In this document: positions 1-64,000 of the stretch, piece after piece
How the letters are laid out: every line of letters starts with the position of its first letter
Position numbering within the stretch: the stretch's first letter is position 1
Position numbers and translations under genes: made by a program
Assembly: GCF_000425645.1 (NCBI RefSeq)
Contig: NZ_KE384430.1
Span: 620,001-684,000, forward strand
From: Gaetbulibacter saemankumensis DSM 17032
GTDB taxonomy: Bacteria; Bacteroidota; Bacteroidia; Flavobacteriales; Flavobacteriaceae
Reading direction: 5' to 3'
DNA length: 64,000 nt
The notes under the pieces: model-generated
What the model was told of the DNA's origin: nothing
Seen by the model: only the letters and a program-made list of their open reading frames with translations
Databases searched by the model: none

Positions 1-764
1 TAGCCTTTGTGAAAACCAATGTTTTGGGTACAGTAAATTTATTGAATGCGGCTAAATCAGCCTGGAATGATGATTTTCAGAATAAGTTATTTTATCATGT
101 AAGCACTGATGAGGTTTACGGGGCTTTAGGAGAAACAGGACTATTCCAAGAGACGACCGCTTATGATCCCAATTCGCCGTATTCCGCTTCAAAAGCTAGT
201 TCCGATCATTTTGTTCGCGCCTATGGGGAAACCTATGGATTACCTTATGTGATTACAAATTGTTCGAATAATTATGGACAACATCAGTTTCCTGAGAAGT
301 TGATTCCCTTATTTATCAATAATATTATCAATAATGAGCCGTTACCGGTTTATGGTGATGGGCATTATACGCGTGATTGGCTTTATGTGAAGGATCATGC
401 TGCAGCCATCGATTTGGTTTTTCATAAAGGAAAACTAAAAGAAACCTACAATATTGGTGGTTTTAATGAGTGGAAGAATATCGATTTGGTGAAGTTATTA
501 TGTCAACAAATGGACCGTAAATTAGGGAGGCCTTCGGGAACTTCTGAAACATTAATAAGCTTTGTTAAAGATCGACCGGGACATGATTTACGTTATGCCA
601 TTGATGCTTCAAAAATTAATAAAGAATTGGGGTGGAGACCTTCGGTTACTTTTGAAGAAGGATTGAACATAACCATTGATTGGTATTTAGATAATGCGGA
701 TTGGTTAGATCATGTTACGAGTGGGGCATATCGTGATTATTATCTCAAGCAGTATAAGAGGTGA
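1..764 (+). CDS. rfbB: dTDP-glucose 4,6-dehydratase, 5' end cut by window
   Basis: Converts dTDP-glucose to dTDP-4-keto-6-deoxyglucose, step two of dTDP-L-rhamnose synthesis in the cytoplasm. The reading frame is open from the first bases, and residues Ala-Phe precede the apparent GTG at 9, so that GTG is an internal codon and about 95 N-terminal residues (the NAD-binding Rossmann start) lie outside the window. The short-chain dehydrogenase signatures are visible: STDEVYG, the catalytic YSASK, and the NCSNNYGQHQFPEKLIP substrate loop. It is followed by rfbA, rfbC and rfbD on the same strand, which confirms the pathway assignment. Confidence 0.95.
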   Translation, partial: AFVKTNVLGTVNLLNAAKSAWNDDFQNKLFYHVSTDEVYGALGETGLFQETTAYDPNSPYSASKASSDHFVRAYGETYGLPYVITNCSNNYGQHQFPEKLIPLFINNIINNEPLPVYGDGHYTRDWLYVKDHAAAIDLVFHKGKLKETYNIGGFNEWKNIDLVKLLCQQMDRKLGRPSGTSETLISFVKDRPGHDLRYAIDASKINKELGWRPSVTFEEGLNITIDWYLDNADWLDHVTSGAYRDYYLKQYKR

Positions 765-821
765 TACGGTTATGAGGTTACATAGTTAAGAAGTTATATT
801 GTGAAAAGGTTATATGATTAA
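765..821 (+). repeat. GAGGTTA/AAGAAGTTATA-type spacer repeat, copy 1
   Basis: This short spacer is built of degenerate repeated words such as gaggtta, aagaagttata and gtgaaaaggttata. The same words recur after the four-helix-bundle gene (1179-1260), after rfbA (2205-2335) and after rfbC (2965-3040). No reading frame or promoter is evident in it. Confidence 0.55.
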
Positions 822-1178
822 ATGAAAGCATTAAAGTCACATAAAGATTTGAAAGTTTGGCTGGAATCTATGGATTTAGTGGTTGCTGTTTATAGAGTAA
901 CTGACTCGTTTCCTTCTTCCGAAATTTATGGATTAACATCACAATTACGAAGAGCAGCTGTATCAGTTCCTTCAAATATAGCAGAAGGTGCTGGTCGAAA
1001 AGGAAGTAAAGAGTTTGTTCGATTTTTATATATTGCATTAGGGTCTCTTTCAGAAATTGAAACTCAGATAGAAATTGCTTTCCGATTGGAGTATATGAGT
1101 GATTTAAATACTATAAATGAACGGATATATTTTGTAAGAAGTATGTTGTCTGGGTTGATAAGGAGTTTGGGTGAATAG
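822..1178 (+). CDS. four-helix-bundle protein (23S rRNA IVP / Avd-like family)
   Basis: A 118-residue all-helical protein of the family once called S23 or 23S rRNA intervening-sequence protein (related to the Avd accessory protein of diversity-generating retroelements). The hallmark stretch, LTSQLRRAAVSVPSNIAEG around residues 38-56 followed by GRKGSKEFVRF, is present and the length is normal. Its cellular function is unknown. It sits between rfbB and rfbA, where it has no metabolic role, and both flanks carry the same degenerate repeat words. That suggests an inserted unit rather than an original rfb gene. Confidence 0.88.
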   Translation: MKALKSHKDLKVWLESMDLVVAVYRVTDSFPSSEIYGLTSQLRRAAVSVPSNIAEGAGRKGSKEFVRFLYIALGSLSEIETQIEIAFRLEYMSDLNTINERIYFVRSMLSGLIRSLGE

Positions 1179-1260
1179 GCGATTTAATAGGTGAAAAGGT
1201 TATAAAGAGAAGAGGTAAGGAGGTTAAGAAGTGAAATGGGAAAAGAATGTATAATTATAA
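1179..1260 (+). repeat. GAGGTTA/AAGAAGTTATA-type spacer repeat, copy 2
   Basis: The spacer after the four-helix-bundle gene contains ggtgaaaaggttataaag and aggaggttaagaagtg, closely matching words of the 765-821 spacer. The remainder up to rfbA (1261-1340) is plain AT-rich sequence with no feature I can support. Confidence 0.5.
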
Positions 1261-1340
1261 AAGGAGAAGGAGATTTTGTTAGTATAAATCTGCAGTATAA
1301 CTTTATCACTATATAACTTCATGACGAAAATGAAACAACA

Positions 1341-2204
1341 ATGAAAGGCATCATATTAGCAGGCGGATCAGGGACAAGGTTATACCCACTTACAAAAGTG
1401 GTTAGTAAGCAACTTATGCCGGTGTATGATAAGCCCATGATTTATTATCCATTAACCACCTTAATGTCGGCAGGCATTCATGAGATATTAATTATTTCAA
1501 CTTCAAAAGATTTACCGCGATTTAAAGCGCTTTTGGGAGATGGTGGAGATTATGGATGTATATTTCAATATGCTGTTCAGGAAGAGCCGAATGGTTTAGC
1601 AGAAGCCTTTATTATAGGAGAGGCGTTTATAGGGAGCGACGATGTTGCTTTAATTTTAGGAGATAATATTTTTTATGGTTCCGGGTTAAATGAAACCTTA
1701 CAAGCGCATTTAGAACCTCAGGGTGGCGTTATTTTTGCTTATCATGTTTTAGACCCCAAGCGTTACGGTGTTGTCGAGTTTGATGCCGATAATAAGGCTG
1801 TTTCGATTGAAGAAAAGCCAGAACATCCCAAGTCGAATTATGCGGTACCCGGGATTTATTTTTATGATAACTCTGTAGTCCAAATAGCCAAAAATATAAC
1901 ACCCAGTCAGAGAGGCGAACTTGAAATTACCGATGTTAATAAAGTCTATTTAGAACAAGGAATGCTACATGTGAGTGTTTTAGATCGTGGTACGGCCTGG
2001 TTAGATACAGGAACGTTTCAATCTTTAATGCAGGCCTCTCAGTTTGTTCAGGTGATTGAAGAACGGCAAGGGCAGAAAATTGGGTGTATAGAAGAAGTGG
2101 CTTATAAAATGGGATTTATTGATAAGCAACAGCTGCTGAATTTAGCGAAGCCCTTGTTAAAAAGTGGGTACGGAGCGTATTTAACGAGGTTAGTTGGGGA
2201 GTGA
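1341..2204 (+). CDS. rfbA: glucose-1-phosphate thymidylyltransferase
   Basis: Makes dTDP-glucose from glucose-1-phosphate and dTTP, the first committed step of dTDP-L-rhamnose synthesis. The 287 residues match the family length. The nucleotide-binding signature [11 protein letters not shown] lies at residues 8-18, followed by [17 protein letters not shown]; the LGDN metal/nucleotide motif is near 106-109, and the conserved EITDVN and WLDTGT segments are present. The order rfbB-rfbA-rfbC-rfbD is the usual one, though each junction here carries 140-340 bp of repeat-rich spacer instead of tight operon spacing. Confidence 0.97.
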
Positions 2205-2220
2205 TTTTGAGGTGAGATGT

Positions 2221-2335
2221 GAGACGTGAGGTTAAGAAGTTACAATGTTATGAAGTGATGAGGTTATATGGTGAGACGTGAGGTGAAAAAGTTACAATGT
2301 TATAAAGTAATGAGGTTATAAGCTGAGACGTGAGG
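2221..2335 (+). repeat. 52-bp tandem repeat, 2.2 copies
   Basis: The word gagacgtgag occurs at 2221, 2273 and 2325, exactly 52 bp apart. Between these, both full units read ...aagttacaatgttat.aagt.atgaggttata.... with only a few differences. The repeat fills most of the rfbA-rfbC spacer and belongs to the same word family as the spacers at 765-821, 1179-1260 and 2965-3040. No open frame spans it. Confidence 0.85.
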
Positions 2336-2339
2336 AGTG

Positions 2340-2360
2340 ATCCTTCGACAGACTCAGGAT
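2340..2360. repeat. REP-like hairpin (TCGACARRCTC core)
   Basis: A 5-bp stem ATCCT/AGGAT encloses an 11-nt loop TCGACAGACTC. The same loop with a different but still paired stem occurs in reverse orientation at 3262-3284. This is the type of short palindromic repeat seen scattered through flavobacterial intergenic DNA. Confidence 0.6.
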
Positions 2361-2418
2361 GATAGTGAAACTTTAAATCAAAATAGCCTATACAAAGATA
2401 AATAAAGAAACAAACTTA

Positions 2419-2964
2419 ATGAAAGTTGAAGAATCAAATTTAAAAGGGTGTTATGTTTTAACCCCTCAGGTATTGGAAGATGAACGGGGGTATTTCTTCG
2501 AGAGTTTTAATGCTAAAGTATTTAAGGCATTAACAGGGCAGGAGGTTGCTTTTGTTCAGGATAATCAATCGCAATCATCAAAAGGTGTTTTGCGAGGCTT
2601 GCATTACCAAACTGGAGCACATGCGCAGGCTAAGTTAGTTCGTGTCATCAAGGGTAAGGTTTTGGATGTATGTGTGGATTTAAGGGAAGACTCTGAGACT
2701 TATGGAAAGCATTTTTCTGTTATTTTAGACAATGTCAAGCATCAACAATTATTTATTCCTAAAGGTTTTGCCCATGGGTTTGTTGTTTTGGAAGATGATA
2801 CCTTATTTTCTTATAAATGTGACGCCTATTATAATAAAGCTTCGGAAGCAGGGATTTTATATAACGATAAGGACTTGAATATTGATTGGGGATTTTCTGA
2901 AGATGAACTTATTGTCTCTGAGAAGGATTTACTGTTGCCTGAGTTAGGAGCTGTGAAGTTGTAG
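2419..2964 (+). CDS. rfbC: dTDP-4-dehydrorhamnose 3,5-epimerase
   Basis: Epimerises dTDP-4-keto-6-deoxyglucose at C3 and C5, step three of dTDP-L-rhamnose synthesis. The 181-residue cupin protein has the family length. The catalytic-His segment RGLHYQ is at 59-64, with the conserved DERGYFFESF near 21-30, VDLREDSETYG near 87-96 and FIPKGFAHGF near 112-121, then the Tyr-containing CDAYY segment. It lies between rfbA and rfbD on the same strand. Confidence 0.96.
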   Translation: MKVEESNLKGCYVLTPQVLEDERGYFFESFNAKVFKALTGQEVAFVQDNQSQSSKGVLRGLHYQTGAHAQAKLVRVIKGKVLDVCVDLREDSETYGKHFSVILDNVKHQQLFIPKGFAHGFVVLEDDTLFSYKCDAYYNKASEAGILYNDKDLNIDWGFSEDELIVSEKDLLLPELGAVKL

Positions 2965-3075
2965 GTGAATTAGTGATAAGGTTAAAAAGTTAGATGGTTA
3001 TGGGGTAATATGTTGACAATGTGAGAGGTTTGAGGTTCTACTTGTTTACGGAATGACTAGAAGTATTTTTTTATG
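2965..3075 (+). other. repeat-word spacer after rfbC
   Basis: First part of the 342-bp gap between rfbC and rfbD. Positions 2965-3040 carry the spacer words (gataaggttaaaaagtta, gtgagaggtttgagg) also found at the other rfb junctions. I see no gene, promoter or terminator here. Confidence 0.45.
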
Positions 3076-3240
3076 TTCATTTTTGGCTTGACCCAAAAAG
3101 AACCAAAAAGGTCAAGTTAAAAAATAGGAAATTGCTATAGCGCCATTCTTTCTAGGCATTACATGCTTGAAGCTGCGCTTCACAGTTTCATGCCTTCACT
3201 CATTATTTCTGATTTTTGACGGGGCATTACGCTTCCATTT
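3076..3240. repeat. structured intergenic repeat element A
   Basis: It begins with a perfect 7-bp hairpin CTTGACC/GGTCAAG (3087-3093 and 3110-3116) whose loop holds aaaagaaccaaaaa. A nested structure follows: AGGCAT/ATGCCT (3154-3159, 3190-3195) around TGAAGC/GCTTCA (3168-3173, 3177-3182). The element ends with gggcattacgcttccattt. The first and last motifs recur in the same order in the element at 23288-23435, so the two appear to be members of one family. No protein is encoded. Confidence 0.6.
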
Positions 3241-3261
3241 ATGTTTGTATTTACAGTTTGT

Positions 3262-3284
3262 CACACTGAGCTTGTCGAAGTGTG
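3262..3284. repeat. REP-like hairpin, inverted copy
   Basis: Stem CACACT/AGTGTG encloses loop GAGCTTGTCGA, the reverse complement of a TCGACAAGCTC core like that at 2345-2355. Translated on the + strand it gives the peptide CHTELVEV, an artefact that makes the following gene look 22 codons longer than it is. Confidence 0.65.
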
Positions 3285-3306
3285 GTTAAGGCGAAAAAAT
3301 ATTAAA

Positions 3307-4176
3307 ATGAAAAAAAGTAAACTAATAAGCATATTGGTCACCGGAGCTGATGGGCAATTAGGACGATGTATTAAAGACTTGGAAAGTCAGTATCCCAATC
3401 TAAAAATGACGTTTACTAATCGTCAGGATTTGGATATCACCAACAAACATGAGGTTTTTGATTATTTTAATCAGAATTCCTTTGATTATTGCATAAACTG
3501 TGCCGCCTACACGGCCGTGGATAAAGCAGAATCGGAACCAGACAAGGCACATCAGGTTAATGCTGAAGGTCCCAAAAATTTGGCATTAGCCTGTAAAGCA
3601 TATGGTGTTGTTTTAATTCATATATCCACCGATTTTGTGTTTGATGGCAATAAAAAGGAACCTTATACAGAAGAAGATATTCCTAATCCGGTAAATGTGT
3701 ATGGGGTTACAAAGTTAAAAGGTGAAGACGTTATACAGCAACTACTTGATAAGTATTTTATTATTAGAACCTCCTGGTTGTATTCGGAATATGGGCATAA
3801 TTTTGTAAAAACAATGTTGCGATTGGGTGAAATCAGAGATGAAATAGATGTGGTTTCAGATCAAATAGGGGCTCCTACTTATGCAGGAGATTTAGCGCAG
3901 GTGTTATTAAATATTATTAGCAGGCAACAAAAGGATTATGGTATTTATCATTATTGTAATAGAGGTGAAGTTAGTTGGTATGATTTTGCCCAGGCTATTT
4001 TAAGAGGTAAACATGTCAAGGTAACTCCTATACCGTCTGAGAGGTATAAAACAGAGGCTTTGCGACCTAGTTATAGTGTTTTGGACATATCTAAGATTGT
4101 ACAGGAGTTGAAGGTGAAAATAGAAGACAGTGAAAAATCGTTGTATAAATGTCTTAAAAATATGGCAAAAATCTAG
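3307..4176 (+). CDS. rfbD: dTDP-4-dehydrorhamnose reductase
   Basis: NADPH-dependent reduction of dTDP-4-keto-L-rhamnose, the last step of dTDP-L-rhamnose synthesis. From the ATG at 3307 the protein is 289 residues, the usual RmlD length. The Rossmann motif GADGQLG lies at about 13-19, followed by the STDFVFDG segment and the catalytic YGVTK. An in-frame ATG at 3241 would add 22 residues, but these are encoded by a REP-like repeat and precede the Rossmann beta strand, so 3307 is chosen. It closes the rfbBACD set. Confidence 0.94.
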   Translation: MKKSKLISILVTGADGQLGRCIKDLESQYPNLKMTFTNRQDLDITNKHEVFDYFNQNSFDYCINCAAYTAVDKAESEPDKAHQVNAEGPKNLALACKAYGVVLIHISTDFVFDGNKKEPYTEEDIPNPVNVYGVTKLKGEDVIQQLLDKYFIIRTSWLYSEYGHNFVKTMLRLGEIRDEIDVVSDQIGAPTYAGDLAQVLLNIISRQQKDYGIYHYCNRGEVSWYDFAQAILRGKHVKVTPIPSERYKTEALRPSYSVLDISKIVQELKVKIEDSEKSLYKCLKNMAKI

Positions 4177-4267
4177 CTGTTTGATTAAAAATAGCAAGGG
4201 GATTTTAAATGAAATTGATGTAATACTACATTTTTAGGATTTTAGATGTAAAAAGGTATGAATAATC

Positions 4268-4297
4268 TTGCTTAGGTGGACTAATATAGTACTTTTG
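4268..4297 (+). promoter_or_regulatory. Bacteroidota-type promoter upstream of wecB
   Basis: TTG at 4268-4270 (-33 box) is separated by 19 bp from TACTTTTG at 4290-4297 (-7 box, consensus TAnnTTTG). Transcription would begin near 4303, about 35 nt before the wecB ATG. This marks a new transcription unit after rfbD. Confidence 0.55.
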
Positions 4298-4337
4298 CAA
4301 AGGTATTTTAAGTAGATGTTTTTGCAAAAATAATTTT

Positions 4338-5462
4338 ATGAAAAAGAAAAATCTGATTGTCTTCGGAACACGTCCTGAAGCTATAAAGATGGCACCTTTA
4401 GTAAAAGAATTCGAAAAGTATTCGAATGCGTTTGAAACTAAGGTTTGTATAACGGCTCAACACCGAGAAATGTTAGATCAGGTATTGTCCTTTTTTGAAA
4501 TTACCCCCGATTACGATTTGGATTTGATGAAACCCAATCAAAATCTGTATGGCCTAACTGCTGATATTATTTCGAGTTTAAAACCCGTTCTAGAGGAATT
4601 CGAACCGGATTATGTGTATGTACATGGTGATACCACCACAACCATGGCAACCAGTTTAGCTGCTTTTTATTCTGGTGCAAAAATATGCCATGTGGAGGCA
4701 GGTTTACGTACTTTTAACATGCAGTCGCCCTTTCCAGAGGAAATGAACCGATCTGTAACAGGGGTGGTCACCAATTATCATTTTTCGCCTACCGAAACCT
4801 CTAAGTACAATTTACTTCGAGAAAATAAACAAGAAAACACCATTGCTGTGACGGGCAATACGGTAATTGACGCCTTATTGTTTAGTGTGGATAAAATGAA
4901 GTCGGGTTATGTAGATACAGAAATAGAAAACTTAAAAATAACGGTAAGCACGGATAAAAGAATTATTCTGGTAACAGGGCATCGCCGTGAAAATCATGGA
5001 AAAGGCTTTATCAATATTTGTGAGGCTTTAAAGGCCTTGGCCCTACAACACCCAGATTGCGATATTATATACCCAGTACATTTAAACCCTAATGTACAGA
5101 AGCCTGTGTATGAATTATTATCAGATGTAGAGAACGTAAAACTAATTGCTCCTTTATCCTATCCAGCTTTTGTCTGGCTTATGGAGAAATCCTATTTAAT
5201 TATTACCGATAGTGGCGGCGTGCAAGAAGAAGCTCCCAGTTTAGGAAAACCAGTATTGGTGATGCGTGATACCACAGAACGCCCTGAAGCTGTTGAAGCA
5301 GGGACTGTTTTGTTGGTAGGTACAGAAACCAATAAAATAATTGAAGAAGCAAATCGTTTATTAAATGATAAACAAGCTTACGAATCTATGAGCCAACTAC
5401 ATAATCCTTATGGGGATGGAAATGCTTGTAGTCGTATTGTAAACTATATTAAAGAACTGTAA
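4338..5462 (+). CDS. wecB: UDP-N-acetylglucosamine 2-epimerase (non-hydrolysing)
   Basis: Interconverts UDP-GlcNAc and UDP-ManNAc in the cytoplasm. The 374 residues fit the family. Signatures present: GTRPEAIKMAPL at the N-terminus (about 10-21), HGDTTTTMA, HVEAGLRT, TGHRREN, and the UDP-binding stretch TDSGGVQEEAPSLGKPVLVMRDTTERPEA-like near 290-315. The stop codon overlaps the wecC start by one base, so the pair is co-translated and makes UDP-ManNAcA. A good promoter sits just upstream. Confidence 0.96.
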   Translation: MKKKNLIVFGTRPEAIKMAPLVKEFEKYSNAFETKVCITAQHREMLDQVLSFFEITPDYDLDLMKPNQNLYGLTADIISSLKPVLEEFEPDYVYVHGDTTTTMATSLAAFYSGAKICHVEAGLRTFNMQSPFPEEMNRSVTGVVTNYHFSPTETSKYNLLRENKQENTIAVTGNTVIDALLFSVDKMKSGYVDTEIENLKITVSTDKRIILVTGHRRENHGKGFINICEALKALALQHPDCDIIYPVHLNPNVQKPVYELLSDVENVKLIAPLSYPAFVWLMEKSYLIITDSGGVQEEAPSLGKPVLVMRDTTERPEAVEAGTVLLVGTETNKIIEEANRLLNDKQAYESMSQLHNPYGDGNACSRIVNYIKEL

Positions 5463-6679
5463 TGAAGATGAACAAACCAGAAGTTGTAATGATTGGTTTA
5501 GGGTATATTGGTTTGCCTACGGCAGCTCTAATTGCTCAGAATAAAACGTATGTACATGGTGTTGATATTAATCCGAGTGTTGTAGAGACTATAAATGCGG
5601 GGAAAATACATATTGTAGAACCCGAATTGGATACCGCTGTTGCAACGGCTGTCGGAGAAGGCTATTTAAAAGCAGCAACGACGCCTGTTGAGGCTAATAC
5701 CTATCTTATTGTAGTACCAACCCCTTTTAAAGCTAAGAATGAGCCGGATATTTCATTCGTAGAGGCCGCCACCAGGGCGGTATTGCCTTTGCTTAAGGCA
5801 GATGATCTGTATATTATTGAATCGACTTCACCTGTGGGTACTACAGAAAAAATGATGCAGCTTATTTATTCGGAGCGTCCTGAATTAGAAGGGAAACTGA
5901 ATATAGCTTACTGCCCAGAGCGTGTATTGCCAGGAAATGTCATGTACGAGTTGGTGCATAATGATCGTGTAATAGGTGGTGTTGACGAGCAATCAACCGA
6001 AAAAGCGGTGGCTTTTTATAAGCAATTTATTAAAGGGGATTTGCATAGAACGAATGCACGAACAGCTGAAATGTGTAAGCTGGTCGAGAATTCTTCCAGA
6101 GATGTTCAGATAGCCTTTGCAAATGAGTTATCGCTTATTTGTGATAAGGCGGATATTAATGTTTGGGAGCTTATTAATTTAGCAAATAAACATCCTAGAG
6201 TTAATATTTTACAACCCGGTTGTGGGGTTGGAGGCCATTGTATTGCGGTAGATCCTTATTTTATAGTTTCAGACTATCCTATGGAGTCCCAAATTATAGG
6301 AAAAGCTCGCGAAATAAATAATTATAAATCCTTTTGGTGTGCCGAGAAAGTACAAACGGCTAAACTAGAGTTTGAGTTGGAGCACGGACGAAAACCAAGT
6401 GTAGCTTTAATGGGATTGGCTTTTAAGCCAGACATTGATGATTTAAGGGAGTCTCCTGCAAAGTATATCGTTCAAAAAGTTCTACAAAACGCAAACAATG
6501 AAACTCACTATATTGTTGAGCCAAACATAACCGAACACAATGTTTTTAAAATTACAGATTATAAAACAGCATTAGAAAAAGCAGACATTATAGCTTTTCT
6601 AGTAGCTCATAAGGAGTTTAAAAACCTTAATATTTCGACACACAAAAAAGTATTGGATTTTTGCGGAATTAATGGATAG
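5462..6679 (+). CDS. wecC: UDP-N-acetyl-D-mannosamine dehydrogenase
   Basis: Oxidises UDP-ManNAc to UDP-ManNAcA with NAD+, in two steps through a covalent Cys intermediate. The 405-residue protein has the N-terminal GLGYIGLPTA Rossmann motif (about 12-21), the active-site GGHCIAVDPYF segment, and the C-terminal FKPDIDDLRESPA motif of the UDP-sugar dehydrogenase superfamily. The start overlaps wecB by one base; a second ATG lies two codons downstream. The ManNAc-type assignment rather than UDP-Glc rests on the GGHCI variant and pairing with wecB. Confidence 0.93.
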   Translation: MKMNKPEVVMIGLGYIGLPTAALIAQNKTYVHGVDINPSVVETINAGKIHIVEPELDTAVATAVGEGYLKAATTPVEANTYLIVVPTPFKAKNEPDISFVEAATRAVLPLLKADDLYIIESTSPVGTTEKMMQLIYSERPELEGKLNIAYCPERVLPGNVMYELVHNDRVIGGVDEQSTEKAVAFYKQFIKGDLHRTNARTAEMCKLVENSSRDVQIAFANELSLICDKADINVWELINLANKHPRVNILQPGCGVGGHCIAVDPYFIVSDYPMESQIIGKAREINNYKSFWCAEKVQTAKLEFELEHGRKPSVALMGLAFKPDIDDLRESPAKYIVQKVLQNANNETHYIVEPNITEHNVFKITDYKTALEKADIIAFLVAHKEFKNLNISTHKKVLDFCGING

Positions 6680-6696
6680 TTTAAAATAATCTACTA

Positions 6697-8157
6697 ATGT
6701 TATTTAATTCTTTAGACTTTGCTTTTTTTTTTCCAATAGTATTTATTATTTATTGGATTTTATCGAGAAACCTTAAGCTTAGAAATGTTTTTCTTTTACT
6801 AACCAGCTATATTTTTTATGGTTGGTGGGATTGGAGGTTTTTAGGATTGATATTGTTTAGTTCAATTCTTGATTTCATTATTGGTAAAGCTATTTATAAA
6901 GAGGATAATCATAATAAAAAGAAGTTATTTCTTTTTATTAGCCTTTTTGCTAACCTCGGGCTTTTAGGGTTTTTTAAGTATTTTAATTTTTTCATTATAT
7001 CATTTGTTGATGCTTTTTCTTTCTTTGGTAAAGAATTGGAATTAAATACATTAAGCATTATTCTGCCTGTAGGAATAAGTTTTTATACATTTCAAACACT
7101 TAGTTATACAATCGACATTTATAAGGGGAAACTTAAGCCAACAAATAATGTGATAGATTTTTTTACATTTGTTGCCTTTTTTCCTCAATTAGTGGCTGGT
7201 CCTATTGAAAGAGCCTCGCATTTGTTACCGCAATTTTCTAAAAAGCTTAAGTTTGATTATAGCTTAGTAAAAAGCGGATTGCTGTTAATGTGTTGGGGCT
7301 TATTCAAAAAAATGGTAGTAGCAGATAGAGTTGCTATTATTGTTAATGAAGTGTTTAATAACACTCAAGACTATACCAGTGCTTCGTATACCATTGCAAC
7401 TTTTTTGTTTGCGTTTCAAATATATTGTGATTTTTCAGGGTATTCAGATATTGCAATAGGATTGGCTAGAACTATGGGGTTTGATTTAATGAAAAACTTT
7501 AGAACTCCTTATTTCTCTAAATCTATAACTGAATTTTGGAGAAGATGGCATATATCATTGTCTACTTGGTTTAGAGATTATGTTTATATTCCACTAGGAG
7601 GAAGTAGAAAGGGGCAATTTAAATTATACTTAAATCTTTTTCTTGTTTTCTTGGTGAGTGGTGTTTGGCACGGAGCGGCATGGACCTATGTAATTTGGGG
7701 AGCTATACATGGTGTTGTTATTGTAATAGAGAAATTCTCTGACAAGTTTAGAACGAATGTTTTTTCTAAAATTGGGTTCAAGCGACCAACTTTCGGTAAT
7801 AAGGTTTTCTTTGTATTCATAACATTTTCGATTGTTTGTATTTCTTGGGTGTTTTTTAGAGCAAATTCATTGGAGGATGCATTAAATGTATTTCTTGAAA
7901 TTTGTAATATAAATAATTATACATGGAACTTTGAAAATCCTGAAATTGATTTATTTGAACTAAAAAAGAGCCTGTTTTTTATTGCGACTATGTTGATTAT
8001 TGAAATATTGCATAACAGAATTAATTTGCATTCATTTTTAAACAAACAAGGAATTATATTTCGTTGGACAGTATATTTAACGGCTATTTTAGTATTACTA
8101 ATTTTTGGTATTTACGGGAATTATGACGATTCACAGTTTATTTACTTTCAATTTTAA
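6697..8157 (+). CDS. MBOAT family O-acyltransferase (AlgI-like)
   Basis: A polytopic inner-membrane protein of 486 residues with about ten hydrophobic segments. It carries the family hallmarks: PVGISFYTFQTLSYTID near 130-145, FWRRWHISLSTWFRDYVYIPLGGS near 285-310, and the catalytic-His segment SGVWHGAAWTYVIWG near 335-350. AlgI/PatA-type MBOATs move acyl (usually acetyl) groups across the membrane onto exopolysaccharide. The next gene, 5 bp away, is an SGNH-fold protein, the usual periplasmic partner. This is the start of the AT-richer core of the locus. The acetyl donor and target sugar are not readable from sequence. Confidence 0.93.
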   Translation: MLFNSLDFAFFFPIVFIIYWILSRNLKLRNVFLLLTSYIFYGWWDWRFLGLILFSSILDFIIGKAIYKEDNHNKKKLFLFISLFANLGLLGFFKYFNFFIISFVDAFSFFGKELELNTLSIILPVGISFYTFQTLSYTIDIYKGKLKPTNNVIDFFTFVAFFPQLVAGPIERASHLLPQFSKKLKFDYSLVKSGLLLMCWGLFKKMVVADRVAIIVNEVFNNTQDYTSASYTIATFLFAFQIYCDFSGYSDIAIGLARTMGFDLMKNFRTPYFSKSITEFWRRWHISLSTWFRDYVYIPLGGSRKGQFKLYLNLFLVFLVSGVWHGAAWTYVIWGAIHGVVIVIEKFSDKFRTNVFSKIGFKRPTFGNKVFFVFITFSIVCISWVFFRANSLEDALNVFLEICNINNYTWNFENPEIDLFELKKSLFFIATMLIIEILHNRINLHSFLNKQGIIFRWTVYLTAILVLLIFGIYGNYDDSQFIYFQF

Positions 8158-8162
8158 GAAAT

Positions 8163-9566
8163 ATGAACAAAATTATAATAAAGATAATTACACTTGCACT
8201 TTTAACTTTTATTTCTACAGGTTTTTTAGGCAACTTATTGATGGAAGGCAGAAGAGGTCATGAGGTTTGGAACAATTTTTACAAAATACCAAATAAAACT
8301 TTGGACATTATATTTCTTGGAAATTCTTTAAGTTATAGCAGTTTTAATCCTCTTGTTTTTAATGGTTTCTTAGGGGTAAGATCTTATAATTTAGGGGTTG
8401 CTGATCTAAATATAAAGCAAGCTTATTATAATCTTAAAGAAGCTTTAAACAACCATAGGCCTAAGCTAGTAATATTAGAGGCATATTCTTTAGATATTCC
8501 CGATAAATCTGAAGAAGATAGGTTAGGGTTTAAATTTGAGAATTTAGATTCTCAAAAATTTTCATTCAGAAAGTTAAAAGCTATAAACAACCAATTTTCT
8601 ACACTACAAAATAAAATATATGCAATATCCCCATTAATTAGAAATCATAATAATTGGGATAATTTTGATGTGATTCAAAATAACCTAGAAAACACTTTTA
8701 TTAAAGATAGATATTTAGGATATAAACTTGTTAAATCAGGTTTAAATGAGAAACAATTTAAAAAGGCTTTGGAAAAATTACCCATTGATCATTCCTTTAA
8801 TGAAGAGAATTTAAATTATTTTGAGAAACTTGTAAATTTATGCCATGTAAATAATGTACAATTATTAGTTGTAAGGGCTCCAGTGCTACTTTACAAATAT
8901 AACATGAAGTATTATGATCGAGTTTATAATAATACTAAAGCATTGTGTGATAAGTATAAAATTAAGTATATAGATTATAATCAAAAATATAACGGCAATT
9001 CTTTTAACAAATCTTTTTATTCTGATCAAATACATTTAAATTATAAGGGCGCAACAAAACTTTCAGAGTTGCTTGTAAATGAATTGGACACCATTAAAAT
9101 AGAGAAAAACAAATTACGCTCTCAACCCCAAGAGCCAGAAGATTATATTTATTCTAATAATTATAAACATTTGGGGCAAACTCTTTACGAGGGAAGGCAT
9201 TTTGTTGATGATAGCACAGTAATAAGTGGGGTTAAATTATTAAAGCTAAGAAGTGATGAATATTCAATAATTGTTGAAATGGAAAAAGGATTAGATTTTA
9301 ATAAAATATCTAATATTAATTTTGGGTATTATTTTTACCCTGTGGACTCTCAGGTTTCATTACTTAAAACAGATAAAGACCTAAAAAGAAAATATACTTC
9401 TTTGGGAGGAGATGGAGTACCGATGTATTTTAAGGAAAAATATTATGTAACTTTAAGAGCCTATAATACAAAGATTAAAGAATATAAGAAATTAAAAATA
9501 CAGCTCTATAACAAAAAGGGGGGTTATGGTAAAGACTTGATTATTGAAAACGTTTTATTTGAATAA
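8163..9566 (+). CDS. SGNH/GDSL-fold O-acyltransferase partner with extra C-terminal domain
   Basis: A 467-residue protein with an N-terminal hydrophobic anchor/signal (about residues 5-26). Residues about 45-310 look like an SGNH hydrolase fold: LGNSLSYSSFNP resembles block I, SYNLGVADLN carries the Gly/Asn blocks, and SDQIHLNYKGA carries the DxxH block. Its position 5 bp after the MBOAT gene suggests it completes the O-acylation machine on the periplasmic side, as AlgJ/AlgX or DltD-like proteins do. Residues about 330-467 form an additional beta-rich domain that appears homologous to the lipoprotein encoded next door. The catalytic Ser is inferred, not proven. Confidence 0.75.
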   Translation: MNKIIIKIITLALLTFISTGFLGNLLMEGRRGHEVWNNFYKIPNKTLDIIFLGNSLSYSSFNPLVFNGFLGVRSYNLGVADLNIKQAYYNLKEALNNHRPKLVILEAYSLDIPDKSEEDRLGFKFENLDSQKFSFRKLKAINNQFSTLQNKIYAISPLIRNHNNWDNFDVIQNNLENTFIKDRYLGYKLVKSGLNEKQFKKALEKLPIDHSFNEENLNYFEKLVNLCHVNNVQLLVVRAPVLLYKYNMKYYDRVYNNTKALCDKYKIKYIDYNQKYNGNSFNKSFYSDQIHLNYKGATKLSELLVNELDTIKIEKNKLRSQPQEPEDYIYSNNYKHLGQTLYEGRHFVDDSTVISGVKLLKLRSDEYSIIVEMEKGLDFNKISNINFGYYFYPVDSQVSLLKTDKDLKRKYTSLGGDGVPMYFKEKYYVTLRAYNTKIKEYKKLKIQLYNKKGGYGKDLIIENVLFE

Positions 9567-9669
9567 TATAATATTTTTTCAAAATAAAATACAGTTAAAT
9601 TGGGCTGCGATATATTATAGGCAAACAAAACTGAAATTACAACTGAATATAAATTTTTAAAAAAGAATT

Positions 9670-10212
9670 ATGAATAGAATATTGTTTTTAGTTTTAATAT
9701 TAATCACTATTGTAAGTTGCAAAACAGAAAAAAAGGAAGTACCAACAACAGTTGAACCTGAAGTTATAGAAAATGCAGATTTAAGGAAATACCCTAAAGC
9801 TGGACCCTATAGCTCTCAAATGAATATTATTTATGACCAAGGGTATCTTTTTGATGAAAAAATTCAATTAGATGAAATATCTGTTGAAAATATTGGAGAA
9901 AACCTATATGATGTGGTCTTGTACTTTAATGAATCAACTGATTTTGATTTACTGGAAAAATACAAAGTTTCATTTATCTTATACCCAAAAAACCCAGATG
10001 AATTAACTATTGAAAAAGACAGAAAAGCTAAACAGAAAAAAGCAGGAACAAAAGCAGAAATTAAAATGCTTGACAACTCACATGTTGTAGTTATAAATAG
10101 TATACAAGTAAAACCTAAAGAATTTAATAAAATAAAAATTCATTTATATGGTAATTCAACAGGTACACTTAATGATAATTTTTTAATATTAAGAGATATA
10201 ATTTTTAATTAA
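9670..10212 (+). CDS. lipoprotein resembling the C-terminal domain of the preceding SGNH protein
   Basis: A 180-residue lipoprotein: signal peptide MNRILFLVLILITIV followed by the lipobox ending SC at residues 16-17. I know no named family for it. By eye the mature part aligns with residues about 330-467 of the preceding protein: IYDQGYLFDE against LYEGRHFVDD, YDVVLYFNESTDF against YSIIVEMEKGLDF, FILYPKNPDE against YYFYPVDSQ, and KIKIHLYGNSTG against KLKIQLYNKKGG near both C-termini. It may therefore be a lipid-anchored duplicate of that domain, possibly carbohydrate-binding. A 103-bp AT-rich gap separates the genes. Confidence 0.7.
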   Translation: MNRILFLVLILITIVSCKTEKKEVPTTVEPEVIENADLRKYPKAGPYSSQMNIIYDQGYLFDEKIQLDEISVENIGENLYDVVLYFNESTDFDLLEKYKVSFILYPKNPDELTIEKDRKAKQKKAGTKAEIKMLDNSHVVVINSIQVKPKEFNKIKIHLYGNSTGTLNDNFLILRDIIFN

Positions 10213-10235
10213 ACTTAGTTAAAGTCAAATCTACT

Positions 10236-11603
10236 TTGCAAAAAATAAACAGCAATTCGATAGTTGTACTTATAGCATTATTTTTGCTTGTTATTATTTC
10301 ATTATGTTCATCTGAAAAATTCGCATTTGACTATGAAGGATATAATTATGCCGTTTTTCAATTTTTGTTATTTGTTTTAGTTTTTACTTTAAAGGATGAG
10401 TCTTCTAGGTTTTTTCTTTCACCAAGTTTTATAGCTGTTTCGTATATTAATATAAACTTTTTTTTGGGAAGTTATATGTTTAAACACGGATTAGTATTTA
10501 ACAAATTTCTTCCTGATTATGAGTTATGGAAATTTCATCAAACTCGCATCCTTTTTTTTAACAGTATTAATTTTTTAATTGTCATCTCCTACTTTGTAAG
10601 GATAAAAACCAACATTAAGAAATCTCCTCTCTTTATTAGTATAAAAAAAGTAAACTACTCCAAACTTGCTTTTATTACGCTTATATTTTTAATAGTAATT
10701 TCTCCTTTTCAACTTACTTTTTTTATAATTCCTAAAAGTATTTTTGCTATTATACTTTTTGTAATTATTTACCAAAAGTATATTTTAAGAAAGAGAATTC
10801 TTTATTATACTTTGATTCTTTTGCTTTTCACTTTATTCTCTACTCATAGCAAGAGGGAGGCGATATTTTTAATATTTCCAATACTTTTATTGGAATTGAA
10901 TAATGTAAGAATTAGAATGTCATTAAAATCGGTTTTTAAAATCTCTTTATCTGGCTTAGTAATCATATATATTATAATTTCTATGTCTATACTCAGAGGG
11001 TATGGTGGGTATAAGGCTAAAAATTTTTTCCATGCATCTACTTATGTATATGAATATGTAACCTCTAAATGGTTCTTACCTGCAATTGCAAATAATTTGG
11101 AGTTGTCTTACACTTATTTACATTCAAACAATATAATAGAGTATCTTAAAAGCGAAAAGATGGATTACACGCTTGGAGAAACATTTATAAAACCTTTCTT
11201 TATTTTCATACCTAGTAGTATAATAGAGAAACCTAAAAACTCTATTGGCTATTATACTGAGACTTATGATAAAGAGTTTAGAAATGAAGGAGGCTCTTAT
11301 CCTGTGAGTGTACAGTCAGAATTTTATTTAAACTTTGGTTTTTATTCGTTGTTTTTTATTGTCCCATTTTTTGTTTTTTTTAATACACTTTATAGGTGGA
11401 TGTTGAATTTAATAGAAGGGAAAGAAATTATAAATTATATTTATTTATTGTATGGATATCAGATGTTTTTAACCTTGGTAAGAGGCTCTGGTTTAGACAT
11501 TTTTACTGTATATATTATTATTTTATTGTTTAGCTTTTATTTATACAAAATGAGTGTCAAAATATTACTACCAACGAATGTTACTAGAGAGCGGAAAGCA
11601 TAA
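10236..11603 (+). CDS. Wzy-like oligosaccharide repeat-unit polymerase
   Basis: A polytopic membrane protein of 455 residues with roughly ten to twelve hydrophobic segments and a long periplasmic stretch near 260-370. It has no strongly conserved motif, which is typical of Wzy polymerases. Charged and aromatic residues in the loop (YTLGETFIKPFF, SVQSEFYLNFG) resemble the OAG-polymerase (O-antigen polymerase) family. The start is a TTG at 10236; no in-frame ATG exists before the first membrane segment and a stop codon lies 30 bp upstream. It would join lipid-linked repeat units in the periplasm. The end overlaps the next gene's start by 26 bp. Confidence 0.72.
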   Translation: MQKINSNSIVVLIALFLLVIISLCSSEKFAFDYEGYNYAVFQFLLFVLVFTLKDESSRFFLSPSFIAVSYININFFLGSYMFKHGLVFNKFLPDYELWKFHQTRILFFNSINFLIVISYFVRIKTNIKKSPLFISIKKVNYSKLAFITLIFLIVISPFQLTFFIIPKSIFAIILFVIIYQKYILRKRILYYTLILLLFTLFSTHSKREAIFLIFPILLLELNNVRIRMSLKSVFKISLSGLVIIYIIISMSILRGYGGYKAKNFFHASTYVYEYVTSKWFLPAIANNLELSYTYLHSNNIIEYLKSEKMDYTLGETFIKPFFIFIPSSIIEKPKNSIGYYTETYDKEFRNEGGSYPVSVQSEFYLNFGFYSLFFIVPFFVFFNTLYRWMLNLIEGKEIINYIYLLYGYQMFLTLVRGSGLDIFTVYIIILLFSFYLYKMSVKILLPTNVTRERKA

Positions 11604-12780
11604 AATTAATTCTCTTGAGAATTCATACATATTACTTATGGCTTTTTTTGGGCTTTTAATGCCTTTTAGCCTCATATTAAATATTAATGCGCCAATCTTA
11701 GTATTAATTTTTTTGCTGTCATGCGCATTATATTATAAAAACAGAAACAATCAAATTTCAAAAAACAGAAATTATTCACTTTTGAGTATGGTTCTGTTTT
11801 TTGTAATTGTAGTATTGTCAATGCTTTATTCAGAAGAAATAAATACAGGCTTAAAAGTAACTTTAAGAATACTTCCAATTTTTTTATTTGCTACCTCATT
11901 TCTTTTAATTGAAGAAATCTCAAAAAAATCCCTCAAAATCATTTTGAAATTTTATGCTATTGGTTGTTTAATTGCAATTATATATTGTTTTGCTGTCGCT
12001 CTTTTTTCTTATAATGAGAATCCTTTAGCAATTACCGAAGGTTTCACATATTTTACAGCACCTTTAGAGTTTCATCCATCTTATTTTGGGATATATACAA
12101 TTTTTGCTTTTTGTATTTATATAAGTTTATTAGATTTTGATACGCTTAAAAAAAAAATATTTATAGGGTTAGTTTGGATTCTGTTACTTTCTTTTCTTGT
12201 CTTTTTAAGAAGCAGAGCGCCAATAATTATTTATTTCTTTATTTCATTAATAGCAGTATCTATAAGAATTAGGAGAATTGTTTTAATAATCACGCTTTTA
12301 GTTTTTATCATTGTAATGTTTTTTAATTATCATGAAATTTTAACTTTGATATCAAATGGGAGAGACCTAGGAATGACTATTGATGAAAGGTTTAAGATCT
12401 GGATGAATTCAATATTTGTTATAAAAGAAAATTTATTAGCAGGAGTTGGTATTGGAGATGCTCAAATGGTTTTGGATAAGCAATATTTTTTATCAGGATT
12501 TGAAAAAGGAATTGACCATAAATATAATAGCCATAATCAATTTTTACAAACATTTATATCAAATGGATTAATTGGTTTAATAAGTTTATTATTTGTTTTT
12601 TTGTTACTATTTCAAAAAGCTATGAGGTTTAAATCGGTATTAATCTACTATTTTTTAGTTTGTGTATTAATCTTAATGCTATTTGATTCAGTATTAATAT
12701 TACAACATGGTGTATATTTCTTTGCTTTTTTTGCTTCAATTTTATTAAAAGTCAATTTCAAAACAAATGAGGCTCAATAA
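11578..12780 (+). CDS. O-antigen ligase/Wzy_C family membrane protein
   Basis: A 400-residue polytopic protein with about eleven membrane segments. The Wzy_C/WaaL signature is present near residues 315-340: HKYNSHNQFLQTFISNGLIG, matching the family pattern of His/Asn, then Leu, then Gly before a membrane helix. The family either polymerises glycans or transfers them to lipid A core or protein. ATG 11578 is preferred; a GTG at 11554 is in frame but would deepen the overlap with the preceding polymerase. It overlaps the next gene by 14 bp, so the core genes are one operon. Confidence 0.82.
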   Translation: MLLESGKHKINSLENSYILLMAFFGLLMPFSLILNINAPILVLIFLLSCALYYKNRNNQISKNRNYSLLSMVLFFVIVVLSMLYSEEINTGLKVTLRILPIFLFATSFLLIEEISKKSLKIILKFYAIGCLIAIIYCFAVALFSYNENPLAITEGFTYFTAPLEFHPSYFGIYTIFAFCIYISLLDFDTLKKKIFIGLVWILLLSFLVFLRSRAPIIIYFFISLIAVSIRIRRIVLIITLLVFIIVMFFNYHEILTLISNGRDLGMTIDERFKIWMNSIFVIKENLLAGVGIGDAQMVLDKQYFLSGFEKGIDHKYNSHNQFLQTFISNGLIGLISLLFVFLLLFQKAMRFKSVLIYYFLVCVLILMLFDSVLILQHGVYFFAFFASILLKVNFKTNEAQ

Positions 12781-13681
12781 AATAATCCTTTTCTTTTTTA
12801 TTGTAATAACAACTAATTGTTTTTCACAGGTAGATGTCAACAGGTGTTTCCAAGAAATAAAAGAAGATTTTTCCCCAAGAATATTCCAGTTTTCCAATAA
12901 TTATCTTTTAACAAACTCAAACAATGAAAACACAATTTATCTTATTAATAAAAATAAGATAAAGATATTTTCGACTTTAAATTATGGTGTTGTTAATGCA
13001 GTTATAGACAGTGATGAAAAAAGAATAGCTATCTCTTATTATGATAATAATATTAATATATATGATGTTAGTTCAACCTTACTAATCAAAAAATTATCTT
13101 TTAATTCAAAGGCAAATTCTCTTGTCTTTGTAAATGAAGCTTTATTTTATGGATTAGACGATGGTACGGTAGGAAAATATAATTTTAAAACACAAAAAAC
13201 GAGTAATATAACCACTCATAAATCAATTGTGAGAGGGTTGTTAATTAATGGCAATAATTTATTAAGTATTTCTCAAGATGGTGTTTTAGAGGTTAATGAG
13301 ATACACTCAAATAATTTCCTAAAACAAATTTTCTTAAACAGTGTTTTGACGACATTAGCTATTTCACCCAATGAGAAGTTAATATCAATTGGAACTTTTA
13401 AAGGAGAAATTTATATATTAAATGAAAATTATCAGATAGAAAAAAAATTGCACCCACACAGAGGTATAATTACTAAACTGGATTTTATAGACAATAACAA
13501 CCTGCTGTCATCATCTTTTGATAAAACATTAATTAAAAGTAATTTGAAAAATAATTTTTGGGAAGTCATATATAGATCAAATGATTATATTACAACATTT
13601 GATTATAATCAAAACAGAATTATTTTTGGTTCAAGAAATGGAATAACAAAATACTATAATCTTAATTGTCAAGCAAGATAA
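12767..13681 (+). CDS. secreted WD40-like beta-propeller protein
   Basis: A 304-residue protein with an N-terminal signal peptide (MRLNKIILFFFIVITTNCFSQ, 21 residues with a typical FSQ cleavage region). The rest is a string of about 40-residue beta repeats with WD40/quinoprotein-like periodicity: SPNEKLISIGTFKGEIYIL and DFIDNNNLLSSSFDKTLI are the clearest blades. Six or seven blades would give a closed propeller. It is embedded in the polysaccharide core, overlapping the ligase-type gene and abutting or overlapping the flippase gene, so it is probably coexpressed. Its role is unknown; a periplasmic scaffold for polymerase or export is one inference. Confidence 0.72.
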   Translation: MRLNKIILFFFIVITTNCFSQVDVNRCFQEIKEDFSPRIFQFSNNYLLTNSNNENTIYLINKNKIKIFSTLNYGVVNAVIDSDEKRIAISYYDNNINIYDVSSTLLIKKLSFNSKANSLVFVNEALFYGLDDGTVGKYNFKTQKTSNITTHKSIVRGLLINGNNLLSISQDGVLEVNEIHSNNFLKQIFLNSVLTTLAISPNEKLISIGTFKGEIYILNENYQIEKKLHPHRGIITKLDFIDNNNLLSSSFDKTLIKSNLKNNFWEVIYRSNDYITTFDYNQNRIIFGSRNGITKYYNLNCQAR

Positions 13682-14976
13682 AAAACTATTTTTTTGTGAA
13701 AAGAATTAAAGAATATCTACAAAACCTGAAGGATGTTAAACTTTTAAATGATTCTTTTTGGTCATTATTCGGGAATGTTATTAACAAAGGATTAGCAATT
13801 ATGGCAGGTATAATCGTAGCTCGAGTTCTAGGAAAAGATGTTTTTGGTGAATATAGTATTATAAAGAGCACAATGACTTCTGCTGCACTTTTTTCAAATT
13901 TTGGGCTTGTATATACATCAACAAAATTTATTTCTGAAAGTAATAAAAACAACCAAAAAGATTTAAAATTAATTATTAATTATTCAAACAAAGCTGTTTT
14001 TCTGTTCAGCAGTTTTACGGCAATTTTATTGTTTTTTACAGCAGATTATGTTTCTAAAGTAATTTTTAATGCCACTTCATTAAAATTGGCTTTGCAAATC
14101 TTTAGCATATTAATTATTGCAAATTCTTTGACTTCACTTCAAATTGGTATCCTTTCTGGATTAGGGAAGTTTAAGGAAATGAGTAAAATAAATAGTGTCA
14201 TTGGTGTGATAACTTTTGGTCTTAGCGTGATGTTGGTTTTTCTTTATGGTTTTTTCGGCGCTCTATGGGCTTTATTATTAGCTCAGCTTATTAATTGGGC
14301 TTTAAATTATAAACTAGTAAACAAGTCATTACCTCATAATATATCGTTTACAGTAAGAAGTAAAGTGATTCTAAAAGACTTGTTAAAGTTTTCTTTCCCA
14401 GTTGCCATCCAGGAAGCTTTTTATTCTGTTTTTAGCTGGGTCATACTCTATCTTATCTTGCGTGAAGCTTCATTTGGAGAAGTGGGACTGTATAGAGCAA
14501 GCTTGCAATTAAACGCTATCATTCTTTTTATCCCAGGAATATTACGTAATGTGATTTTATCCCATCTATCAAGTGCAGATGACAAGAATCACAACAAAAT
14601 ACTTAAAACGGTACTCAAAATTAATTTTATAGCTACAATTATTCCAGCAATTATTTTATTTGTTGGGGCTAGCTATATTGCTCAGTTATATGGAGAAACA
14701 TTTGTTAATTTGGATGAAATAATCAGACTTGCAGTTTTTATTACTGTTTTTGTTAGTATCAGTAATGTTTATGCTCAAGCGTATATGTCTAAAGGAATGA
14801 ACTGGACCATGTTAGGGTTTAGACTAATTCGAGATATAGGTACAATACTTTTGTTTTTATTAGCTTTAAACAAATTCCGATCTGCTGCTAAAACAATGAT
14901 ATATAGTCAGTTGTTTCTTAGCTTTGTGTTTATGTTAATTATGATTTTGTATTACGAATATCAAAAAAAGAAGTGA
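13666..14976 (+). CDS. wzx: oligosaccharide flippase (Wzx, MOP superfamily)
   Basis: A polytopic protein of about 430 residues with 12 predicted membrane segments, beginning with the family's typical SFWSLFGNVINKGLAIMAGII helix and the VARVLGKDVFGEYSIIKS segment. It flips undecaprenyl-linked repeat units to the periplasm. The start is uncertain: TTG 13666 overlaps the preceding gene by 16 bp and GTG 13696 leaves a 14-bp gap; both come before the first helix. The stop overlaps the next gene by 4 bp. A second, unrelated-looking flippase gene lies at 45668-47092. Confidence 0.87.
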   Translation: MSSKIKNYFFVKRIKEYLQNLKDVKLLNDSFWSLFGNVINKGLAIMAGIIVARVLGKDVFGEYSIIKSTMTSAALFSNFGLVYTSTKFISESNKNNQKDLKLIINYSNKAVFLFSSFTAILLFFTADYVSKVIFNATSLKLALQIFSILIIANSLTSLQIGILSGLGKFKEMSKINSVIGVITFGLSVMLVFLYGFFGALWALLLAQLINWALNYKLVNKSLPHNISFTVRSKVILKDLLKFSFPVAIQEAFYSVFSWVILYLILREASFGEVGLYRASLQLNAIILFIPGILRNVILSHLSSADDKNHNKILKTVLKINFIATIIPAIILFVGASYIAQLYGETFVNLDEIIRLAVFITVFVSISNVYAQAYMSKGMNWTMLGFRLIRDIGTILLFLLALNKFRSAAKTMIYSQLFLSFVFMLIMILYYEYQKKK

Positions 14977-16154
14977 TTTTATTTGCACAAAATAGAAGAA
15001 ATAGAATTGTTATAGCTCTTATTGTATCGATTTTTTTGTTCGATTTTATAACTAAATGTTTTCTTGTTTTTAATATTGAAGGTTTTAAAAGGTACAGTAT
15101 GCTCCCAAAAATATTTATTGAAGTTGGAGCAATTTTTTTAATACTAAAAAAAGGAATAAAAGATAAAAAGCTTATTACTTATTTATTAATGTTGATTGGC
15201 CTATCAGCAATTAGCATGGTTAATATCCCATTTAATTTAAACGATATTTTTGATAAATTATATGTTTTAAATAAATATTTATTTCTATCTGTTTTTGCAG
15301 TAGCGTTCTTATCTTTTGAAGAGGACATAAGAATTAAGATTATTATACAAATTAGAAATACAATTCTAGTCTTAGGAATAATTAATGGGTTGTTTATGGT
15401 TTTTGGTCTTATTTCACAATGGGAAATACTTAAAGCATATCCTAATACACATAGGTTTGGATATAATGGGTTTCTTTTAAAAACCTCAGAAGCAAGCTAT
15501 TTGTACATTTTGCTAATAATAACAACATATTATGATTACTTTTTAAATAAAAAGAATGGAATACTATGTTTATATTTTGTTGCAATATCTTTTTTTTTGG
15601 GCACTAAAGCTGTATGGTTATTTGTTACCTTATTGGTTTCGATACATTTTTTGCTCCACAAAAAAAAACAACTAAGGTATATATATAGCATTTGTATAAT
15701 GACGTGCTTCTTAGTGTTTTATTTTTTTAATGATTTTATTATAAGAACAGTAGTTAGTTTATTTTCTTTTGGCCCAGAAATCTATAATAAGCATGGCTTT
15801 ATAACTTTTATCACATCGACAAGAGATTTATTGTTAATTAATACTCTTAATCACTTAAAAGAATATGGAACATATATCATTTATTTTTTTGGAGGAATTA
15901 ATTTGAAAAATTTTGGTGTTGAATTTGAATTTGTTGACCTTTTCCTGTTTTTTGGAGCTTTTGGACTTATAGTTTACATTTTAATTATTAAAAGACTATT
16001 CTTTACTGAGTATACTAAAATTAAATTGCTTGTGTTTCTAGCCTTAATGTGCGTTGCTTTTTTTGCAGGAAACTTCTTTGTTAGTTTTATATGTAGCCTA
16101 TTCGCTTATGCTGTATTTAAATACATGGATTATTTAAACAGAATTAATATTTGA
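14973..16154 (+). CDS. third Wzy/ligase-like polytopic membrane protein
   Basis: A 393-residue protein with about ten to eleven hydrophobic segments and no strong motif. Its architecture (evenly spaced helices, periplasmic loop near residues 260-310 containing TSTRDLLLINTLNHLKEYG) resembles O-antigen polymerase or ligase proteins. The GTG start overlaps the flippase stop (GTGA). It is the third polymerase/ligase-like protein in 6 kb and the last gene of the tightly packed core; a 224-bp gap follows. Exact function cannot be assigned from sequence alone. Confidence 0.65.
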   Translation: MILFAQNRRNRIVIALIVSIFLFDFITKCFLVFNIEGFKRYSMLPKIFIEVGAIFLILKKGIKDKKLITYLLMLIGLSAISMVNIPFNLNDIFDKLYVLNKYLFLSVFAVAFLSFEEDIRIKIIIQIRNTILVLGIINGLFMVFGLISQWEILKAYPNTHRFGYNGFLLKTSEASYLYILLIITTYYDYFLNKKNGILCLYFVAISFFLGTKAVWLFVTLLVSIHFLLHKKKQLRYIYSICIMTCFLVFYFFNDFIIRTVVSLFSFGPEIYNKHGFITFITSTRDLLLINTLNHLKEYGTYIIYFFGGINLKNFGVEFEFVDLFLFFGAFGLIVYILIIKRLFFTEYTKIKLLVFLALMCVAFFAGNFFVSFICSLFAYAVFKYMDYLNRINI

Positions 16155-16279
16155 TTGTAGATACATTTGCATGTAAAAACATTTTTTTCATAAAAAAGCT
16201 GTTTAGTAAATCATAAATATTTCATCTAAATCTGAAAAGAATAAGGATTATAGGTTTTTATGTTAGGGTTTATATTGAC

Positions 16280-16287
16280 TATATTTG
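16280..16287 (+). promoter_or_regulatory. candidate -7 promoter box (TATATTTG)
   Basis: TATATTTG fits the Bacteroidota -7 consensus TAnnTTTG, about 92 bp before the glycosyltransferase gene at 16379. A good -33 TTG at the right spacing is not obvious, so this is tentative. The rest of the 224-bp gap is AT-rich with no gene. Confidence 0.3.
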
Positions 16288-16378
16288 CTAGGTAAAATTA
16301 AGGCTATTTATTTGACTTTTTAAAAGGGTGTTTTGAGCTGCTTTTGTTAAAATAATATTTGGATTTTCTTAAAAATAT

Positions 16379-17497
16379 ATGAAAAAAGTAAAACTTGCAA
16401 TTGTTTATCAGGTGATTTTCCATTATAGAATTCCTTTTTATAATGAGATTGAAAAAGATGAAGATATTCAATCTGTATTATTGCATGGGAATGGAGTCAA
16501 AGGAACTAAATTAAAGAATGCAAACCACTACTTAAGGCATACATGCAAGTTGTTTTCTCTTCGCTTTCCTTACATACAGAATGGAGGAAAAAAATATTTC
16601 TCTTTTTTCCCTTTTTTATTTTTTAGATTGATTTTGATAAACCCTGATGTTATTTTGATAGAGGGCGTTACTTCAGTAATTAATAGTCTTTCAACTTATT
16701 TATATGCGAAATTGTTTGGTAAAAAAATAATTTTTTGGTCTTTGGGAAGATTAGAAAACAAATCATTATCTTATCCTAGAAGAAAAATAGATCGCTTAAT
16801 ATTGATGCTCGAAAGAAATGCTAGTTCCATTTTCACATATAGTAGTGTTGGAGAGAAATATTTTTTAAATCGGGGTATTTCCAAAAATAAAATATTCAAA
16901 GGTGTTAATGTTCTTGATACAAGAGAAATGCTTAATAAAGTTAGCGACATTAAAAAGCCAAAAAGGGATTTTAGAATTTTATTTGTTGGGAGTATAATTC
17001 CAGAAAAAAATGTAGAACTATTAATAGAAGCATTTTTAGAATTGGAACAAAACTATTCGAATATGTATTTAGATATTATTGGTTCTGGAGGAGAATATTA
17101 TTTAAATATGTTAGAAAAATATAATAAGCTATCTGATAGGGTAATCTTTTATGGTAGAATAACCGATGGATTAGAAAAGTATTATTTTAATTCGGATATT
17201 TTTGTGCTTCCTGGCCTTGGAGGTCTAGCAATTTGTGAATCCATGGCATATGGTGTTCCTGTTATATGTTCATCAGCTGACGGAACAGAAAAAGATTTAA
17301 TAGATGAAGACTGTGGTTTTATCATTGAAAATCTAAATAAAGAATTATTATATAATAAGTTGGCCGAGCTTTATAATGATAGAGACTATTTGGCTAAATG
17401 TGGAGAAAACGCAAAAGAAAAAATAAGAAACCAATTTAGCTTTGAAAATTATTACGGCACCTTTAAAAGAAGCTTAAAATTTGCTTATGAGAATTGA
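16379..17497 (+). CDS. glycosyltransferase family 4
   Basis: A 372-residue GT-B glycosyltransferase. The C-terminal Rossmann domain carries FRILFVGSIIPEKNVELLIEAF near 195-215, then a GSGGEYY loop, VIFYGRI, and the donor-binding segment VLPGLGGLAICESMAYGVPVI near 280-300 with the E-x7-type acidic residue. It would add a sugar from a nucleotide donor to the lipid-linked repeat unit at the cytoplasmic face. The substrate is unknown. Confidence 0.88.
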   Translation: MKKVKLAIVYQVIFHYRIPFYNEIEKDEDIQSVLLHGNGVKGTKLKNANHYLRHTCKLFSLRFPYIQNGGKKYFSFFPFLFFRLILINPDVILIEGVTSVINSLSTYLYAKLFGKKIIFWSLGRLENKSLSYPRRKIDRLILMLERNASSIFTYSSVGEKYFLNRGISKNKIFKGVNVLDTREMLNKVSDIKKPKRDFRILFVGSIIPEKNVELLIEAFLELEQNYSNMYLDIIGSGGEYYLNMLEKYNKLSDRVIFYGRITDGLEKYYFNSDIFVLPGLGGLAICESMAYGVPVICSSADGTEKDLIDEDCGFIIENLNKELLYNKLAELYNDRDYLAKCGENAKEKIRNQFSFENYYGTFKRSLKFAYEN

Positions 17498-17672
17498 GCT
17501 AATTTTATTTAGAATTGGCAGAAAGATTAAAAAAATAAGATTAAAGAGGCTAGCCAAATTATTTTGATAGTATCTAGGTTTATTTGGCATAATAGATTAA
17601 ACCCTATTTTCGCAACATAAATAACTGTGAATAATTATTAGAATTCTATATCAAATCCCTAAATCGGAATAA

Positions 17673-19256
17673 ATGAGGCAATACAAATTGAAATTACTTT
17701 TCAATACATTAAAATACCTAAGGTTTAGACAAGTTTATTATCGAATATTTTATTTTATTAAAAATACATTCTTTAACCTTAAATACACTAAAAATTTTCA
17801 AGGTAATCCACCTCAGATACATTGGAAAGATGCTTTTTTTAATCAAAAAAGTTTTTTAGGGAATAAGACGTTTATTTTTTTAAATCTCGAGCATAATTTT
17901 AATGAAACCATTGACTGGAATTTTTCGAAATACGGTAAATTGTGGACTTTTAATTTAAACTATTTTGATTTTTTAAATCAAAAGGACATAGACAAAGAAG
18001 ATGGGGTGGAACTAATAGCTGATTATATTAATTGTCAATATTCCCTTCTAGAAGGAAAAGAATCATATACCATATCACTAAGAGGTATTAATTGGGTCAA
18101 ATTTTTATCGAAAAACGATATACAAGATAATGCTATAAATATCGCTTTATATAATTATTACCAACGCCTATTAAATAATTTAGAATTACACTTTTTAGGA
18201 AATCACTATTTAGAAAATGGATTCTCGCTTTTATTTGGAGCTTATTACTTTCAAGATGAAAAGTTTTATAAAGTTGCTAAAAAAATTTTAATAGAGGAGC
18301 TTAATGAGCAAATCCTATTAGACGGAGCACACTTTGAGCTATCACCTATGTATCATCAAACCATCTTACATAGAGTTTTAGATTGCTTAAATTTAGTTGA
18401 AAGTAATTCTTGGAAACGTTATGAACTTGTTTCTTTTTTAAAGAAAAAGGCAATTAGCATGTTGTCATGGCTTCAAAAGGTAACATTTAGAAACGGTGAT
18501 ATACCAATGGTAAATGATAGTGCCTTTGGCATAGCGCCTTCAACAGAAGCACTATTTAAATATGCTACATTTTTAGGTTTATCATGGAAAGAAGGAAAAC
18601 TCAAGGAGTCAGGATATCGAAAAATAGAAAAAGAGAATTATGAATTATTCATAGATGTTGGTGAGGTAGGCGCTTCATATTTACCGGCTCATGTCCATTC
18701 AGATACATTTAATTTTGAATTGTACGTAAACCATAAGCCAGTGGTCGTTGATACAGGAACATCCACTTATGAAAAGAATGAATTAAGACAATTAGAACGT
18801 TCAACAGCCTCTCATAATACCGTTAAAGTTGGTTCCTTTGAACAGTCAGAAATTTGGAGTGGGTTTCGAGTAGCAGAACGAGCAAAAATAGTAGATTTAA
18901 TTGAAGATGATAGTCGGATACAAGCAACACATAACGGTTATAATAAATTAAATGTTTTGCATAGAAGGACATTTATGACTGAAGAGAATAAGATTATAAT
19001 TGAAGATGTTCTTTCTAATAAGCCAAAGTATATAACAAGTGCATTTTTTCATTTTCATCCGGATGTTGCTATTGAAAAAGAAGAAAACAAAGTGGTTAGA
19101 TTAAAAGACAGGAATATTTCAATTCGGTTTTTAGGTGAAATCCATAGTATTGAAATTTTAGATTACAATTATGCTCAAGGGTTTAATAAAAAGGAAAAGG
19201 CGAAGAAGCTACAGGTTAATTTTGTAAAAAAGTTAAAGACTGAAATTAGTCTGTGA
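17673..19256 (+). CDS. heparinase II/III-like / alginate-lyase-like polysaccharide protein
   Basis: A 527-residue protein with an alpha-toroid-like helical N-terminal half (TISLRGINWVKFL and HFLGNHYLENGFSLLFGAYYF) and a beta-sandwich C-terminal half (PAHVHSDTFNFELYVNHKPVVVDTGTSTYE-like, then RSTASHNTVKV). The conserved His of the HSD and SHNT segments and the ELSPMYHQ Tyr/His segment match heparinase II/III-family lyases. No clear export signal is seen at the N-terminus. Such genes are frequent in Wzx/Wzy clusters, where they may trim or modify the uronic-acid-containing product. The ManNAcA and GlcA genes nearby would supply uronates. Confidence 0.85.
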   Translation: MRQYKLKLLFNTLKYLRFRQVYYRIFYFIKNTFFNLKYTKNFQGNPPQIHWKDAFFNQKSFLGNKTFIFLNLEHNFNETIDWNFSKYGKLWTFNLNYFDFLNQKDIDKEDGVELIADYINCQYSLLEGKESYTISLRGINWVKFLSKNDIQDNAINIALYNYYQRLLNNLELHFLGNHYLENGFSLLFGAYYFQDEKFYKVAKKILIEELNEQILLDGAHFELSPMYHQTILHRVLDCLNLVESNSWKRYELVSFLKKKAISMLSWLQKVTFRNGDIPMVNDSAFGIAPSTEALFKYATFLGLSWKEGKLKESGYRKIEKENYELFIDVGEVGASYLPAHVHSDTFNFELYVNHKPVVVDTGTSTYEKNELRQLERSTASHNTVKVGSFEQSEIWSGFRVAERAKIVDLIEDDSRIQATHNGYNKLNVLHRRTFMTEENKIIIEDVLSNKPKYITSAFFHFHPDVAIEKEENKVVRLKDRNISIRFLGEIHSIEILDYNYAQGFNKKEKAKKLQVNFVKKLKTEISL

Positions 19257-19364
19257 AATGAGCAATGATAATTCATGATATCAACCAAGGTGTTTTTACC
19301 AAGAATGACAGCTAGTTGCTTGCAAGGCAAATCCGAGCTGTAAAAGAACATAGAATTTAAAAAG

Positions 19365-20561
19365 ATGAAAATATTATTTATAACTGATAATTTTCCTCCA
19401 GAGGTTAATGCTCCAGCAACTCGAACCTTTGAGCATTGTATAGAGTGGGTGAGACAAGGTTTTTGCGTAACAGTTATTACGGGAGTGCCAAATTTCCCCC
19501 AAGGGGAGGTATTTAAGGGGTATAAAAATAAACTATATCAAAAAGAAATAATTGATGGTATTGAGGTTATAAGGGTTTGGACTTACATTGCAGAAAATAA
19601 AGGGTTTGTAAAAAGAATATTGGATTACTTGAGTTTTATGCTAAGTTCTTTTTTGGCGGGGTTATTTGTTAAAGCGGATATTATTATAGCGACTTCTCCT
19701 CAATTTTTCACCGCTATTTCTGGAAGGTGGCTATCCTTTTGGAAAAGAAGACCATGGGTCATGGAAGTAAGGGATTTATGGCCTGAATCAATCAAAGCTG
19801 TTGGGGCGATGGAAACAAATATTTTCATTAGGTTTTTTGAAATTTTGGAAAAGAGAATGTACAAGAGAGCGTCCAAAATTGTAGTTGTAACTGACGCTTT
19901 TAAAGAAGAATTAATTGTAAAACATGGTATAAGCCCTCGAAAGATTGCTGTAGTAAAAAATGGGGCAAATATGGATTTGTTTGTTCCTCAATCAAAAAAT
20001 CAAAGCTTGTTGGGGCAATTTGGACTCAAAAATAAATTCGTAATTGGATACATAGGAACCCATGGTATGGCACATGCCTTGGACTTTATTCTTAGATCTG
20101 CAAAACACGTAAAAGATGATAATATCCATTTTTTGTTTATTGGGTCTGGAGCAAAAAAGCAAGAGTTATTGGATCTAAAAGAGCAATTAGGCCTAAATAA
20201 TGTTACGATGTTAGATTTGGTTCCTAAAGAAGAAGTAAAAGAATATATTTCTATTATGGATGTTAGTCTAGTAAATTTAAAAAAGTCAGACACGTTTAAA
20301 TCTGTAATTCCATCGAAAATATTTGAAAATGTAGCGATGCACAAGCCTATTCTGTTGGGGGTTGAGGGAGAATCTAAAAGGATTATCGAAGATTATGGTG
20401 TGGGAGAAGTTTTCGAACCTGAAAATGAGAAAGATTTTTTGAATAAGATGTATAAAATGTTTGAAAATCCACAGAAATATAATGAAAATTTTAATAATCT
20501 GTTGAAAGATTTTGATCGAAAAGCACTTGCGGACAAAATGCTTCAGTTTTTAAGGGAATAA
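19365..20561 (+). CDS. glycosyltransferase family 4, WbuB-like
   Basis: A 398-residue GT-B enzyme starting with MKILFITDNFPPEVNAPATR, the WbuB-type opening (E. coli WbuB is a proposed L-FucNAc transferase). It also has TGVPNFPQGEVFKGYKNKLY near 47-66, MEVRDLWPESIKAVGA near 130-145, FVIGYIGTHGMAHALDF near 225-241 and the acceptor/donor segments VIPSKIFENVAMHKPILLGV near 315-335. The family context suggests transfer of an N-acetylated deoxy-amino sugar or uronate, but the donor cannot be read from sequence. Confidence 0.9.
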   Translation: MKILFITDNFPPEVNAPATRTFEHCIEWVRQGFCVTVITGVPNFPQGEVFKGYKNKLYQKEIIDGIEVIRVWTYIAENKGFVKRILDYLSFMLSSFLAGLFVKADIIIATSPQFFTAISGRWLSFWKRRPWVMEVRDLWPESIKAVGAMETNIFIRFFEILEKRMYKRASKIVVVTDAFKEELIVKHGISPRKIAVVKNGANMDLFVPQSKNQSLLGQFGLKNKFVIGYIGTHGMAHALDFILRSAKHVKDDNIHFLFIGSGAKKQELLDLKEQLGLNNVTMLDLVPKEEVKEYISIMDVSLVNLKKSDTFKSVIPSKIFENVAMHKPILLGVEGESKRIIEDYGVGEVFEPENEKDFLNKMYKMFENPQKYNENFNNLLKDFDRKALADKMLQFLRE

Positions 20562-20624
20562 TTATAGAAAGAATGAAGAGTGTTGTATCATAACAGAGAA
20601 GAGTAGTAGGACTACCAATTAAAT

Positions 20625-21806
20625 TTGGTACATTTGAGATTAAATTTTTTACCCGTGATAATATATTATGCAATCATATTTTTTATCTGTGCTTATATAG
20701 TTACTTTTATAACCATACCGAAAATCATCGGATTAGTAGAATATAAAAACTTAATGGATAACCCGAACAGCCGGAGTTCTCATGTAAGAAGGACACCGAC
20801 ATTAGGAGGGGTTTCTTTTTTTTATGTTTTAATTTTGGCATTGTTCTTTCTAAGAAATTGGTGTGATCATGAGGAAGCTTTTTTCTTGATACCTGGATTA
20901 ACCATCTTGTTTGTTATAGGACTTAAAGATGATTTGGTAGTGCTTTCTCCTTATACAAAATTGATAGCTCAAATTGTAGCTGTTTCGTTTATTATAAGTA
21001 ACGAAAGTTTCACAATAAATTCTCTGAATGGATTTTTTGGTATTTATAATATACCTATTTATGTTTTTTATGGTATAGGCGTATTTATGATGATAACTAT
21101 TATAAATGCCTATAATCTTATTGATGGTATAGATGGATTGGCCGCAATAGTAGGCATTATAATACTCATAATTTATACTGCGATTTTTTATATGACAAAG
21201 GAGTATTTTTTTGCATTATTAAGTTTAACATTAAATGGTTGTCTGATTGCATTTTTAAGGTACAATTTATCTTCTCTTGGAGATAAAATTTTTATGGGAG
21301 ATACCGGCTCGTTAATTGTTGGTTTTGTTATAAGTGTATTAACGCTTAAATTTTTAGCTCTATCTCCGGAGAAATATAATAACCTCCCTTTTTTAATTGA
21401 GAATATTCCATTAATTGCTATTAGTATATTGATAGTACCATTATTTGATACCGCTAGAGTTTTTACTGTTAGGTTGGCTAATAAAAAGAGTCCGTTTTCG
21501 CCAGATAGAAATCATACGCATCATATTTTAATTGATTATTTTAAAATATCTCATCGTAAAGCGAGTTTTATCATAGGAGGGTTTAATTTAATTTTTATTT
21601 ACTTTTTTATATTATTGGGAAGTACTTCTTATAATATTTGGTTGGTAGCTGTACTAGTAGGTGTTGTTGTGTTATTAGGTTTTCTTTTTTATCGATTTAA
21701 TTATAATATTTCTAATATAAGGAGAAAAATAAGATTTAAGCGTCGAATGAATAATATAAAAGAAAGGAGTAAAAATATTTTAAATAATAAAGCAAATGAA
21801 AATTAA
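20625..21806 (+). CDS. polyprenyl-phosphate GlcNAc-1-phosphate transferase (WecA/TagO/MraY family)
   Basis: A polytopic inner-membrane enzyme that loads HexNAc-1-phosphate onto undecaprenyl phosphate and starts glycan assembly. About eleven helices and the family signatures are present: [15 protein letters not shown] (Asp-Asp), [24 protein letters not shown], and the HxHH-like [11 protein letters not shown] near the C-terminus. The start is ambiguous among non-ATG codons: TTG 20625, TTG 20634 or GTG 20655; all precede the first helix. It overlaps ugd by 11 bp. A second, monotopic initiating transferase lies 3 kb downstream. Confidence 0.92.
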
Positions 21807-23199
21807 ATCCATTTGCTGTATTGGCGCAGGCTATGTAGGAGGGCCCACTATGGCCGTAATAGCACAAAAATGCCCCCATATAACAGTAACGGTTGTAGAT
21901 GTTAACGCATCAAGAATCGCCGCCTGGAATGATAAGGATTTAGATAAATTACCGGTTTTCGAGCCGCGCTTAGATAAGGTTGTTGAAGAAGCTCGAGGAC
22001 GAAATTTGTTTTTCTCAACGGATGTGGATCAGGCCATTGAAGACGCCGATATGATTTTCATATCAGTAAACACCCCAACAAAAACCTATGGTAAAGGCAA
22101 GGGGATGGCGGCTGATTTAAAGTATATTGAATTATGCGCACGTCAAATCGCGACTGTATCTAAAACCAATAAAATTGTTGTTGAAAAATCAACGTTGCCG
22201 GTTCGTACGGCTTCTGCTATTAAAAATATTTTAGATCATACCGGAAATGGGGTGGAATTTCAAATCTTATCCAACCCAGAGTTTTTAGCTGAAGGAACGG
22301 CTGTAGACGATTTATTAGTTCCTGATCGTGTTTTAATAGGAGGAGATACTACGCCTAAAGGGCAGGAAGCTATTCAGGCTTTAGTCGATATATATGCCAA
22401 TTGGGTGCCTGAAGAACGCATTTTAACCACGAATGTGTGGTCGTCTGAGTTGTCTAAATTAACGGCGAATGCCTTTTTAGCGCAGCGCGTATCATCCATA
22501 AACTCCATGTCGGCCCTTTGTGAAAAAACGGGTGCTGATGTCAATGAAGTCGCAAAAGCTATTGGGATGGACTCCAGGATAGGTTCTAAGTTCTTAAAAT
22601 CGTCTGTTGGATTCGGAGGCTCTTGTTTTCAAAAGGATATCCTAAACCTCGTTTATATTGCTAAAACGTATGGATTAAATGAAGTGGCCGATTATTGGGA
22701 TCAGGTCATCATCATGAACGATTATCAAAAGAATCGTTTTTCGAATAACATTGTTAGTACCCTTTATAATACGGTTTCAGGTAAAAAAATTGCCTTTTTA
22801 GGTTGGGCGTTTAAAAAAGACACGAATGATACGCGTGAATCTGCGGCTATACAAGTAGCAGATAATTTATTGAATGAACAAGCCCTAATTGAAGTATACG
22901 ATCCAAAGGTTACCGAAGAGCGCATGTACGCCGATTTAGATTATTTAAATACGAGGTCGGAAGAAGCGAATAGAAACTTGTTGAAAGTCAAAAGCGATCC
23001 TTACGAAGCTTGTAAAGATGCTCATGCGATTGCTGTGTTGACGGAGTGGGATGAGTTTAAAACTTATGACTGGCAACGCATTTATGATAACATGTTGAAG
23101 CCAGCTTTTGTTTTTGATGGTCGTGGTATTTTAGATACGCAAAAACTTGAGGAGATTGGGTTTGTTTGTTATTCTATTGGGAAGGGAATAAGAGGTTAA
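21796..23199 (+). CDS. ugd: UDP-glucose 6-dehydrogenase
   Basis: Oxidises UDP-glucose to UDP-glucuronate. The 467-residue protein is of the longer, animal-like UGDH type: [16 protein letters not shown] near 7-22, [38 protein letters not shown], the active-site [17 protein letters not shown] near 275-290 and [17 protein letters not shown] near 335-350. It feeds the UDP-xylose enzyme two kilobases downstream. It overlaps the initiating transferase by 11 bp, so it is in the same operon, and is followed by a 522-bp gap. Confidence 0.95.
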
Positions 23200-23287
23200 A
23201 AATTATTTTATTTGATGTTCATTTCTTTTATTCGCACATGTTATAATAGATTAAGGAGCTCATGATGTGCTTCGCAGTTACTTGTCT

Positions 23288-23435
23288 AAAAGAAACGAAC
23301 CAAAGAAAAAGACCCACCCTCGATAGGTATTTTTCGGCTTGGGCTGAAAATCTCTCTGTAAAACACCGCGTCACTGTGTTCCTGAATCTCGGTGTTTTAC
23401 CGATTTATGCTTACGAGGGCGTTACGTTTCGATTT
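23288..23435. repeat. structured intergenic repeat element B
   Basis: It opens with aaaagaaacgaaccaaagaaaa and closes with gggcgttacgtttcgattt, both close variants of the opening and closing motifs of element A at 3076-3240. Inside is a perfect 11-bp stem GTAAAACACCG/CGGTGTTTTAC (23358-23368, 23390-23400), enclosed by outer arms CCCTCG/CGAGGG (23317-23322, 23414-23419). Confidence 0.62.
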
Positions 23436-23504
23436 GTCTTTCGTTTAAAATATTAATTGTTTTTGTGTTACGATCCTAAAGGTAAGGGTTTCCATATTAT
23501 TAAG

Positions 23505-23525
23505 ATTCCTCACAGCGTTCGGAAT
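23505..23525. repeat. REP-like hairpin (ATTCC/GGAAT)
   Basis: Stem ATTCC/GGAAT encloses an 11-nt loop TCACAGCGTTC, followed by gac. The 5-bp stem plus 11-nt loop layout equals that of the elements at 2340-2360 and 3262-3284, with a different loop sequence. Confidence 0.5.
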
Positions 23526-23721
23526 GACAGTTTTTTATAAGTTTAAGATGCCTCCTTTGGTCGGAAATCGAAGATTTAACGTAGTCAATGACATCGTGTT
23601 CTGGCTGAGTTTAATTTAAAGCCTTTATTTTTAAGAATATAATATTCTGAAGGAATAACGGTTTATATTAAATAGATTCCATTAAATTTGTTCAGAATTT
23701 TAGATGACAAAATAAGATAAG

Positions 23722-24708
23722 GTGAAACGTGTTTTAATTACTGGAGCAGCTGGATTTTTAGGGTCTCACTTATGCGATCGTTTTATTAAGGAAGGCTTCC
23801 ATGTTATTGGGATGGATAATTTTATTACCGGGGATAAGAACAATCTTACCCATTTAGAATCTCATCCTAATTTTGAGTTTATAGAACACGATGTCACCGA
23901 ATTCGTTTCAGTTGAGGGGGATTTAGATTATATTTTGCATTTTGCCTCGCCAGCGAGTCCTATAGATTATTTAAAAATTCCTATACAGACTTTAAAGGTT
24001 GGTTCTTTGGGTACGCATAATCTGTTGGGTTTAGCCAAAGCAAAGAAGGCACGTATACTTATTGCTTCGACTTCCGAGGTTTATGGAGATCCCTTAGTGC
24101 ATCCGCAGCGTGAAGACTATTACGGAAATGTTAATACCATTGGTCCACGTGGTGTGTATGATGAAGCGAAACGATTCCAGGAATCCATTACTATGGCCTA
24201 TCATCGGTTTCATGGCTTGGAAACCCGTATCGTGAGAATTTTTAATACTTATGGGCCACGGATGCGATTAAACGATGGACGTGTTATACCTGCCTTTATG
24301 GGACAGGCGTTACGAGGTGAAGATTTAACCATTTTTGGTGATGGTTCGCAAACACGCTCTTTTTGTTTTGTAGATGATCAGGTGGAGGGTATTTTTCGTT
24401 TATTGTTTAGTGACTATGCCTATCCCGTTAATATTGGAAATCCGCATGAAATTTCGATTAAGGATTTTGCTGAGGAAATTATCAAGCTTACGGGAACCGA
24501 GCAAAAAATTATTTATAAGCCTTTGCCGGAGGATGATCCATTACAGCGGCAACCGGATATTAGTTTAGCTAAAAAAATATTACATTGGGAGCCTAAGATG
24601 GGACGCTCGGAAGGGATGAAAATAACATTCGATTATTTTAAAACCTTGCCGCAAGACGCCTTATTTAAAAGTGCGCATAAAGATTTTAGTAATCATATAA
24701 GAAAATAA
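23722..24708 (+). CDS. uxs: UDP-glucuronate decarboxylase (UDP-xylose synthase)
   Basis: Oxidative decarboxylation of UDP-glucuronate to UDP-xylose with bound NAD. The 328-residue extended SDR starts at GTG 23722. It has [14 protein letters not shown] near 8-21, [11 protein letters not shown] near 74-84 (the PASP signature separates UXS from dTDP-glucose dehydratases), STSEVYGDP, the catalytic YDEAK, and [17 protein letters not shown] near the C-terminus. With ugd upstream it forms the UDP-GlcA to UDP-Xyl branch. Confidence 0.94.
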
Positions 24709-24716
24709 ATTTAGGA

Positions 24717-26123
24717 ATGGAATTTAGGCGCGGGAGGTATTCTTGGGTTTTAAGACCTTTGTTGATAGGATATGACCTTTTAGTTATCAATATTCTCGCT
24801 TTCCATTTTTTAAATTTAGATGAAGAGGCATTATATTTTTTTTCTACTAAATTATTTAATAATAAACAGTTTCTTTATTTTTTATATTCTACTCTATTCT
24901 GGGTTTTAATATCATTTATCTTAAAGTTTTATAGAATTTATAGACATACTTCTTTAACGAAAATATTATTAGTTTTAGTAAAGCAATTTTTTGTTTATTC
25001 TATTGTTGTTTACGCTTTTTTAGGAATATTTAGAAGCATAAGTACTCAAGCCTTTTTGGTTTTAAAATACCTTTTATGTGTTTTTTTATTGATAGGTTTA
25101 ATTAAGCTTTTAAGTTATTACCTCTTAAAATATTTTAGATTGTATTTAGGAGGGAACATAAGAAATGTTCTTATTATAGGTTCTGGAAATAATGTTGAAG
25201 AATTAAAAAACATATTAGGAAACAAGACCCTTGGATATCATTTAGTTGGGCATTATAGTGATTTATATTCCGAAAATTTGTCGGGGACTCTTAGTGATAG
25301 TTTCCAATATTTAAAACATAAGAATTCTATTGATGAAATTTATTGTGCTATAGATGAATTATCTGAAAATCAGATAAATGATTACGTTAAATTTGCGAGT
25401 ATTAATAAGTGCAATTTGAAATTTGTTCCTAAGTCGGGTAGTTTGTTATCAAGTAGATTAAAGGCCGATTATTATTTTTATTTGCCAGTTCTTTCAATTC
25501 GGGAAGGTGCTTTAAGTGATGATTTTAATATAGCTTTAAAAAGAGGTTTTGATATCTTATTTTCGTTATTTGTTTTGTGTTTTATTTTTTCTTGGATTTC
25601 AATAATTTTATTTGTCTTAATAAAATTGGAATCAAAAGGTCCTTTGTTTTATAAGCATAAAAGAACAGGAATTAACTATAAAGAGTTCTATTGTTATAAG
25701 TTTCGATCATTGACAATGACAAAGGAGATTGAAGGTAATTATGTAAAAAGGGATGATAATAGAGTTACTAAAATAGGAAAGTTTTTAAGGAAGACGAGTT
25801 TAGACGAGTTGCCACAGTTTTTTAATGTTTTATTAGGAGAGATGTCAGTAGTAGGGCCAAGACCACATATGCTTTCTTATACCGATGAGTATTCAAAAAA
25901 AATAGATAAATATAATTTTATACATAGACATCTTGTAAAACCAGGGATTACTGGGTTAGCACAAGTTAAGGGGTTTAGAGGAGAAATAAAGAATGATTTT
26001 GATATAAAAAATCGTGTAAAATATGATAATTTTTATATTGAAAATTGGTCTATCCTTTTAGATATACAAATTATTATACAAACTATTATAAATATAATTA
26101 AAGGAGACGAAAAGGCTTATTAA
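24717..26123 (+). CDS. exopolysaccharide polyprenyl glycosylphosphotransferase (WcaJ-like)
   Basis: A 468-residue initiating transferase that attaches a sugar-1-phosphate (commonly Glc or Gal, sometimes a deoxy amino sugar) to undecaprenyl phosphate. Four N-terminal membrane helices (about residues 12-140) precede a Rossmann-like CoA-binding-type region (VLIIGSGNNVEEL near 151). The C-terminal PGT catalytic domain, about 275-468, has KRGFDILFSLFVLCFIF, FYKHKRTGINYKEFYCYKFRS, the catalytic LDELPQFFNVLLGEMSVVGPRP, and the KPGITGLAQV segment. It abuts uxs (8 bp) and its stop overlaps the GT2 start by one base. Confidence 0.94.
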   Translation: MEFRRGRYSWVLRPLLIGYDLLVINILAFHFLNLDEEALYFFSTKLFNNKQFLYFLYSTLFWVLISFILKFYRIYRHTSLTKILLVLVKQFFVYSIVVYAFLGIFRSISTQAFLVLKYLLCVFLLIGLIKLLSYYLLKYFRLYLGGNIRNVLIIGSGNNVEELKNILGNKTLGYHLVGHYSDLYSENLSGTLSDSFQYLKHKNSIDEIYCAIDELSENQINDYVKFASINKCNLKFVPKSGSLLSSRLKADYYFYLPVLSIREGALSDDFNIALKRGFDILFSLFVLCFIFSWISIILFVLIKLESKGPLFYKHKRTGINYKEFYCYKFRSLTMTKEIEGNYVKRDDNRVTKIGKFLRKTSLDELPQFFNVLLGEMSVVGPRPHMLSYTDEYSKKIDKYNFIHRHLVKPGITGLAQVKGFRGEIKNDFDIKNRVKYDNFYIENWSILLDIQIIIQTIINIIKGDEKAY

Positions 26124-26875
26124 TGACAGGTCTGGTATCTATAATTACGCCGACTTTTAACTCTTCTAAATTTATTGGAGAGACGATTCAGTCTGTGCAG
26201 AATCAATCTTACGATCACTGGGAATTAATCATCGTAGATGATGCTTCTACCGATAGTACTGTAGAACTCATTAAAGCACAGGTAAAATGCGACCATCGCA
26301 TAAAGCTATTTCAATTAGATTGTAATTCAGGACCAGCGGTTGCTCGAAATATGGGAATTGATGCTGCTAAGGGGAAATATTTAACCTTCTTAGATGCCGA
26401 TGACATATGGTTTGAAGATTTTTTAGAAAATAGTATAAACAGTATTAAAAAGGAAGATACTTCTTTCGTGTTTTCTTCATATAAACGTTCAAATGAATCA
26501 TTAGAGTTTACTTATCCCGATTTTATTGTTCCCCAAAAAGTGACCTATACCGATATACTAAAAACAAATTCTATAAGTTGTTTGACTGCCTTTTTAGATA
26601 TTGAAGTTTTGGGGAAAAAATACATGCCTCTAATTAGAAAGCGGCAGGATATGGGGCTTTGGTTGCAGTATTTAAAGGATATTCCTTTTGCCTTTGGTAT
26701 ACAAGAGCCTAAAGCAATCTACAGGATTCGAGAGAATTCACTGTCCCGTAATAAAACAAATCTTATCACATACCAATGGGAATTTTACAGACAAGTGGAA
26801 CAATTGAATGTGTTTAAGTCCATGTATTACATGTTGTTTTGGATGTATAATGGATTTAGGAAGTATAGGAATTAA
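26123..26875 (+). CDS. glycosyltransferase family 2
   Basis: A 250-residue GT-A enzyme: SIITPTFNSSKFIGETIQSV near 6-25, ELIIVDDASTDST near 33-45, NMGIDAAKGKYLTFLDADD with the DxD metal motif near 73-91, then KRQDMGLWLQYLK. This layout resembles the WcaA/AmsE-like family. It would extend the sugar placed by the WcaJ-like enzyme just upstream, to which it is translationally coupled. The 3' end overlaps the convergent CapK-like gene by 4 bp. The donor is unknown. Confidence 0.92.
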   Translation: MTGLVSIITPTFNSSKFIGETIQSVQNQSYDHWELIIVDDASTDSTVELIKAQVKCDHRIKLFQLDCNSGPAVARNMGIDAAKGKYLTFLDADDIWFEDFLENSINSIKKEDTSFVFSSYKRSNESLEFTYPDFIVPQKVTYTDILKTNSISCLTAFLDIEVLGKKYMPLIRKRQDMGLWLQYLKDIPFAFGIQEPKAIYRIRENSLSRNKTNLITYQWEFYRQVEQLNVFKSMYYMLFWMYNGFRKYRN

Positions 26876-28188
26876 AGTAAAGATTTGAACTGTTTTAGTT
26901 TCCCACTCTTTTCACGTTGTAATTTGTCTTTTCTTTCGAATACAATATTCAAATTTGGTTCCAAATATTTATCTATGGCCCCTTTAATGTTGTTTACATT
27001 ATCTTTAGAAAGTGTTTTGTTACTGACGTAACTAATTTTAAATGTGTCTTTTTGGGTTTGCTCAATAACAAATTCTTTTACATTTCCAGAATCTTCAATA
27101 ATGGTTTTAGTAACATAGTAAAAGGTTAGCCCCGCAGCAGTTTTTCCGCTGGGAAGTTTTACAAGATCATTAGTTCGTCCTGTTAAATTTTTTAGAATGG
27201 GCTTTATTAAGGTGCTGGATTTCGATAAGGAAGCAATATCGCCTAAATCATAACGGATAAACGGATGCGCTTTATTAAATAGTGAAGTGATAACGACCCG
27301 CCCTTGCTGGCCGTAGGGTAGAATATGGTTGTTATTGTCTAATATTTCAACAAATAAATCTTCATTGTTTATTAGCCATTGTTTTTGAGGTGTTTCAAGG
27401 GCAATTATTCCTAATTCTGCGGCACCATATTCATTGATTACGGGAATATTAAACTGTGACTCTAAAAGCGCCCTATCTTCTTCAAAAAGCATTTCAGAAG
27501 TAACAATGCACAGTTTAAGTGTAGGACAAATGTCTTTTAATATAATGTCTTGCTTATGAAGAAACTTGGCGAATTGAACAATGGAATTGGTATAGCCGTT
27601 AATATATTCAAAAGGAGTTGTTTTAAATATTTTGAGGTTCTTTTCGAATTCGGCATTGCTTAAATCAAACACTGAAAAACGAAAACGGTTGGCTAAGGTA
27701 TCCTTAAGCCGAGTTTTATAATAAGCTAATTTACTTAAAGGAATGCCATAAAACCTGGCTTCTTTGGAAGTGGGCATATTGATGTTGTGCCAACTATATT
27801 TTTCTTGTGCCACAGACCATGTGAGCGCATGGCAAAATTTATCTTTTGCAAAAATAAAGGGATTACCTGATGATCCTGACGTTTTATGGATATGCACATT
27901 TCGAATTGAAAAACCTTTTGACAGACGATTGCTTAAAGGTTGTTGTAAGTCCTTTTTGGTTATTACGGGTAAACTATTCCAGTCGTCTGTATTTGCGTTT
28001 TTTGTGAAGGCCTGGTAAAACCCATTATGTTTTAGATGATAATTTAAAATGGCTTTTTTTCTTGCTTCCAGATGTTTTGTAAAGTCTGCCTCATTTTCTG
28101 CTTGAATTTTTTTTAAATAGGTTTTGGCTTCATCTATTGGAAAGCCATTAATTTTTAAAGAAAAGTCGAATAAATTCAAGAAAGCCAT
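26872..28188 (-). CDS. CapK-like phenylacetate-CoA-ligase-family adenylating enzyme
   Basis: A 438-residue member of the AMP-forming ligase superfamily. The phosphate-binding loop HKTSGSSGNPFIFAKD is near 103-118, EYGAAELGIIALE near 253-265, FIRYDLGDIASL near 315-326 and GRTNDLVKLPSGK near 340-352. Close relatives (CapK/PaaK-like) occur at the ends of capsule clusters, where their substrate is usually not known; PaaK itself activates phenylacetate. There are no other phenylacetate degradation genes here, so a role in glycan decoration is the better inference. It is transcribed toward the locus. Confidence 0.85.
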   Translation of the reverse strand: MAFLNLFDFSLKINGFPIDEAKTYLKKIQAENEADFTKHLEARKKAILNYHLKHNGFYQAFTKNANTDDWNSLPVITKKDLQQPLSNRLSKGFSIRNVHIHKTSGSSGNPFIFAKDKFCHALTWSVAQEKYSWHNINMPTSKEARFYGIPLSKLAYYKTRLKDTLANRFRFSVFDLSNAEFEKNLKIFKTTPFEYINGYTNSIVQFAKFLHKQDIILKDICPTLKLCIVTSEMLFEEDRALLESQFNIPVINEYGAAELGIIALETPQKQWLINNEDLFVEILDNNNHILPYGQQGRVVITSLFNKAHPFIRYDLGDIASLSKSSTLIKPILKNLTGRTNDLVKLPSGKTAAGLTFYYVTKTIIEDSGNVKEFVIEQTQKDTFKISYVSNKTLSKDNVNNIKGAIDKYLEPNLNIVFERKDKLQREKSGKLKQFKSLL

Positions 28189-28238
28189 AATTTTTGTAAA
28201 GTAAATAAAAAATATTCGTGAAATAGAGGCATTAATTT

Positions 28239-28246
28239 TATTTTTG
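28239..28246 (+). promoter_or_regulatory. candidate -7 promoter box before purD
   Basis: TATTTTTG matches TAnnTTTG; a weak -33 candidate TTCG lies 20 bp upstream (28215-28218). The predicted transcript would have a leader of about 77 nt before purD. Confidence 0.35.
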
Positions 28247-28328
28247 CAGCCTATATGTGCTTTTAAGCATGTTATAAATTTATCAAATTTTCAACCCTTT
28301 GTAAGGGTATCATAAAAACATCGATACA

Positions 28329-29600
28329 ATGAACATTTTAATTCTTGGTTCTGGCGGAAGAGAACACACATTTGCATGGAAAATAGCTCAAAGTCCATTA
28401 TGTAATAATTTATTTGTGGCTCCAGGGAACTCGGGAACCGCAAATGTGGCAACCAATGTAAATATTGGTGTTACTGATTTTGCGGCCATTAAAGAATTGG
28501 TGTTACAGGAACGTATCGATATGGTGGTTGTAGGACCTGAAGATCCATTGGTACAAGGGGTTCATGATTTCTTTTTGAATGATGATGCTATTAAGCACGT
28601 GTCTGTCATTGGTCCACAAAAAGTGGCTGCAGAATTAGAAGGTAGTAAAGAATTCGCCAAAGAGTTTTTATACCGTCATAATATCCCAACGGCGGCATAT
28701 GAGAGTTTTACAGCCGATACCGTAGAAGATGGATACGCTTTTTTAGAATCTTTAAAGCCTCCATATGTGTTAAAAGCAGACGGCTTAGCGGCAGGTAAGG
28801 GTGTGGTTATTTTAAATGATTTAGATGAAGCCAAAGCTGAATTAAAAAGCATGTTAGTAGATGCTAAGTTTGGTGAAGCCAGTACGAAAGTGGTTATTGA
28901 AGAATTTTTGGATGGGATTGAATTGAGTTGTTTTGTTCTAACCGATGGTGAAAACTATAAGATTCTTCCAACGGCTAAAGACTATAAACGCATTGGGGAA
29001 GGAGATACTGGTTTAAATACAGGGGGTATGGGAGCTGTTTCTCCAGTACCATTCGCTACCGATGCATTTCTTTCTAAAATTGAAGAGCGCATTGTAAAGC
29101 CTACAATAGCTGGTTTTAAAAAGGATAACTTGCCTTATGTAGGTTTTGTGTTTATCGGATTAATAAAGGTAGGAGACGACCCTAAAGTGATTGAATACAA
29201 TGTACGTATGGGAGATCCTGAAACCGAAGTGGTTTTTCCACGATTAAAGAATGATTTGGTTGAAGTGCTTCAGGCTATGGCTGACGGTACCCTAGACAAA
29301 ATTTCTATCGAGATTGATGAACGTGCGGCTACAACTATTATGCTGGTATCGGGCGGTTATCCGGAAGCTTATGAAAAAGGAAAGGAAATTACAGGAATTG
29401 AGGCCATTGAAGATTCTATTCCTTTTCATGCAGGGGCACAACTAAAGGATGGTAAGGTATTAACTTCAGGCGGTCGTGTTATGGCGATTACCTCTTATGG
29501 AAATACGTACCAAGAGGCCATAAAAAAATCTTACCAAAATATAGAAAAACTACATTTTGATAAGATGTATTATCGTAAAGATATAGGATTCGATTTATAA
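28329..29600 (+). CDS. purD: phosphoribosylamine-glycine ligase (GARS)
   Basis: ATP-dependent joining of glycine to 5-phosphoribosylamine in purine synthesis. The 423-residue ATP-grasp protein has the usual length and motifs: MNILILGSGGREHTFAWKI at the start, VVGPEDPLVQG near 72-82, LKADGLAAGKGVVI near 148-161, GGMGAVSPVPF near 232-242 and EYNVRMGDPETEVVFPRL near 289-306. It is a lineage housekeeping gene that marks the right border of the polysaccharide locus. Confidence 0.97.
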   Translation: MNILILGSGGREHTFAWKIAQSPLCNNLFVAPGNSGTANVATNVNIGVTDFAAIKELVLQERIDMVVVGPEDPLVQGVHDFFLNDDAIKHVSVIGPQKVAAELEGSKEFAKEFLYRHNIPTAAYESFTADTVEDGYAFLESLKPPYVLKADGLAAGKGVVILNDLDEAKAELKSMLVDAKFGEASTKVVIEEFLDGIELSCFVLTDGENYKILPTAKDYKRIGEGDTGLNTGGMGAVSPVPFATDAFLSKIEERIVKPTIAGFKKDNLPYVGFVFIGLIKVGDDPKVIEYNVRMGDPETEVVFPRLKNDLVEVLQAMADGTLDKISIEIDERAATTIMLVSGGYPEAYEKGKEITGIEAIEDSIPFHAGAQLKDGKVLTSGGRVMAITSYGNTYQEAIKKSYQNIEKLHFDKMYYRKDIGFDL

Positions 29601-29822
29601 AAATGAATGTGAAGAAACAGATTTGTCTTCTTCATTATTATCATTAAAGGTTTTTAGTTGCTTCATCCAGTAAACCATAGCAACAAATCCTATGATGATA
29701 AAAATCCAAGAAATCGTGTTTGCAGCAAACCAGTTTTCCAGTTCTAATGCTCTTATGGCATCAAGTGGTGCGAAAAGTACATTTACAAACAAATCCTGTA
29801 TCGCGTAAAAGAAGTCTTTCAT
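29595..29822 (-). CDS. small membrane protein, DUF6341 family
   Basis: A 75-residue protein with one or two hydrophobic segments: an amphipathic N-terminal stretch (MKDFFYAIQDLFVNVLFAPL) and a clear membrane helix TISWIFIIIGFVAMVYWM near 37-54, then a charged tail. I recall it as the flavobacterial DUF6341 family, usually beside purD/upp genes; function unknown. The end overlaps purD by 6 bp, convergently. Confidence 0.8.
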   Translation of the reverse strand: MKDFFYAIQDLFVNVLFAPLDAIRALELENWFAANTISWIFIIIGFVAMVYWMKQLKTFNDNNEEDKSVSSHSFL

Positions 29823-29933
29823 GAGTTTATTTTAGTGTTTTAATCTTGCTAATAAACGTTTATGCTTTAAAAATTTTTAACATATCCGTTTCATAGTTAG
29901 TATATTTACGAAGCAAAAATACAAAAACAGTTA

Positions 29934-30857
29934 ATGATAGCAAGCATTTTTAATAAATCTAAGCCGTTAAATTTTGTCATTGTTTTTTTTATAACACTTG
30001 TTGCCTTTATTGCAGCCAGACAAGATCTTGATTTAGATACTTCTTATCTTGGTTTCTTTTTGAGTCAGTTGGGCATTTTTTTACTGTGTTGTATCACCCT
30101 TTTAATGGTTAGTTTTATAATTACTAAGAACAATTTAACCAGGAAAAATAATTATGATGTTTTATTGTTTGGAGTGTTTGTGCTCATGTTTGTACATACA
30201 ACTTTAGATGTAAATATTATATGGGCTAATTTTTTTGTATTACTAGCATTACGCCGTCTCATGAGTTTGCGTTCTCAAAAAGAGGTTAAAAAGAAGTTGT
30301 TCGATGCCGCTTTTTGGATTGCTATTGCAGCTATGTTTTACTTTTGGGCCATTTTGTTTTTCGTACTGATCATAATTAGTTTGATACTGTATACGGATTA
30401 CAATATTCGACATTGGCTGATTCCTTTTGCAGGTGTTGCAACGGTATTTATAATAGCCACAAGTACATCTATATTGCTGTATAACGACTATTTTTCGGTG
30501 TTTAAATCGTTGCCCGCAGTTGGTTTCGATTTTACTGCTTATAATTCGGTGCGTTTGGTGATTGGTATTGCAACGGTTTTATCCTTTAGTGTTTGGGCTT
30601 CATTTTTTTATCTTCAAAATATAAAACGAAAAAAGAAAGCAACGCGGGCTACTTTTAAAATTATCATTTTTGCTGTTTTAATTGCATGTTTAATTGTGAT
30701 ACTTACTCCTGATAAAACCAGTAGCGAGTTCTTGTTTGCTTTCGCTCCTTTGGCTATTATTATGACTAATTACATTGAAACCATTCGTGAAAAATGGTTT
30801 AAAGAAGCTTTTGTTTCTATTTTGGTAATCGTGCCGCTTCTATTATTAATGTTGTAG
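29934..30857 (+). CDS. DUF6427 family integral membrane protein
   Basis: A 307-residue polytopic protein with about nine membrane helices, starting MIASIFNKSKPLNFVIV, the typical opening of the DUF6427 family of Flavobacteriia. No catalytic motif is visible and the function is unknown. It sits between the DUF6341 gene and upp, the usual arrangement as I remember it in this family; its 3' end overlaps upp convergently by 12 bp. Confidence 0.82.
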   Translation: MIASIFNKSKPLNFVIVFFITLVAFIAARQDLDLDTSYLGFFLSQLGIFLLCCITLLMVSFIITKNNLTRKNNYDVLLFGVFVLMFVHTTLDVNIIWANFFVLLALRRLMSLRSQKEVKKKLFDAAFWIAIAAMFYFWAILFFVLIIISLILYTDYNIRHWLIPFAGVATVFIIATSTSILLYNDYFSVFKSLPAVGFDFTAYNSVRLVIGIATVLSFSVWASFFYLQNIKRKKKATRATFKIIIFAVLIACLIVILTPDKTSSEFLFAFAPLAIIMTNYIETIREKWFKEAFVSILVIVPLLLLML

Positions 30858-31505
30858 TTTTTCTCCAAATGCAAGGTCTCCGGCATCACCGAGACCGGGA
30901 ATGATGTAGCCTTTATTGTCTAGTTTTTCGTCAATGGTTGCAATCCATAGGTGGGTGTCGGGGTTAAAATGATTTGACACGTAGTCTACACCTTGTTGAG
31001 ATGCAATAACGCTCACTAAGTGAATGGCCTTAGGGTTGCCAAATGGTTTTAAAGCTTCGGAAGTTGCAACAATAGATTGTCCTGTTGCTAACATAGGGTC
31101 GGCCAAAATAAGTGTTTTGTTTTCAAGACTGGGACATGATAGATATTCCACCACAATTTCAAAACTCTCGGGGTTGTTTTTGTGATGGCGGTAGGCCGAA
31201 ATAAAGGCGTTTTCAGAAGCGTCAAAATAGTTGAGTAAACCATTATGCAAAGGTACTCCGGCTCTAAGGACAGAGCATAAAACAATGTCTTCAGACAAGA
31301 CATGCATGGATTTAAATCCTAAGGGTGTTTTTATGTTTGAAGTCTTGAAGTTTAGTGTTTTACTCATTTCATATCCTAATACTTCTCCAATACGTTCAAT
31401 ATTACGTATAAATCGCATGGAATCCTTTTGAATATTGGTATCTCGTATTTCAGAAATAAAGTTATTTAAAACTGAATTTTCTTCCGATATATGGTGAACG
31501 TGCAT
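30846..31505 (-). CDS. upp: uracil phosphoribosyltransferase
   Basis: Salvage of uracil to UMP using PRPP. From ATG 31505 the protein is 219 residues and opens MHVHHISEENSVLNNFISEIRD, the usual Bacteroidota start. An upstream in-frame ATG at 31562 would add 19 unconserved residues and collide with the promoter of the divergent gene. The PRPP loop ILADPMLATGQS and the uracil-binding GYIIPGLGDAGDLAFG near the C-terminus are intact. Confidence 0.95.
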   Translation of the reverse strand: MHVHHISEENSVLNNFISEIRDTNIQKDSMRFIRNIERIGEVLGYEMSKTLNFKTSNIKTPLGFKSMHVLSEDIVLCSVLRAGVPLHNGLLNYFDASENAFISAYRHHKNNPESFEIVVEYLSCPSLENKTLILADPMLATGQSIVATSEALKPFGNPKAIHLVSVIASQQGVDYVSNHFNPDTHLWIATIDEKLDNKGYIIPGLGDAGDLAFGEKLQH

Positions 31506-31551
31506 AGGCTTCAATCTTTTGTTTTGATCAATAAAGTTAATTAAATAGACG

Positions 31552-31559
31552 TATATTTG
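31552..31559 (+). promoter_or_regulatory. candidate -7 promoter box before DUF4254 gene
   Basis: TATATTTG fits the consensus -7 box and lies 20 bp before the ATG at 31580, giving a very short leader. The nearest TTTG (31523-31526) is 25 bp upstream, longer than the usual spacer. Confidence 0.33.
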
Positions 31560-31579
31560 CATTTTAAAATTAAAACCTC

Positions 31580-32185
31580 ATGTTTACAAGTAAAGCAAAT
31601 AAAATTTTTCAGGAAGTAATTGATACCTATCACGTTATAAACACGGTAGATCAACCTTTTGAAAACCCTTATCCTAAAAGTGATTTAATCGAGCATTTGT
31701 TATACAGAAAGTGTTGGATTGATACCGTACAGTGGCATTATGAAGATATTATTCGTGACCCGCAAATTGATCCTGTAGCTGCATTGACTTTAAAACGTCA
31801 GATTGATGCTTCTAACCAGGATAGAACGGATATGGTTGAGTATATCGATAGCTATTTTTTAGAGTTATACCAAGATGTAACTCCAAAAGAAGATGCGACG
31901 ATAAATACAGAAAGTCCTGCTTGGGGTGTAGATAGGTTATCAATTTTAGCATTGAAAATCTACCATATGAATGAAGAAGCTACACGTGAAGATGCCAGTG
32001 AGGCCCACCGTGAAGTTTGTCAGGCAAAGTTAAATGTCTTATTAGAGCAGCGTGTAGATTTATCTACAGCCATCGACACTTTACTTGCCGATATTCAGAA
32101 TGGCGATAAGTATATGAAAGTATACAAGCAGATGAAAATGTATAACGATGATGAGCTTAATCCTGTTTTAAGAGGACAAAAGTAA
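31580..32185 (+). CDS. DUF4254 domain protein
   Basis: A 201-residue, mostly helical soluble protein without signal or membrane segment. The LIEHLLYRKCWIDTVQWHYEDIIRDP segment near 31-56 and the NQDRTDMVEYID segment are the conserved parts of DUF4254. Function unknown. It is followed after 14 bp by a GT9 (heptosyltransferase-like) gene, a pairing that suggests a role connected with LPS core synthesis. Confidence 0.88.
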   Translation: MFTSKANKIFQEVIDTYHVINTVDQPFENPYPKSDLIEHLLYRKCWIDTVQWHYEDIIRDPQIDPVAALTLKRQIDASNQDRTDMVEYIDSYFLELYQDVTPKEDATINTESPAWGVDRLSILALKIYHMNEEATREDASEAHREVCQAKLNVLLEQRVDLSTAIDTLLADIQNGDKYMKVYKQMKMYNDDELNPVLRGQK

Positions 32186-32199
32186 TATACGCCCTTTTT

Positions 32200-33213
32200 A
32201 TGCCGGAATCAGTCAAGCACATTCTCGTGATTCGTTTATCTGCCATGGGCGATGTGGCCATGACTGTACCTGTTTTAAGAGCTTTAATAGATCAAAATCC
32301 CGATGTTAAAATTACAGTTTTAACTCGGGCTTTTTTTATGCCTTTTTTTGAAGGTTTAAAAAATGTCGATGTTGTTGAAGCCGATGTTAAGGGGCAGCAC
32401 AAAGGTCTTTTTGGTTTGTATAAATTGGCTCGACAACTCAATAAGAAGCAGCGATTTTATGCGGTAGCAGATCTACATAGTGTGCTGCGTTCTAAATTAT
32501 TAAAGAAGTTTATTAGGTGTAAACGCTTTGTGTCTATAGATAAAGGCAGAAAAGAAAAGAAGGCCTTGGTGTCGGGAACGGTATTTAAACCTCTTAAAAC
32601 AACTCATGAAAGGTATGCCGATGTTTTCAGGACTTTAGGCTATACCGTTGATTTAACGCAGCCAAGGTTTCCTGAGCCTCGAAAATTACAACTTAAAGGA
32701 TTACCAGAAAAGGACAGGCCTTGGATAGGTGTAGCTCCTTTTGCAGCGCATCCCGGTAAAATGTATCCGCTAGAATTTATGGTGGAGGTTATAAAAACCT
32801 TATCAGAAACCTATCAGATATTTTTATTTGGTGCTGAAGGTGAAGAGGAGGCCAAACTGAATGAGATAGCTCATAGCTTCGATAATTGTACAAATCTCGC
32901 AGGGCAGATATCATTTCATGAAGAATTAGATCTTATTTCTAACTTAGATGTGATGCTATCTATGGATTCAGGAAATGCGCATATCGCAGCTATGTATGGC
33001 GTAAAAGTGGTAACTATTTGGGGTGTTACGCATCCCTATGCGGGGTTCGCACCGTTTAATCAGCCAGAAGATTACTGCTTGTTAGCCGATAGGCATAAGT
33101 ATCCATTAATACCCACTTCTATTTATGGGAATAAATGTCCGGAGGAGTATATTCAGGCAGCCGGGAGTATTCCATCAGAAAAAATCGTAGAAAAAATAAA
33201 GGCTATTGTATAA
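32200..33213 (+). CDS. glycosyltransferase family 9 (heptosyltransferase-like)
   Basis: A 337-residue ADP-heptose:LPS heptosyltransferase-type enzyme. It opens with ILVIRLSAMGDVAMTVPVLRAL (the GD motif of GT9) near 8-29, contains WIGVAPFAAHPGKMYP near 175-190 and DVMLSMDSGNAHIAAMYGVKVVTIWGVTHP near 248-277 with the donor-binding DSGN/H residues. It probably builds the LPS inner core on the cytoplasmic face. A strong bidirectional terminator starts within its last codons. Confidence 0.92.
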   Translation: MPESVKHILVIRLSAMGDVAMTVPVLRALIDQNPDVKITVLTRAFFMPFFEGLKNVDVVEADVKGQHKGLFGLYKLARQLNKKQRFYAVADLHSVLRSKLLKKFIRCKRFVSIDKGRKEKKALVSGTVFKPLKTTHERYADVFRTLGYTVDLTQPRFPEPRKLQLKGLPEKDRPWIGVAPFAAHPGKMYPLEFMVEVIKTLSETYQIFLFGAEGEEEAKLNEIAHSFDNCTNLAGQISFHEELDLISNLDVMLSMDSGNAHIAAMYGVKVVTIWGVTHPYAGFAPFNQPEDYCLLADRHKYPLIPTSIYGNKCPEEYIQAAGSIPSEKIVEKIKAIV

Positions 33214-33230
33214 CAATAGCCTTTATTTTT
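33195..33230. terminator. bidirectional rho-independent terminator
   Basis: A perfect 15-bp stem, AATAAAGGCTATTGT paired with ACAATAGCCTTTATT (33195-33209, 33213-33227), with a 3-nt loop and T-rich sequence on both sides. The 5' arm lies inside the GT9 stop region. It serves both the GT9 gene and the convergent reductase gene. Confidence 0.88.
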
Positions 33231-33247
33231 ATTCTATATCCATTTAA

Positions 33248-34303
33248 TTAAACATCGTCATAATCTACAACAATAGTTGGTGTTGTTGGGTGTGCCTGGC
33301 AGGTAAGAATTAAACCTTCGGCAACTTCATTTTCTGTTAAAATGTTATTTTGAGTCATTATGGCTTCGCCTTCTTTAATACGAGCTAAACAGCTACTGCA
33401 AATTCCCCCCTGACATGAATAGGGTGCGTCTAAGTCTTCATCCAGTGCTGCTTCAAGAATGGTTTGTTTTGGCGACATTTCAATAACCGTTTCTTCGTCG
33501 TCTACAATGATGGTGGCTTTGGTTACTTCGGTGTTCGTTGTAACTTCTGTAACTTCATCTGATTTTGCTGCTTTAAATAATTCGTAATGAATTCTTTCGG
33601 AATCAATACCGTGGTCTGTTAAAACATCTTTAACGGTGTTGATCATGGCTTCTGGGCCACATAAATAGAAATCATCAATATCAACGTGCTTGTATTTGTT
33701 TTTTACAATGAGGTTTACGGTGCTTTTTTCTATGCGTCCGAAAATGGCATTGTCTTCGGTGGTTTGGCTAAATACAAATTGAATGACAAAACGCTCTTTA
33801 TATGCGTGTTGAAGCTCCAATAATTCATTAAGGAACATGGTGTCTTCGGTTGTTTTATTTCCGTAGACTAAGATAACTTTACTATGAACTTCCTCTTCTA
33901 AAGCACATTTAATAATGCTTAATACCGGTGTAATACCACTTCCCGCAGCAAAAAGTGCGATGTTTTTAGTTTTAGAATCGTTTGGTGTAAAGGTAAATCG
34001 TCCTTTTGGCGGAGCAACTTCTAAGGTATCTCCAGCCTGCAAGGTGTTATTAGCATAGGCAGAAAACGTACCATCCTGAACTTCTTTAATCGCCACTTTT
34101 AATTCGCCACTTTTTGGTGATGTACAAAGAGAGTAATCACGACGAATTTCATTACCGTCAATAATGGTTTTAAAGGTGATATATTGTCCTGCGGTAAATT
34201 TAAACGTACTTTTTAAATTCTCTGGAACGTTAAAACTAATACTTATTGCTTTATTAGTTTCTCTATTTATGTCTTTAATAGAAAGTTTGTGAAATGATGA
34301 CAT
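33248..34303 (-). CDS. PaaE-like ferredoxin-NAD(P)H oxidoreductase with C-terminal 2Fe-2S
   Basis: A 351-residue electron-transfer protein. FAD-binding beta-barrel near 1-100 with RDYSLCTSP; NAD(P)-binding domain near 105-230 with FAAGSGITPVLSIIK and CGPEAMI; C-terminal plant-type ferredoxin domain near 265-351 with C-QGGI-C-SS-C then a distant C in LTCQAHP, i.e. the CX4CX2C...C ligand set. Homologues include PaaE and the reductases of hydroxylases. In this group it probably donates electrons to an unlinked oxygenase or desaturase; no partner is next to it. Confidence 0.9.
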   Translation of the reverse strand: MSSFHKLSIKDINRETNKAISISFNVPENLKSTFKFTAGQYITFKTIIDGNEIRRDYSLCTSPKSGELKVAIKEVQDGTFSAYANNTLQAGDTLEVAPPKGRFTFTPNDSKTKNIALFAAGSGITPVLSIIKCALEEEVHSKVILVYGNKTTEDTMFLNELLELQHAYKERFVIQFVFSQTTEDNAIFGRIEKSTVNLIVKNKYKHVDIDDFYLCGPEAMINTVKDVLTDHGIDSERIHYELFKAAKSDEVTEVTTNTEVTKATIIVDDEETVIEMSPKQTILEAALDEDLDAPYSCQGGICSSCLARIKEGEAIMTQNNILTENEVAEGLILTCQAHPTTPTIVVDYDDV

Positions 34304-34412
34304 ATCTTAATTTTTGACAAAAATAGTGAAGTAGTTTTTGAATATTAACTTTATTTGTAACATTTCGATTTAAAAAAACACTAATTTCTCATAGAAGAGA
34401 AGCTACAACTAT

Positions 34413-35888
34413 ATGACCTTGAAATTATTAAGTTTAGAATGGAAGTCGTTTGTCCGTTCTAAAAGTTTTGGTAATAATCTGGCGATAAAAATTTTAATGG
34501 GATTTTTTGCCTTGTTTATGATACTCTGTTTTTCATTCATGGGTATTGGGTCGTTTTATATTTTGCGAGAAACATTTCCTGAAGAAGATCCTCTTGCGTT
34601 TTTTAATAAGTATCTTGTTTTTTATTTGACGGCTGATTTAGTGTCTCGATATTTTCTTCAGAAAATGCCTGTGGTTAATATTAAACCTTTACTGTATTTG
34701 CCACTAAAGAAGCGGAAGGTTGTAGCCTTTGCTTTAAATAAAACCATATTCTCTTTTTTTAATGGTATACACGCTTTTTTGTTTATACCCTTTTCTGTAG
34801 CCTTGTTAATAGAAGATTATCCTTTTATAAATGTTATGGGGTGGTATTTAGCTGTTACAGCTATGATGTATTGCAGCAATTTTATTAACGTTTTTGTAAA
34901 TAATAAAAATGGTATTTTCTATGCGGTCTTGGGAACCATGATTGTTTTTGGGGTACTGCACTATGTTGATATTTTTGATGTTACTCAATTAACACAGCCC
35001 ATTTTTCAATCATTTTATTATAAACCATATCTCGCTTTTGTCCCTGTTATCGCCCTGGTAGTTTTATATAAAATGGCTTTCAAATATTTTACAAATAATT
35101 TTTATTTAGATATGGGATTATCTGGTAAAATAGAATCGGTAAAGAGCGAAGATTATACTTGGTTAAATAGATTTGGTCATGTTTCTATATTTTTAAAGAA
35201 CGATATAAGATTGCTGAAAAGAAATAAGCGGGCAAAAACCACTTTATTAATGAGTTTATTGTTTTTATTCTACGGCTTGGCATTTTTTACAAATTCAATT
35301 GATGCCTACAAAGGTCCAATTTGGAAAATGTTTGCGGGTATATTTGTCTCTGGTGGATTTTTATTGAATTTCGGGCAATTGGTGCCTAGCTGGGATAGTG
35401 CATATTACCCGCTATTGATGAGTCAAAATATCAGATACAAAGCGTATTTGACTTCTAAATGGTACTTAATGGTTCTTGCTACTGTTTTATCAACCATCCT
35501 GTCTGGATTCTATTTGTACTTTGGTTGGGAAGCTTACGCTGCTGTGGTTGTTGGTGCTATGTATAATATTGGGGTAAATTCACATATGGTGTTGTGGGGA
35601 GGGGCCTATCTTAAAACGCCCATAGATTTAACTTCCAATAAAAAAGCCTTTGGAGATAAACAATCATTTAGTCCAAAACTCATGTTTTTTGCCATTCCAA
35701 AACTCCTTTTACCTTTGGTTATATATGCCATTGGATATTACACCTTAGGCGCTACATTTGGGTTTGCTTTAGTGGCTTCGTGCGGGGTTATGGGGTTTTT
35801 GTTTAAGAATAAAGTTTTCAATATTATAGAAAAAGTATATAAATCTGAAAAGTATAAAACGCTTTCGGCATATAAAGAATCCAATTAA
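34413..35888 (+). CDS. ABC transporter permease, DUF5687 family
   Basis: A 491-residue protein with about twelve hydrophobic segments and two similar halves, including LPLKKRKVVAFALNK near 100-115, matching my recollection of DUF5687 permease-type proteins of Flavobacteriia. The ATPase gene follows 5 bp later, so the two should form an ABC exporter of unknown substrate in the inner membrane. Charged amphipathic start MTLKLLSLEWKSFVRSKSF is typical of ABC-2-like permeases. Confidence 0.86.
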   Translation: MTLKLLSLEWKSFVRSKSFGNNLAIKILMGFFALFMILCFSFMGIGSFYILRETFPEEDPLAFFNKYLVFYLTADLVSRYFLQKMPVVNIKPLLYLPLKKRKVVAFALNKTIFSFFNGIHAFLFIPFSVALLIEDYPFINVMGWYLAVTAMMYCSNFINVFVNNKNGIFYAVLGTMIVFGVLHYVDIFDVTQLTQPIFQSFYYKPYLAFVPVIALVVLYKMAFKYFTNNFYLDMGLSGKIESVKSEDYTWLNRFGHVSIFLKNDIRLLKRNKRAKTTLLMSLLFLFYGLAFFTNSIDAYKGPIWKMFAGIFVSGGFLLNFGQLVPSWDSAYYPLLMSQNIRYKAYLTSKWYLMVLATVLSTILSGFYLYFGWEAYAAVVVGAMYNIGVNSHMVLWGGAYLKTPIDLTSNKKAFGDKQSFSPKLMFFAIPKLLLPLVIYAIGYYTLGATFGFALVASCGVMGFLFKNKVFNIIEKVYKSEKYKTLSAYKESN

Positions 35889-35893
35889 AATGT

Positions 35894-36589
35894 ATGATTA
35901 TTACAACCAATCTTTCAAAAAAGTATAATAACAAGGTCGTGCTAGATATAGAGCATTTAGAAATTCCAAAAGGTCAGAGTTTTGGCTTGGTTGGGAATAA
36001 TGGAGCAGGGAAAACAACTTATTTTAGTTTGTTGTTGGATTTGATACAGCCTTCAAGAGGTGAAATAATTAATAATGGGGTTGGTGTGGATAAAAGTGAA
36101 GACTGGAAGCCTTTTACATCGGCTTTTATCGATGAGACTTTTTTAATAGGTTATTTAACACCTGAGGAGTATTTTTATTTTATAGGTGAATTACGCGGAC
36201 AAAACAAAGCCGATGTTGATGTGTTAATTGCGCAGTATGAAGATTTTTTTCATGGTGAAATCTTAAATCAGAAAAAATATCTGCGAGATCTTAGTAAAGG
36301 AAACCAGAAGAAGGTGGGTATAGTCGCTGCTCTTATTGGAACCCCCGAAGTCATTATTTTAGACGAACCTTTTGCTAATCTGGATCCGTCAACTCAAATT
36401 CGGTTAAAAAGTATTATTAAAGGTCTAACAGAGACACAAGGGGTAACGGTCTTAATATCGAGTCACGACCTGTTACATGTCACAGATGTTTGTAACCGAA
36501 TTGTTGTTTTAGAAAAGGGCGTGATAGTAAAAGACTTAGAGACCAATCAAGAAACTTTAAAGGAGCTGGAGTTACATTTTGCAAACTAG
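35894..36589 (+). CDS. ABC transporter ATP-binding protein
   Basis: A 231-residue ATPase: Walker A GNNGAGKTT near 34-42, the signature segment LSKGNQKKVGIVAAL near 130-144, Walker B VIILDEPFANLDP near 151-163 and the switch His in LISSHD. The Q-loop is unusual (FIDETFL). It powers the DUF5687 permease encoded immediately upstream. Confidence 0.94.
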   Translation: MIITTNLSKKYNNKVVLDIEHLEIPKGQSFGLVGNNGAGKTTYFSLLLDLIQPSRGEIINNGVGVDKSEDWKPFTSAFIDETFLIGYLTPEEYFYFIGELRGQNKADVDVLIAQYEDFFHGEILNQKKYLRDLSKGNQKKVGIVAALIGTPEVIILDEPFANLDPSTQIRLKSIIKGLTETQGVTVLISSHDLLHVTDVCNRIVVLEKGVIVKDLETNQETLKELELHFAN

Positions 36590-36616
36590 TGCATGATTTA
36601 AAAGTGAGCGTTTTTT

Positions 36617-36646
36617 TAAGCATAATCAAAAAAGATGCTTATTTTT
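36617..36646 (+). terminator. possible rho-independent terminator after ABC genes
   Basis: A 7-bp stem TAAGCAT/ATGCTTA (36617-36623, 36635-36641) with an 11-nt A-rich loop, followed by five T residues. The stem is weak, so the assignment is tentative. Confidence 0.4.
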
Positions 36647-36707
36647 ACCTGCTTACATAATATAAATAAGTAATTGTAGTTATTTTACTAGGACTAAAAC
36701 ACCAACG

Positions 36708-39284
36708 TTGAGAACATCTTTTAAAGCTTTATTCGTTATTTTATGTACCCTATTAGTGGCGGTAAGTTGTTCGCGTAAAAAGGACAAATTTATTAGTCGT
36801 AATTATCATGCAGTAGCGGCTGAATTTAATACGCTTTATAACGGTTATAATGCCTTAGAGGCAGGCAGGGCATCGCTAAATAGTAGTTATGAAGATAATT
36901 ACTGGGATGTACTGCCCATAGAGCGCATGCAAATATTAGATGAGGTGGTGCTTCCTGGTCAATCTAAAAATGAGAACTTTTCCAGAGCAGAAGAGAAAGC
37001 CGTAAAAGCCATTCAAAAACATAGTATGGATATTGATGGCAAGGAGAAAAATCCGCAGATTGATGAAGCCTATTTACTTCTCGGAAAAGCCCGATATTTC
37101 GATCAGCGGTTTGTACCTGCACTGGAAGCCTTTAACTACATTCTCTATAAATATCCAGGTAGTGATAAAATAAATCAAGCGAGAATTTGGCGTGAAAAAA
37201 CGAATATTCGTCTAGATAATAATGAGTTGGCCATTAAAAACCTAAAACGTTTACTGGAGCTTGAAGAATTAGACAATCAGGATTTAGCCGATGCGTCATC
37301 TATGTTGGCGCAAGCTTATTTGAATACGAAATCAGTCGATAGTGCCATTACGCAATTGGAAATAGCTTCGAATGCAACCAAAAGTGGCGATGAGCGTGGT
37401 CGGTACCGATTTATTCAAGGACAACTTTATAATCAATTAGGGTATAAGGATAGTGCTAATATCGCGTTCGATAAGGTAATAGCGCTTAATCGTAGAACGC
37501 CCCGAATTTATATGATTACGGCTTATCTTGAAAAGGTTAGAAACTTTGATTCTGATACAGGCAATAAACTGGAAGTTGCAGAATTGCTTTCGGACCTGGC
37601 AGAAAATAGAGAAAACCGTCCTTATTTGGATAAGATTTACCATCAGACGGGATATTTTCATTTGAATAACGGTTCGGATACCCTAGCTATCGCTTACTTT
37701 AACAAGAGTTTACGAACCAATTCGCGGGATAGATTGCTGAAGGCTAAAAATTATGAGATTTTGGGTGATATGAATTTTGATCATTCAGAATATCGATTAG
37801 CTGGAAATTATTACGACAGTACAATGACTAATTTGGTGGAAAACACCAAACCATATCGAATAATAAAGCGTAAACGCGATAATTTAGATGATGTTATCTA
37901 TTATGAAGAGGTTGCCAAGGTAAACGACAGTATACTTTATTTGGTAGATTTATCGGAAGCTGAAAGAACGGCTTATTTTGAAACTTTTATAGAAAATCTA
38001 AAGCAAAAAGCAGAAGAGCAAAAGGAGCGCGAAGAAATAGCAGAACGTAATCAAGGTTTAGCAACTGCCAATCCAGGTGTAAGAGGTAATGGTCCTCCTG
38101 GGTTTGCACCTCAAACAGGCGGTCCGGGATTGCCAGGACAGGCGTCTTTTTATTTCTATAACCCAACAACCGTGGCTTACGGAAAAAATGAGTTTATAAA
38201 GATTTGGGGTGATCGTGCATTAGATGATAACTGGCGTTGGTCGGCTACTGGAAAGACTTCTATGGGAAATCAAAGCAGTGCTGCAATTGTAGCTTCAGCT
38301 TCGGAAGATGAGTTATACGATCCGCAGTTTTATATTTCTAAAATTCCAACCGAGGAAAAAGTTATAGATAGTATCTGGAAAGATCGAAATTATGCCTACT
38401 ATCAATTAGGACTTATTTACAAGGAAAAATTTAAGGAATATCAGCTGTCTAAAGAGAAATTTCAGGAATTATTGCAAAGTCAGCCTGAAGAACGTTTAGT
38501 CTTACCATCAAAATACAATTTGTACAAAATTTATGAGCAGCTAGGGGAGCAGGATGAGGCATCTATCGCAAAGGCTGAAATTATAAATCTGTATCCCGAT
38601 TCACGTTATGCCATGATTTTAAGTAATCCTGATTTGGTTTCCGATAAGGATGAAAATAGTCCGGAAAGTTTATATGAGGCCTTATATGAACAATTTCAAA
38701 ATCAGGAATACCCCGATGTTATTAATAAAGCAGAAGATTACATTAGTCGTTTTGATGGCGAACCCATTGTGCCTAAGTTAGAGTTGTTGAAAGCTACAGC
38801 TACTGGTCGATTGTATGGATATGACGCATATAGTAAGGCTATAAATTATATTGCGGTAACCTATGCGAATGTTCCTGAAGGACAGGAAGCACAGGATATA
38901 GAAACTAAAGTATTGCCACGATTAGCTAAAAAGGAATTTGTACGGGTTAACGATAGCGTATATAGCGATTATAAGGTGGTGTTTAAGTTTGAAAATGCAA
39001 ACCGAGATGAGGTGGATGCGTTTAAAAAGAAATTAGACGACATTCTAAAAAATGTTAAGTATTACGACTTAAAATCTTCAATCGACGTATATAATCCTAC
39101 AACTACCTTTGTATTAGTGCATGGTATTACTAACGAACAGGTAGCGTATACGTTTAATCAGATACTGGAAAAAGACGATCGAAAAAAATTAAAAGCCCCA
39201 TATTTTACCATAGCATCTACTAATTATCAAATTATTCAAATTCATAAGAATTTAGATGCTTATTTAAATAGGGATAATAATTGA
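36708..39284 (+). CDS. sprE: SprE/PorW-type TPR lipoprotein of gliding/T9SS
   Basis: An 858-residue outer-envelope lipoprotein: signal peptide with lipobox LVAVSCS (Cys near 22), then many TPR-like helical repeats (AYLLLGKARYFDQRFVPALEAFNYILYKYP is a clear one near 126-155), a Pro/Gly-rich linker near 460-485 and further TPRs. Length, the NYHAVAAEFNTLYNGYNAL opening and the IYHQTGYFHLNNGSDTLAI segment match SprE of Flavobacterium johnsoniae and PorW of Porphyromonas, which are needed for gliding and type IX secretion. The start is TTG 36708; there is no nearby ATG before the signal peptide. Confidence 0.9.
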   Translation: MRTSFKALFVILCTLLVAVSCSRKKDKFISRNYHAVAAEFNTLYNGYNALEAGRASLNSSYEDNYWDVLPIERMQILDEVVLPGQSKNENFSRAEEKAVKAIQKHSMDIDGKEKNPQIDEAYLLLGKARYFDQRFVPALEAFNYILYKYPGSDKINQARIWREKTNIRLDNNELAIKNLKRLLELEELDNQDLADASSMLAQAYLNTKSVDSAITQLEIASNATKSGDERGRYRFIQGQLYNQLGYKDSANIAFDKVIALNRRTPRIYMITAYLEKVRNFDSDTGNKLEVAELLSDLAENRENRPYLDKIYHQTGYFHLNNGSDTLAIAYFNKSLRTNSRDRLLKAKNYEILGDMNFDHSEYRLAGNYYDSTMTNLVENTKPYRIIKRKRDNLDDVIYYEEVAKVNDSILYLVDLSEAERTAYFETFIENLKQKAEEQKEREEIAERNQGLATANPGVRGNGPPGFAPQTGGPGLPGQASFYFYNPTTVAYGKNEFIKIWGDRALDDNWRWSATGKTSMGNQSSAAIVASASEDELYDPQFYISKIPTEEKVIDSIWKDRNYAYYQLGLIYKEKFKEYQLSKEKFQELLQSQPEERLVLPSKYNLYKIYEQLGEQDEASIAKAEIINLYPDSRYAMILSNPDLVSDKDENSPESLYEALYEQFQNQEYPDVINKAEDYISRFDGEPIVPKLELLKATATGRLYGYDAYSKAINYIAVTYANVPEGQEAQDIETKVLPRLAKKEFVRVNDSVYSDYKVVFKFENANRDEVDAFKKKLDDILKNVKYYDLKSSIDVYNPTTTFVLVHGITNEQVAYTFNQILEKDDRKKLKAPYFTIASTNYQIIQIHKNLDAYLNRDNN

Positions 39285-39312
39285 ATTAATAGCATTAAAA
39301 ATTAGTAGTATT

Positions 39313-39723
39313 ATGTTTTCGGATAATAAAAAAGATAAAAAAATGGTAGAAGGAACTTCAAGTCAAAATATAATATCACAAGGCACTAAAATTGTGGGTG
39401 ATATTACAGGAGAAGGTGATTTTAGAATTGATGGCACGGTTGAAGGTAATGTAAAAACAGCTGGCAAGGTTGTGGTTGGGAAAGCCGGATTTATAAACGG
39501 TACTTTGAATGGTACGGATGCGTATTTTGAAGGCCGATTCTCAGGGAAATTAAATTTAACGGGAACCTTAACATTAAAAGCTTCAGCTTCTATTGAAGGA
39601 GAGGTTATTGCAGGGAAACTAGCTGTTGAGCCTGGAGCTAATTTTAATGTAACCTGTGCTATGAAAGGTGCGGTTAAAGAAATGAACGCAAGTGAAAAAT
39701 CAAGAAAACCCCAAACAGCTTAG
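39313..39723 (+). CDS. bactofilin (polymer-forming cytoskeletal protein)
   Basis: A 136-residue bactofilin. Residues about 20-115 are a right-handed beta-helix with repeating hydrophobic/Gly turns (GDITGEGDFRIDGTVEGNV, then GKVVVGKAGFINGTL, GTDAYFEGRFSGKLNL). The short charged tails are typical. It assembles nucleotide-free filaments that position envelope machinery. The 3' end overlaps the AtpZ/AtpI-like gene by 32 bp, a tight coupling with the ATP synthase genes. Confidence 0.94.
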   Translation: MFSDNKKDKKMVEGTSSQNIISQGTKIVGDITGEGDFRIDGTVEGNVKTAGKVVVGKAGFINGTLNGTDAYFEGRFSGKLNLTGTLTLKASASIEGEVIAGKLAVEPGANFNVTCAMKGAVKEMNASEKSRKPQTA

Positions 39724-39928
39724 TAAGTACATCAGATTTACATCTATCGCTATTCAAATGGGCCTTACTATATATCTGGGAAGTAAGTTAGGTGAGTGGT
39801 TAGATGTAAAATTTGAAAACGCTAATCAGTTGTATTATAAAATAGTAACATTGCTGGCAGTTTTTCTAGCAATGTTTTCTGTTATTAGGCAGGTGCTTAA
39901 TATTACCAATAAGGACAATAATGATTAA
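39692..39928 (+). CDS. AtpZ/AtpI family F-ATPase accessory protein
   Basis: A 78-residue protein with two membrane helices (about 16-33, IAIQMGLTIYLGSKLGEW, and 47-66, YYKIVTLLAVFLAMFSVIRQ) separated by a short acidic loop, the AtpZ/AtpI layout. Members act as Mg2+ channels or help c-ring assembly. It begins inside the bactofilin gene and overlaps the following gene by 8 bp, so expression is coupled. Confidence 0.88.
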   Translation: MKNQENPKQLSKYIRFTSIAIQMGLTIYLGSKLGEWLDVKFENANQLYYKIVTLLAVFLAMFSVIRQVLNITNKDNND

Positions 39929-40292
39929 AAGAATATTAATATTTACAATAAGTATCGTTTTCCTTTTTATTGTATCGTTTTCCATTCATAATTATTTAAA
40001 CACAGAGACTTTATCATTTATACTTTGGCATGTGTATGTGTTTCATGCTGTAGCGGCACTAATAGTCTATACAAGTGTAGAGCTTGTAGCAAGCAAAATG
40101 CCGAATCAGGCGGGGTATGCCTATCTCATGTTTATGTTTTTTAAAATAGGTGCCTTTGTGTTAATATTTCAAGAGTCGGTTTTTGCTAAAGATAGTTTGT
40201 CTCTGGCAGAACGTTTGGCGCTAGTTTTACCTCTGTTTTTATTTTTAATAGCTGAAGCTATTGGGGTTGCAAGACTTCTTAATGATAAATAG
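39921..40292 (+). CDS. small polytopic membrane protein near atp operon (DUF6168-like)
   Basis: A 123-residue protein with four hydrophobic helices and few charges. Its place between the AtpZ-like gene and atpB is where an AtpI-like small membrane protein sits in other phyla. I recall this Flavobacteriia family as DUF6168 but cannot confirm it. A role in F0 assembly is inferred from position only. Confidence 0.7.
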   Translation: MIKRILIFTISIVFLFIVSFSIHNYLNTETLSFILWHVYVFHAVAALIVYTSVELVASKMPNQAGYAYLMFMFFKIGAFVLIFQESVFAKDSLSLAERLALVLPLFLFLIAEAIGVARLLNDK

Positions 40293-40355
40293 TCTAGGTA
40301 TTTACCAGGTTTTTGTGAGATAAATATCAATTAATAAAACTAACTAAAAAAAGGG

Positions 40356-40385
40356 TTTGGGTTTTTAAATTATTGTGTACATTTG
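40356..40385 (+). promoter_or_regulatory. promoter of the atpB-G operon
   Basis: TTTG at 40356-40359 and TACATTTG at 40378-40385 are spaced 18 bp apart, a good match to the Bacteroidota -33/-7 pair. Transcription would begin near 40391, about 17 nt before the atpB start. Confidence 0.55.
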
Positions 40386-40407
40386 CACAAAATTTTACAG
40401 AGCATAA

Positions 40408-41553
40408 ATGTCATTAGTTAGTAAAGGTATGATGGTAGCAAAAAAATCTATCAAGTTTATTGCAGTTTTAGTTTTAATGATGACTTCTATATCAGCGTTA
40501 GCTAATGGAGGAGAACACGATCAAGAAGGGCATGGTAAAGGAGACAAAATAGATACTCCAGAAAAAATAAACGCCTACATAAAACATCACCTTCAGGATT
40601 CTCACGATTTTCACTTATATACTAATCATGAAACCGGTGTGCATTATGGGTTTCCATTACCTGTAATTGTATGGACTAGTGAAGGTTTAAAAGTGTTTAT
40701 GTCTTCTGAATTTCACCACGACGATAACGGTCATGTTATAGTAGAAAAAGGTGGTGTACAATTAACGAAAATTCACAGTAAAATATACGAGTTAGAAGCA
40801 GGTGCTCATCAAGTGCAGTTTGATGATCATCACCACCCGACAAATGCACATAAAGTGTTAGATTTTTCTATTACTAAAAGTGTTGTAGGGATGCTTTTAG
40901 CAGGTTTACTTATGATATTAGGCTTTGGTGCTTTAGCTAAAGGCTATAAGAAGGGTGCTATACCAACTGGAATGGGACGTGTTTTAGAGCCGTTAGTAAT
41001 TTATGTGCGCGATGAAATTGCGCGTCCAAATATTGGTGAGAAGAAATATAGAAAGTTCATGAGCTTTTTATTAACTGTTTTCTTCTTTATCTGGATATTA
41101 AACTTATTGGGATTAACGCCGCTTGGATTTAATGTAACAGGTCAAATTGCGGTAACCGTTTGTTTAGCCATATTTACAGCAATCATTTATTTAACTAGTG
41201 GTAGTAAAGATTTCTGGGTTCACACCTTGTGGATGCCAGGCGTGCCAGTAGTTTTAAGGCCCATATTAGCGGTTATAGAGCTTATAGGTTTTGTGTTAAT
41301 TAAGCCTTTTTCACTATTAATTCGTTTGTTTGCAAATATGACGGCAGGTCACTTTGTAGTAATGAGTTTAATAGCATTAATGATTACCATGAAAGAAGCC
41401 TTTGGGCCGGTAGCCTCAACAGGGATGTCTTTTGTGTTAGCATTATTTATTTCGGTTATTGAAATTTTAGTAGCCTTTTTACAAGCGTTTATTTTTACGA
41501 TGTTATCATCGTTATTTATAGGAATGGCAGTTGAAGAACATGACCATCACTAA
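40408..41553 (+). CDS. atpB: F-type ATP synthase subunit a
   Basis: The proton half-channel subunit of F0. At 381 residues it is longer than the E. coli protein, because an N-terminal signal-like helix (KKSIKFIAVLVLMMTSISALA) and a His-rich periplasmic domain of about 120 residues precede the membrane core, a Bacteroidota trait. The core has the essential Arg in FSLLIRLFANMTAGHF near 305-320 and the conserved C-terminal Gln-helix (EILVAFLQAFIFTMLSSLFIG). Alternative starts at Met 8 or 9 are possible. Confidence 0.96.
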   Translation: MSLVSKGMMVAKKSIKFIAVLVLMMTSISALANGGEHDQEGHGKGDKIDTPEKINAYIKHHLQDSHDFHLYTNHETGVHYGFPLPVIVWTSEGLKVFMSSEFHHDDNGHVIVEKGGVQLTKIHSKIYELEAGAHQVQFDDHHHPTNAHKVLDFSITKSVVGMLLAGLLMILGFGALAKGYKKGAIPTGMGRVLEPLVIYVRDEIARPNIGEKKYRKFMSFLLTVFFFIWILNLLGLTPLGFNVTGQIAVTVCLAIFTAIIYLTSGSKDFWVHTLWMPGVPVVLRPILAVIELIGFVLIKPFSLLIRLFANMTAGHFVVMSLIALMITMKEAFGPVASTGMSFVLALFISVIEILVAFLQAFIFTMLSSLFIGMAVEEHDHH

Positions 41554-41572
41554 TAAGAATTTGTTTAATTAA

Positions 41573-41779
<207 letters not shown>

Positions 41780-41806
41780 TTCCTAACAAAAACAAATAAA
41801 TCAGTT

Positions 41807-41829
41807 TTCTGCAACGGTTGGTTGCAGAA
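41807..41829 (+). promoter_or_regulatory. intra-operon hairpin after atpE
   Basis: A 9-bp stem TTCTGCAAC/GTTGCAGAA (41807-41815, 41821-41829) with loop GGTTG, then gctgtttt. It resembles a weak terminator or mRNA-stability hairpin between atpE and atpF, where higher c-subunit expression would be useful. Confidence 0.5.
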
Positions 41830-41885
41830 GCTGTTTTAAAAGAATTAAACAAAAAATAGTATAAACTAATTTATAGTTACAACAC

Positions 41886-42386
41886 ATGGATCAGTTATTA
41901 AATGATTTTTCTCCGGGATTGTTTTTCATGCAAGCAATAATTTTATTAGTGCTTATCTTATTAATGAGAAAGTTTGCTTGGAAACCAATATTAGATTCTT
42001 TACAAAATCGTGAAGAAGGTATTCAAAATGCATTAGATTCTGCTGAAAAAGCAAAATTAGAAATGCAAAATCTTCAGGCAGATAACGAAAGATTATTACA
42101 AGAAGCTAGAGTTGAGCGTGAGACAATGTTAAAAGAGGCGCGCGATATTAAGAATAAAATGATTGAGGAAGCAAAATCTGAAGCAGAAACTCAGGCTAAT
42201 AAATTAATCGAGCAAGCTCAAACGGCTATTGAAGGAGAGAAAAAGGCGGCTATGGCGGAACTTAAAAGTCACGTAGCAGGATTATCTTTAGAAATTGCTG
42301 AAAAGATTTTAAACGAGGAATTAGCTGGTAAAGACAAGCAATTAAACTTAGTGGAGTCTATGATTGGCGACGCTAAATTAAACTAA
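41886..42386 (+). CDS. atpF: F-type ATP synthase subunit b
   Basis: The peripheral-stalk subunit: one N-terminal membrane helix (LFFMQAIILLVLILLMRKFAW, about 12-32) and a long charged coiled coil to residue 166. The FAWKPILDSLQNREEGI segment is the conserved junction. It overlaps no gene and lies 8 bp before atpH. Confidence 0.95.
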   Translation: MDQLLNDFSPGLFFMQAIILLVLILLMRKFAWKPILDSLQNREEGIQNALDSAEKAKLEMQNLQADNERLLQEARVERETMLKEARDIKNKMIEEAKSEAETQANKLIEQAQTAIEGEKKAAMAELKSHVAGLSLEIAEKILNEELAGKDKQLNLVESMIGDAKLN

Positions 42387-42394
42387 GAGATATC

Positions 42395-42931
42395 ATGACG
42401 GGAGCGAGAGCAGCAATACGTTACGCAAAGGCGGTTTTAAGTTTAGCTTCAGATAATACATCTGCAGAGGCGGTAAACAATGATATGAAGTTAATTGCTG
42501 ATACTATTTCTAAAAGCAATGACTTAAAAGAAATGCTTCTAAGTCCTGTAGTTAGTTCTTCAGTAAAAAAGGCAGTTTTATTAGAGGTTTTCGGTAAATC
42601 AACTAAAGAAATAACCAACCTAATAAATCTATTAGTGGCTAATAACAGAGTGGCTATTTTAGATCAAGTAGCAGCTAAATATTCTGAGTTGTTCGATCAA
42701 GCGCAGGGTATAGAATTAGCAACAGTTACCACAGCGGTAGCTTTAAATGCTGCGTTAGAAGAACAGGTTTTAGCTAAGGCAAAAGAGCTTACAGGTAAGG
42801 ATGTTCAGTTAAAAAATATAGTAGATGAATCCATTATTGGCGGTTTTATCTTAAGAGTAGGCGATGTGCAGTATAATGCAAGTATTGCAAATCAGCTTAA
42901 TAAATTAAAAAAAGAATTTTCATTAAACTAA
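42395..42931 (+). CDS. atpH: F-type ATP synthase subunit delta
   Basis: A 178-residue OSCP-type stalk protein that ties subunit b to F1. It has the N-terminal six-helix domain (GARAAIRYAKAVLSLA at 3-18) and the conserved C-terminal segment VDESIIGGFILRVGDVQYNASIANQLNKL near 143-171. Confidence 0.95.
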   Translation: MTGARAAIRYAKAVLSLASDNTSAEAVNNDMKLIADTISKSNDLKEMLLSPVVSSSVKKAVLLEVFGKSTKEITNLINLLVANNRVAILDQVAAKYSELFDQAQGIELATVTTAVALNAALEEQVLAKAKELTGKDVQLKNIVDESIIGGFILRVGDVQYNASIANQLNKLKKEFSLN

Positions 42932-42961
42932 GATATTTATAGTATCTAAATAAATAATAAG

Positions 42962-44542
42962 ATGGCAGAAGTAAAACCAGCTGAAATATCAGCAATCTTA
43001 AAACAACAACTAGCAGGTTTTGAAGCAGGTGCTTCATTAGACGAGGTTGGAACTGTATTAACTGTAGGTGATGGTATTGTACGTGCTTACGGATTGGCTA
43101 ATGCTCAATATGGTGAGTTAGTAGAATTTGAAGGTGGTCTTGAAGGTATTGTACTTAACCTTGAAGAAGATAACGTAGGTATTGTATTATTAGGTGGTTC
43201 AACTGCTGTAAAAGAAGGATCTACAGTAAAACGTACTAATCGTATTGCTTCTGTTAATGTTGGTGAAGGTATTGTTGGTCGTGTGGTAGATACTTTAGGT
43301 AACCCTATTGATGGGAAGGGTCCTATTACTGGAGAAACTTTCCAAATGCCATTAGAGCGTAAAGCGCCGGGTGTTATTTATAGAGAGCCTGTAACCGAGC
43401 CATTACAAACAGGTATTAAATCTATTGATGCTATGATTCCTGTAGGTCGTGGTCAACGTGAGTTGGTTATTGGTGACCGTCAAACAGGTAAAACGACTGT
43501 TTGTATTGATACGATCTTAAATCAAAAAGAATTTTACGATGCAGGTGAGCCTGTATATTGTATATATGTAGCTGTTGGCCAGAAGGCTTCTACAGTTGCG
43601 AACATTGCTAAAACTTTAGAAGATAGAGGGGCTTTAGCTTATACTACTATTGTTGCGGCAAACGCATCAGACCCTGCTCCAATGCAGGTATATGCTCCAA
43701 TGACTGGTGCTGCTATTGGTGAGTATTTTAGAGATACTGGTCGTCCAGCATTAATCATTTATGATGATTTATCTAAACAAGCGGTAGCTTACCGTGAGGT
43801 ATCATTATTATTACGTCGTCCACCAGGACGTGAGGCGTACCCTGGAGACGTTTTCTACTTACACTCTCGTTTATTAGAGCGTTCTGCAAAAGTCATTAAC
43901 GATGATGATATTGCTAAAGAAATGAACGATTTACCAGAATCGTTAAAGCCAATCGTAAAAGGTGGTGGATCTTTAACAGCTTTACCAATTATCGAAACAC
44001 AGGCAGGTGACGTATCGGCCTATATTCCAACTAACGTAATCTCTATTACAGATGGACAGATTTTCTTAGATGGTGATTTATTTAACTCGGGTGTGCGTCC
44101 AGCTATTAACGTAGGTATTTCAGTATCGCGTGTAGGGGGTAATGCTCAGATTAAATCCATGAAGAAAGTATCTGGTACTTTAAAATTAGACCAAGCACAA
44201 TTCCGTGAGTTAGAAGCTTTCGCGAAATTCGGTTCAGATTTAGATGCTGTTACTTTAAACGTAATTGAAAAAGGTAAACGTAACGTTGAGATTTTAAAAC
44301 AAGCTCAAAACGATCCTTATACTGTTGAAGATCAAATTGCAATTATTTATGCAGGATCTAAAAACTTATTAAGAGATGTACCAGTGAATAAAGTAAAAGA
44401 ATTCGAAAGAGATTTCATCGAGTTCTTAAGAGTTAAGCACAGTGATGCTTTAGCAACTTTAAAAGCAGGTAAATTAACTGATGAAGTTACAGATACATTA
44501 ACTGCTGTAGCAAAAGATTTATCAGGTAAATATAGAGCATAA
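42962..44542 (+). CDS. atpA: F-type ATP synthase subunit alpha
   Basis: The non-catalytic nucleotide-binding F1 subunit, 526 residues. Walker A GDRQTGKT is at 171-178; [16 protein letters not shown] and the [20 protein letters not shown] signature follow, with an intact C-terminal domain. It shows the strongest codon bias in the window, as expected of a highly expressed gene. A 97-bp gap with a palindromic element separates it from atpG. Confidence 0.98.
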
Positions 44543-44553
44543 AAAGCTGTAAT

Positions 44554-44628
44554 GTCATCCTGAATGTCAATCGCATTCAGGATCTCATTATTATATAAAG
44601 AAGGTTCTGAATTTAATTTCAGAATGAC
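44554..44628. repeat. 75-bp double-hairpin palindromic element between atpA and atpG
   Basis: The outer ends GTCATCCTGAA and TTCAGAATGAC are inverted repeats with one mismatch. Inside are a perfect 10-bp stem ATCCTGAATG/CATTCAGGAT (44557-44566, 44574-44583) and a 7-bp stem TTCTGAA/TTCAGAA (44605-44611, 44618-44624). This looks like a paired REP (BIME-like) unit. It fills almost the whole spacer. Confidence 0.75.
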
Positions 44629-44639
44629 AAATTCAAATT

Positions 44640-45500
44640 ATGGCAAACTTAAAAGAAATACGTAACAGAATTACATCGGTGTCATCTACGATGCAGATTA
44701 CCAGTGCCATGAAAATGGTATCGGCTGCAAAGTTAAAAAAGGCACAAGATGCTATTACTGCAATGCGTCCTTATGCAGATAAGTTAACTGAGCTTTTACA
44801 GAGCTTAAGTGCAACTTTAGATGCAGATTCTGGAAGTGCGTTCTCAGAACAACGCGAGGTAAGAAAAGTGTTAATCGTAGCTATAACTTCTAATAGAGGT
44901 TTGGCAGGTGCCTTTAACTCTAATATAATAAAAGAGGTTAATAACTTAACGACTAATACTTACGCTAATAAAGATGTGTCTTATTTGGCAATTGGTAAAA
45001 AGGCTAATGATGCTTTTAAGAGAACCAATAAAGTGATTGCTAATGAAAGTGCGTTATTTGACGACTTAACTTTTGATAATGTTGCTGAAATTGCACAATC
45101 ATTAATGGATAAATTTGTGGCGCGTGAGTTTGATAAAATTGTAGTTGTGTATAACAAATTCAAAAATGCAGCAACTCAAATCGTGACTACGGAGCAGTTT
45201 TTACCAATTTTACCTGTAGAGGTTGAAGGAAATACAACATCAGACTACATTTTCGAGCCATCTAAATTAGAAATTGTAGAACAGTTAATTCCTAAGTCTT
45301 TAAAAACACAGTTGTATAAAGGTATTAGAGATTCTTATGCCAGTGAGCATGGTGCACGTATGACCGCAATGCATAAAGCAACCGATAATGCAACGGAGTT
45401 AAGAGATCAGCTAAAATTAACTTATAACAAAGCTCGTCAGGCGGCCATTACTAACGAAATCCTTGAGATTGTTGGTGGAGCTGAAGCTTTGAATAACTAG
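44640..45500 (+). CDS. atpG: F-type ATP synthase subunit gamma
   Basis: The central rotor shaft, 286 residues. Conserved ends are intact: MANLKEIRNRITSVSSTMQITSAMKMVSAAKL at the N-terminus and EHGARMTAMHKATDNATELRDQL near the C-terminus. Beta (atpD) and epsilon (atpC) are not in the window; Bacteroidota commonly carry those two as a separate pair elsewhere. A terminator follows. Confidence 0.97.
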   Translation: MANLKEIRNRITSVSSTMQITSAMKMVSAAKLKKAQDAITAMRPYADKLTELLQSLSATLDADSGSAFSEQREVRKVLIVAITSNRGLAGAFNSNIIKEVNNLTTNTYANKDVSYLAIGKKANDAFKRTNKVIANESALFDDLTFDNVAEIAQSLMDKFVAREFDKIVVVYNKFKNAATQIVTTEQFLPILPVEVEGNTTSDYIFEPSKLEIVEQLIPKSLKTQLYKGIRDSYASEHGARMTAMHKATDNATELRDQLKLTYNKARQAAITNEILEIVGGAEALNN

Positions 45501-45539
45501 AAACTTACACTGGATTTATTTCAGTTGTTATATACAGAG

Positions 45540-45566
45540 AGCCTCACGTAAAGTGGGGCTTTTTTA
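45540..45566 (+). terminator. terminator of the atp operon
   Basis: Stem AGCCTCAC/GTGGGGCT (45540-45547, 45553-45560; one T-G wobble) with a 5-nt loop, followed by a run of T to 45565. Confidence 0.75.
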
Positions 45567-45667
45567 ATTATACCGTAGGAATGCGTTTTTAAGCTTTTGA
45601 TATACAACTTATCTTTGGTCATCAAAGCCTAAAAACGTACATTTAGCAAACGAAATCTACTTTCTAA

Positions 45668-47092
45668 TTGGGCACAATAAAAAAGTTCTTCAAAGACACC
45701 ATAATTTATGGTCTGGCAACGGTTTTGCCACGGCTTATGAATTTTATTCTGGTTCCTCTGCATACGGAAACCCTCGGAACGGTTAGTTATTCTGATAATA
45801 CCACCTTTTATGTGTATGCGGCCTTTTTTAATGTTTTACTAACCTATGGTATGGAAACCGCTTTTTTTAGGTTTTTTACCAAAAGTGAGGAAAAACAAAA
45901 AGTGTTTTCTACAGCTTTAATTAGTCTAGGTGTTACTACCTTATTGTTTTTACTAGTTGTATTTTCTTTTAGCACGGAATTAGCCGAATTCGTAAACCTA
46001 AAACAAAGCTATTTTAATCTCTTATTGGGCGTTTTGGTGTTAGATACCATTGTTGTTATTCCATTTGCTTATTTAAGGGCTACAGGACGTCCTATTAAGT
46101 TTACAGCAATTAAACTGAGTAATATTATTATTTATGTTATACTAAATTTTTTCTTCCTTTGGGCGGTTCCTGTATTTGGTATAAAATTTTCAAATTATGA
46201 TAGTAACGATCTGGTTAAATATATCTTTATTGCTAACCTGGTAGCTAGTGGCACAACCTTTTTATTACTAAGTCCCTATTTCTTTAAGACCAAATTAGTA
46301 TTTAGCATATCAATTTTCAAACAGTTACTCAACTATGGCTGGCCCATAATGGTTGCTGGTTTAGCTTATGTAATTAATGAAAATTTCGATAAATGGCTTT
46401 TACCTTCTGTATTAGGAAAAGAAATAAATGGAGCTTACAGTGGGTGTTATAAAATAGCTGTTTTTATGACCATTTTTGTTCAGGCCTTTAGGTTAGGGGC
46501 CGAACCATTCTTTTTTAATCATGCCAAGGAGAAAAACGCCAAAGAAACCTATGCGCAAATTATGAAGTATTTTGTTATCTGTGGGAGTTTAATGTTGGTG
46601 TTTATTATTGCTTATGTAGATATTTTTAAAATGCTCATTGTTCGTAATGAAAGTTATTGGGTAGCCATTAATATCGTTCCTATAGTGTTATTAGCAAATT
46701 TGTGCTTGGGAATCTATTTTAACCTGGCCATTTGGTATAAACTAACCGATAAGACACGTTATGGTATGTATTTATCGGTTGTTGGTGGAGTTGTTACCAT
46801 TCTGTTTAATGTATTTATGATTGAACGTATAGGTTTTATTGCAGCGGCCTGGGCAACTTTATTAGCTTATGGGTCTATGATGATTCTGTCTTATTTCTTT
46901 GGACAAAAGCATTATGCTGTGCCTTATAATTTAAAACGTATAGTAACTTATTTAAGTTTGGCTGTTGTTTTATCGGTAGTAGCTCTAAATACAAATGAGA
47001 ACTATTATATAAATACCGCTTTAGTTTTAGTATTTTTGGCAATGGTTTTTTACCTGGAAAAAGAAGAATTAAAACAATTGATAAATAGATAA
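45668..47092 (+). CDS. lipopolysaccharide/oligosaccharide flippase (MOP superfamily)
   Basis: A 474-residue polytopic protein with 12-14 helices, opening [26 protein letters not shown], the typical PST/MATE-like exporter start. It is not similar in detail to the Wzx at 13666. The start is TTG 45668, as the first ATG would remove part of helix 1. It is 1 bp before dut in a run of six close genes that recur together in Flavobacteriia as I recall; it may flip a core cell-envelope precursor rather than the variable polysaccharide. Confidence 0.88.
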
Positions 47093-47093
47093 T

Positions 47094-47528
47094 ATGCAAA
47101 TTAAAATTATAAATAAATCAAGTCACGAGCTGCCTAATTATGAAACTTTAGCTTCGGCGGGAATGGATTTACGGGCGAATCTGTCGGAACCTAGAGTGTT
47201 AAAACCTTTAGAACGTAGTATTGTTGGTACCGGTTTGTTTATAGAATTACCAGTTGGTTATGAAGCACAGGTTAGACCTCGTAGTGGATTGGCAGCTAAA
47301 AAAGGAATAACCGTTCTAAATGCTCCGGGAACTGTTGATGCCGATTACCGAGGGGAAATAGGCGTGATTTTAGTGAATCTTTCTAATGATGAGTTCGTAA
47401 TAAATAATGGCGAACGTATTGCGCAACTTGTGATAGCTAAGCACGAACGCGCTGAATGGGTTGCTGTAGATGAATTAACAGAAACAACCAGAGGAGAAGG
47501 TGGTTTTGGCAGCACCGGTGTGAAATAA
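47094..47528 (+). CDS. dut: dUTP diphosphatase
   Basis: Hydrolyses dUTP to dUMP, limiting uracil in DNA and feeding dTMP synthesis. The 144-residue trimeric dUTPase has all five motifs: ASAGMDLRA (19-27), [11 protein letters not shown] (about 62-72), [13 protein letters not shown] (about 78-90), ERIAQLVIA, and [10 protein letters not shown] at the C-terminus. Confidence 0.97.
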
Positions 47529-47584
47529 TTGCCTGTTTAAGAGTTGAAATTATAAAGCGAACTAAAGAAGACTTAGTAGTAAAT

Positions 47585-48604
47585 ATGAAAATAATAGTAC
47601 CAATGGCGGGACGCGGGTCTCGTTTACGTCCACATAGTTTAACTGTACCAAAACCTTTAATTCCTGTAGCAGGACAGCCCATAGTACATAGATTGGTTAG
47701 AGATATTGCAAAAGTATTGAATGAACCTATTGAAGAAATAGCCTTTGTTTTGGGTGATCCGGCTTGGTTTGGAGATGATGTAGTTGCAAGTTTGGAAGCA
47801 TTAGCCACCAGTTTAGGGGCTAAAGCGTCTATTTATCGTCAGGATTTACCTTTAGGAACGGGACATGCCATTATGTGTGCAAAACCTTCTTTATCAGGCC
47901 CGGCGGTAATTGCTTATGCCGATACACTTATTCGTGCCAAATTCGATTTGGACCAGATGGCTGATAGTGTGATTTGGACTAAAGAAGTTGAAAATCCAGA
48001 GGCATACGGCGTCGTAAAATTAAATGAGAGTGGTGACATTGTAGAATTGGTCGAAAAACCACAAACGTTTGTAAGTAATCAAGCCGTAATTGGTATTTAT
48101 TATTTTAAGGATGTTGCTGTTTTAAAAGATAAATTACAAGAAATTCTTGATGAGAACGTTACCAATGGAGGCGAGTACCAAATTAATGATGGTATTAAGC
48201 GCATGATGGCCGATGGTAAGATATTTAAAACAGGTACTGTAGATGAGTGGATGGATTGTGGAAATAAAGCAATAACTGTTGAGACTAATGGTAAAATGCT
48301 TGATTTCTTAAAGGAGGATGGTGAAGAACAATTAATCGCCGATTCAGTTCATTTAGAAAACGCGAATATTATTGAACCTTGCTTTATTGGTGAGGATGTG
48401 GTGTTAAGGGATGCTACGGTTGGACCACATGTGTCAATTGGTAACGGTACAATCATTGAAAATAGCACCATTAAAAATAGTTTAATTCAGACCCATTCAA
48501 GCATTAAAAATGCTAATTTGGATTATGCTATGATTGGTAATAATGTCAAGTATAATGGTGAGTTTTCAAGTGTAAGTTTAGGGGATTATTCAGAATTGGA
48601 GTAA
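47585..48604 (+). CDS. sugar-phosphate nucleotidyltransferase
   Basis: A 339-residue nucleotidyltransferase: the N-terminal GT-A-like domain has MAGRGSRLRPHSLTVPKPLIPVAG near 7-30 (pyrophosphorylase signature), LPLGTGHAIMCAK, and YADTLI with the metal-binding Asp. The C-terminal part (about 255-339) is a left-handed beta-helix (NIIEPCFIGEDVVLRDATVG...). It makes an NDP-sugar, perhaps dTDP-glucose- or GDP-mannose-like; the substrate cannot be fixed from sequence. The genes before and after (flippase, TPR, LytM protein) suggest an envelope role. Confidence 0.9.
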   Translation: MKIIVPMAGRGSRLRPHSLTVPKPLIPVAGQPIVHRLVRDIAKVLNEPIEEIAFVLGDPAWFGDDVVASLEALATSLGAKASIYRQDLPLGTGHAIMCAKPSLSGPAVIAYADTLIRAKFDLDQMADSVIWTKEVENPEAYGVVKLNESGDIVELVEKPQTFVSNQAVIGIYYFKDVAVLKDKLQEILDENVTNGGEYQINDGIKRMMADGKIFKTGTVDEWMDCGNKAITVETNGKMLDFLKEDGEEQLIADSVHLENANIIEPCFIGEDVVLRDATVGPHVSIGNGTIIENSTIKNSLIQTHSSIKNANLDYAMIGNNVKYNGEFSSVSLGDYSELE

Positions 48605-48697
48605 TTTTATATTATTCTGGGATGTATGTATATCAAATTTAATTTGGAATAGTATTTGAATTAATTAAGGAGAACACGTACTTAAACGTGGTTATTT

Positions 48698-50056
48698 ATG
48701 AAGGTTAAAATCAGTATATTATTAATGTTTTTAGGAATAGTGTTTATTCCTAAAATGTCATATACGCAAGTTGACTTCAATAAAAGACCCGATGATGATT
48801 TAGGAAATGTTGAAGATGAATTTCAGGAATGGTTTTATGAAGCCCTAAAACAAAAAAGTATTGAGAATTACGATCGATCGGTAACGGCGCTTTTAAAATG
48901 TGTTGAGCTAGATAAGTCGGTACCAGTTTTATATTTTGAATTAGGTAAAAACTACATGCGGCTTAAAAATTTTGGAGCCGCAGAAGATGCCTTTAAAAAA
49001 GCAGTAAGCAAGGATCCTGATAACGAGTGGTTCCTTGACGAATTATATGGTTATTATATAACGCAAAATGACTACGATAAGGCCATAAAAACGGTAAAGC
49101 AGTTAGTTAAATATCATCCGGATTACAAAGAAGATTTAGCCTCTCTTTATGTAAGAACACGAAATTATGATGACGCTTTGGAACTCTTGGATGAAATGGA
49201 TTCAGAATTTGGTATATCCATATCTCGAGACGTTATGCGCAATCAAATTTATAATGTAACGGGGCGTAAAAAAGACCAGATTAAAAATCTTCAAGAACGT
49301 GTTGAAAATAACCCGGAAAAGGAATCAAATTATTTAGCCTTAATTTTTAGATACAGCGAAAATAATGAAAAAGATAAGGCTTTCGAAACGGCTAAGGAGT
49401 TATTAAAAATTAATCCGAATTCACAGTTGGTGCATTTGGCACTTTACAAGTTTTATCTGGACGATGATAATGCTGAAAAAGCTATCGAATCTATGAAAAT
49501 TGTTGTGAAGAGTAGTGAAATTAAGCCTGAAGCAAAACTTAAGGTCTTAACCGATTTCGTTCATTTTGTTGGGCTACACCCGGAATATGAAAACGATTTG
49601 GTTGAAGCTACTGCTTTGGTAAGTGATACCGATAACAAAAGTTTAATCGAATTAGGGCAGTACTATTTAAGTAAAGACAATAAGTCTAAAGCCCTCGAAA
49701 ATTTTGAAGCGGCCTTAAAACTGGACGATAGTAATTTTAATGTTCTTCGAAATGTATTGTTGTTATATATCGATTTACAAAAGTTTGAAATAGCTGAATC
49801 AAAAAGCAGAGATGCTTTAGAGAAGTTTCCGTCGCAACCACTATTTTATTTAATTAATGGTGTGGCTTTAAATCATTTAGATAAATCGAAAGATGCTATT
49901 GAAGTTTTAGAGATGGGCTTAGATTATATTATTGAAGATCAAAAAATGGAGTCAGACTTTTACAAACAGTTAAGTCTGGCAAATGCAGCTTTAAACCATA
50001 ACGAAAAAGCAAAAAAGTATAGCCTAAAGGCAAAACAATTAGAACCCTCAAATTAA
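48698..50056 (+). CDS. periplasmic tetratricopeptide-repeat protein
   Basis: A 452-residue protein with a signal peptide (MKVKISILLMFLGIVFIPKMSYTQ) and about nine TPR motifs; clear ones are VPVLYFELGKNYMRLKNFGAAEDAFKKAV near 70-98 and the DNSNFNVLR region. It has no enzyme domain and is probably a protein-interaction scaffold in the periplasm. Its stop overlaps the next gene by one base. Confidence 0.9.
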   Translation: MKVKISILLMFLGIVFIPKMSYTQVDFNKRPDDDLGNVEDEFQEWFYEALKQKSIENYDRSVTALLKCVELDKSVPVLYFELGKNYMRLKNFGAAEDAFKKAVSKDPDNEWFLDELYGYYITQNDYDKAIKTVKQLVKYHPDYKEDLASLYVRTRNYDDALELLDEMDSEFGISISRDVMRNQIYNVTGRKKDQIKNLQERVENNPEKESNYLALIFRYSENNEKDKAFETAKELLKINPNSQLVHLALYKFYLDDDNAEKAIESMKIVVKSSEIKPEAKLKVLTDFVHFVGLHPEYENDLVEATALVSDTDNKSLIELGQYYLSKDNKSKALENFEAALKLDDSNFNVLRNVLLLYIDLQKFEIAESKSRDALEKFPSQPLFYLINGVALNHLDKSKDAIEVLEMGLDYIIEDQKMESDFYKQLSLANAALNHNEKAKKYSLKAKQLEPSN

Positions 50057-50823
50057 TGAACAAAATAAAATACATCATCTTAACCGTAATGGCGATTGTG
50101 GTGTTTAATTGTAAGTCTACTAAAAACCTCAGTACAGGTAATGCAAATTTCAACCTGTCTACCAAGCAGCTTATTAAAGAAAATACAAAGCAAAAACCAG
50201 AGTTTAAAACATTGCAGTCCAAGCTTAGAATATCTTTTACTAAAGATGGGAGTTCTCAAACACATTCTGTTAGTTTCAGAGCTGAAAAGGATAAGGCTAT
50301 CTGGATGAGCGCTACATTTTCGGTAGTTAAAGCATTAATTACACCTGAGGAAGTAAGCTTTTATAATAAGTTGGATAATACTTATTTTAAAGGAGACTAT
50401 AGTTATTTGAGTAATCTTTTGGGAACGGAATTGGATTTTGATAAGGTTCAGAATTTATTATATGGTGAAGCTTTATATAGTTTAAAAGAAGGTTCTTATA
50501 AGGCATCAGTAAACGAAGAGGTTTACATATTGGAACCACGTAGACAAAATGACTTATTTGAGATTTTTTATTTATTAGATCCAGTTCATTTTAAATTGAA
50601 ATCCCAGCAAATTTCGCAACCAAGTGAATACAGACATTTGCAAATTGATTATACGTCTTTTCAAGAAGTGCAAAAGGAAAAAATTCCTGAGCGCATTCGG
50701 GTGATAGCTGTTGAGGCCAATGATGAAGTTATTATCGATTTGGAATTTAAAAATGTCATGCTTAATCATAACGTAAGATTTCCGTTTAAAATTCCATCTG
50801 GGTTTAAAGCCATAGAATTGTAA
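50056..50823 (+). CDS. DUF4292 lipoprotein
   Basis: A 255-residue lipoprotein with an early lipobox (FNCKS, Cys at about 19) and the beta-rich DUF4292 fold, LolB/OM-lipoprotein-like (SLSFRAEKDKAIWMSAT-type segment near 70-87, ITPEEVSFYNKLDNTYFKGDY near 95-115). Function unknown; often linked with lipid or lipoprotein transport. It is translationally coupled on both sides (one-base overlaps). Confidence 0.88.
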   Translation: MNKIKYIILTVMAIVVFNCKSTKNLSTGNANFNLSTKQLIKENTKQKPEFKTLQSKLRISFTKDGSSQTHSVSFRAEKDKAIWMSATFSVVKALITPEEVSFYNKLDNTYFKGDYSYLSNLLGTELDFDKVQNLLYGEALYSLKEGSYKASVNEEVYILEPRRQNDLFEIFYLLDPVHFKLKSQQISQPSEYRHLQIDYTSFQEVQKEKIPERIRVIAVEANDEVIIDLEFKNVMLNHNVRFPFKIPSGFKAIEL

Positions 50824-52052
50824 TGAAGCAGTATAACGCTATACATAAAGTTATTGTTTTGTTTGTTGTTTTATGCAGCTGTACCTTTGTTGTCGCGCAG
50901 AGTAGTAAACAGAAAGAGCTGGAAACACGGCGACAAGAATTGCGTCGGGAAATTCAAAAAATAAGTGCGCTGCAGGCAGAGAACAAATCCAAACATCAGT
51001 CTGAATTATCTGTAGTAACAGGACTGAATTATAAAATTAGTGTCTTAGATAATTTAATAAAAGTAACCAATCAGCAGGCAAATTTACTTACCCGGAATAT
51101 TGATGCAAATCAAAAGAAAATAACGGCATTGAGGGATGAATTAAAAGTCTTAAAAGAAGATTATGCCGATATGATAGTGAAGTCTTATAAAAGCAAAAAT
51201 GAGCAAAGTCGTATCATGTTTTTATTGTCTTCCGATAATTTTAAGCAGGCTTATAAGCGTCTTCAGTATATGAAGCAATATACAGAACATCAAAAACAGC
51301 AAGGGGAAGAAATAAAGGTTAAAACAGCCGAATTACAACAAACCAATGCCAGCTTGTTAAAGCAACAGGAGGAAAAGCGGAAGATCATAGCTGAAAATAG
51401 AAAAAATCAGAATGAATTGCAGCTTGAGCGAAATCAGCATCAGGCATTAATGAAATCTATAAAGAAGAATCTTTCTAAGTATGCAGCAGAGATTCGGCAA
51501 AAGCAACGTGAAGCTAATAAAATAGATGCTGAAATTAATCGTATTATTAAAGCTGCTATTGCTAAATCGAATAGAAAGGCAGGTAAATCCTCGAGTTCTT
51601 CAAACTTTGCCCTAACAGCAGAAGAAAAGGTGCTCGCTGCTAATTTTGTTTCTAATAAAGGGAAGTTGCCTTGGCCGGTATCGCGTGGTTACGTAACGGT
51701 TGGTTATGGTACACAGCCGCACCCTTTAAATAGATCGTTAACTATTAAGAGTAATGGCGTTCGAATTGCTACTGAAAAAGGAGCTGATGTTCGTGCCGTA
51801 TTTTCGGGAGAAGTTATTGCCATAGTATCACTTAAGAATGTAAACCCTATTGTTATGGTTAAACATGGTAACTACATTACAGCCTATAAAAACTTATCTA
51901 AAGTTTATGTAAAGGAAGGTCAAATGGTCGATACCAAGCAGCGTTTAGGAACCGTTTTTACAAACCCTGCAAATGGAGAATCTATTTTAAGTTTTATAAT
52001 TTCGAAAGACGGCAATACACAAAACCCGGCATCCTGGATATATAAAATGTAA
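50823..52052 (+). CDS. EnvC-like murein hydrolase activator with degenerate LytM domain
   Basis: A 409-residue periplasmic protein: signal peptide ending VVAQ, long coiled coil about 25-245, then an M23/LytM domain about 280-409. The usual HxxxD of the metal site is replaced (SNGVRIAT), and the second catalytic His in HGNYITAYKNLS is Asn, so most zinc ligands are absent. E. coli EnvC is likewise non-catalytic and activates amidases at the septum. That role is inferred for this protein. A terminator follows. Confidence 0.88.
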   Translation: MKQYNAIHKVIVLFVVLCSCTFVVAQSSKQKELETRRQELRREIQKISALQAENKSKHQSELSVVTGLNYKISVLDNLIKVTNQQANLLTRNIDANQKKITALRDELKVLKEDYADMIVKSYKSKNEQSRIMFLLSSDNFKQAYKRLQYMKQYTEHQKQQGEEIKVKTAELQQTNASLLKQQEEKRKIIAENRKNQNELQLERNQHQALMKSIKKNLSKYAAEIRQKQREANKIDAEINRIIKAAIAKSNRKAGKSSSSSNFALTAEEKVLAANFVSNKGKLPWPVSRGYVTVGYGTQPHPLNRSLTIKSNGVRIATEKGADVRAVFSGEVIAIVSLKNVNPIVMVKHGNYITAYKNLSKVYVKEGQMVDTKQRLGTVFTNPANGESILSFIISKDGNTQNPASWIYKM

Positions 52053-52075
52053 AATCCCAACTGAAGTCGGGATTT
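52052..52075. terminator. hairpin terminator between convergent genes
   Basis: Stem AAATCCC/GGGATTT (52052-52058, 52069-52075) with a 10-nt loop, starting at the stop codon of the LytM gene and lying between it and the convergent thioesterase gene. The T tract is short. Confidence 0.5.
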
Positions 52076-52103
52076 AAATATATGATATTGTTTTACAGAA
52101 GTC

Positions 52104-52619
52104 TTACTCTTCCATAAAAAGGGCTTTTAATTCGGTAGCTTCACTTGGTTTTATTTTTCCAGAAAGTAATAAGCTTAATTGTTTACGGCGCAAAGCGGCA
52201 TCGTAACGTGATTTTTCTAAATCGGTTTCTGGTATTACTTCAGGAACTGATACAGGACGACCAGTTTCATCAACAGCCACGAAGGTGTAAATTGCCTCGT
52301 TTGCTTGAGTTCTATTACCTGATTCACGGTCTTCAATCCAAACATCAATAAAAACTTCAATAGAAGTTTTAAACGCGCGGGAAACTTTAGCCTCAACAGT
52401 TACAACACTACCTAGTGGTACCGCTCGGCTAAATGCCACATGATTTACGGATGCTGTTACCACAATACGTCGGCTATGGCGTCTAGCTGCAATTGATGCT
52501 GCTCGATCCATACGGGCCAATAGTTCGCCTCCAAATAGATTATTTAATGCATTGGTTTCCCCGGGTAAAACCAAATCGGTAAGGGTGGTTTTAGATAGCT
52601 CTGGTGTTTTAGCTTGCAT
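52104..52619 (-). CDS. acyl-CoA thioesterase (hotdog fold)
   Basis: A 171-residue hotdog thioesterase of the YciA/BACH type. The signature TNALNNLFGGELLARMDRAASIAARRHS is near 20-47 with the catalytic Asp and Asn-Gly region, and VNHVAFSRAVPLGSVVTVEAKV follows. It hydrolyses acyl-CoA thioesters; chain length not predictable. Confidence 0.93.
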   Translation of the reverse strand: MQAKTPELSKTTLTDLVLPGETNALNNLFGGELLARMDRAASIAARRHSRRIVVTASVNHVAFSRAVPLGSVVTVEAKVSRAFKTSIEVFIDVWIEDRESGNRTQANEAIYTFVAVDETGRPVSVPEVIPETDLEKSRYDAALRRKQLSLLLSGKIKPSEATELKALFMEE

Positions 52620-52695
52620 ATGGCGCTTTTTTTTGCAAAGAAAAGGAATTTAAAGGTTTCTAATAATTGATTTAAGATATTATTAGAAATAAAAA

Positions 52696-53631
52696 TTAGT
52701 CTAATTTCTTAACTAATAGCCAAGCATCCTTGTTATGCGATTGTTTGATGTCACGAAGAGCCTTTAAAGATTCTAAACGGTCTTCATAACTTGCATAAAC
52801 CACCTCATGTAAACCATATTTATTAGTTCCTATTTTTCGAGCTGGATAGCCTAATGCTTTTAATTGTGCTATTTTTTTATCACAGTTTTCCTCAATTCTA
52901 AAAGCACCAGCAACGATGTGGTAATTACCGGTTTGTTTCGTTACATTAAGTGTAATGGCTGGTAAAGGATTTAAACTAAAAGTCGCTTGTTGTATTTGCG
53001 TGTCTAACTGTTTCGTGGCTTCTTCCTGAGCTAATTGATTGTGTTCTTCAATTTGATTTACATAAAAATTAGAAGCTACCAAACCACCAAGTGTTAAGGC
53101 AATCACTGCCACTGCCGCATACTTAAAGTAAGGTCTGTTTTTTCTTCTTTCTGGCGTAAAAGTTAGAGGAACAATTTTTTCAATCGCTTCAACCTCTTGC
53201 TTCAGGGATTCACGAGTAACCGATGGCGATATAAATTGGGATAAGCCAAAAGAATCTGTTAAATAATTCAATTGATACGATGGCTCGAATAAAATTTTAC
53301 CTTCGGCATTTAAAACAATCTCACCAATATTTTTAAAAGATAATGTTTCGCCTTGCGTTAACTGCGTTTTTATATTTTTAACACGTTTCGCAATTTTTTC
53401 ATTGGCAACTTCAAACGAAATACCTTCAACGTCGGCAATATATGTGGCTAACAAGCCATCGTTTTTTTGAATTTGCTCATTAAACAATATACTTTTTTTC
53501 GGAGGAAAGAAAGTATTTGTAGAATTATCTATGGTTGCAGATTCTCGTTGTGTTAAAAAGGCACCAAATTCTGGCAGGGTAACACATTCGTATCGATATA
53601 ATAAATCGCTGATGTAGGTTTCTAATTGCAT
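52696..53631 (-). CDS. HU-CCDC81/SPOR domain protein
   Basis: From ATG 53631 the protein has 311 residues. Residues about 1-125 are two HU-like domains of the CCDC81 type (ETYISDLLYRYECVTLPEFGAFL and SFKNIGEIVLNAEGKILFEPS). A membrane helix YFKYAAVAVIALTLGGLVAS is near 165-184, and the C-terminal SPOR domain (NYHIVAGAFRIEENCDKKIAQL, about 230-311) binds denuded peptidoglycan at division sites. An upstream in-frame ATG at 53775 would overlap dprA and add an unrelated lysine/phenylalanine-rich tail, so 53631 is chosen. It appears to link envelope septum and cytoplasmic nucleoid or protein partners. Confidence 0.9.
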   Translation of the reverse strand: MQLETYISDLLYRYECVTLPEFGAFLTQRESATIDNSTNTFFPPKKSILFNEQIQKNDGLLATYIADVEGISFEVANEKIAKRVKNIKTQLTQGETLSFKNIGEIVLNAEGKILFEPSYQLNYLTDSFGLSQFISPSVTRESLKQEVEAIEKIVPLTFTPERRKNRPYFKYAAVAVIALTLGGLVASNFYVNQIEEHNQLAQEEATKQLDTQIQQATFSLNPLPAITLNVTKQTGNYHIVAGAFRIEENCDKKIAQLKALGYPARKIGTNKYGLHEVVYASYEDRLESLKALRDIKQSHNKDAWLLVKKLD

Positions 53632-53733
53632 AAAAACAAAGTTAAAAAAAATGCTTTTCAATAAAAATAAGAAAATACTATTTATTAACAGTATAAAATT
53701 TCTTTTCTTGTACTTAAAAATCAATATTTTACC

Positions 53734-54834
53734 ATGTCTGAATCTGATTTGCTCTACATTTTGGCCTTGCAACATGTGCCTAATATTGGCGATATAACGG
53801 CTAAACGCTTAATAAACCATTGTGGTTCGGCCGAAGCAGTTATAAAAGAAAAAAAGTCGAATCTCTTAAAAATTGATAATATAGGAAACTGGAGCTTAAG
53901 TGAATTGTTTAATGAACAATATCTTAAAGACGCTGAAAAGGAACTTGAGTTTATTTCTAAAAATGATATTAAGGTAAGTTATTTTCAAGATTCAAATTAT
54001 CCTTCAAGATTAAAGCATTGTATTGACGGACCGATACTTCTTTTTGAAACGGGATCTATAGATTTATTAAATAGGCCTGTTATCAGTATTGTGGGTACTC
54101 GAAAAATTACCACAAGTGGGATAGCGTTTTGTGAAGAGTTAGTGGAAGCTCTGGCGATATATAATCCGGTTATTGTTTCAGGGTTTGCTTATGGTACCGA
54201 TATAACGGCACACAAGGCGGCAATAAAAAATGGATTACAAACAGTGGGGTGTTTAGCTCATGGTCTCAATCAAATATATCCCAGGGTGCATAAGAAATAC
54301 ATGGTAGATGTGGAGTCAAATGGTGGCTTTTTTACCGATTTTTGGAGTATCGATAAATTCGATAGAAATAATTTTTTGAAGCGTAATCGTGTTATTGCTG
54401 GATTGAGTGAAGCAACAATAGTTATTGAGTCGGCTGAAAAAGGAGGAAGCTTAGTCACAGCCGATATAGCACATTCTTACAATCGCGATGTGTTTGCCGT
54501 TCCCGGAAGAGTTAACGACATACAAAGTACTGGTTGTAATAATTTAATAAAATATCAAAAGGCCCATATGCTTACAACACCTTTAGATGTGCCATATATT
54601 TTAAACTGGCAGCTCGAAAATGCTTCGAAACCAAGTATTCAGAAACAATTGTTTGTTGAACTTGACGATCACGAAAAACTTATTTATAATTACCTGAAAG
54701 ATGATAAACAGCTATTAGATTCTATAGCAATAAATTGCGACCTGCCTATTTTTAAAGTAGCCAGTATTCTTTTGAATATGGAATTAAAAGGTGTTATACG
54801 TCCGTTGCCAGGAAAAATGTTCGAGGTAATTTAA
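53734..54834 (+). CDS. dprA: DNA-processing protein DprA
   Basis: Loads RecA onto incoming single-stranded DNA during natural transformation. The 366-residue protein has an N-terminal HhH-like region (VPNIGDITAKRLINHCGS), the Rossmann core with SIVGTRKITTSG near 112-123, VSGFAYGTDITAHKAAI near 148-164, and FLKRNRVIAGLSEATIVIESAEKGGSLVTA near 212-241, and a winged-helix C-terminus. Its presence suggests competence genes elsewhere; recA lies 5 kb downstream. The 3' end directly abuts convergent trpS. Confidence 0.96.
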   Translation: MSESDLLYILALQHVPNIGDITAKRLINHCGSAEAVIKEKKSNLLKIDNIGNWSLSELFNEQYLKDAEKELEFISKNDIKVSYFQDSNYPSRLKHCIDGPILLFETGSIDLLNRPVISIVGTRKITTSGIAFCEELVEALAIYNPVIVSGFAYGTDITAHKAAIKNGLQTVGCLAHGLNQIYPRVHKKYMVDVESNGGFFTDFWSIDKFDRNNFLKRNRVIAGLSEATIVIESAEKGGSLVTADIAHSYNRDVFAVPGRVNDIQSTGCNNLIKYQKAHMLTTPLDVPYILNWQLENASKPSIQKQLFVELDDHEKLIYNYLKDDKQLLDSIAINCDLPIFKVASILLNMELKGVIRPLPGKMFEVI

Positions 54835-55803
54835 TTAATAACCCGCCTTTTCTCGAACACGTTTAATGACCTCGTTAGCTACAGTTCTTGCTTTTTCGGC
54901 ACCTAAATGAAGAGCTTTGTCTAACGCATCTAAATTATCCATATAATAATGGTAACGCTCGCGTTGCTCAGCAAATTTATCCACGATGAGCTCGAAAAGA
55001 GCCTGTTTAGCATGACCGTATCCATAATTACCGTTTTCATAATTAGCTTTCATGGTTGCAACCTGCTCTTCGTTAGCTAATAAACTGTAAATGGCAAAAC
55101 AGTTACAAGTACTCCAGTCTTTTGGAGCTTCCAAAGGTGTGCTATCGGTTTGAATAGACATGATTTGTTTACGCAACTTTTTGTCATCTAAGAATATATT
55201 GATGAAGTTATTGCGTGATTTACTCATTTTTTCACCATCAGTACCCGGAATTAACATAGTGTTTTCCTGAATTTTCCCTTCAGGAATTACAAAAGTGTCT
55301 CCCATTTTTGCATGAAAACGTGAAGCTACATCGCGCGTCATTTCAATATGTTGCAATTGGTCTTTTCCAACGGGAATAATTTCGGCGTCATACAATAGGA
55401 TGTCGGCAGCCATAAGCATTGGGTAAGTAAACAATCCAGAATTTACATCTTCTAAACGTTCGGCCTTATCTTTAAAACTATGGGCTAATGTTAAGCGTTG
55501 GTAAGGAAAAAAGCAGCTTAAATACCAAGATAATTCAGTCGCTTGAGGTACATCACTTTGACGGTAGAATACGGTTTTTTCAATATCTAAACCAAATGCT
55601 AACCAGGTAGCAGCTACAGAATAAGTGTTGTGGCGTAATTCCTCTGCATTTTTAATTTGCGTTAATGTGTGCAAATTTGCAATGAATAAATAGGAGTCAT
55701 TTTCCGGTTGTTCGGCCATATTAATAGCTGGGATAATTGCTCCTAAAATATTTCCTAAGTGTGGTGTTCCTGTACTCTGTATACCTGTTAGTATTCTTGC
55801 CAT
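54835..55803 (-). CDS. trpS: tryptophanyl-tRNA synthetase
   Basis: Class I aminoacyl-tRNA synthetase, 322 residues from ATG 55803. GTPHLGN near 11-17 replaces HIGH, and GEKMSKS near 190 is the KMSKS loop. An upstream in-frame ATG at 55827 overlaps the -7 promoter box, so 55803 is chosen. Confidence 0.97.
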   Translation of the reverse strand: MARILTGIQSTGTPHLGNILGAIIPAINMAEQPENDSYLFIANLHTLTQIKNAEELRHNTYSVAATWLAFGLDIEKTVFYRQSDVPQATELSWYLSCFFPYQRLTLAHSFKDKAERLEDVNSGLFTYPMLMAADILLYDAEIIPVGKDQLQHIEMTRDVASRFHAKMGDTFVIPEGKIQENTMLIPGTDGEKMSKSRNNFINIFLDDKKLRKQIMSIQTDSTPLEAPKDWSTCNCFAIYSLLANEEQVATMKANYENGNYGYGHAKQALFELIVDKFAEQRERYHYYMDNLDALDKALHLGAEKARTVANEVIKRVREKAGY

Positions 55804-55824
55804 TGTATATTGTAATAAGAGGCA

Positions 55825-55855
55825 CAAAGGTAATTTTTTTAATAGAATTGCTCAA
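55825..55855 (-). promoter_or_regulatory. promoter of trpS
   Basis: On the minus strand TTG (55855-55853) is followed after 20 bp by TACCTTTG (55832-55825), a clear Bacteroidota -33/-7 pair. Transcription would begin around 55819, about 16 nt before the trpS ATG. Confidence 0.55.
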
Positions 55856-55879
55856 TACTATTATGTATTTTTGATTGCG

Positions 55880-56617
55880 ATGAAATTTTTTAAATACATT
55901 TTCTGGATTATTTACCGTGTTTGGTTTTATGTGCTCATCGCCATACCAATAGTGGTTTTGTTTCCTTTCTTATTAATTTCTATTTTAAAGGAGTCCTGGT
56001 ATCCGTTCTTTTTTAAATTGGCTCGTATTTGGGCAAAATTTATTCTGTTCGGTATGGGCTTTCGGGTTAGCATTATTCGAGAGCAATTATTAGATGTTCA
56101 TAAAAGCTATATGTTTATCGCCAATCATACCTCCATGACCGATATTATGCTTATGTTGGTAGCTGTGAAAAATCCGTTTGTGTTTGTCGGAAAAAAAGAA
56201 TTGGCTAGCATTCCTTTATTCGGATTTTTCTATAAGCGAACCTGTATTTTGGTTGATAGAAATTCGGTCAAAAGTAGGCAGGCTGTATTTTTAAGAGCAC
56301 AAAGGCGGTTAAGGTCTGGACTGAGCATTTGTATTTTTCCGGAAGGTGGAGTCCCAGAAGAACATATTGAATTAGACGAATTTAAAGATGGTGCTTTTAG
56401 GTTAGCCATTAATCATAATATTCCAGTAGTGCCTTTAACTTTTATAGATAATAAAAGACGATTGTCTTACACTTTTTTTAGTGGCGGTCCGGGAATTATG
56501 CGTGTTAAGAAGCATCGGTTCCTGTGTACTGAAGATTTGACAATAAAAGATACAAAAGTGCTTAATGAAACCTCCCGAAATATTATTTTGAGTGAATTAA
56601 GAGTTTATAATAAATAA
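55880..56617 (+). CDS. plsC: 1-acyl-sn-glycerol-3-phosphate acyltransferase
   Basis: Membrane-bound acyltransferase making phosphatidic acid. Two N-terminal hydrophobic helices, then the catalytic NHTSMTD (HX4D) near 72-78, FVGKKELASIPLFGFF, and FPEGGVPEE near 150-158 for glycerol-3-phosphate binding. ATG 55880 is preferred; the alternative TTG 55871 adds three residues. A terminator follows immediately. Confidence 0.93.
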   Translation: MKFFKYIFWIIYRVWFYVLIAIPIVVLFPFLLISILKESWYPFFFKLARIWAKFILFGMGFRVSIIREQLLDVHKSYMFIANHTSMTDIMLMLVAVKNPFVFVGKKELASIPLFGFFYKRTCILVDRNSVKSRQAVFLRAQRRLRSGLSICIFPEGGVPEEHIELDEFKDGAFRLAINHNIPVVPLTFIDNKRRLSYTFFSGGPGIMRVKKHRFLCTEDLTIKDTKVLNETSRNIILSELRVYNK

Positions 56618-56650
56618 AAAAAAGCTGCTTTGGGGAGAGCAGCTTTTTTA
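56618..56650 (+). terminator. rho-independent terminator after plsC
   Basis: Stem AAAAAAGCTGCT/AGCAGCTTTTTT (56618-56629, 56638-56649) with an 8-nt loop and a T run; it could serve the convergent barrel gene too. Confidence 0.85.
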
Positions 56651-56701
56651 AGATATTGATTTCTGAGCTTAAAAAATCAATATCAAGGTCTAACCAAAAA
56701 C

Positions 56702-58192
56702 CTAGAATTTTATGGCGAATCCAGTATAAACTCCAATAAAATAAGGGGTAAAATCACCGTATGTTTTATTAAAGGTGTTTAATTGATATTTAAATATTGG
56801 CTCAAAGTTAAAATCTATTTTTTTAGAAACCTGATAGTTAAAACCAACACCAAGGTTAGCGCTATAGCTTAAGTTATTGATATTATTGGCTTCACCCAAC
56901 AGTGTTCTAGATCCTCCTTGAGGTTCGGAATATATTCTATTGCTATTCAGAAATAACGAGCTAAATCCTCCAATAATATTGACGCCTAGTTTTTTATTCA
57001 CTAAGGCATATTCAATTTCTAATGGGACCTCTATATAACCGATAGATTGATTTATACTGGTATTTACAGTGTTAAGAGCAATCGTATTGTTCGCGGCTAA
57101 ATTTTCTTTACTAATAAAGGACATGTCTCCTTGCGGATTAATATTAGAGGTCTTAATACTTGGAATGGTTCCAGTGCCAGCAAGGGTGCCAACTGATTGG
57201 AAGGCAATAACATTTTCGGTATTGTACCCTAAATTGACTCTGTTTATCCCAGAGCGGATTTTTATTTTATTGTTTACAGCATAACTTGCATTAATACCGT
57301 AGCTCATATTTAATTCGCCAGACTTTGGACTGTTACTAAATTGCATATCTATTGATGAGCCTGAACCTAAACTATTAAAATATACAGGAGCTATGTTAGG
57401 TGCTAGCGCCCAGCGATTATTTTTCTTTTTAACGTTTACGATATCATCGCTTGATGCTGCTATTTGTGTAGCTGCTATAGCTTCTTCAATAGTAATTTCA
57501 TTAGTAATTTCATTAGTATTTGAATCCTCTTTGGTTTTCGCAACACTAGAGGGGTTTTCGTAAGTGTCTATAATAAGTTTTTTTGCTTTTCTGGGTTTAA
57601 CTAGCAATGGATTTTCTTCATTATTACGAGGTGTATTTGAAGATGTATTATTATTAGCTATAATGGCTGCTGTCTGATTTTGAGCATTCTTGGGTGCTAA
57701 AGGATAATTCGATTTTTTTAAAGTCTTATTATCGCTGGAATTTGAACTAGCAGTCTCTGATTTTGCTATTGTAACATCTTCAGAAGAAGTTAAGCTTGAA
57801 TTTTGATTCTGAATTTTTGAGGTATTATCTGAAGTTTTTTCAGCATTTGAATTGCCGTCATCAGAATTATTAGTTACAAATTGATCACTTCCTGAGGTCT
57901 CTAAATCTTTAATTAATATATTTTCAGGCAGATTTGTTTCCGTGTCAACAACCTGATTATTTATATTATTGTTGTAATCTTGGTTGTTAAAAATAGTATA
58001 CCCTGTGGTTAATAATAGTAATAATATAGCAGCGGCTCCAGCATAACGCCACCAGACTGGAATAACGCGGCGCTTTTTGTTTTTCGATTTAAGTTCGGCT
58101 TCAATATTTTTCCAAACAGCATCCTTTGGAGTTGCTTCGAAATCTTTTAAGCCTTCCTGAAATAGCCGGTCTATGTGTTTTTTATCATTCAT
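56702..58192 (-). CDS. anti-sigma-like protein fused to an outer-membrane beta-barrel (Dma-like)
   Basis: A 496-residue protein with three parts. Residues 1-48 are charged and helical (KHIDRLFQEGLKDFEATPKDAVWKNI), like the cytoplasmic part of an ECF anti-sigma factor. A membrane helix follows at about 49-68 (RYAGAAAILLLLLTTGYTIF). A Ser/Asn-rich linker, 70-255, leads to a C-terminal region of amphipathic beta strands ending in aromatic/Phe (GFAIKF), typical of an outer-membrane barrel. The start overlaps the sigma factor's stop. The layout matches the dual-membrane-spanning anti-sigma (Dma) type reported in Bacteroides, as I recall. Alternative: a sensor unrelated to Dma. Confidence 0.8.
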   Translation of the reverse strand: MNDKKHIDRLFQEGLKDFEATPKDAVWKNIEAELKSKNKKRRVIPVWWRYAGAAAILLLLLTTGYTIFNNQDYNNNINNQVVDTETNLPENILIKDLETSGSDQFVTNNSDDGNSNAEKTSDNTSKIQNQNSSLTSSEDVTIAKSETASSNSSDNKTLKKSNYPLAPKNAQNQTAAIIANNNTSSNTPRNNEENPLLVKPRKAKKLIIDTYENPSSVAKTKEDSNTNEITNEITIEEAIAATQIAASSDDIVNVKKKNNRWALAPNIAPVYFNSLGSGSSIDMQFSNSPKSGELNMSYGINASYAVNNKIKIRSGINRVNLGYNTENVIAFQSVGTLAGTGTIPSIKTSNINPQGDMSFISKENLAANNTIALNTVNTSINQSIGYIEVPLEIEYALVNKKLGVNIIGGFSSLFLNSNRIYSEPQGGSRTLLGEANNINNLSYSANLGVGFNYQVSKKIDFNFEPIFKYQLNTFNKTYGDFTPYFIGVYTGFAIKF

Positions 58193-58734
58193 TATAATGA
58201 TTTTAAGCGCTCAGTTGATTTGTAATCTTCTATAGTTTGCTTCAAAATTTGCCGAGCACGTGCTAAATTCGATTTAGAGGTGCCTGTGCTAATATTGAGC
58301 ATACTAGCAATATCTTTATGCGAATAACCATCAAGAACGTAAAGGTTAAAAACCAAGCGGTATCTGTCTGGCAACTCTTGTATTATTTTTAATAGATAAT
58401 CAATAGAAATAGTGTCTTCATCCAGATCTATATAATTATCTTCTAAGGTGTTTTCGTTGGTTATATCGAATACCTTCTCCTTTCGGTATTCTTGTAAAAC
58501 CCTGTTTATTGTAACACGTTTTAACCAGCCTTCAAAAGAACCTTTGCCTTTGTATTGTCCAATTTTATCGAAAATGGTTAAAAATGATTCTTGTAAATTG
58601 TCCTGTGCTTCAGTATAGTTACGTGAATACTTCAGGCACAAAGCAAATAATTTACTCGCATAGAGTTTATATAATTCACTTTGTGCCCCAGTATCATTCT
58701 TTTTACATTTTTCTATGAGTTGTTTTAAACTCAA
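58192..58734 (-). CDS. ECF-type RNA polymerase sigma factor
   Basis: A 180-residue sigma-70 family factor with region 2 (NYTEAQDNLQESFLTIFDKIGQYKGKGSFEGWLKRVTINRV, about 40-79) and region 4 helix-turn-helix (LDGYSHKDIASMLNISTGTSKSNLARARQILK, about 134-165). There is no extra domain. The 3' end overlaps the start of the barrel protein (TGA/ATG), so the two are translationally coupled and the barrel protein is probably its regulator. It lies 17 bp after the lipoprotein gene. Confidence 0.94.
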   Translation of the reverse strand: MSLKQLIEKCKKNDTGAQSELYKLYASKLFALCLKYSRNYTEAQDNLQESFLTIFDKIGQYKGKGSFEGWLKRVTINRVLQEYRKEKVFDITNENTLEDNYIDLDEDTISIDYLLKIIQELPDRYRLVFNLYVLDGYSHKDIASMLNISTGTSKSNLARARQILKQTIEDYKSTERLKSL

Positions 58735-58751
58735 ATTGAACGCATATTAGT

Positions 58752-59174
58752 TTAACTTTCAGTTTCGCCTACAACAGGAACTTCAATAATTAAATATTGG
58801 TCTTCACCTTGTTCGTCTTCACCTTGCCAAAATTTAAATACATAAGGACCGCTACCGGTAACTACAAAGTTAAATGAAGATTCTACAAGTTCAGCATCAA
58901 AATCTTCACAATCATCTTTTTCTAAAACATAGGTTACAGGAGCAACCGTACGTTCATTAAATACTTTTTTATAATAGAACTCTCTAAAATAGTGGCAGGT
59001 TGTAGGTCTAAGATACGAAACTGTAATTGGGTAGGTTTCTCCGTAAATAAATTCTTCAGGAATTTCTACACTTTCTACAGGTAATATTTCATAATAAAAA
59101 TCATACCCGTCATCATTACTACAAGCCGTAAATAAAAATAAAATTAAACCTAGGGCGAATAACTTCTTCATCAT
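58752..59174 (-). CDS. small lipoprotein upstream of the sigma factor
   Basis: A 140-residue lipoprotein: signal MMKKLFALGLILFLF, lipobox TACS with the Cys near 18. The mature part is beta-rich and has three further Cys residues (TTCHYF, KDDCED) that could pair. I do not recognise a family. It would be transcribed ahead of the sigma factor and barrel protein; a target of, or signal for, that pair is possible but is inference. Confidence 0.75.
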   Translation of the reverse strand: MMKKLFALGLILFLFTACSNDDGYDFYYEILPVESVEIPEEFIYGETYPITVSYLRPTTCHYFREFYYKKVFNERTVAPVTYVLEKDDCEDFDAELVESSFNFVVTGSGPYVFKFWQGEDEQGEDQYLIIEVPVVGETES

Positions 59175-59251
59175 AAATAAAATTAATGTTTAAACAATTT
59201 TTTATTTGTAGATGCATTAAGAATTAAATGGTTGCGTGTAAGGATATAAAA

Positions 59252-59273
59252 AAATCCCGCTATTGCGGGATTT
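59252..59273 (-). terminator. terminator downstream of recA
   Basis: Stem AAATCCCGC/GCGGGATTT (59252-59260, 59265-59273) with loop TATT. On the minus strand it is followed by a T run (the A run at about 59245-59251 on plus), so it ends the recA transcript. Confidence 0.85.
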
Positions 59274-59281
59274 AAATTTTA

Positions 59282-60292
59282 TTAGCCTTCCGAGGCTGCT
59301 TTGGCAATGGCTCGAACTTGTGTTTCGAGCTCATCCATTAGTTCCGGATTATCTTTTATAAGTGTTTTTACAGCATCACGCCCTTGCCCCAGTTTGGTGT
59401 CGCCATAACTAAACCAAGAACCGCTCTTTTTAATAATGTCGTTTTCAACGGCGATATCAAGGATTTCACCAACTTTACTAACGCCTTCGCCATACATAAT
59501 GTCGAATTCGGCTGTTTTAAATGGTGGAGCAACTTTGTTTTTTACAACTTTAACACGTGTTTTGTTACCGGTCACATTACCATCGGTTTCTTTTATCTGA
59601 GTAGAACGACGAATGTCTAATCTAACAGAAGCATAGAATTTTAAGGCGTTACCACCGGTAGTTGTTTCAGGATTACCGAACATAACACCAATTTTTTCAC
59701 GTAATTGGTTAATGAAGATAACGGTACAATTAGTTTTACTTATTGAAGAAGTTAATTTACGTAATGCCTGAGACATTAAACGCGCGTGAAGTCCCATTTT
59801 AGAATCTCCCATTTCCCCTTCAATTTCACTTTTTGGTGTTAGTGCCGCTACAGAGTCCACTACAACAATATCAATAGCGCCAGAACGAATTAAATTATCG
59901 GCAATTTCTAAGGCTTGTTCACCATTATCGGGTTGAGAAATAATAAGGTTATCCAGGTCAACACCAAGTTTTTCAGCATAAAATCGATCGAAAGCATGTT
60001 CAGCGTCAATAAAAGCAGCAATACCTCCGGTTTTTTGAGCCTCAGCAATAGCATGTAATGTTAAGGTTGTTTTACCCGATGATTCTGGTCCGTATATTTC
60101 GATAACACGCCCACGAGGATACCCACCAACGCCTAAGGCAATATCTAAACCTAAAGATCCTGATGAAATGGCATCAACATCTACAACCGCCTGGTCGCTC
60201 ATTTTCATTACAGTACCTTTTCCGTAAGCCTTATCTAACTTATCAAGTGTAAGTTTAAGTGCTTTTAATTTTGCATCTTTTTCGCTACTCAT
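59282..60292 (-). CDS. recA: recombinase RecA
   Basis: DNA strand exchange and SOS co-protease. The 336-residue protein has Walker A GPESSGKT at 68-75, [28 protein letters not shown] (Walker B), and [30 protein letters not shown] (L2). It is followed by a strong terminator. Confidence 0.98.
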
Positions 60293-60389
60293 TTCTTTTT
60301 TATATTTTTTCTAAACTAATACGCTAAAATATAACAAGTTTTATCATCATACAATTTTATCACGCAACCTTTTTACACATTTTGCATCT

Positions 60390-60452
60390 ATGTTAAAAGA
60401 GTGGGAAATTTTTGCTATGAAATTACCGGAACATGATAATCATGTAGACTAA
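60390..60452 (+). CDS. 20-codon small ORF before an orphan terminator
   Basis: ATG 60390 to TAA 60452 encodes a short, acidic 20-residue peptide. It lies in the recA-trhO gap and is followed 16 bp later by a strong terminator that no other gene uses. It could be a peptide gene, part of a small RNA, or chance. No ribosome site stands out. Confidence 0.25.
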   Translation: MLKEWEIFAMKLPEHDNHVD

Positions 60453-60468
60453 CTCAAATTATTTTTCT

Positions 60469-60502
60469 AAGCACCCAATGATTTCATTGGGTGCTTTTTT
60501 GT
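60469..60502 (+). terminator. strong terminator with no annotated gene in front
   Basis: Perfect 13-bp stem AAGCACCCAATGA/TCATTGGGTGCTT (60469-60481, 60484-60496), followed by TTTTG. The plus-strand transcript it ends would have to begin in the recA-trhO gap, near 60380-60400. On the minus strand it has a weaker T tract. Confidence 0.8.
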
Positions 60503-60530
60503 TTAGTTATGGCACTATTTTTAAAAGTTG

Positions 60531-60538
60531 TACCTTTG
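60531..60538 (+). promoter_or_regulatory. candidate -7 box of trhO promoter
   Basis: TACCTTTG matches the Bacteroidota -7 consensus and lies 40 bp before the trhO ATG. No clear -33 TTG is present at the usual spacing. Confidence 0.42.
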
Positions 60539-60578
60539 CGGCTTTAAAATATTCTTTAACCTTAAAAATTAGTATAGC

Positions 60579-61652
60579 ATGCAACTGTACAATAAGTTAA
60601 GCGCCAAAGAAAGAGCAGAATTAATCGATAAAGCAGGAAAAAGTCGATTAACACTTTCTTTTTATCAATATGCCAAAATTGGCAATCCGCAAGTTTTTCG
60701 AGATCACTTGTTTTTAGTTTGGAATAATCTTGATGTTTTAGGTCGAATTTACGTGGCTAACGAAGGCATAAATGCACAGTTATCTTTGCCAGCGGATCGA
60801 TTTAATGAATTTAAAACACATTTAGATAGTGTTGAATTCTTAAAAGGTATTCGTTTAAATATTGCTGTGGAACAGGATAATAAATCGTTCTTGAAACTTA
60901 AAGTAAAAGTTCGAAATAAGATTGTGGCCGATGGATTAAACGATGATACTTTCGATGTAACTAACAAAGGGATTCATTTAAAAGCTGAGCAGTTTAATAA
61001 ATATATAGAAGACGAGAATACTGTCCTGGTTGATATGCGTAACCATTATGAAAGTGAAATAGGTCACTTTAAAAATGCGGTTACACCAGATGTAGACACG
61101 TTTAGAGATTCACTTGATATTATAGAGGAGGATTTAAAAGACCATAAAGAAGATAAAAACCTGGTAATGTATTGTACTGGAGGTATTCGTTGTGAAAAGG
61201 CCAGTGCTTACTTTAAACATAAAGGGTTTAAAAATGTATTTCAATTAGAAGGAGGAATCATAGAGTACACCAGACAGGTAAAAGAACAAAATTTAGAGAA
61301 TAAGTTTTTAGGACAGAATTTTGTATTTGACGATCGTCGGGCTGAACGCATTAGTGATGATGTTATTGCCAACTGTCATCAGTGTGGAGAGCCTTTCGAT
61401 GTGCATACTAATTGCGCCAATGAAGCCTGTCATTTATTGTTTATTCAATGTCCGAATTGTAAGGAGGAAATGGAAAATTGTTGTTCAACCAATTGCATGG
61501 AGATTAATAGATTGCCATACGAAGAACAAAAAGCTCTAAGAAAAGGACAAGGAAATAGTAATGATATTTTCAAAAAAGGGCGTGCCAATCACTTGCCTTA
61601 TAAAAAGGATTTAAGGAATATTTTTGAAGTGTTAAAATCCAACAAAATTTAG
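60579..61652 (+). CDS. trhO: tRNA uridine(34) hydroxylase TrhO (rhodanese-type)
   Basis: Oxygen-dependent hydroxylation of U34 to ho5U in tRNA (E. coli YceA/TrhO). The 357-residue protein has the N-terminal acylphosphatase-like domain (RIYVANEGINAQLSLP), a central rhodanese domain with VDMRNHYESEIGHFKNA near 152-168 and active-site MYCTGGIRCEKA near 199-210, and a Cys-rich C-terminus (CHQCGEPF, CPNC, CCSTNC). It is followed 7 bp later by the U32 gene, an alternative route to the same modification. Confidence 0.93.
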   Translation: MQLYNKLSAKERAELIDKAGKSRLTLSFYQYAKIGNPQVFRDHLFLVWNNLDVLGRIYVANEGINAQLSLPADRFNEFKTHLDSVEFLKGIRLNIAVEQDNKSFLKLKVKVRNKIVADGLNDDTFDVTNKGIHLKAEQFNKYIEDENTVLVDMRNHYESEIGHFKNAVTPDVDTFRDSLDIIEEDLKDHKEDKNLVMYCTGGIRCEKASAYFKHKGFKNVFQLEGGIIEYTRQVKEQNLENKFLGQNFVFDDRRAERISDDVIANCHQCGEPFDVHTNCANEACHLLFIQCPNCKEEMENCCSTNCMEINRLPYEEQKALRKGQGNSNDIFKKGRANHLPYKKDLRNIFEVLKSNKI

Positions 61653-61659
61653 TAGCTAG

Positions 61660-62904
61660 ATGCAAAAGATTGAATTAATGGCTCCTGCAGGAAATTTCGA
61701 ATCACTGCAAGCCGCTTTAGATAATGGTGCCGACTCGGTATATTTTGGTGTTGAACAATTAAATATGCGTGCCAGAGCATCAATCAATTTTACATTGGAT
61801 GATTTGGAAGAAATTTCCAAGCGCTGTAAAGCTAAAAACGTAAGAACGTATTTAACTTTAAATACTATTATATACGATCATGATTTGTCTATTGTAAAAA
61901 CCTTGATTAATAAAGCTAAGGAAGCTGGTATTACAGCTGTCATAGCAATGGATCAGGCAGTTATTATGGCGGCTCGTGAGGCTGGGATGGAAGTACATAT
62001 TTCTACCCAAATAAATATCACTAATATTGAGACAGTTAAGTTTTATGCTATGTTCGCCGATACTATGGTGTTAAGCCGTGAGCTTAGTTTAAGACAGGTA
62101 AAGAAAATAACTGAGTTAATTGAGAAGGAACAGATTAAAGGCCCTTCAGGAAAATTAGTTGAAATAGAAATATTTGGTCACGGTGCTTTATGTATGGCTG
62201 TTTCTGGAAAATGTTATATGAGTTTGCATTCCTATAATTCCTCTGCAAATCGTGGTGCATGTAAGCAAAACTGTCGTAAAAAGTATACGGTTATTGAGCA
62301 GGAAACAGGCTTTGAGATGGAAATTGATAATGAATACATCATGTCTCCAAAAGATTTATGTACCATTGATATTCTCGATCAGGTTGCCGATGCCGGCATA
62401 AAAGTGCTAAAAATAGAGGGGCGCGGTCGTGCTCCAGAATATGTAGCCAAAGTTATTTCTTGCTATCGTCAGGCTATTGATAGTCTGGAACAGGATAATT
62501 ACGACAAGGAAAAAGTAATTTCATGGATGCAGGAATTGGAGAAAGTTTATAATCGTGGTTTCTGGAATGGTTATTATCTTGGTCAGAAATTAGGAGAGTG
62601 GAGTAAAGGTTCTGGGTCTCATGCTACACAAAAGAAAGTGTATATTGGTCGAGGGACTCATTATTTTCCGAAGCCGCAAATAGGTGAATTTAAAATTGAA
62701 GCATACGATATTTCTATCGGTGATACCATTTTAGTGACGGGACCAACTACTGGGGCTAAAGAAGTTGAGGTAGCCGAAATGCTTGTGAATGATGAGAACC
62801 TAAGTAAAGGATCAAAAGGCGATATGGTAACCATTCCATTAGGTTTTAGAATTCGTCCTTCAGATAAATTATATAAAATAGTAGAAAATAAAGTAGAAGC
62901 ATAA
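61660..62904 (+). CDS. peptidase U32 family, TrhP/RlhA-like RNA hydroxylase
   Basis: A 414-residue U32-family protein. Conserved APAGNFESLQAALDNGADSVYFG near 9-31, LTLNTI, and the cysteine-bearing FGHGALCMAVSGKCYMSLHSYNSSANRGACKQNCRKKY region near 168-206 that matches the family's Fe-S ligand set. TrhP (YegQ) makes ho5U34 in tRNA with prephenate, and RlhA makes ho5C in 23S rRNA; either role fits. Pairing with trhO and a ferredoxin favours a TrhP-like role. The stop codon overlaps the ferredoxin start by one base. Confidence 0.88.
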   Translation: MQKIELMAPAGNFESLQAALDNGADSVYFGVEQLNMRARASINFTLDDLEEISKRCKAKNVRTYLTLNTIIYDHDLSIVKTLINKAKEAGITAVIAMDQAVIMAAREAGMEVHISTQINITNIETVKFYAMFADTMVLSRELSLRQVKKITELIEKEQIKGPSGKLVEIEIFGHGALCMAVSGKCYMSLHSYNSSANRGACKQNCRKKYTVIEQETGFEMEIDNEYIMSPKDLCTIDILDQVADAGIKVLKIEGRGRAPEYVAKVISCYRQAIDSLEQDNYDKEKVISWMQELEKVYNRGFWNGYYLGQKLGEWSKGSGSHATQKKVYIGRGTHYFPKPQIGEFKIEAYDISIGDTILVTGPTTGAKEVEVAEMLVNDENLSKGSKGDMVTIPLGFRIRPSDKLYKIVENKVEA

Positions 62905-63134
62905 TGGTAGTTGTTACTTTACAACGTAATAAATGTATTGGGTGCAACTACTGTGTAGAATTAGCACCCAGACAGTTTCAGATGTCTAAAAAGGACGGAA
63001 AAACGGTGTTGTTACGTGGTATAGATAAAAAGGGTTTTTTTACATTAAAATCAAACGAAGAATCCATTTTAGAAGATTGCGAAAACGCTTCAAAGGCTTG
63101 CCCCGTAAATATAATAGACGTTAAAAGTGTTTAA
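62904..63134 (+). CDS. 4Fe-4S ferredoxin
   Basis: A 76-residue ferredoxin with one cluster: CIGCNYC at 11-17 and a later CP in ASKACPVNI, making the CX2CX2C...CP ligand set. It is translationally coupled to the U32 gene and probably supplies electrons to its Fe-S cluster. That link is positional inference, supported by its single-cluster design and immediate overlap. Confidence 0.9.
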   Translation: MVVVTLQRNKCIGCNYCVELAPRQFQMSKKDGKTVLLRGIDKKGFFTLKSNEESILEDCENASKACPVNIIDVKSV

Positions 63135-63247
63135 AAATATTAAGCATTTAAATAGTCTTTAAATAATCTTATATTTACAGTTCAAAAGAATTATGAACCT
63201 TCATTCGTAATAATTTAATTATTAGCGAATTCAATATATAAAAACAT

Positions 63248-64000
63248 ATGGCTTGTAACAGTTGTTCAACTGGAAAAGACGGTCAACCTAAGGGATGTAA
63301 AAATAATGGCACTTGCGGGACTGATAGTTGTAATAAATTAACAGTTTTTGATTGGTTGTCGAATATGTCACTTCCCAACGGTGAGAAACGGTACGAATGG
63401 GTTGAGGTGCGTTATAAAAATGGACGTAAAGATTACTACAAAAATACTGAAAACTTAACTTTAAGTATAGGAGATGTAGTAGCGACTCAAGCACCAACAG
63501 GTCATGATATCGGGATGGTTACACTTACGGGAGAATTGGTTCGCATCCAAATGAAACGAAAAAATATTCCTGATGATGCTAAAGATTTTCTGAAGATATA
63601 TCGAAAAGCCAATCAGAAGGATATTGATATCTGGCAAAAAGCTCGTGATCGTGAAGATTCTATGAAGGTTCGTGCTAGACAATTTGCTATCGATTTGAAA
63701 TTACAGATGAAGATTTCAGATATTGAATTTCAGGGTGATGCCAGTAAAGCCACGTTTTACTATACTGCCGAAGAACGTGTCGATTTTAGAGAGTTAATTA
63801 AGGTCTTTGCTAGAGAGTTTAGAACCCGAATTGAAATGAAACAGGTCGGTTTCCGCCAGGAAGCATCCAGGCTTGGAGGTATCGGTTCTTGTGGGCGTGA
63901 GCTCTGTTGTTCTACCTGGTTAACAGATTTTCGTTCGGTAAGTACATCAGCGGCACGTTATCAACAATTGTCATTAAACCCTCAAAAGCTAGCCGGCCAA
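63248..64000 (+). CDS. PSP1/RicT (YaaT)-family protein, 3' end cut by window
   Basis: The visible 251 residues run off the window end. The N-terminus is Cys-rich (CNSCSTGKDGQPKGCKNNGTCG), the PSP1 domain follows (IGDVVATQAPTGHDIGMVTLTGELVRIQMK near 74-103, and VDFRELIKVFAREFRTRIEMKQVGFRQEASRLGGIGSCGRELCCSTWL near 171-219). In B. subtilis RicT works with RicA and RicF to bind [4Fe-4S] clusters and affect RNase Y, biofilm and competence. The family includes the conserved CGRELCC. The stop codon lies outside the window. Confidence 0.93.
   Translation, partial: MACNSCSTGKDGQPKGCKNNGTCGTDSCNKLTVFDWLSNMSLPNGEKRYEWVEVRYKNGRKDYYKNTENLTLSIGDVVATQAPTGHDIGMVTLTGELVRIQMKRKNIPDDAKDFLKIYRKANQKDIDIWQKARDREDSMKVRARQFAIDLKLQMKISDIEFQGDASKATFYYTAEERVDFRELIKVFAREFRTRIEMKQVGFRQEASRLGGIGSCGRELCCSTWLTDFRSVSTSAARYQQLSLNPQKLAGQ

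Follow-up and report, generated by a model that had tools for sequence, protein, structure and literature searches.

A predicted Dma/Reo-type anti-sigma factor spanning both membranes, and its candidate promoter, in Gaetbulibacter saemankumensis

The locus described here raises the question of whether a single polypeptide, anchored in both membranes, could control a cytoplasmic ECF sigma factor from the outer membrane. It lies in a stretch of 64,000 nucleotides of Gaetbulibacter saemankumensis DSM 17032 (contig NZ_KE384430.1, positions 620,001 to 684,000), which is referred to below as the window and is numbered from its first base. A first-pass annotation had recognized a sigma gene overlapping the gene of a 496-residue protein, and had proposed that this protein spans both membranes, resembles the Dma anti-sigma factors of Bacteroides and bypasses the usual proteolysis steps.

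Layout of the gene pair and of the 496-residue protein

Both open reading frames are present as annotated, with an overlap of one base in TAATG, and they belong to the following arrangement:

56702..58192, minus strand: gene of the predicted dual-membrane anti-sigma protein, 496 aa, whole (ORF, alignment A1, structure model)
58064..58192, minus strand: residues 1-43, two-helix cytoplasmic part, proposed as the sigma-binding domain (model, conservation)
57989..58063, minus strand: residues 44-68, single inner-membrane helix (model, hydrophobicity)
57422..57988, minus strand: residues 69-257, polar, poorly conserved and mostly unstructured periplasmic tether (pLDDT, relatives)
56705..57421, minus strand: residues 258-496, modelled eight-stranded outer-membrane beta-barrel with a C-terminal Phe (model, Foldseek, VIA-align)
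58192..58734, minus strand: ECF sigma factor gene, 180 aa (ORF list, Pfam, TIGR02937)
58752..59174, minus strand: first gene of the operon, encoding a 140-aa lipoprotein of an unnamed family (kept upstream of the sigma gene)
59210..59236, minus strand: predicted promoter of the sigma factor, CGCAACC-N15-CATCT, before the operon (conservation, counts)

The sigma protein scores above cut-off for Sigma70_r2, Sigma70_r4, Sigma70_r4_2 and Sigma70_ECF of Pfam as well as for TIGR02937, and is one of 10 sigma-like genes found in the genome with a profile of its own family. Its tight coupling to the large gene, which had been claimed for the window, extends to all 20 relatives read (L002-L021), in which a sigma gene directly precedes the large gene and the two either overlap, by 8 bases at most, or are 1 base apart at most. 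A lipoprotein gene lies ahead of the sigma gene in all 19 relatives with enough flanking sequence, one of which (L018) has an additional ORF between the two, encoding a 110-aa lipoprotein-like product (2097-2429). The 140-aa lipoprotein of the window matches no Pfam family above cut-off and no NCBIfam family. NigD was rejected as its identity, as there is no Pfam NigD match and no NigD_C match in the whole genome at E <= 1; when profiles were compared with seven NigD-type proteins, the alignment was confined to the signal peptide (27 columns).

The annotation had described a short cytoplasmic part, one helix, a long linker and a barrel-like end, and this layout is borne out by a structure model and by conservation over 19 relatives. 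Alignment A1 comprised the window protein and these relatives, which are 40-53% identical to it (L014 was omitted from alignments because it lies on a short contig with gaps). The start of the protein is nearly invariant (MNDKKHIDR..., W27), and the C-terminal half is conserved and ends in KF. Mean identity between the window protein and the 19 relatives is 73% over residues 1-43, 15% over residues 69-230 and 58% over residues 261-496, a pattern which indicates that the layout is selected rather than due to chance. The N-terminal part, tether and barrel share a single open frame in all 20 rows. The model places the N-terminal helices at residues 3-16 and 24-35 and the inner-membrane helix at residues 46-69; the 19-residue Kyte-Doolittle maximum (1.79) falls at residue 43, and nothing exceeds 1.6 after residue 80. 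The same is true throughout A1, as the best hydrophobic segment begins at residue 43-51 in the window protein and in 19/19 relatives, with no other segment above 1.6 after residue 80. The linker of 189 residues consists to 67% of N/S/T/K/E/D/Q, is devoid of Trp and Cys, and has a modelled pLDDT below 50 over residues 68-200; among the relatives, the tether varies from 137 to 284 residues.

The full-protein model built from A1 has low overall confidence (mean pLDDT 49, pTM 0.36). Within it, eight main strands lie between residues 261 and 493, with ten-residue mean pLDDT values of 43 to 82 across the strands, mostly 65-82, the last strand being the worst. At E <= 0.001, Foldseek returned four matches, three to OmpA and one to a Legionella porin (best E 5.1e-5), so that every one was an outer-membrane barrel, and VIA-align of residues 256-496 gave a Z of 13.8 to OmpW and OmpA, with 163-168 residues aligned at an rmsd of 3.0-3.2. 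Structure prediction, a check that had been suggested for the full protein, yields an eight-stranded outer-membrane barrel, at modest model confidence. With an inner-membrane helix near one end and this modelled barrel at the other, the layout supports the proposed dual-membrane span of one polypeptide.

Domain scans gave little for the window protein, as no Pfam family matched above cut-off and the best barrel match was OMP_b-brl at E 0.1; a match to an anti-sigma model in the Pfam and NCBIfam scans (E 0.041) was below cut-off and was not counted. A Pfam scan of the close relative L003 returned no barrel match at all. Among four relatives of the same layout that were scanned, three (L213, L218, L219) pass PF13568 or PF13505, and L156 falls just short. 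Contact between the N-terminal part and the sigma factor was modelled as a fused chain of the sigma factor and the first 75 residues in L003, and the result (pTM 0.41, N-terminal part below pLDDT 50) was too weak to use.

Kinship with the Dma and Reo anti-sigma factors

The architecture of the window protein is already in the literature under the names Dma and Reo, and is therefore not a new mechanism. With Dma the window pair shares the domain order, the neighbouring sigma gene, in the case of Dma2 the three-gene operon, and an occurrence in Bacteroidota only (PMC13088901). With the EcfO/Reo system, known from Bacteroides fragilis and Phocaeicola vulgatus, it shares a large anti-sigma factor with an outer-membrane barrel encoded below the sigma gene, and a regulon that includes surface lipoproteins, which for EcfO/Reo are of the NigD family (PMC9308784, PMC13114119). 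The window pair differs from Dma in that it comes, judging by its kin, from another order of the class and has an operon lipoprotein that is not NigD, and it differs from EcfO/Reo in that its own genome has no NigD_C match. Published work supports such a type of protein: when Dma2 is lost, the consequence for vesicles depends on the partner sigma factor (PMC13088901), and two antibacterial toxins are better resisted by P. vulgatus strains in which a similarly built anti-sigma gene is not functional (PMC9308784).

As NigD genes are among those raised by Dma1 and EcfO in published work (PMC13088901, PMC13114119), NigD-bearing genomes were sought, and they stood in for the named Dma and Reo sequences in the comparisons that follow; the term Bacteroidales-like, as applied to them, is derived from NigD. 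They number 12 of the 295 genomes of the class. A wider profile of 22 rows (A4) matches 8 of the 10 NigD-bearing genomes that had given it no row, while the other two (G318, G397) supplied rows and match it by construction. At eight loci (L212-L218, L220; seven genomes, five genera and three families), a sigma gene adjoins a gene for a protein of 384-439 aa, and at six of them (L212-L216, L218) a NigD-type lipoprotein gene adjoins the pair; the order lipoprotein, sigma factor, anti-sigma factor is the same as in the window at L212 and L213. A4 matches the N-terminal part at five of the eight loci, the match at L216 being weak (E 0.003). In profile comparisons, the barrels match those of the Bacteroidales-like anti-sigma proteins (A7) at 98.2% (E 3e-14), over the barrel only, and the sigma factors match the NigD-linked Bacteroidales-like ones at 100%. 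Both A7 barrels that were scanned (L213, L218) pass Pfam cut-offs. Architecture, barrel and sigma profiles, and the lipoprotein gene adjoining the pair all uphold the kinship with the Bacteroidales Dma type that the annotation had suspected. Among open-licence papers, covered by title and by the start of the abstract, none dealt with a flavobacterial dual-membrane anti-sigma factor or with a promoter CGCAACC-N15-CATCT.

Within the family, the A1 profile matches 126 of 149 genomes (one per genus), some over part of its length only, and 21 of the 23 genomes that it does not match are smaller than 3 Mb. A class-level search matched 81 of 295 genomes, many of them weakly or partly; in the best 29 loci, a sigma-like ORF lies directly upstream on the same strand in 28, the exception (L183) being a barrel that lacks the N-terminal part. 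Five relatives (L168, L169, L171, L178, L179) are short (249-283 aa) and, by eye, share the N-terminal part and the helix while lacking a barrel-like end; they too lie beside sigma genes, which indicates that N-terminal part and helix together form a module existing with or without a barrel. In the distant relative L163 (457-2100), the N-terminal motif is present as a tandem duplicate ahead of the membrane helix.

The candidate promoter and its predicted targets

What is new here is a predicted two-box promoter, CGCAACC-N15-CATCT, ahead of the operon. It lies between recA and the lipoprotein gene in the window and in 19/19 relatives with flanking sequence, one of which (L007) has the variant TATCT. 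Beyond recA, the following divergent elements were found:

60363..60389, plus strand: second exact copy of the motif (genome scan, relatives)
60390..60501, plus strand: predicted short transcript in the recA-trhO gap, possibly a small RNA or a micropeptide gene (promoter copy, stem)

Of the 19 relatives, 18 share the divergent copy with the window (L007 with TATCT); it was not found in L018. A pattern scan of positions 59100-60700 returned sigma-70-like sites at chance level (8 vs 5.5) and 3 terminator-like sites vs 0.9. The genome as a whole has 5 exact sites and none of the reversed control, and the 149 family genomes have 448 sites vs 11 for the reversed control. G125 by itself accounts for 25 of these, many of them repeats with identical spacers that are probably a repeated element rather than promoters, and 423 remain without it. 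With up to three mismatches allowed, the count in the window's genome comes near background (121 vs 93), and this search was discarded.

Of the 126 genomes that encode the anti-sigma protein, 118 have the exact motif and 8 do not, and of the 23 others 1 has it (Fisher 1.1e-18), a table in which three genomes without a profile match (G136, G137, G139) were assigned by elimination and in which genome size and descent are confounded with co-occurrence, as 21 of the 23 protein-less genomes are below 3 Mb. From this co-occurrence and from the position of the motif, the two means by which an owner can be assigned given nine other sigma-like genes, we infer that the promoter belongs to this sigma factor. 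Farther afield in the class, a regular expression with spacers of 14-18 found the motif within 60 bases of the start of 9 of 31 sigma genes, which are 8 distinct places (L160 = L219), vs 0.01 expected by shuffling. All five short barrel-less relatives have a similar motif upstream. At the eight Bacteroidales-like loci (L212-L218, L220), no such motif was found in the 420 bases preceding the sigma gene, and a fixed-spacing matrix gave no match before the lipoprotein gene at L212 and L213, where a promoter may lie. That matrix was not useful upstream of distant sigma genes, because spacings vary.

Targets were read at 74 distinct sites in 14 genomes, namely the window's own and 13 picked mostly for having several sites (from G014, one of four sites was taken). 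After seven micropeptide sites had been set aside, 41 sites had an ORF of at least 60 aa starting within 90 bases and 26 had neither such an ORF nor a recognised peptide close behind (20 under the first reading). The first genes pass a lipoprotein rule in 33 of 41 cases, vs 4 of 61 window ORFs; under the stricter, original rule, which was loosened afterwards, the figures are 23/41 and 3/61, and under either rule the window background counts the lipoprotein of this operon. Of the 31 first genes distal to the operon, 23 pass. The significance of these excesses is overstated, as the genomes were chosen and many first genes are mutually related (three clusters make up 19 of the 31 distal genes). 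One recurring group carries SKPCGGPW (five genera, and the window's genome behind a one-mismatch site), and a looser cluster in several genera has WKLIEQ or WHL...GG motifs. Two peptide families, which were defined after being seen and hence describe rather than test, account for 13 of the 74 sites, or 7 by a narrower expression: a 28-aa membrane peptide ending in FSVNKKTDP or similar, and a 30-aa peptide ending mostly in NCKADGG, which lies beside trhO wherever trhO is within the stretch read.

In the window's genome, the five exact sites lie before the operon, before the short terminated transcript, before a 28-aa peptide, before a lipoprotein ORF and inside a gene. The 28-aa single-helix peptide directly follows the copy at C1:1475892-1475918 (L032) and has similar counterparts behind the motif in five other genera read. 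At C1:1557001, the site runs into the beginning of a divergent ORF, besides preceding the lipoprotein ORF. The fifth, inside a gene that by eye is amidohydrolase-like, was rejected as a target site and looks like chance.

The short transcript would end at a terminator-like stem of 12 pairs (60469-60496), which the pattern scan also found. From promoter to stem it can be aligned between the window and seven close relatives, out of the 18 with the divergent motif; the remaining ones are more divergent in sequence, and different short ORFs are encoded there in some of them. In several other genera, the 30-aa peptide is encoded at the recA-trhO position. Rfam gave no match at gathering level over 56400-61000, which includes the short transcript. 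The names recA, trhO and trpS are those assigned by NCBIfam, and TrhO we take to be rhodanese-related, like YceA. The SM6 promoter class of F. psychrophilum, whose -10 box is CGT, is reported to include an ECF sigma/anti-sigma pair, the rhodanese-related YceA and a regulatory RNA (PMC9723704); these targets resemble those predicted here, and the -10 box differs. Taken over the 14 genomes read, the predicted targets are largely small lipoproteins, suggesting a flavobacterial outer-membrane stress regulon.

Proposed mechanism, alternatives and implications

We consider it quite probable that the locus is a three-gene operon of a lipoprotein, an ECF sigma factor and a Dma/Reo-type anti-sigma factor, in which trouble with the barrel frees the sigma factor to transcribe a CGCAACC-N15-CATCT regulon; the operon itself is probably autoregulated. 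One helix would anchor the anti-sigma factor in the inner membrane and the barrel would anchor it in the outer membrane, with a flexible tether of ~190 residues between them. In the unstressed cell, we infer, the short N-terminal helices keep the sigma factor at the membrane. The N-terminal part would release the sigma factor, with or without proteolysis, once the barrel failed to assemble or sensed that the outer membrane had changed. The free sigma factor may then act on CGCAACC-N15-CATCT promoters of its own operon, of several small lipoproteins, of micropeptides and of the short RNA-like transcript by recA. Layout, sigma coupling and lipoprotein targets fit a switch for outer-membrane stress or remodelling, and such a response would parallel EcfO/Reo and Das1/Dma1 with their NigD lipoproteins in Bacteroidales.

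The release step is where the annotation's proposal meets its most serious competitor. In the case of RseA, sigma is freed by periplasmic and then intramembrane cleavage. Regulated proteolysis of the same kind, in which the tether is cut in the periplasm before an intramembrane cleavage and the barrel serves to shield the tether or to mark assembly, is a substantial possibility here, though we lean somewhat against it. A long, exposed, polar and poorly conserved tether would suit a protease that senses outer-membrane assembly, and an unfolded barrel could be the trigger; on the other hand, no cleavage site or protease is reported for Dma or Reo in the portions of published work covered. Release upon outer-membrane stress is proposed, with no release mechanism given, in those portions (PMC13088901, PMC9308784, PMC13114119). 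Proteolysis would oppose the claimed bypass more than the architecture.

A separation of the two halves, in which the N-terminal part is cleaved away as an atypical leader and the barrel is a conventional outer-membrane protein, appears very improbable. The barrel-less relatives beside sigma genes do indicate that the N-terminal part can act alone, but by inspection the window protein has no AXA-type signal-peptidase site just past the helix, and the unbroken frame of barrel, tether and N-terminal part in every row of A1 argues for one protein. It is also unlikely, if less so, that the motif is owned by another ECF sigma factor or shared by several, in which case the lipoprotein regulon would not be this pair's own. 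The ten sigma-like genes of the genome leave room for such an owner, the occurrence of GCAACC-N14-18-CATCT before sigma genes of the short barrel-less relatives would make the motif a trait of a wider sigma group, and the F. psychrophilum class with its other -10 box (CGT) likewise stands before an ECF pair (PMC9723704). Against this, the other nine sigma genes have no exact site beside them among the five in the genome, and presence of the motif tracks presence of the anti-sigma gene.

A further related system is RpoE/RseA of enterobacteria, in which an ECF sigma factor is kept at the inner membrane and freed on outer-membrane trouble, with small RNAs among its targets. The sigma factor would be held at the inner membrane in both systems, but RseA ends short of the outer membrane, and separate proteins and proteases relay the signal to it. 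A broader reading, which we come close to favouring and put forward tentatively, is that most genera of Flavobacteriaceae possess a core system of this kind, recA-linked where the locus was read, in which one polypeptide conveys the state of the outer membrane directly to a sigma factor that owns the CGCAACC-N15-CATCT promoter, with a dedicated regulon of surface lipoproteins, two conserved micropeptide families and a small RNA. Such a system, if real, would be to flavobacteria what the RpoE response is to enterobacteria, with a sensor of another design. In the literature covered, dual-membrane anti-sigma factors come from gut Bacteroidales, and the proteins described here represent a conserved flavobacterial branch. 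Together with the predicted promoter and targets, this branch would offer a direct, aerobic and genetically usable test of sensing and of sigma release, and many unassigned small lipoproteins would be linked to one switch.
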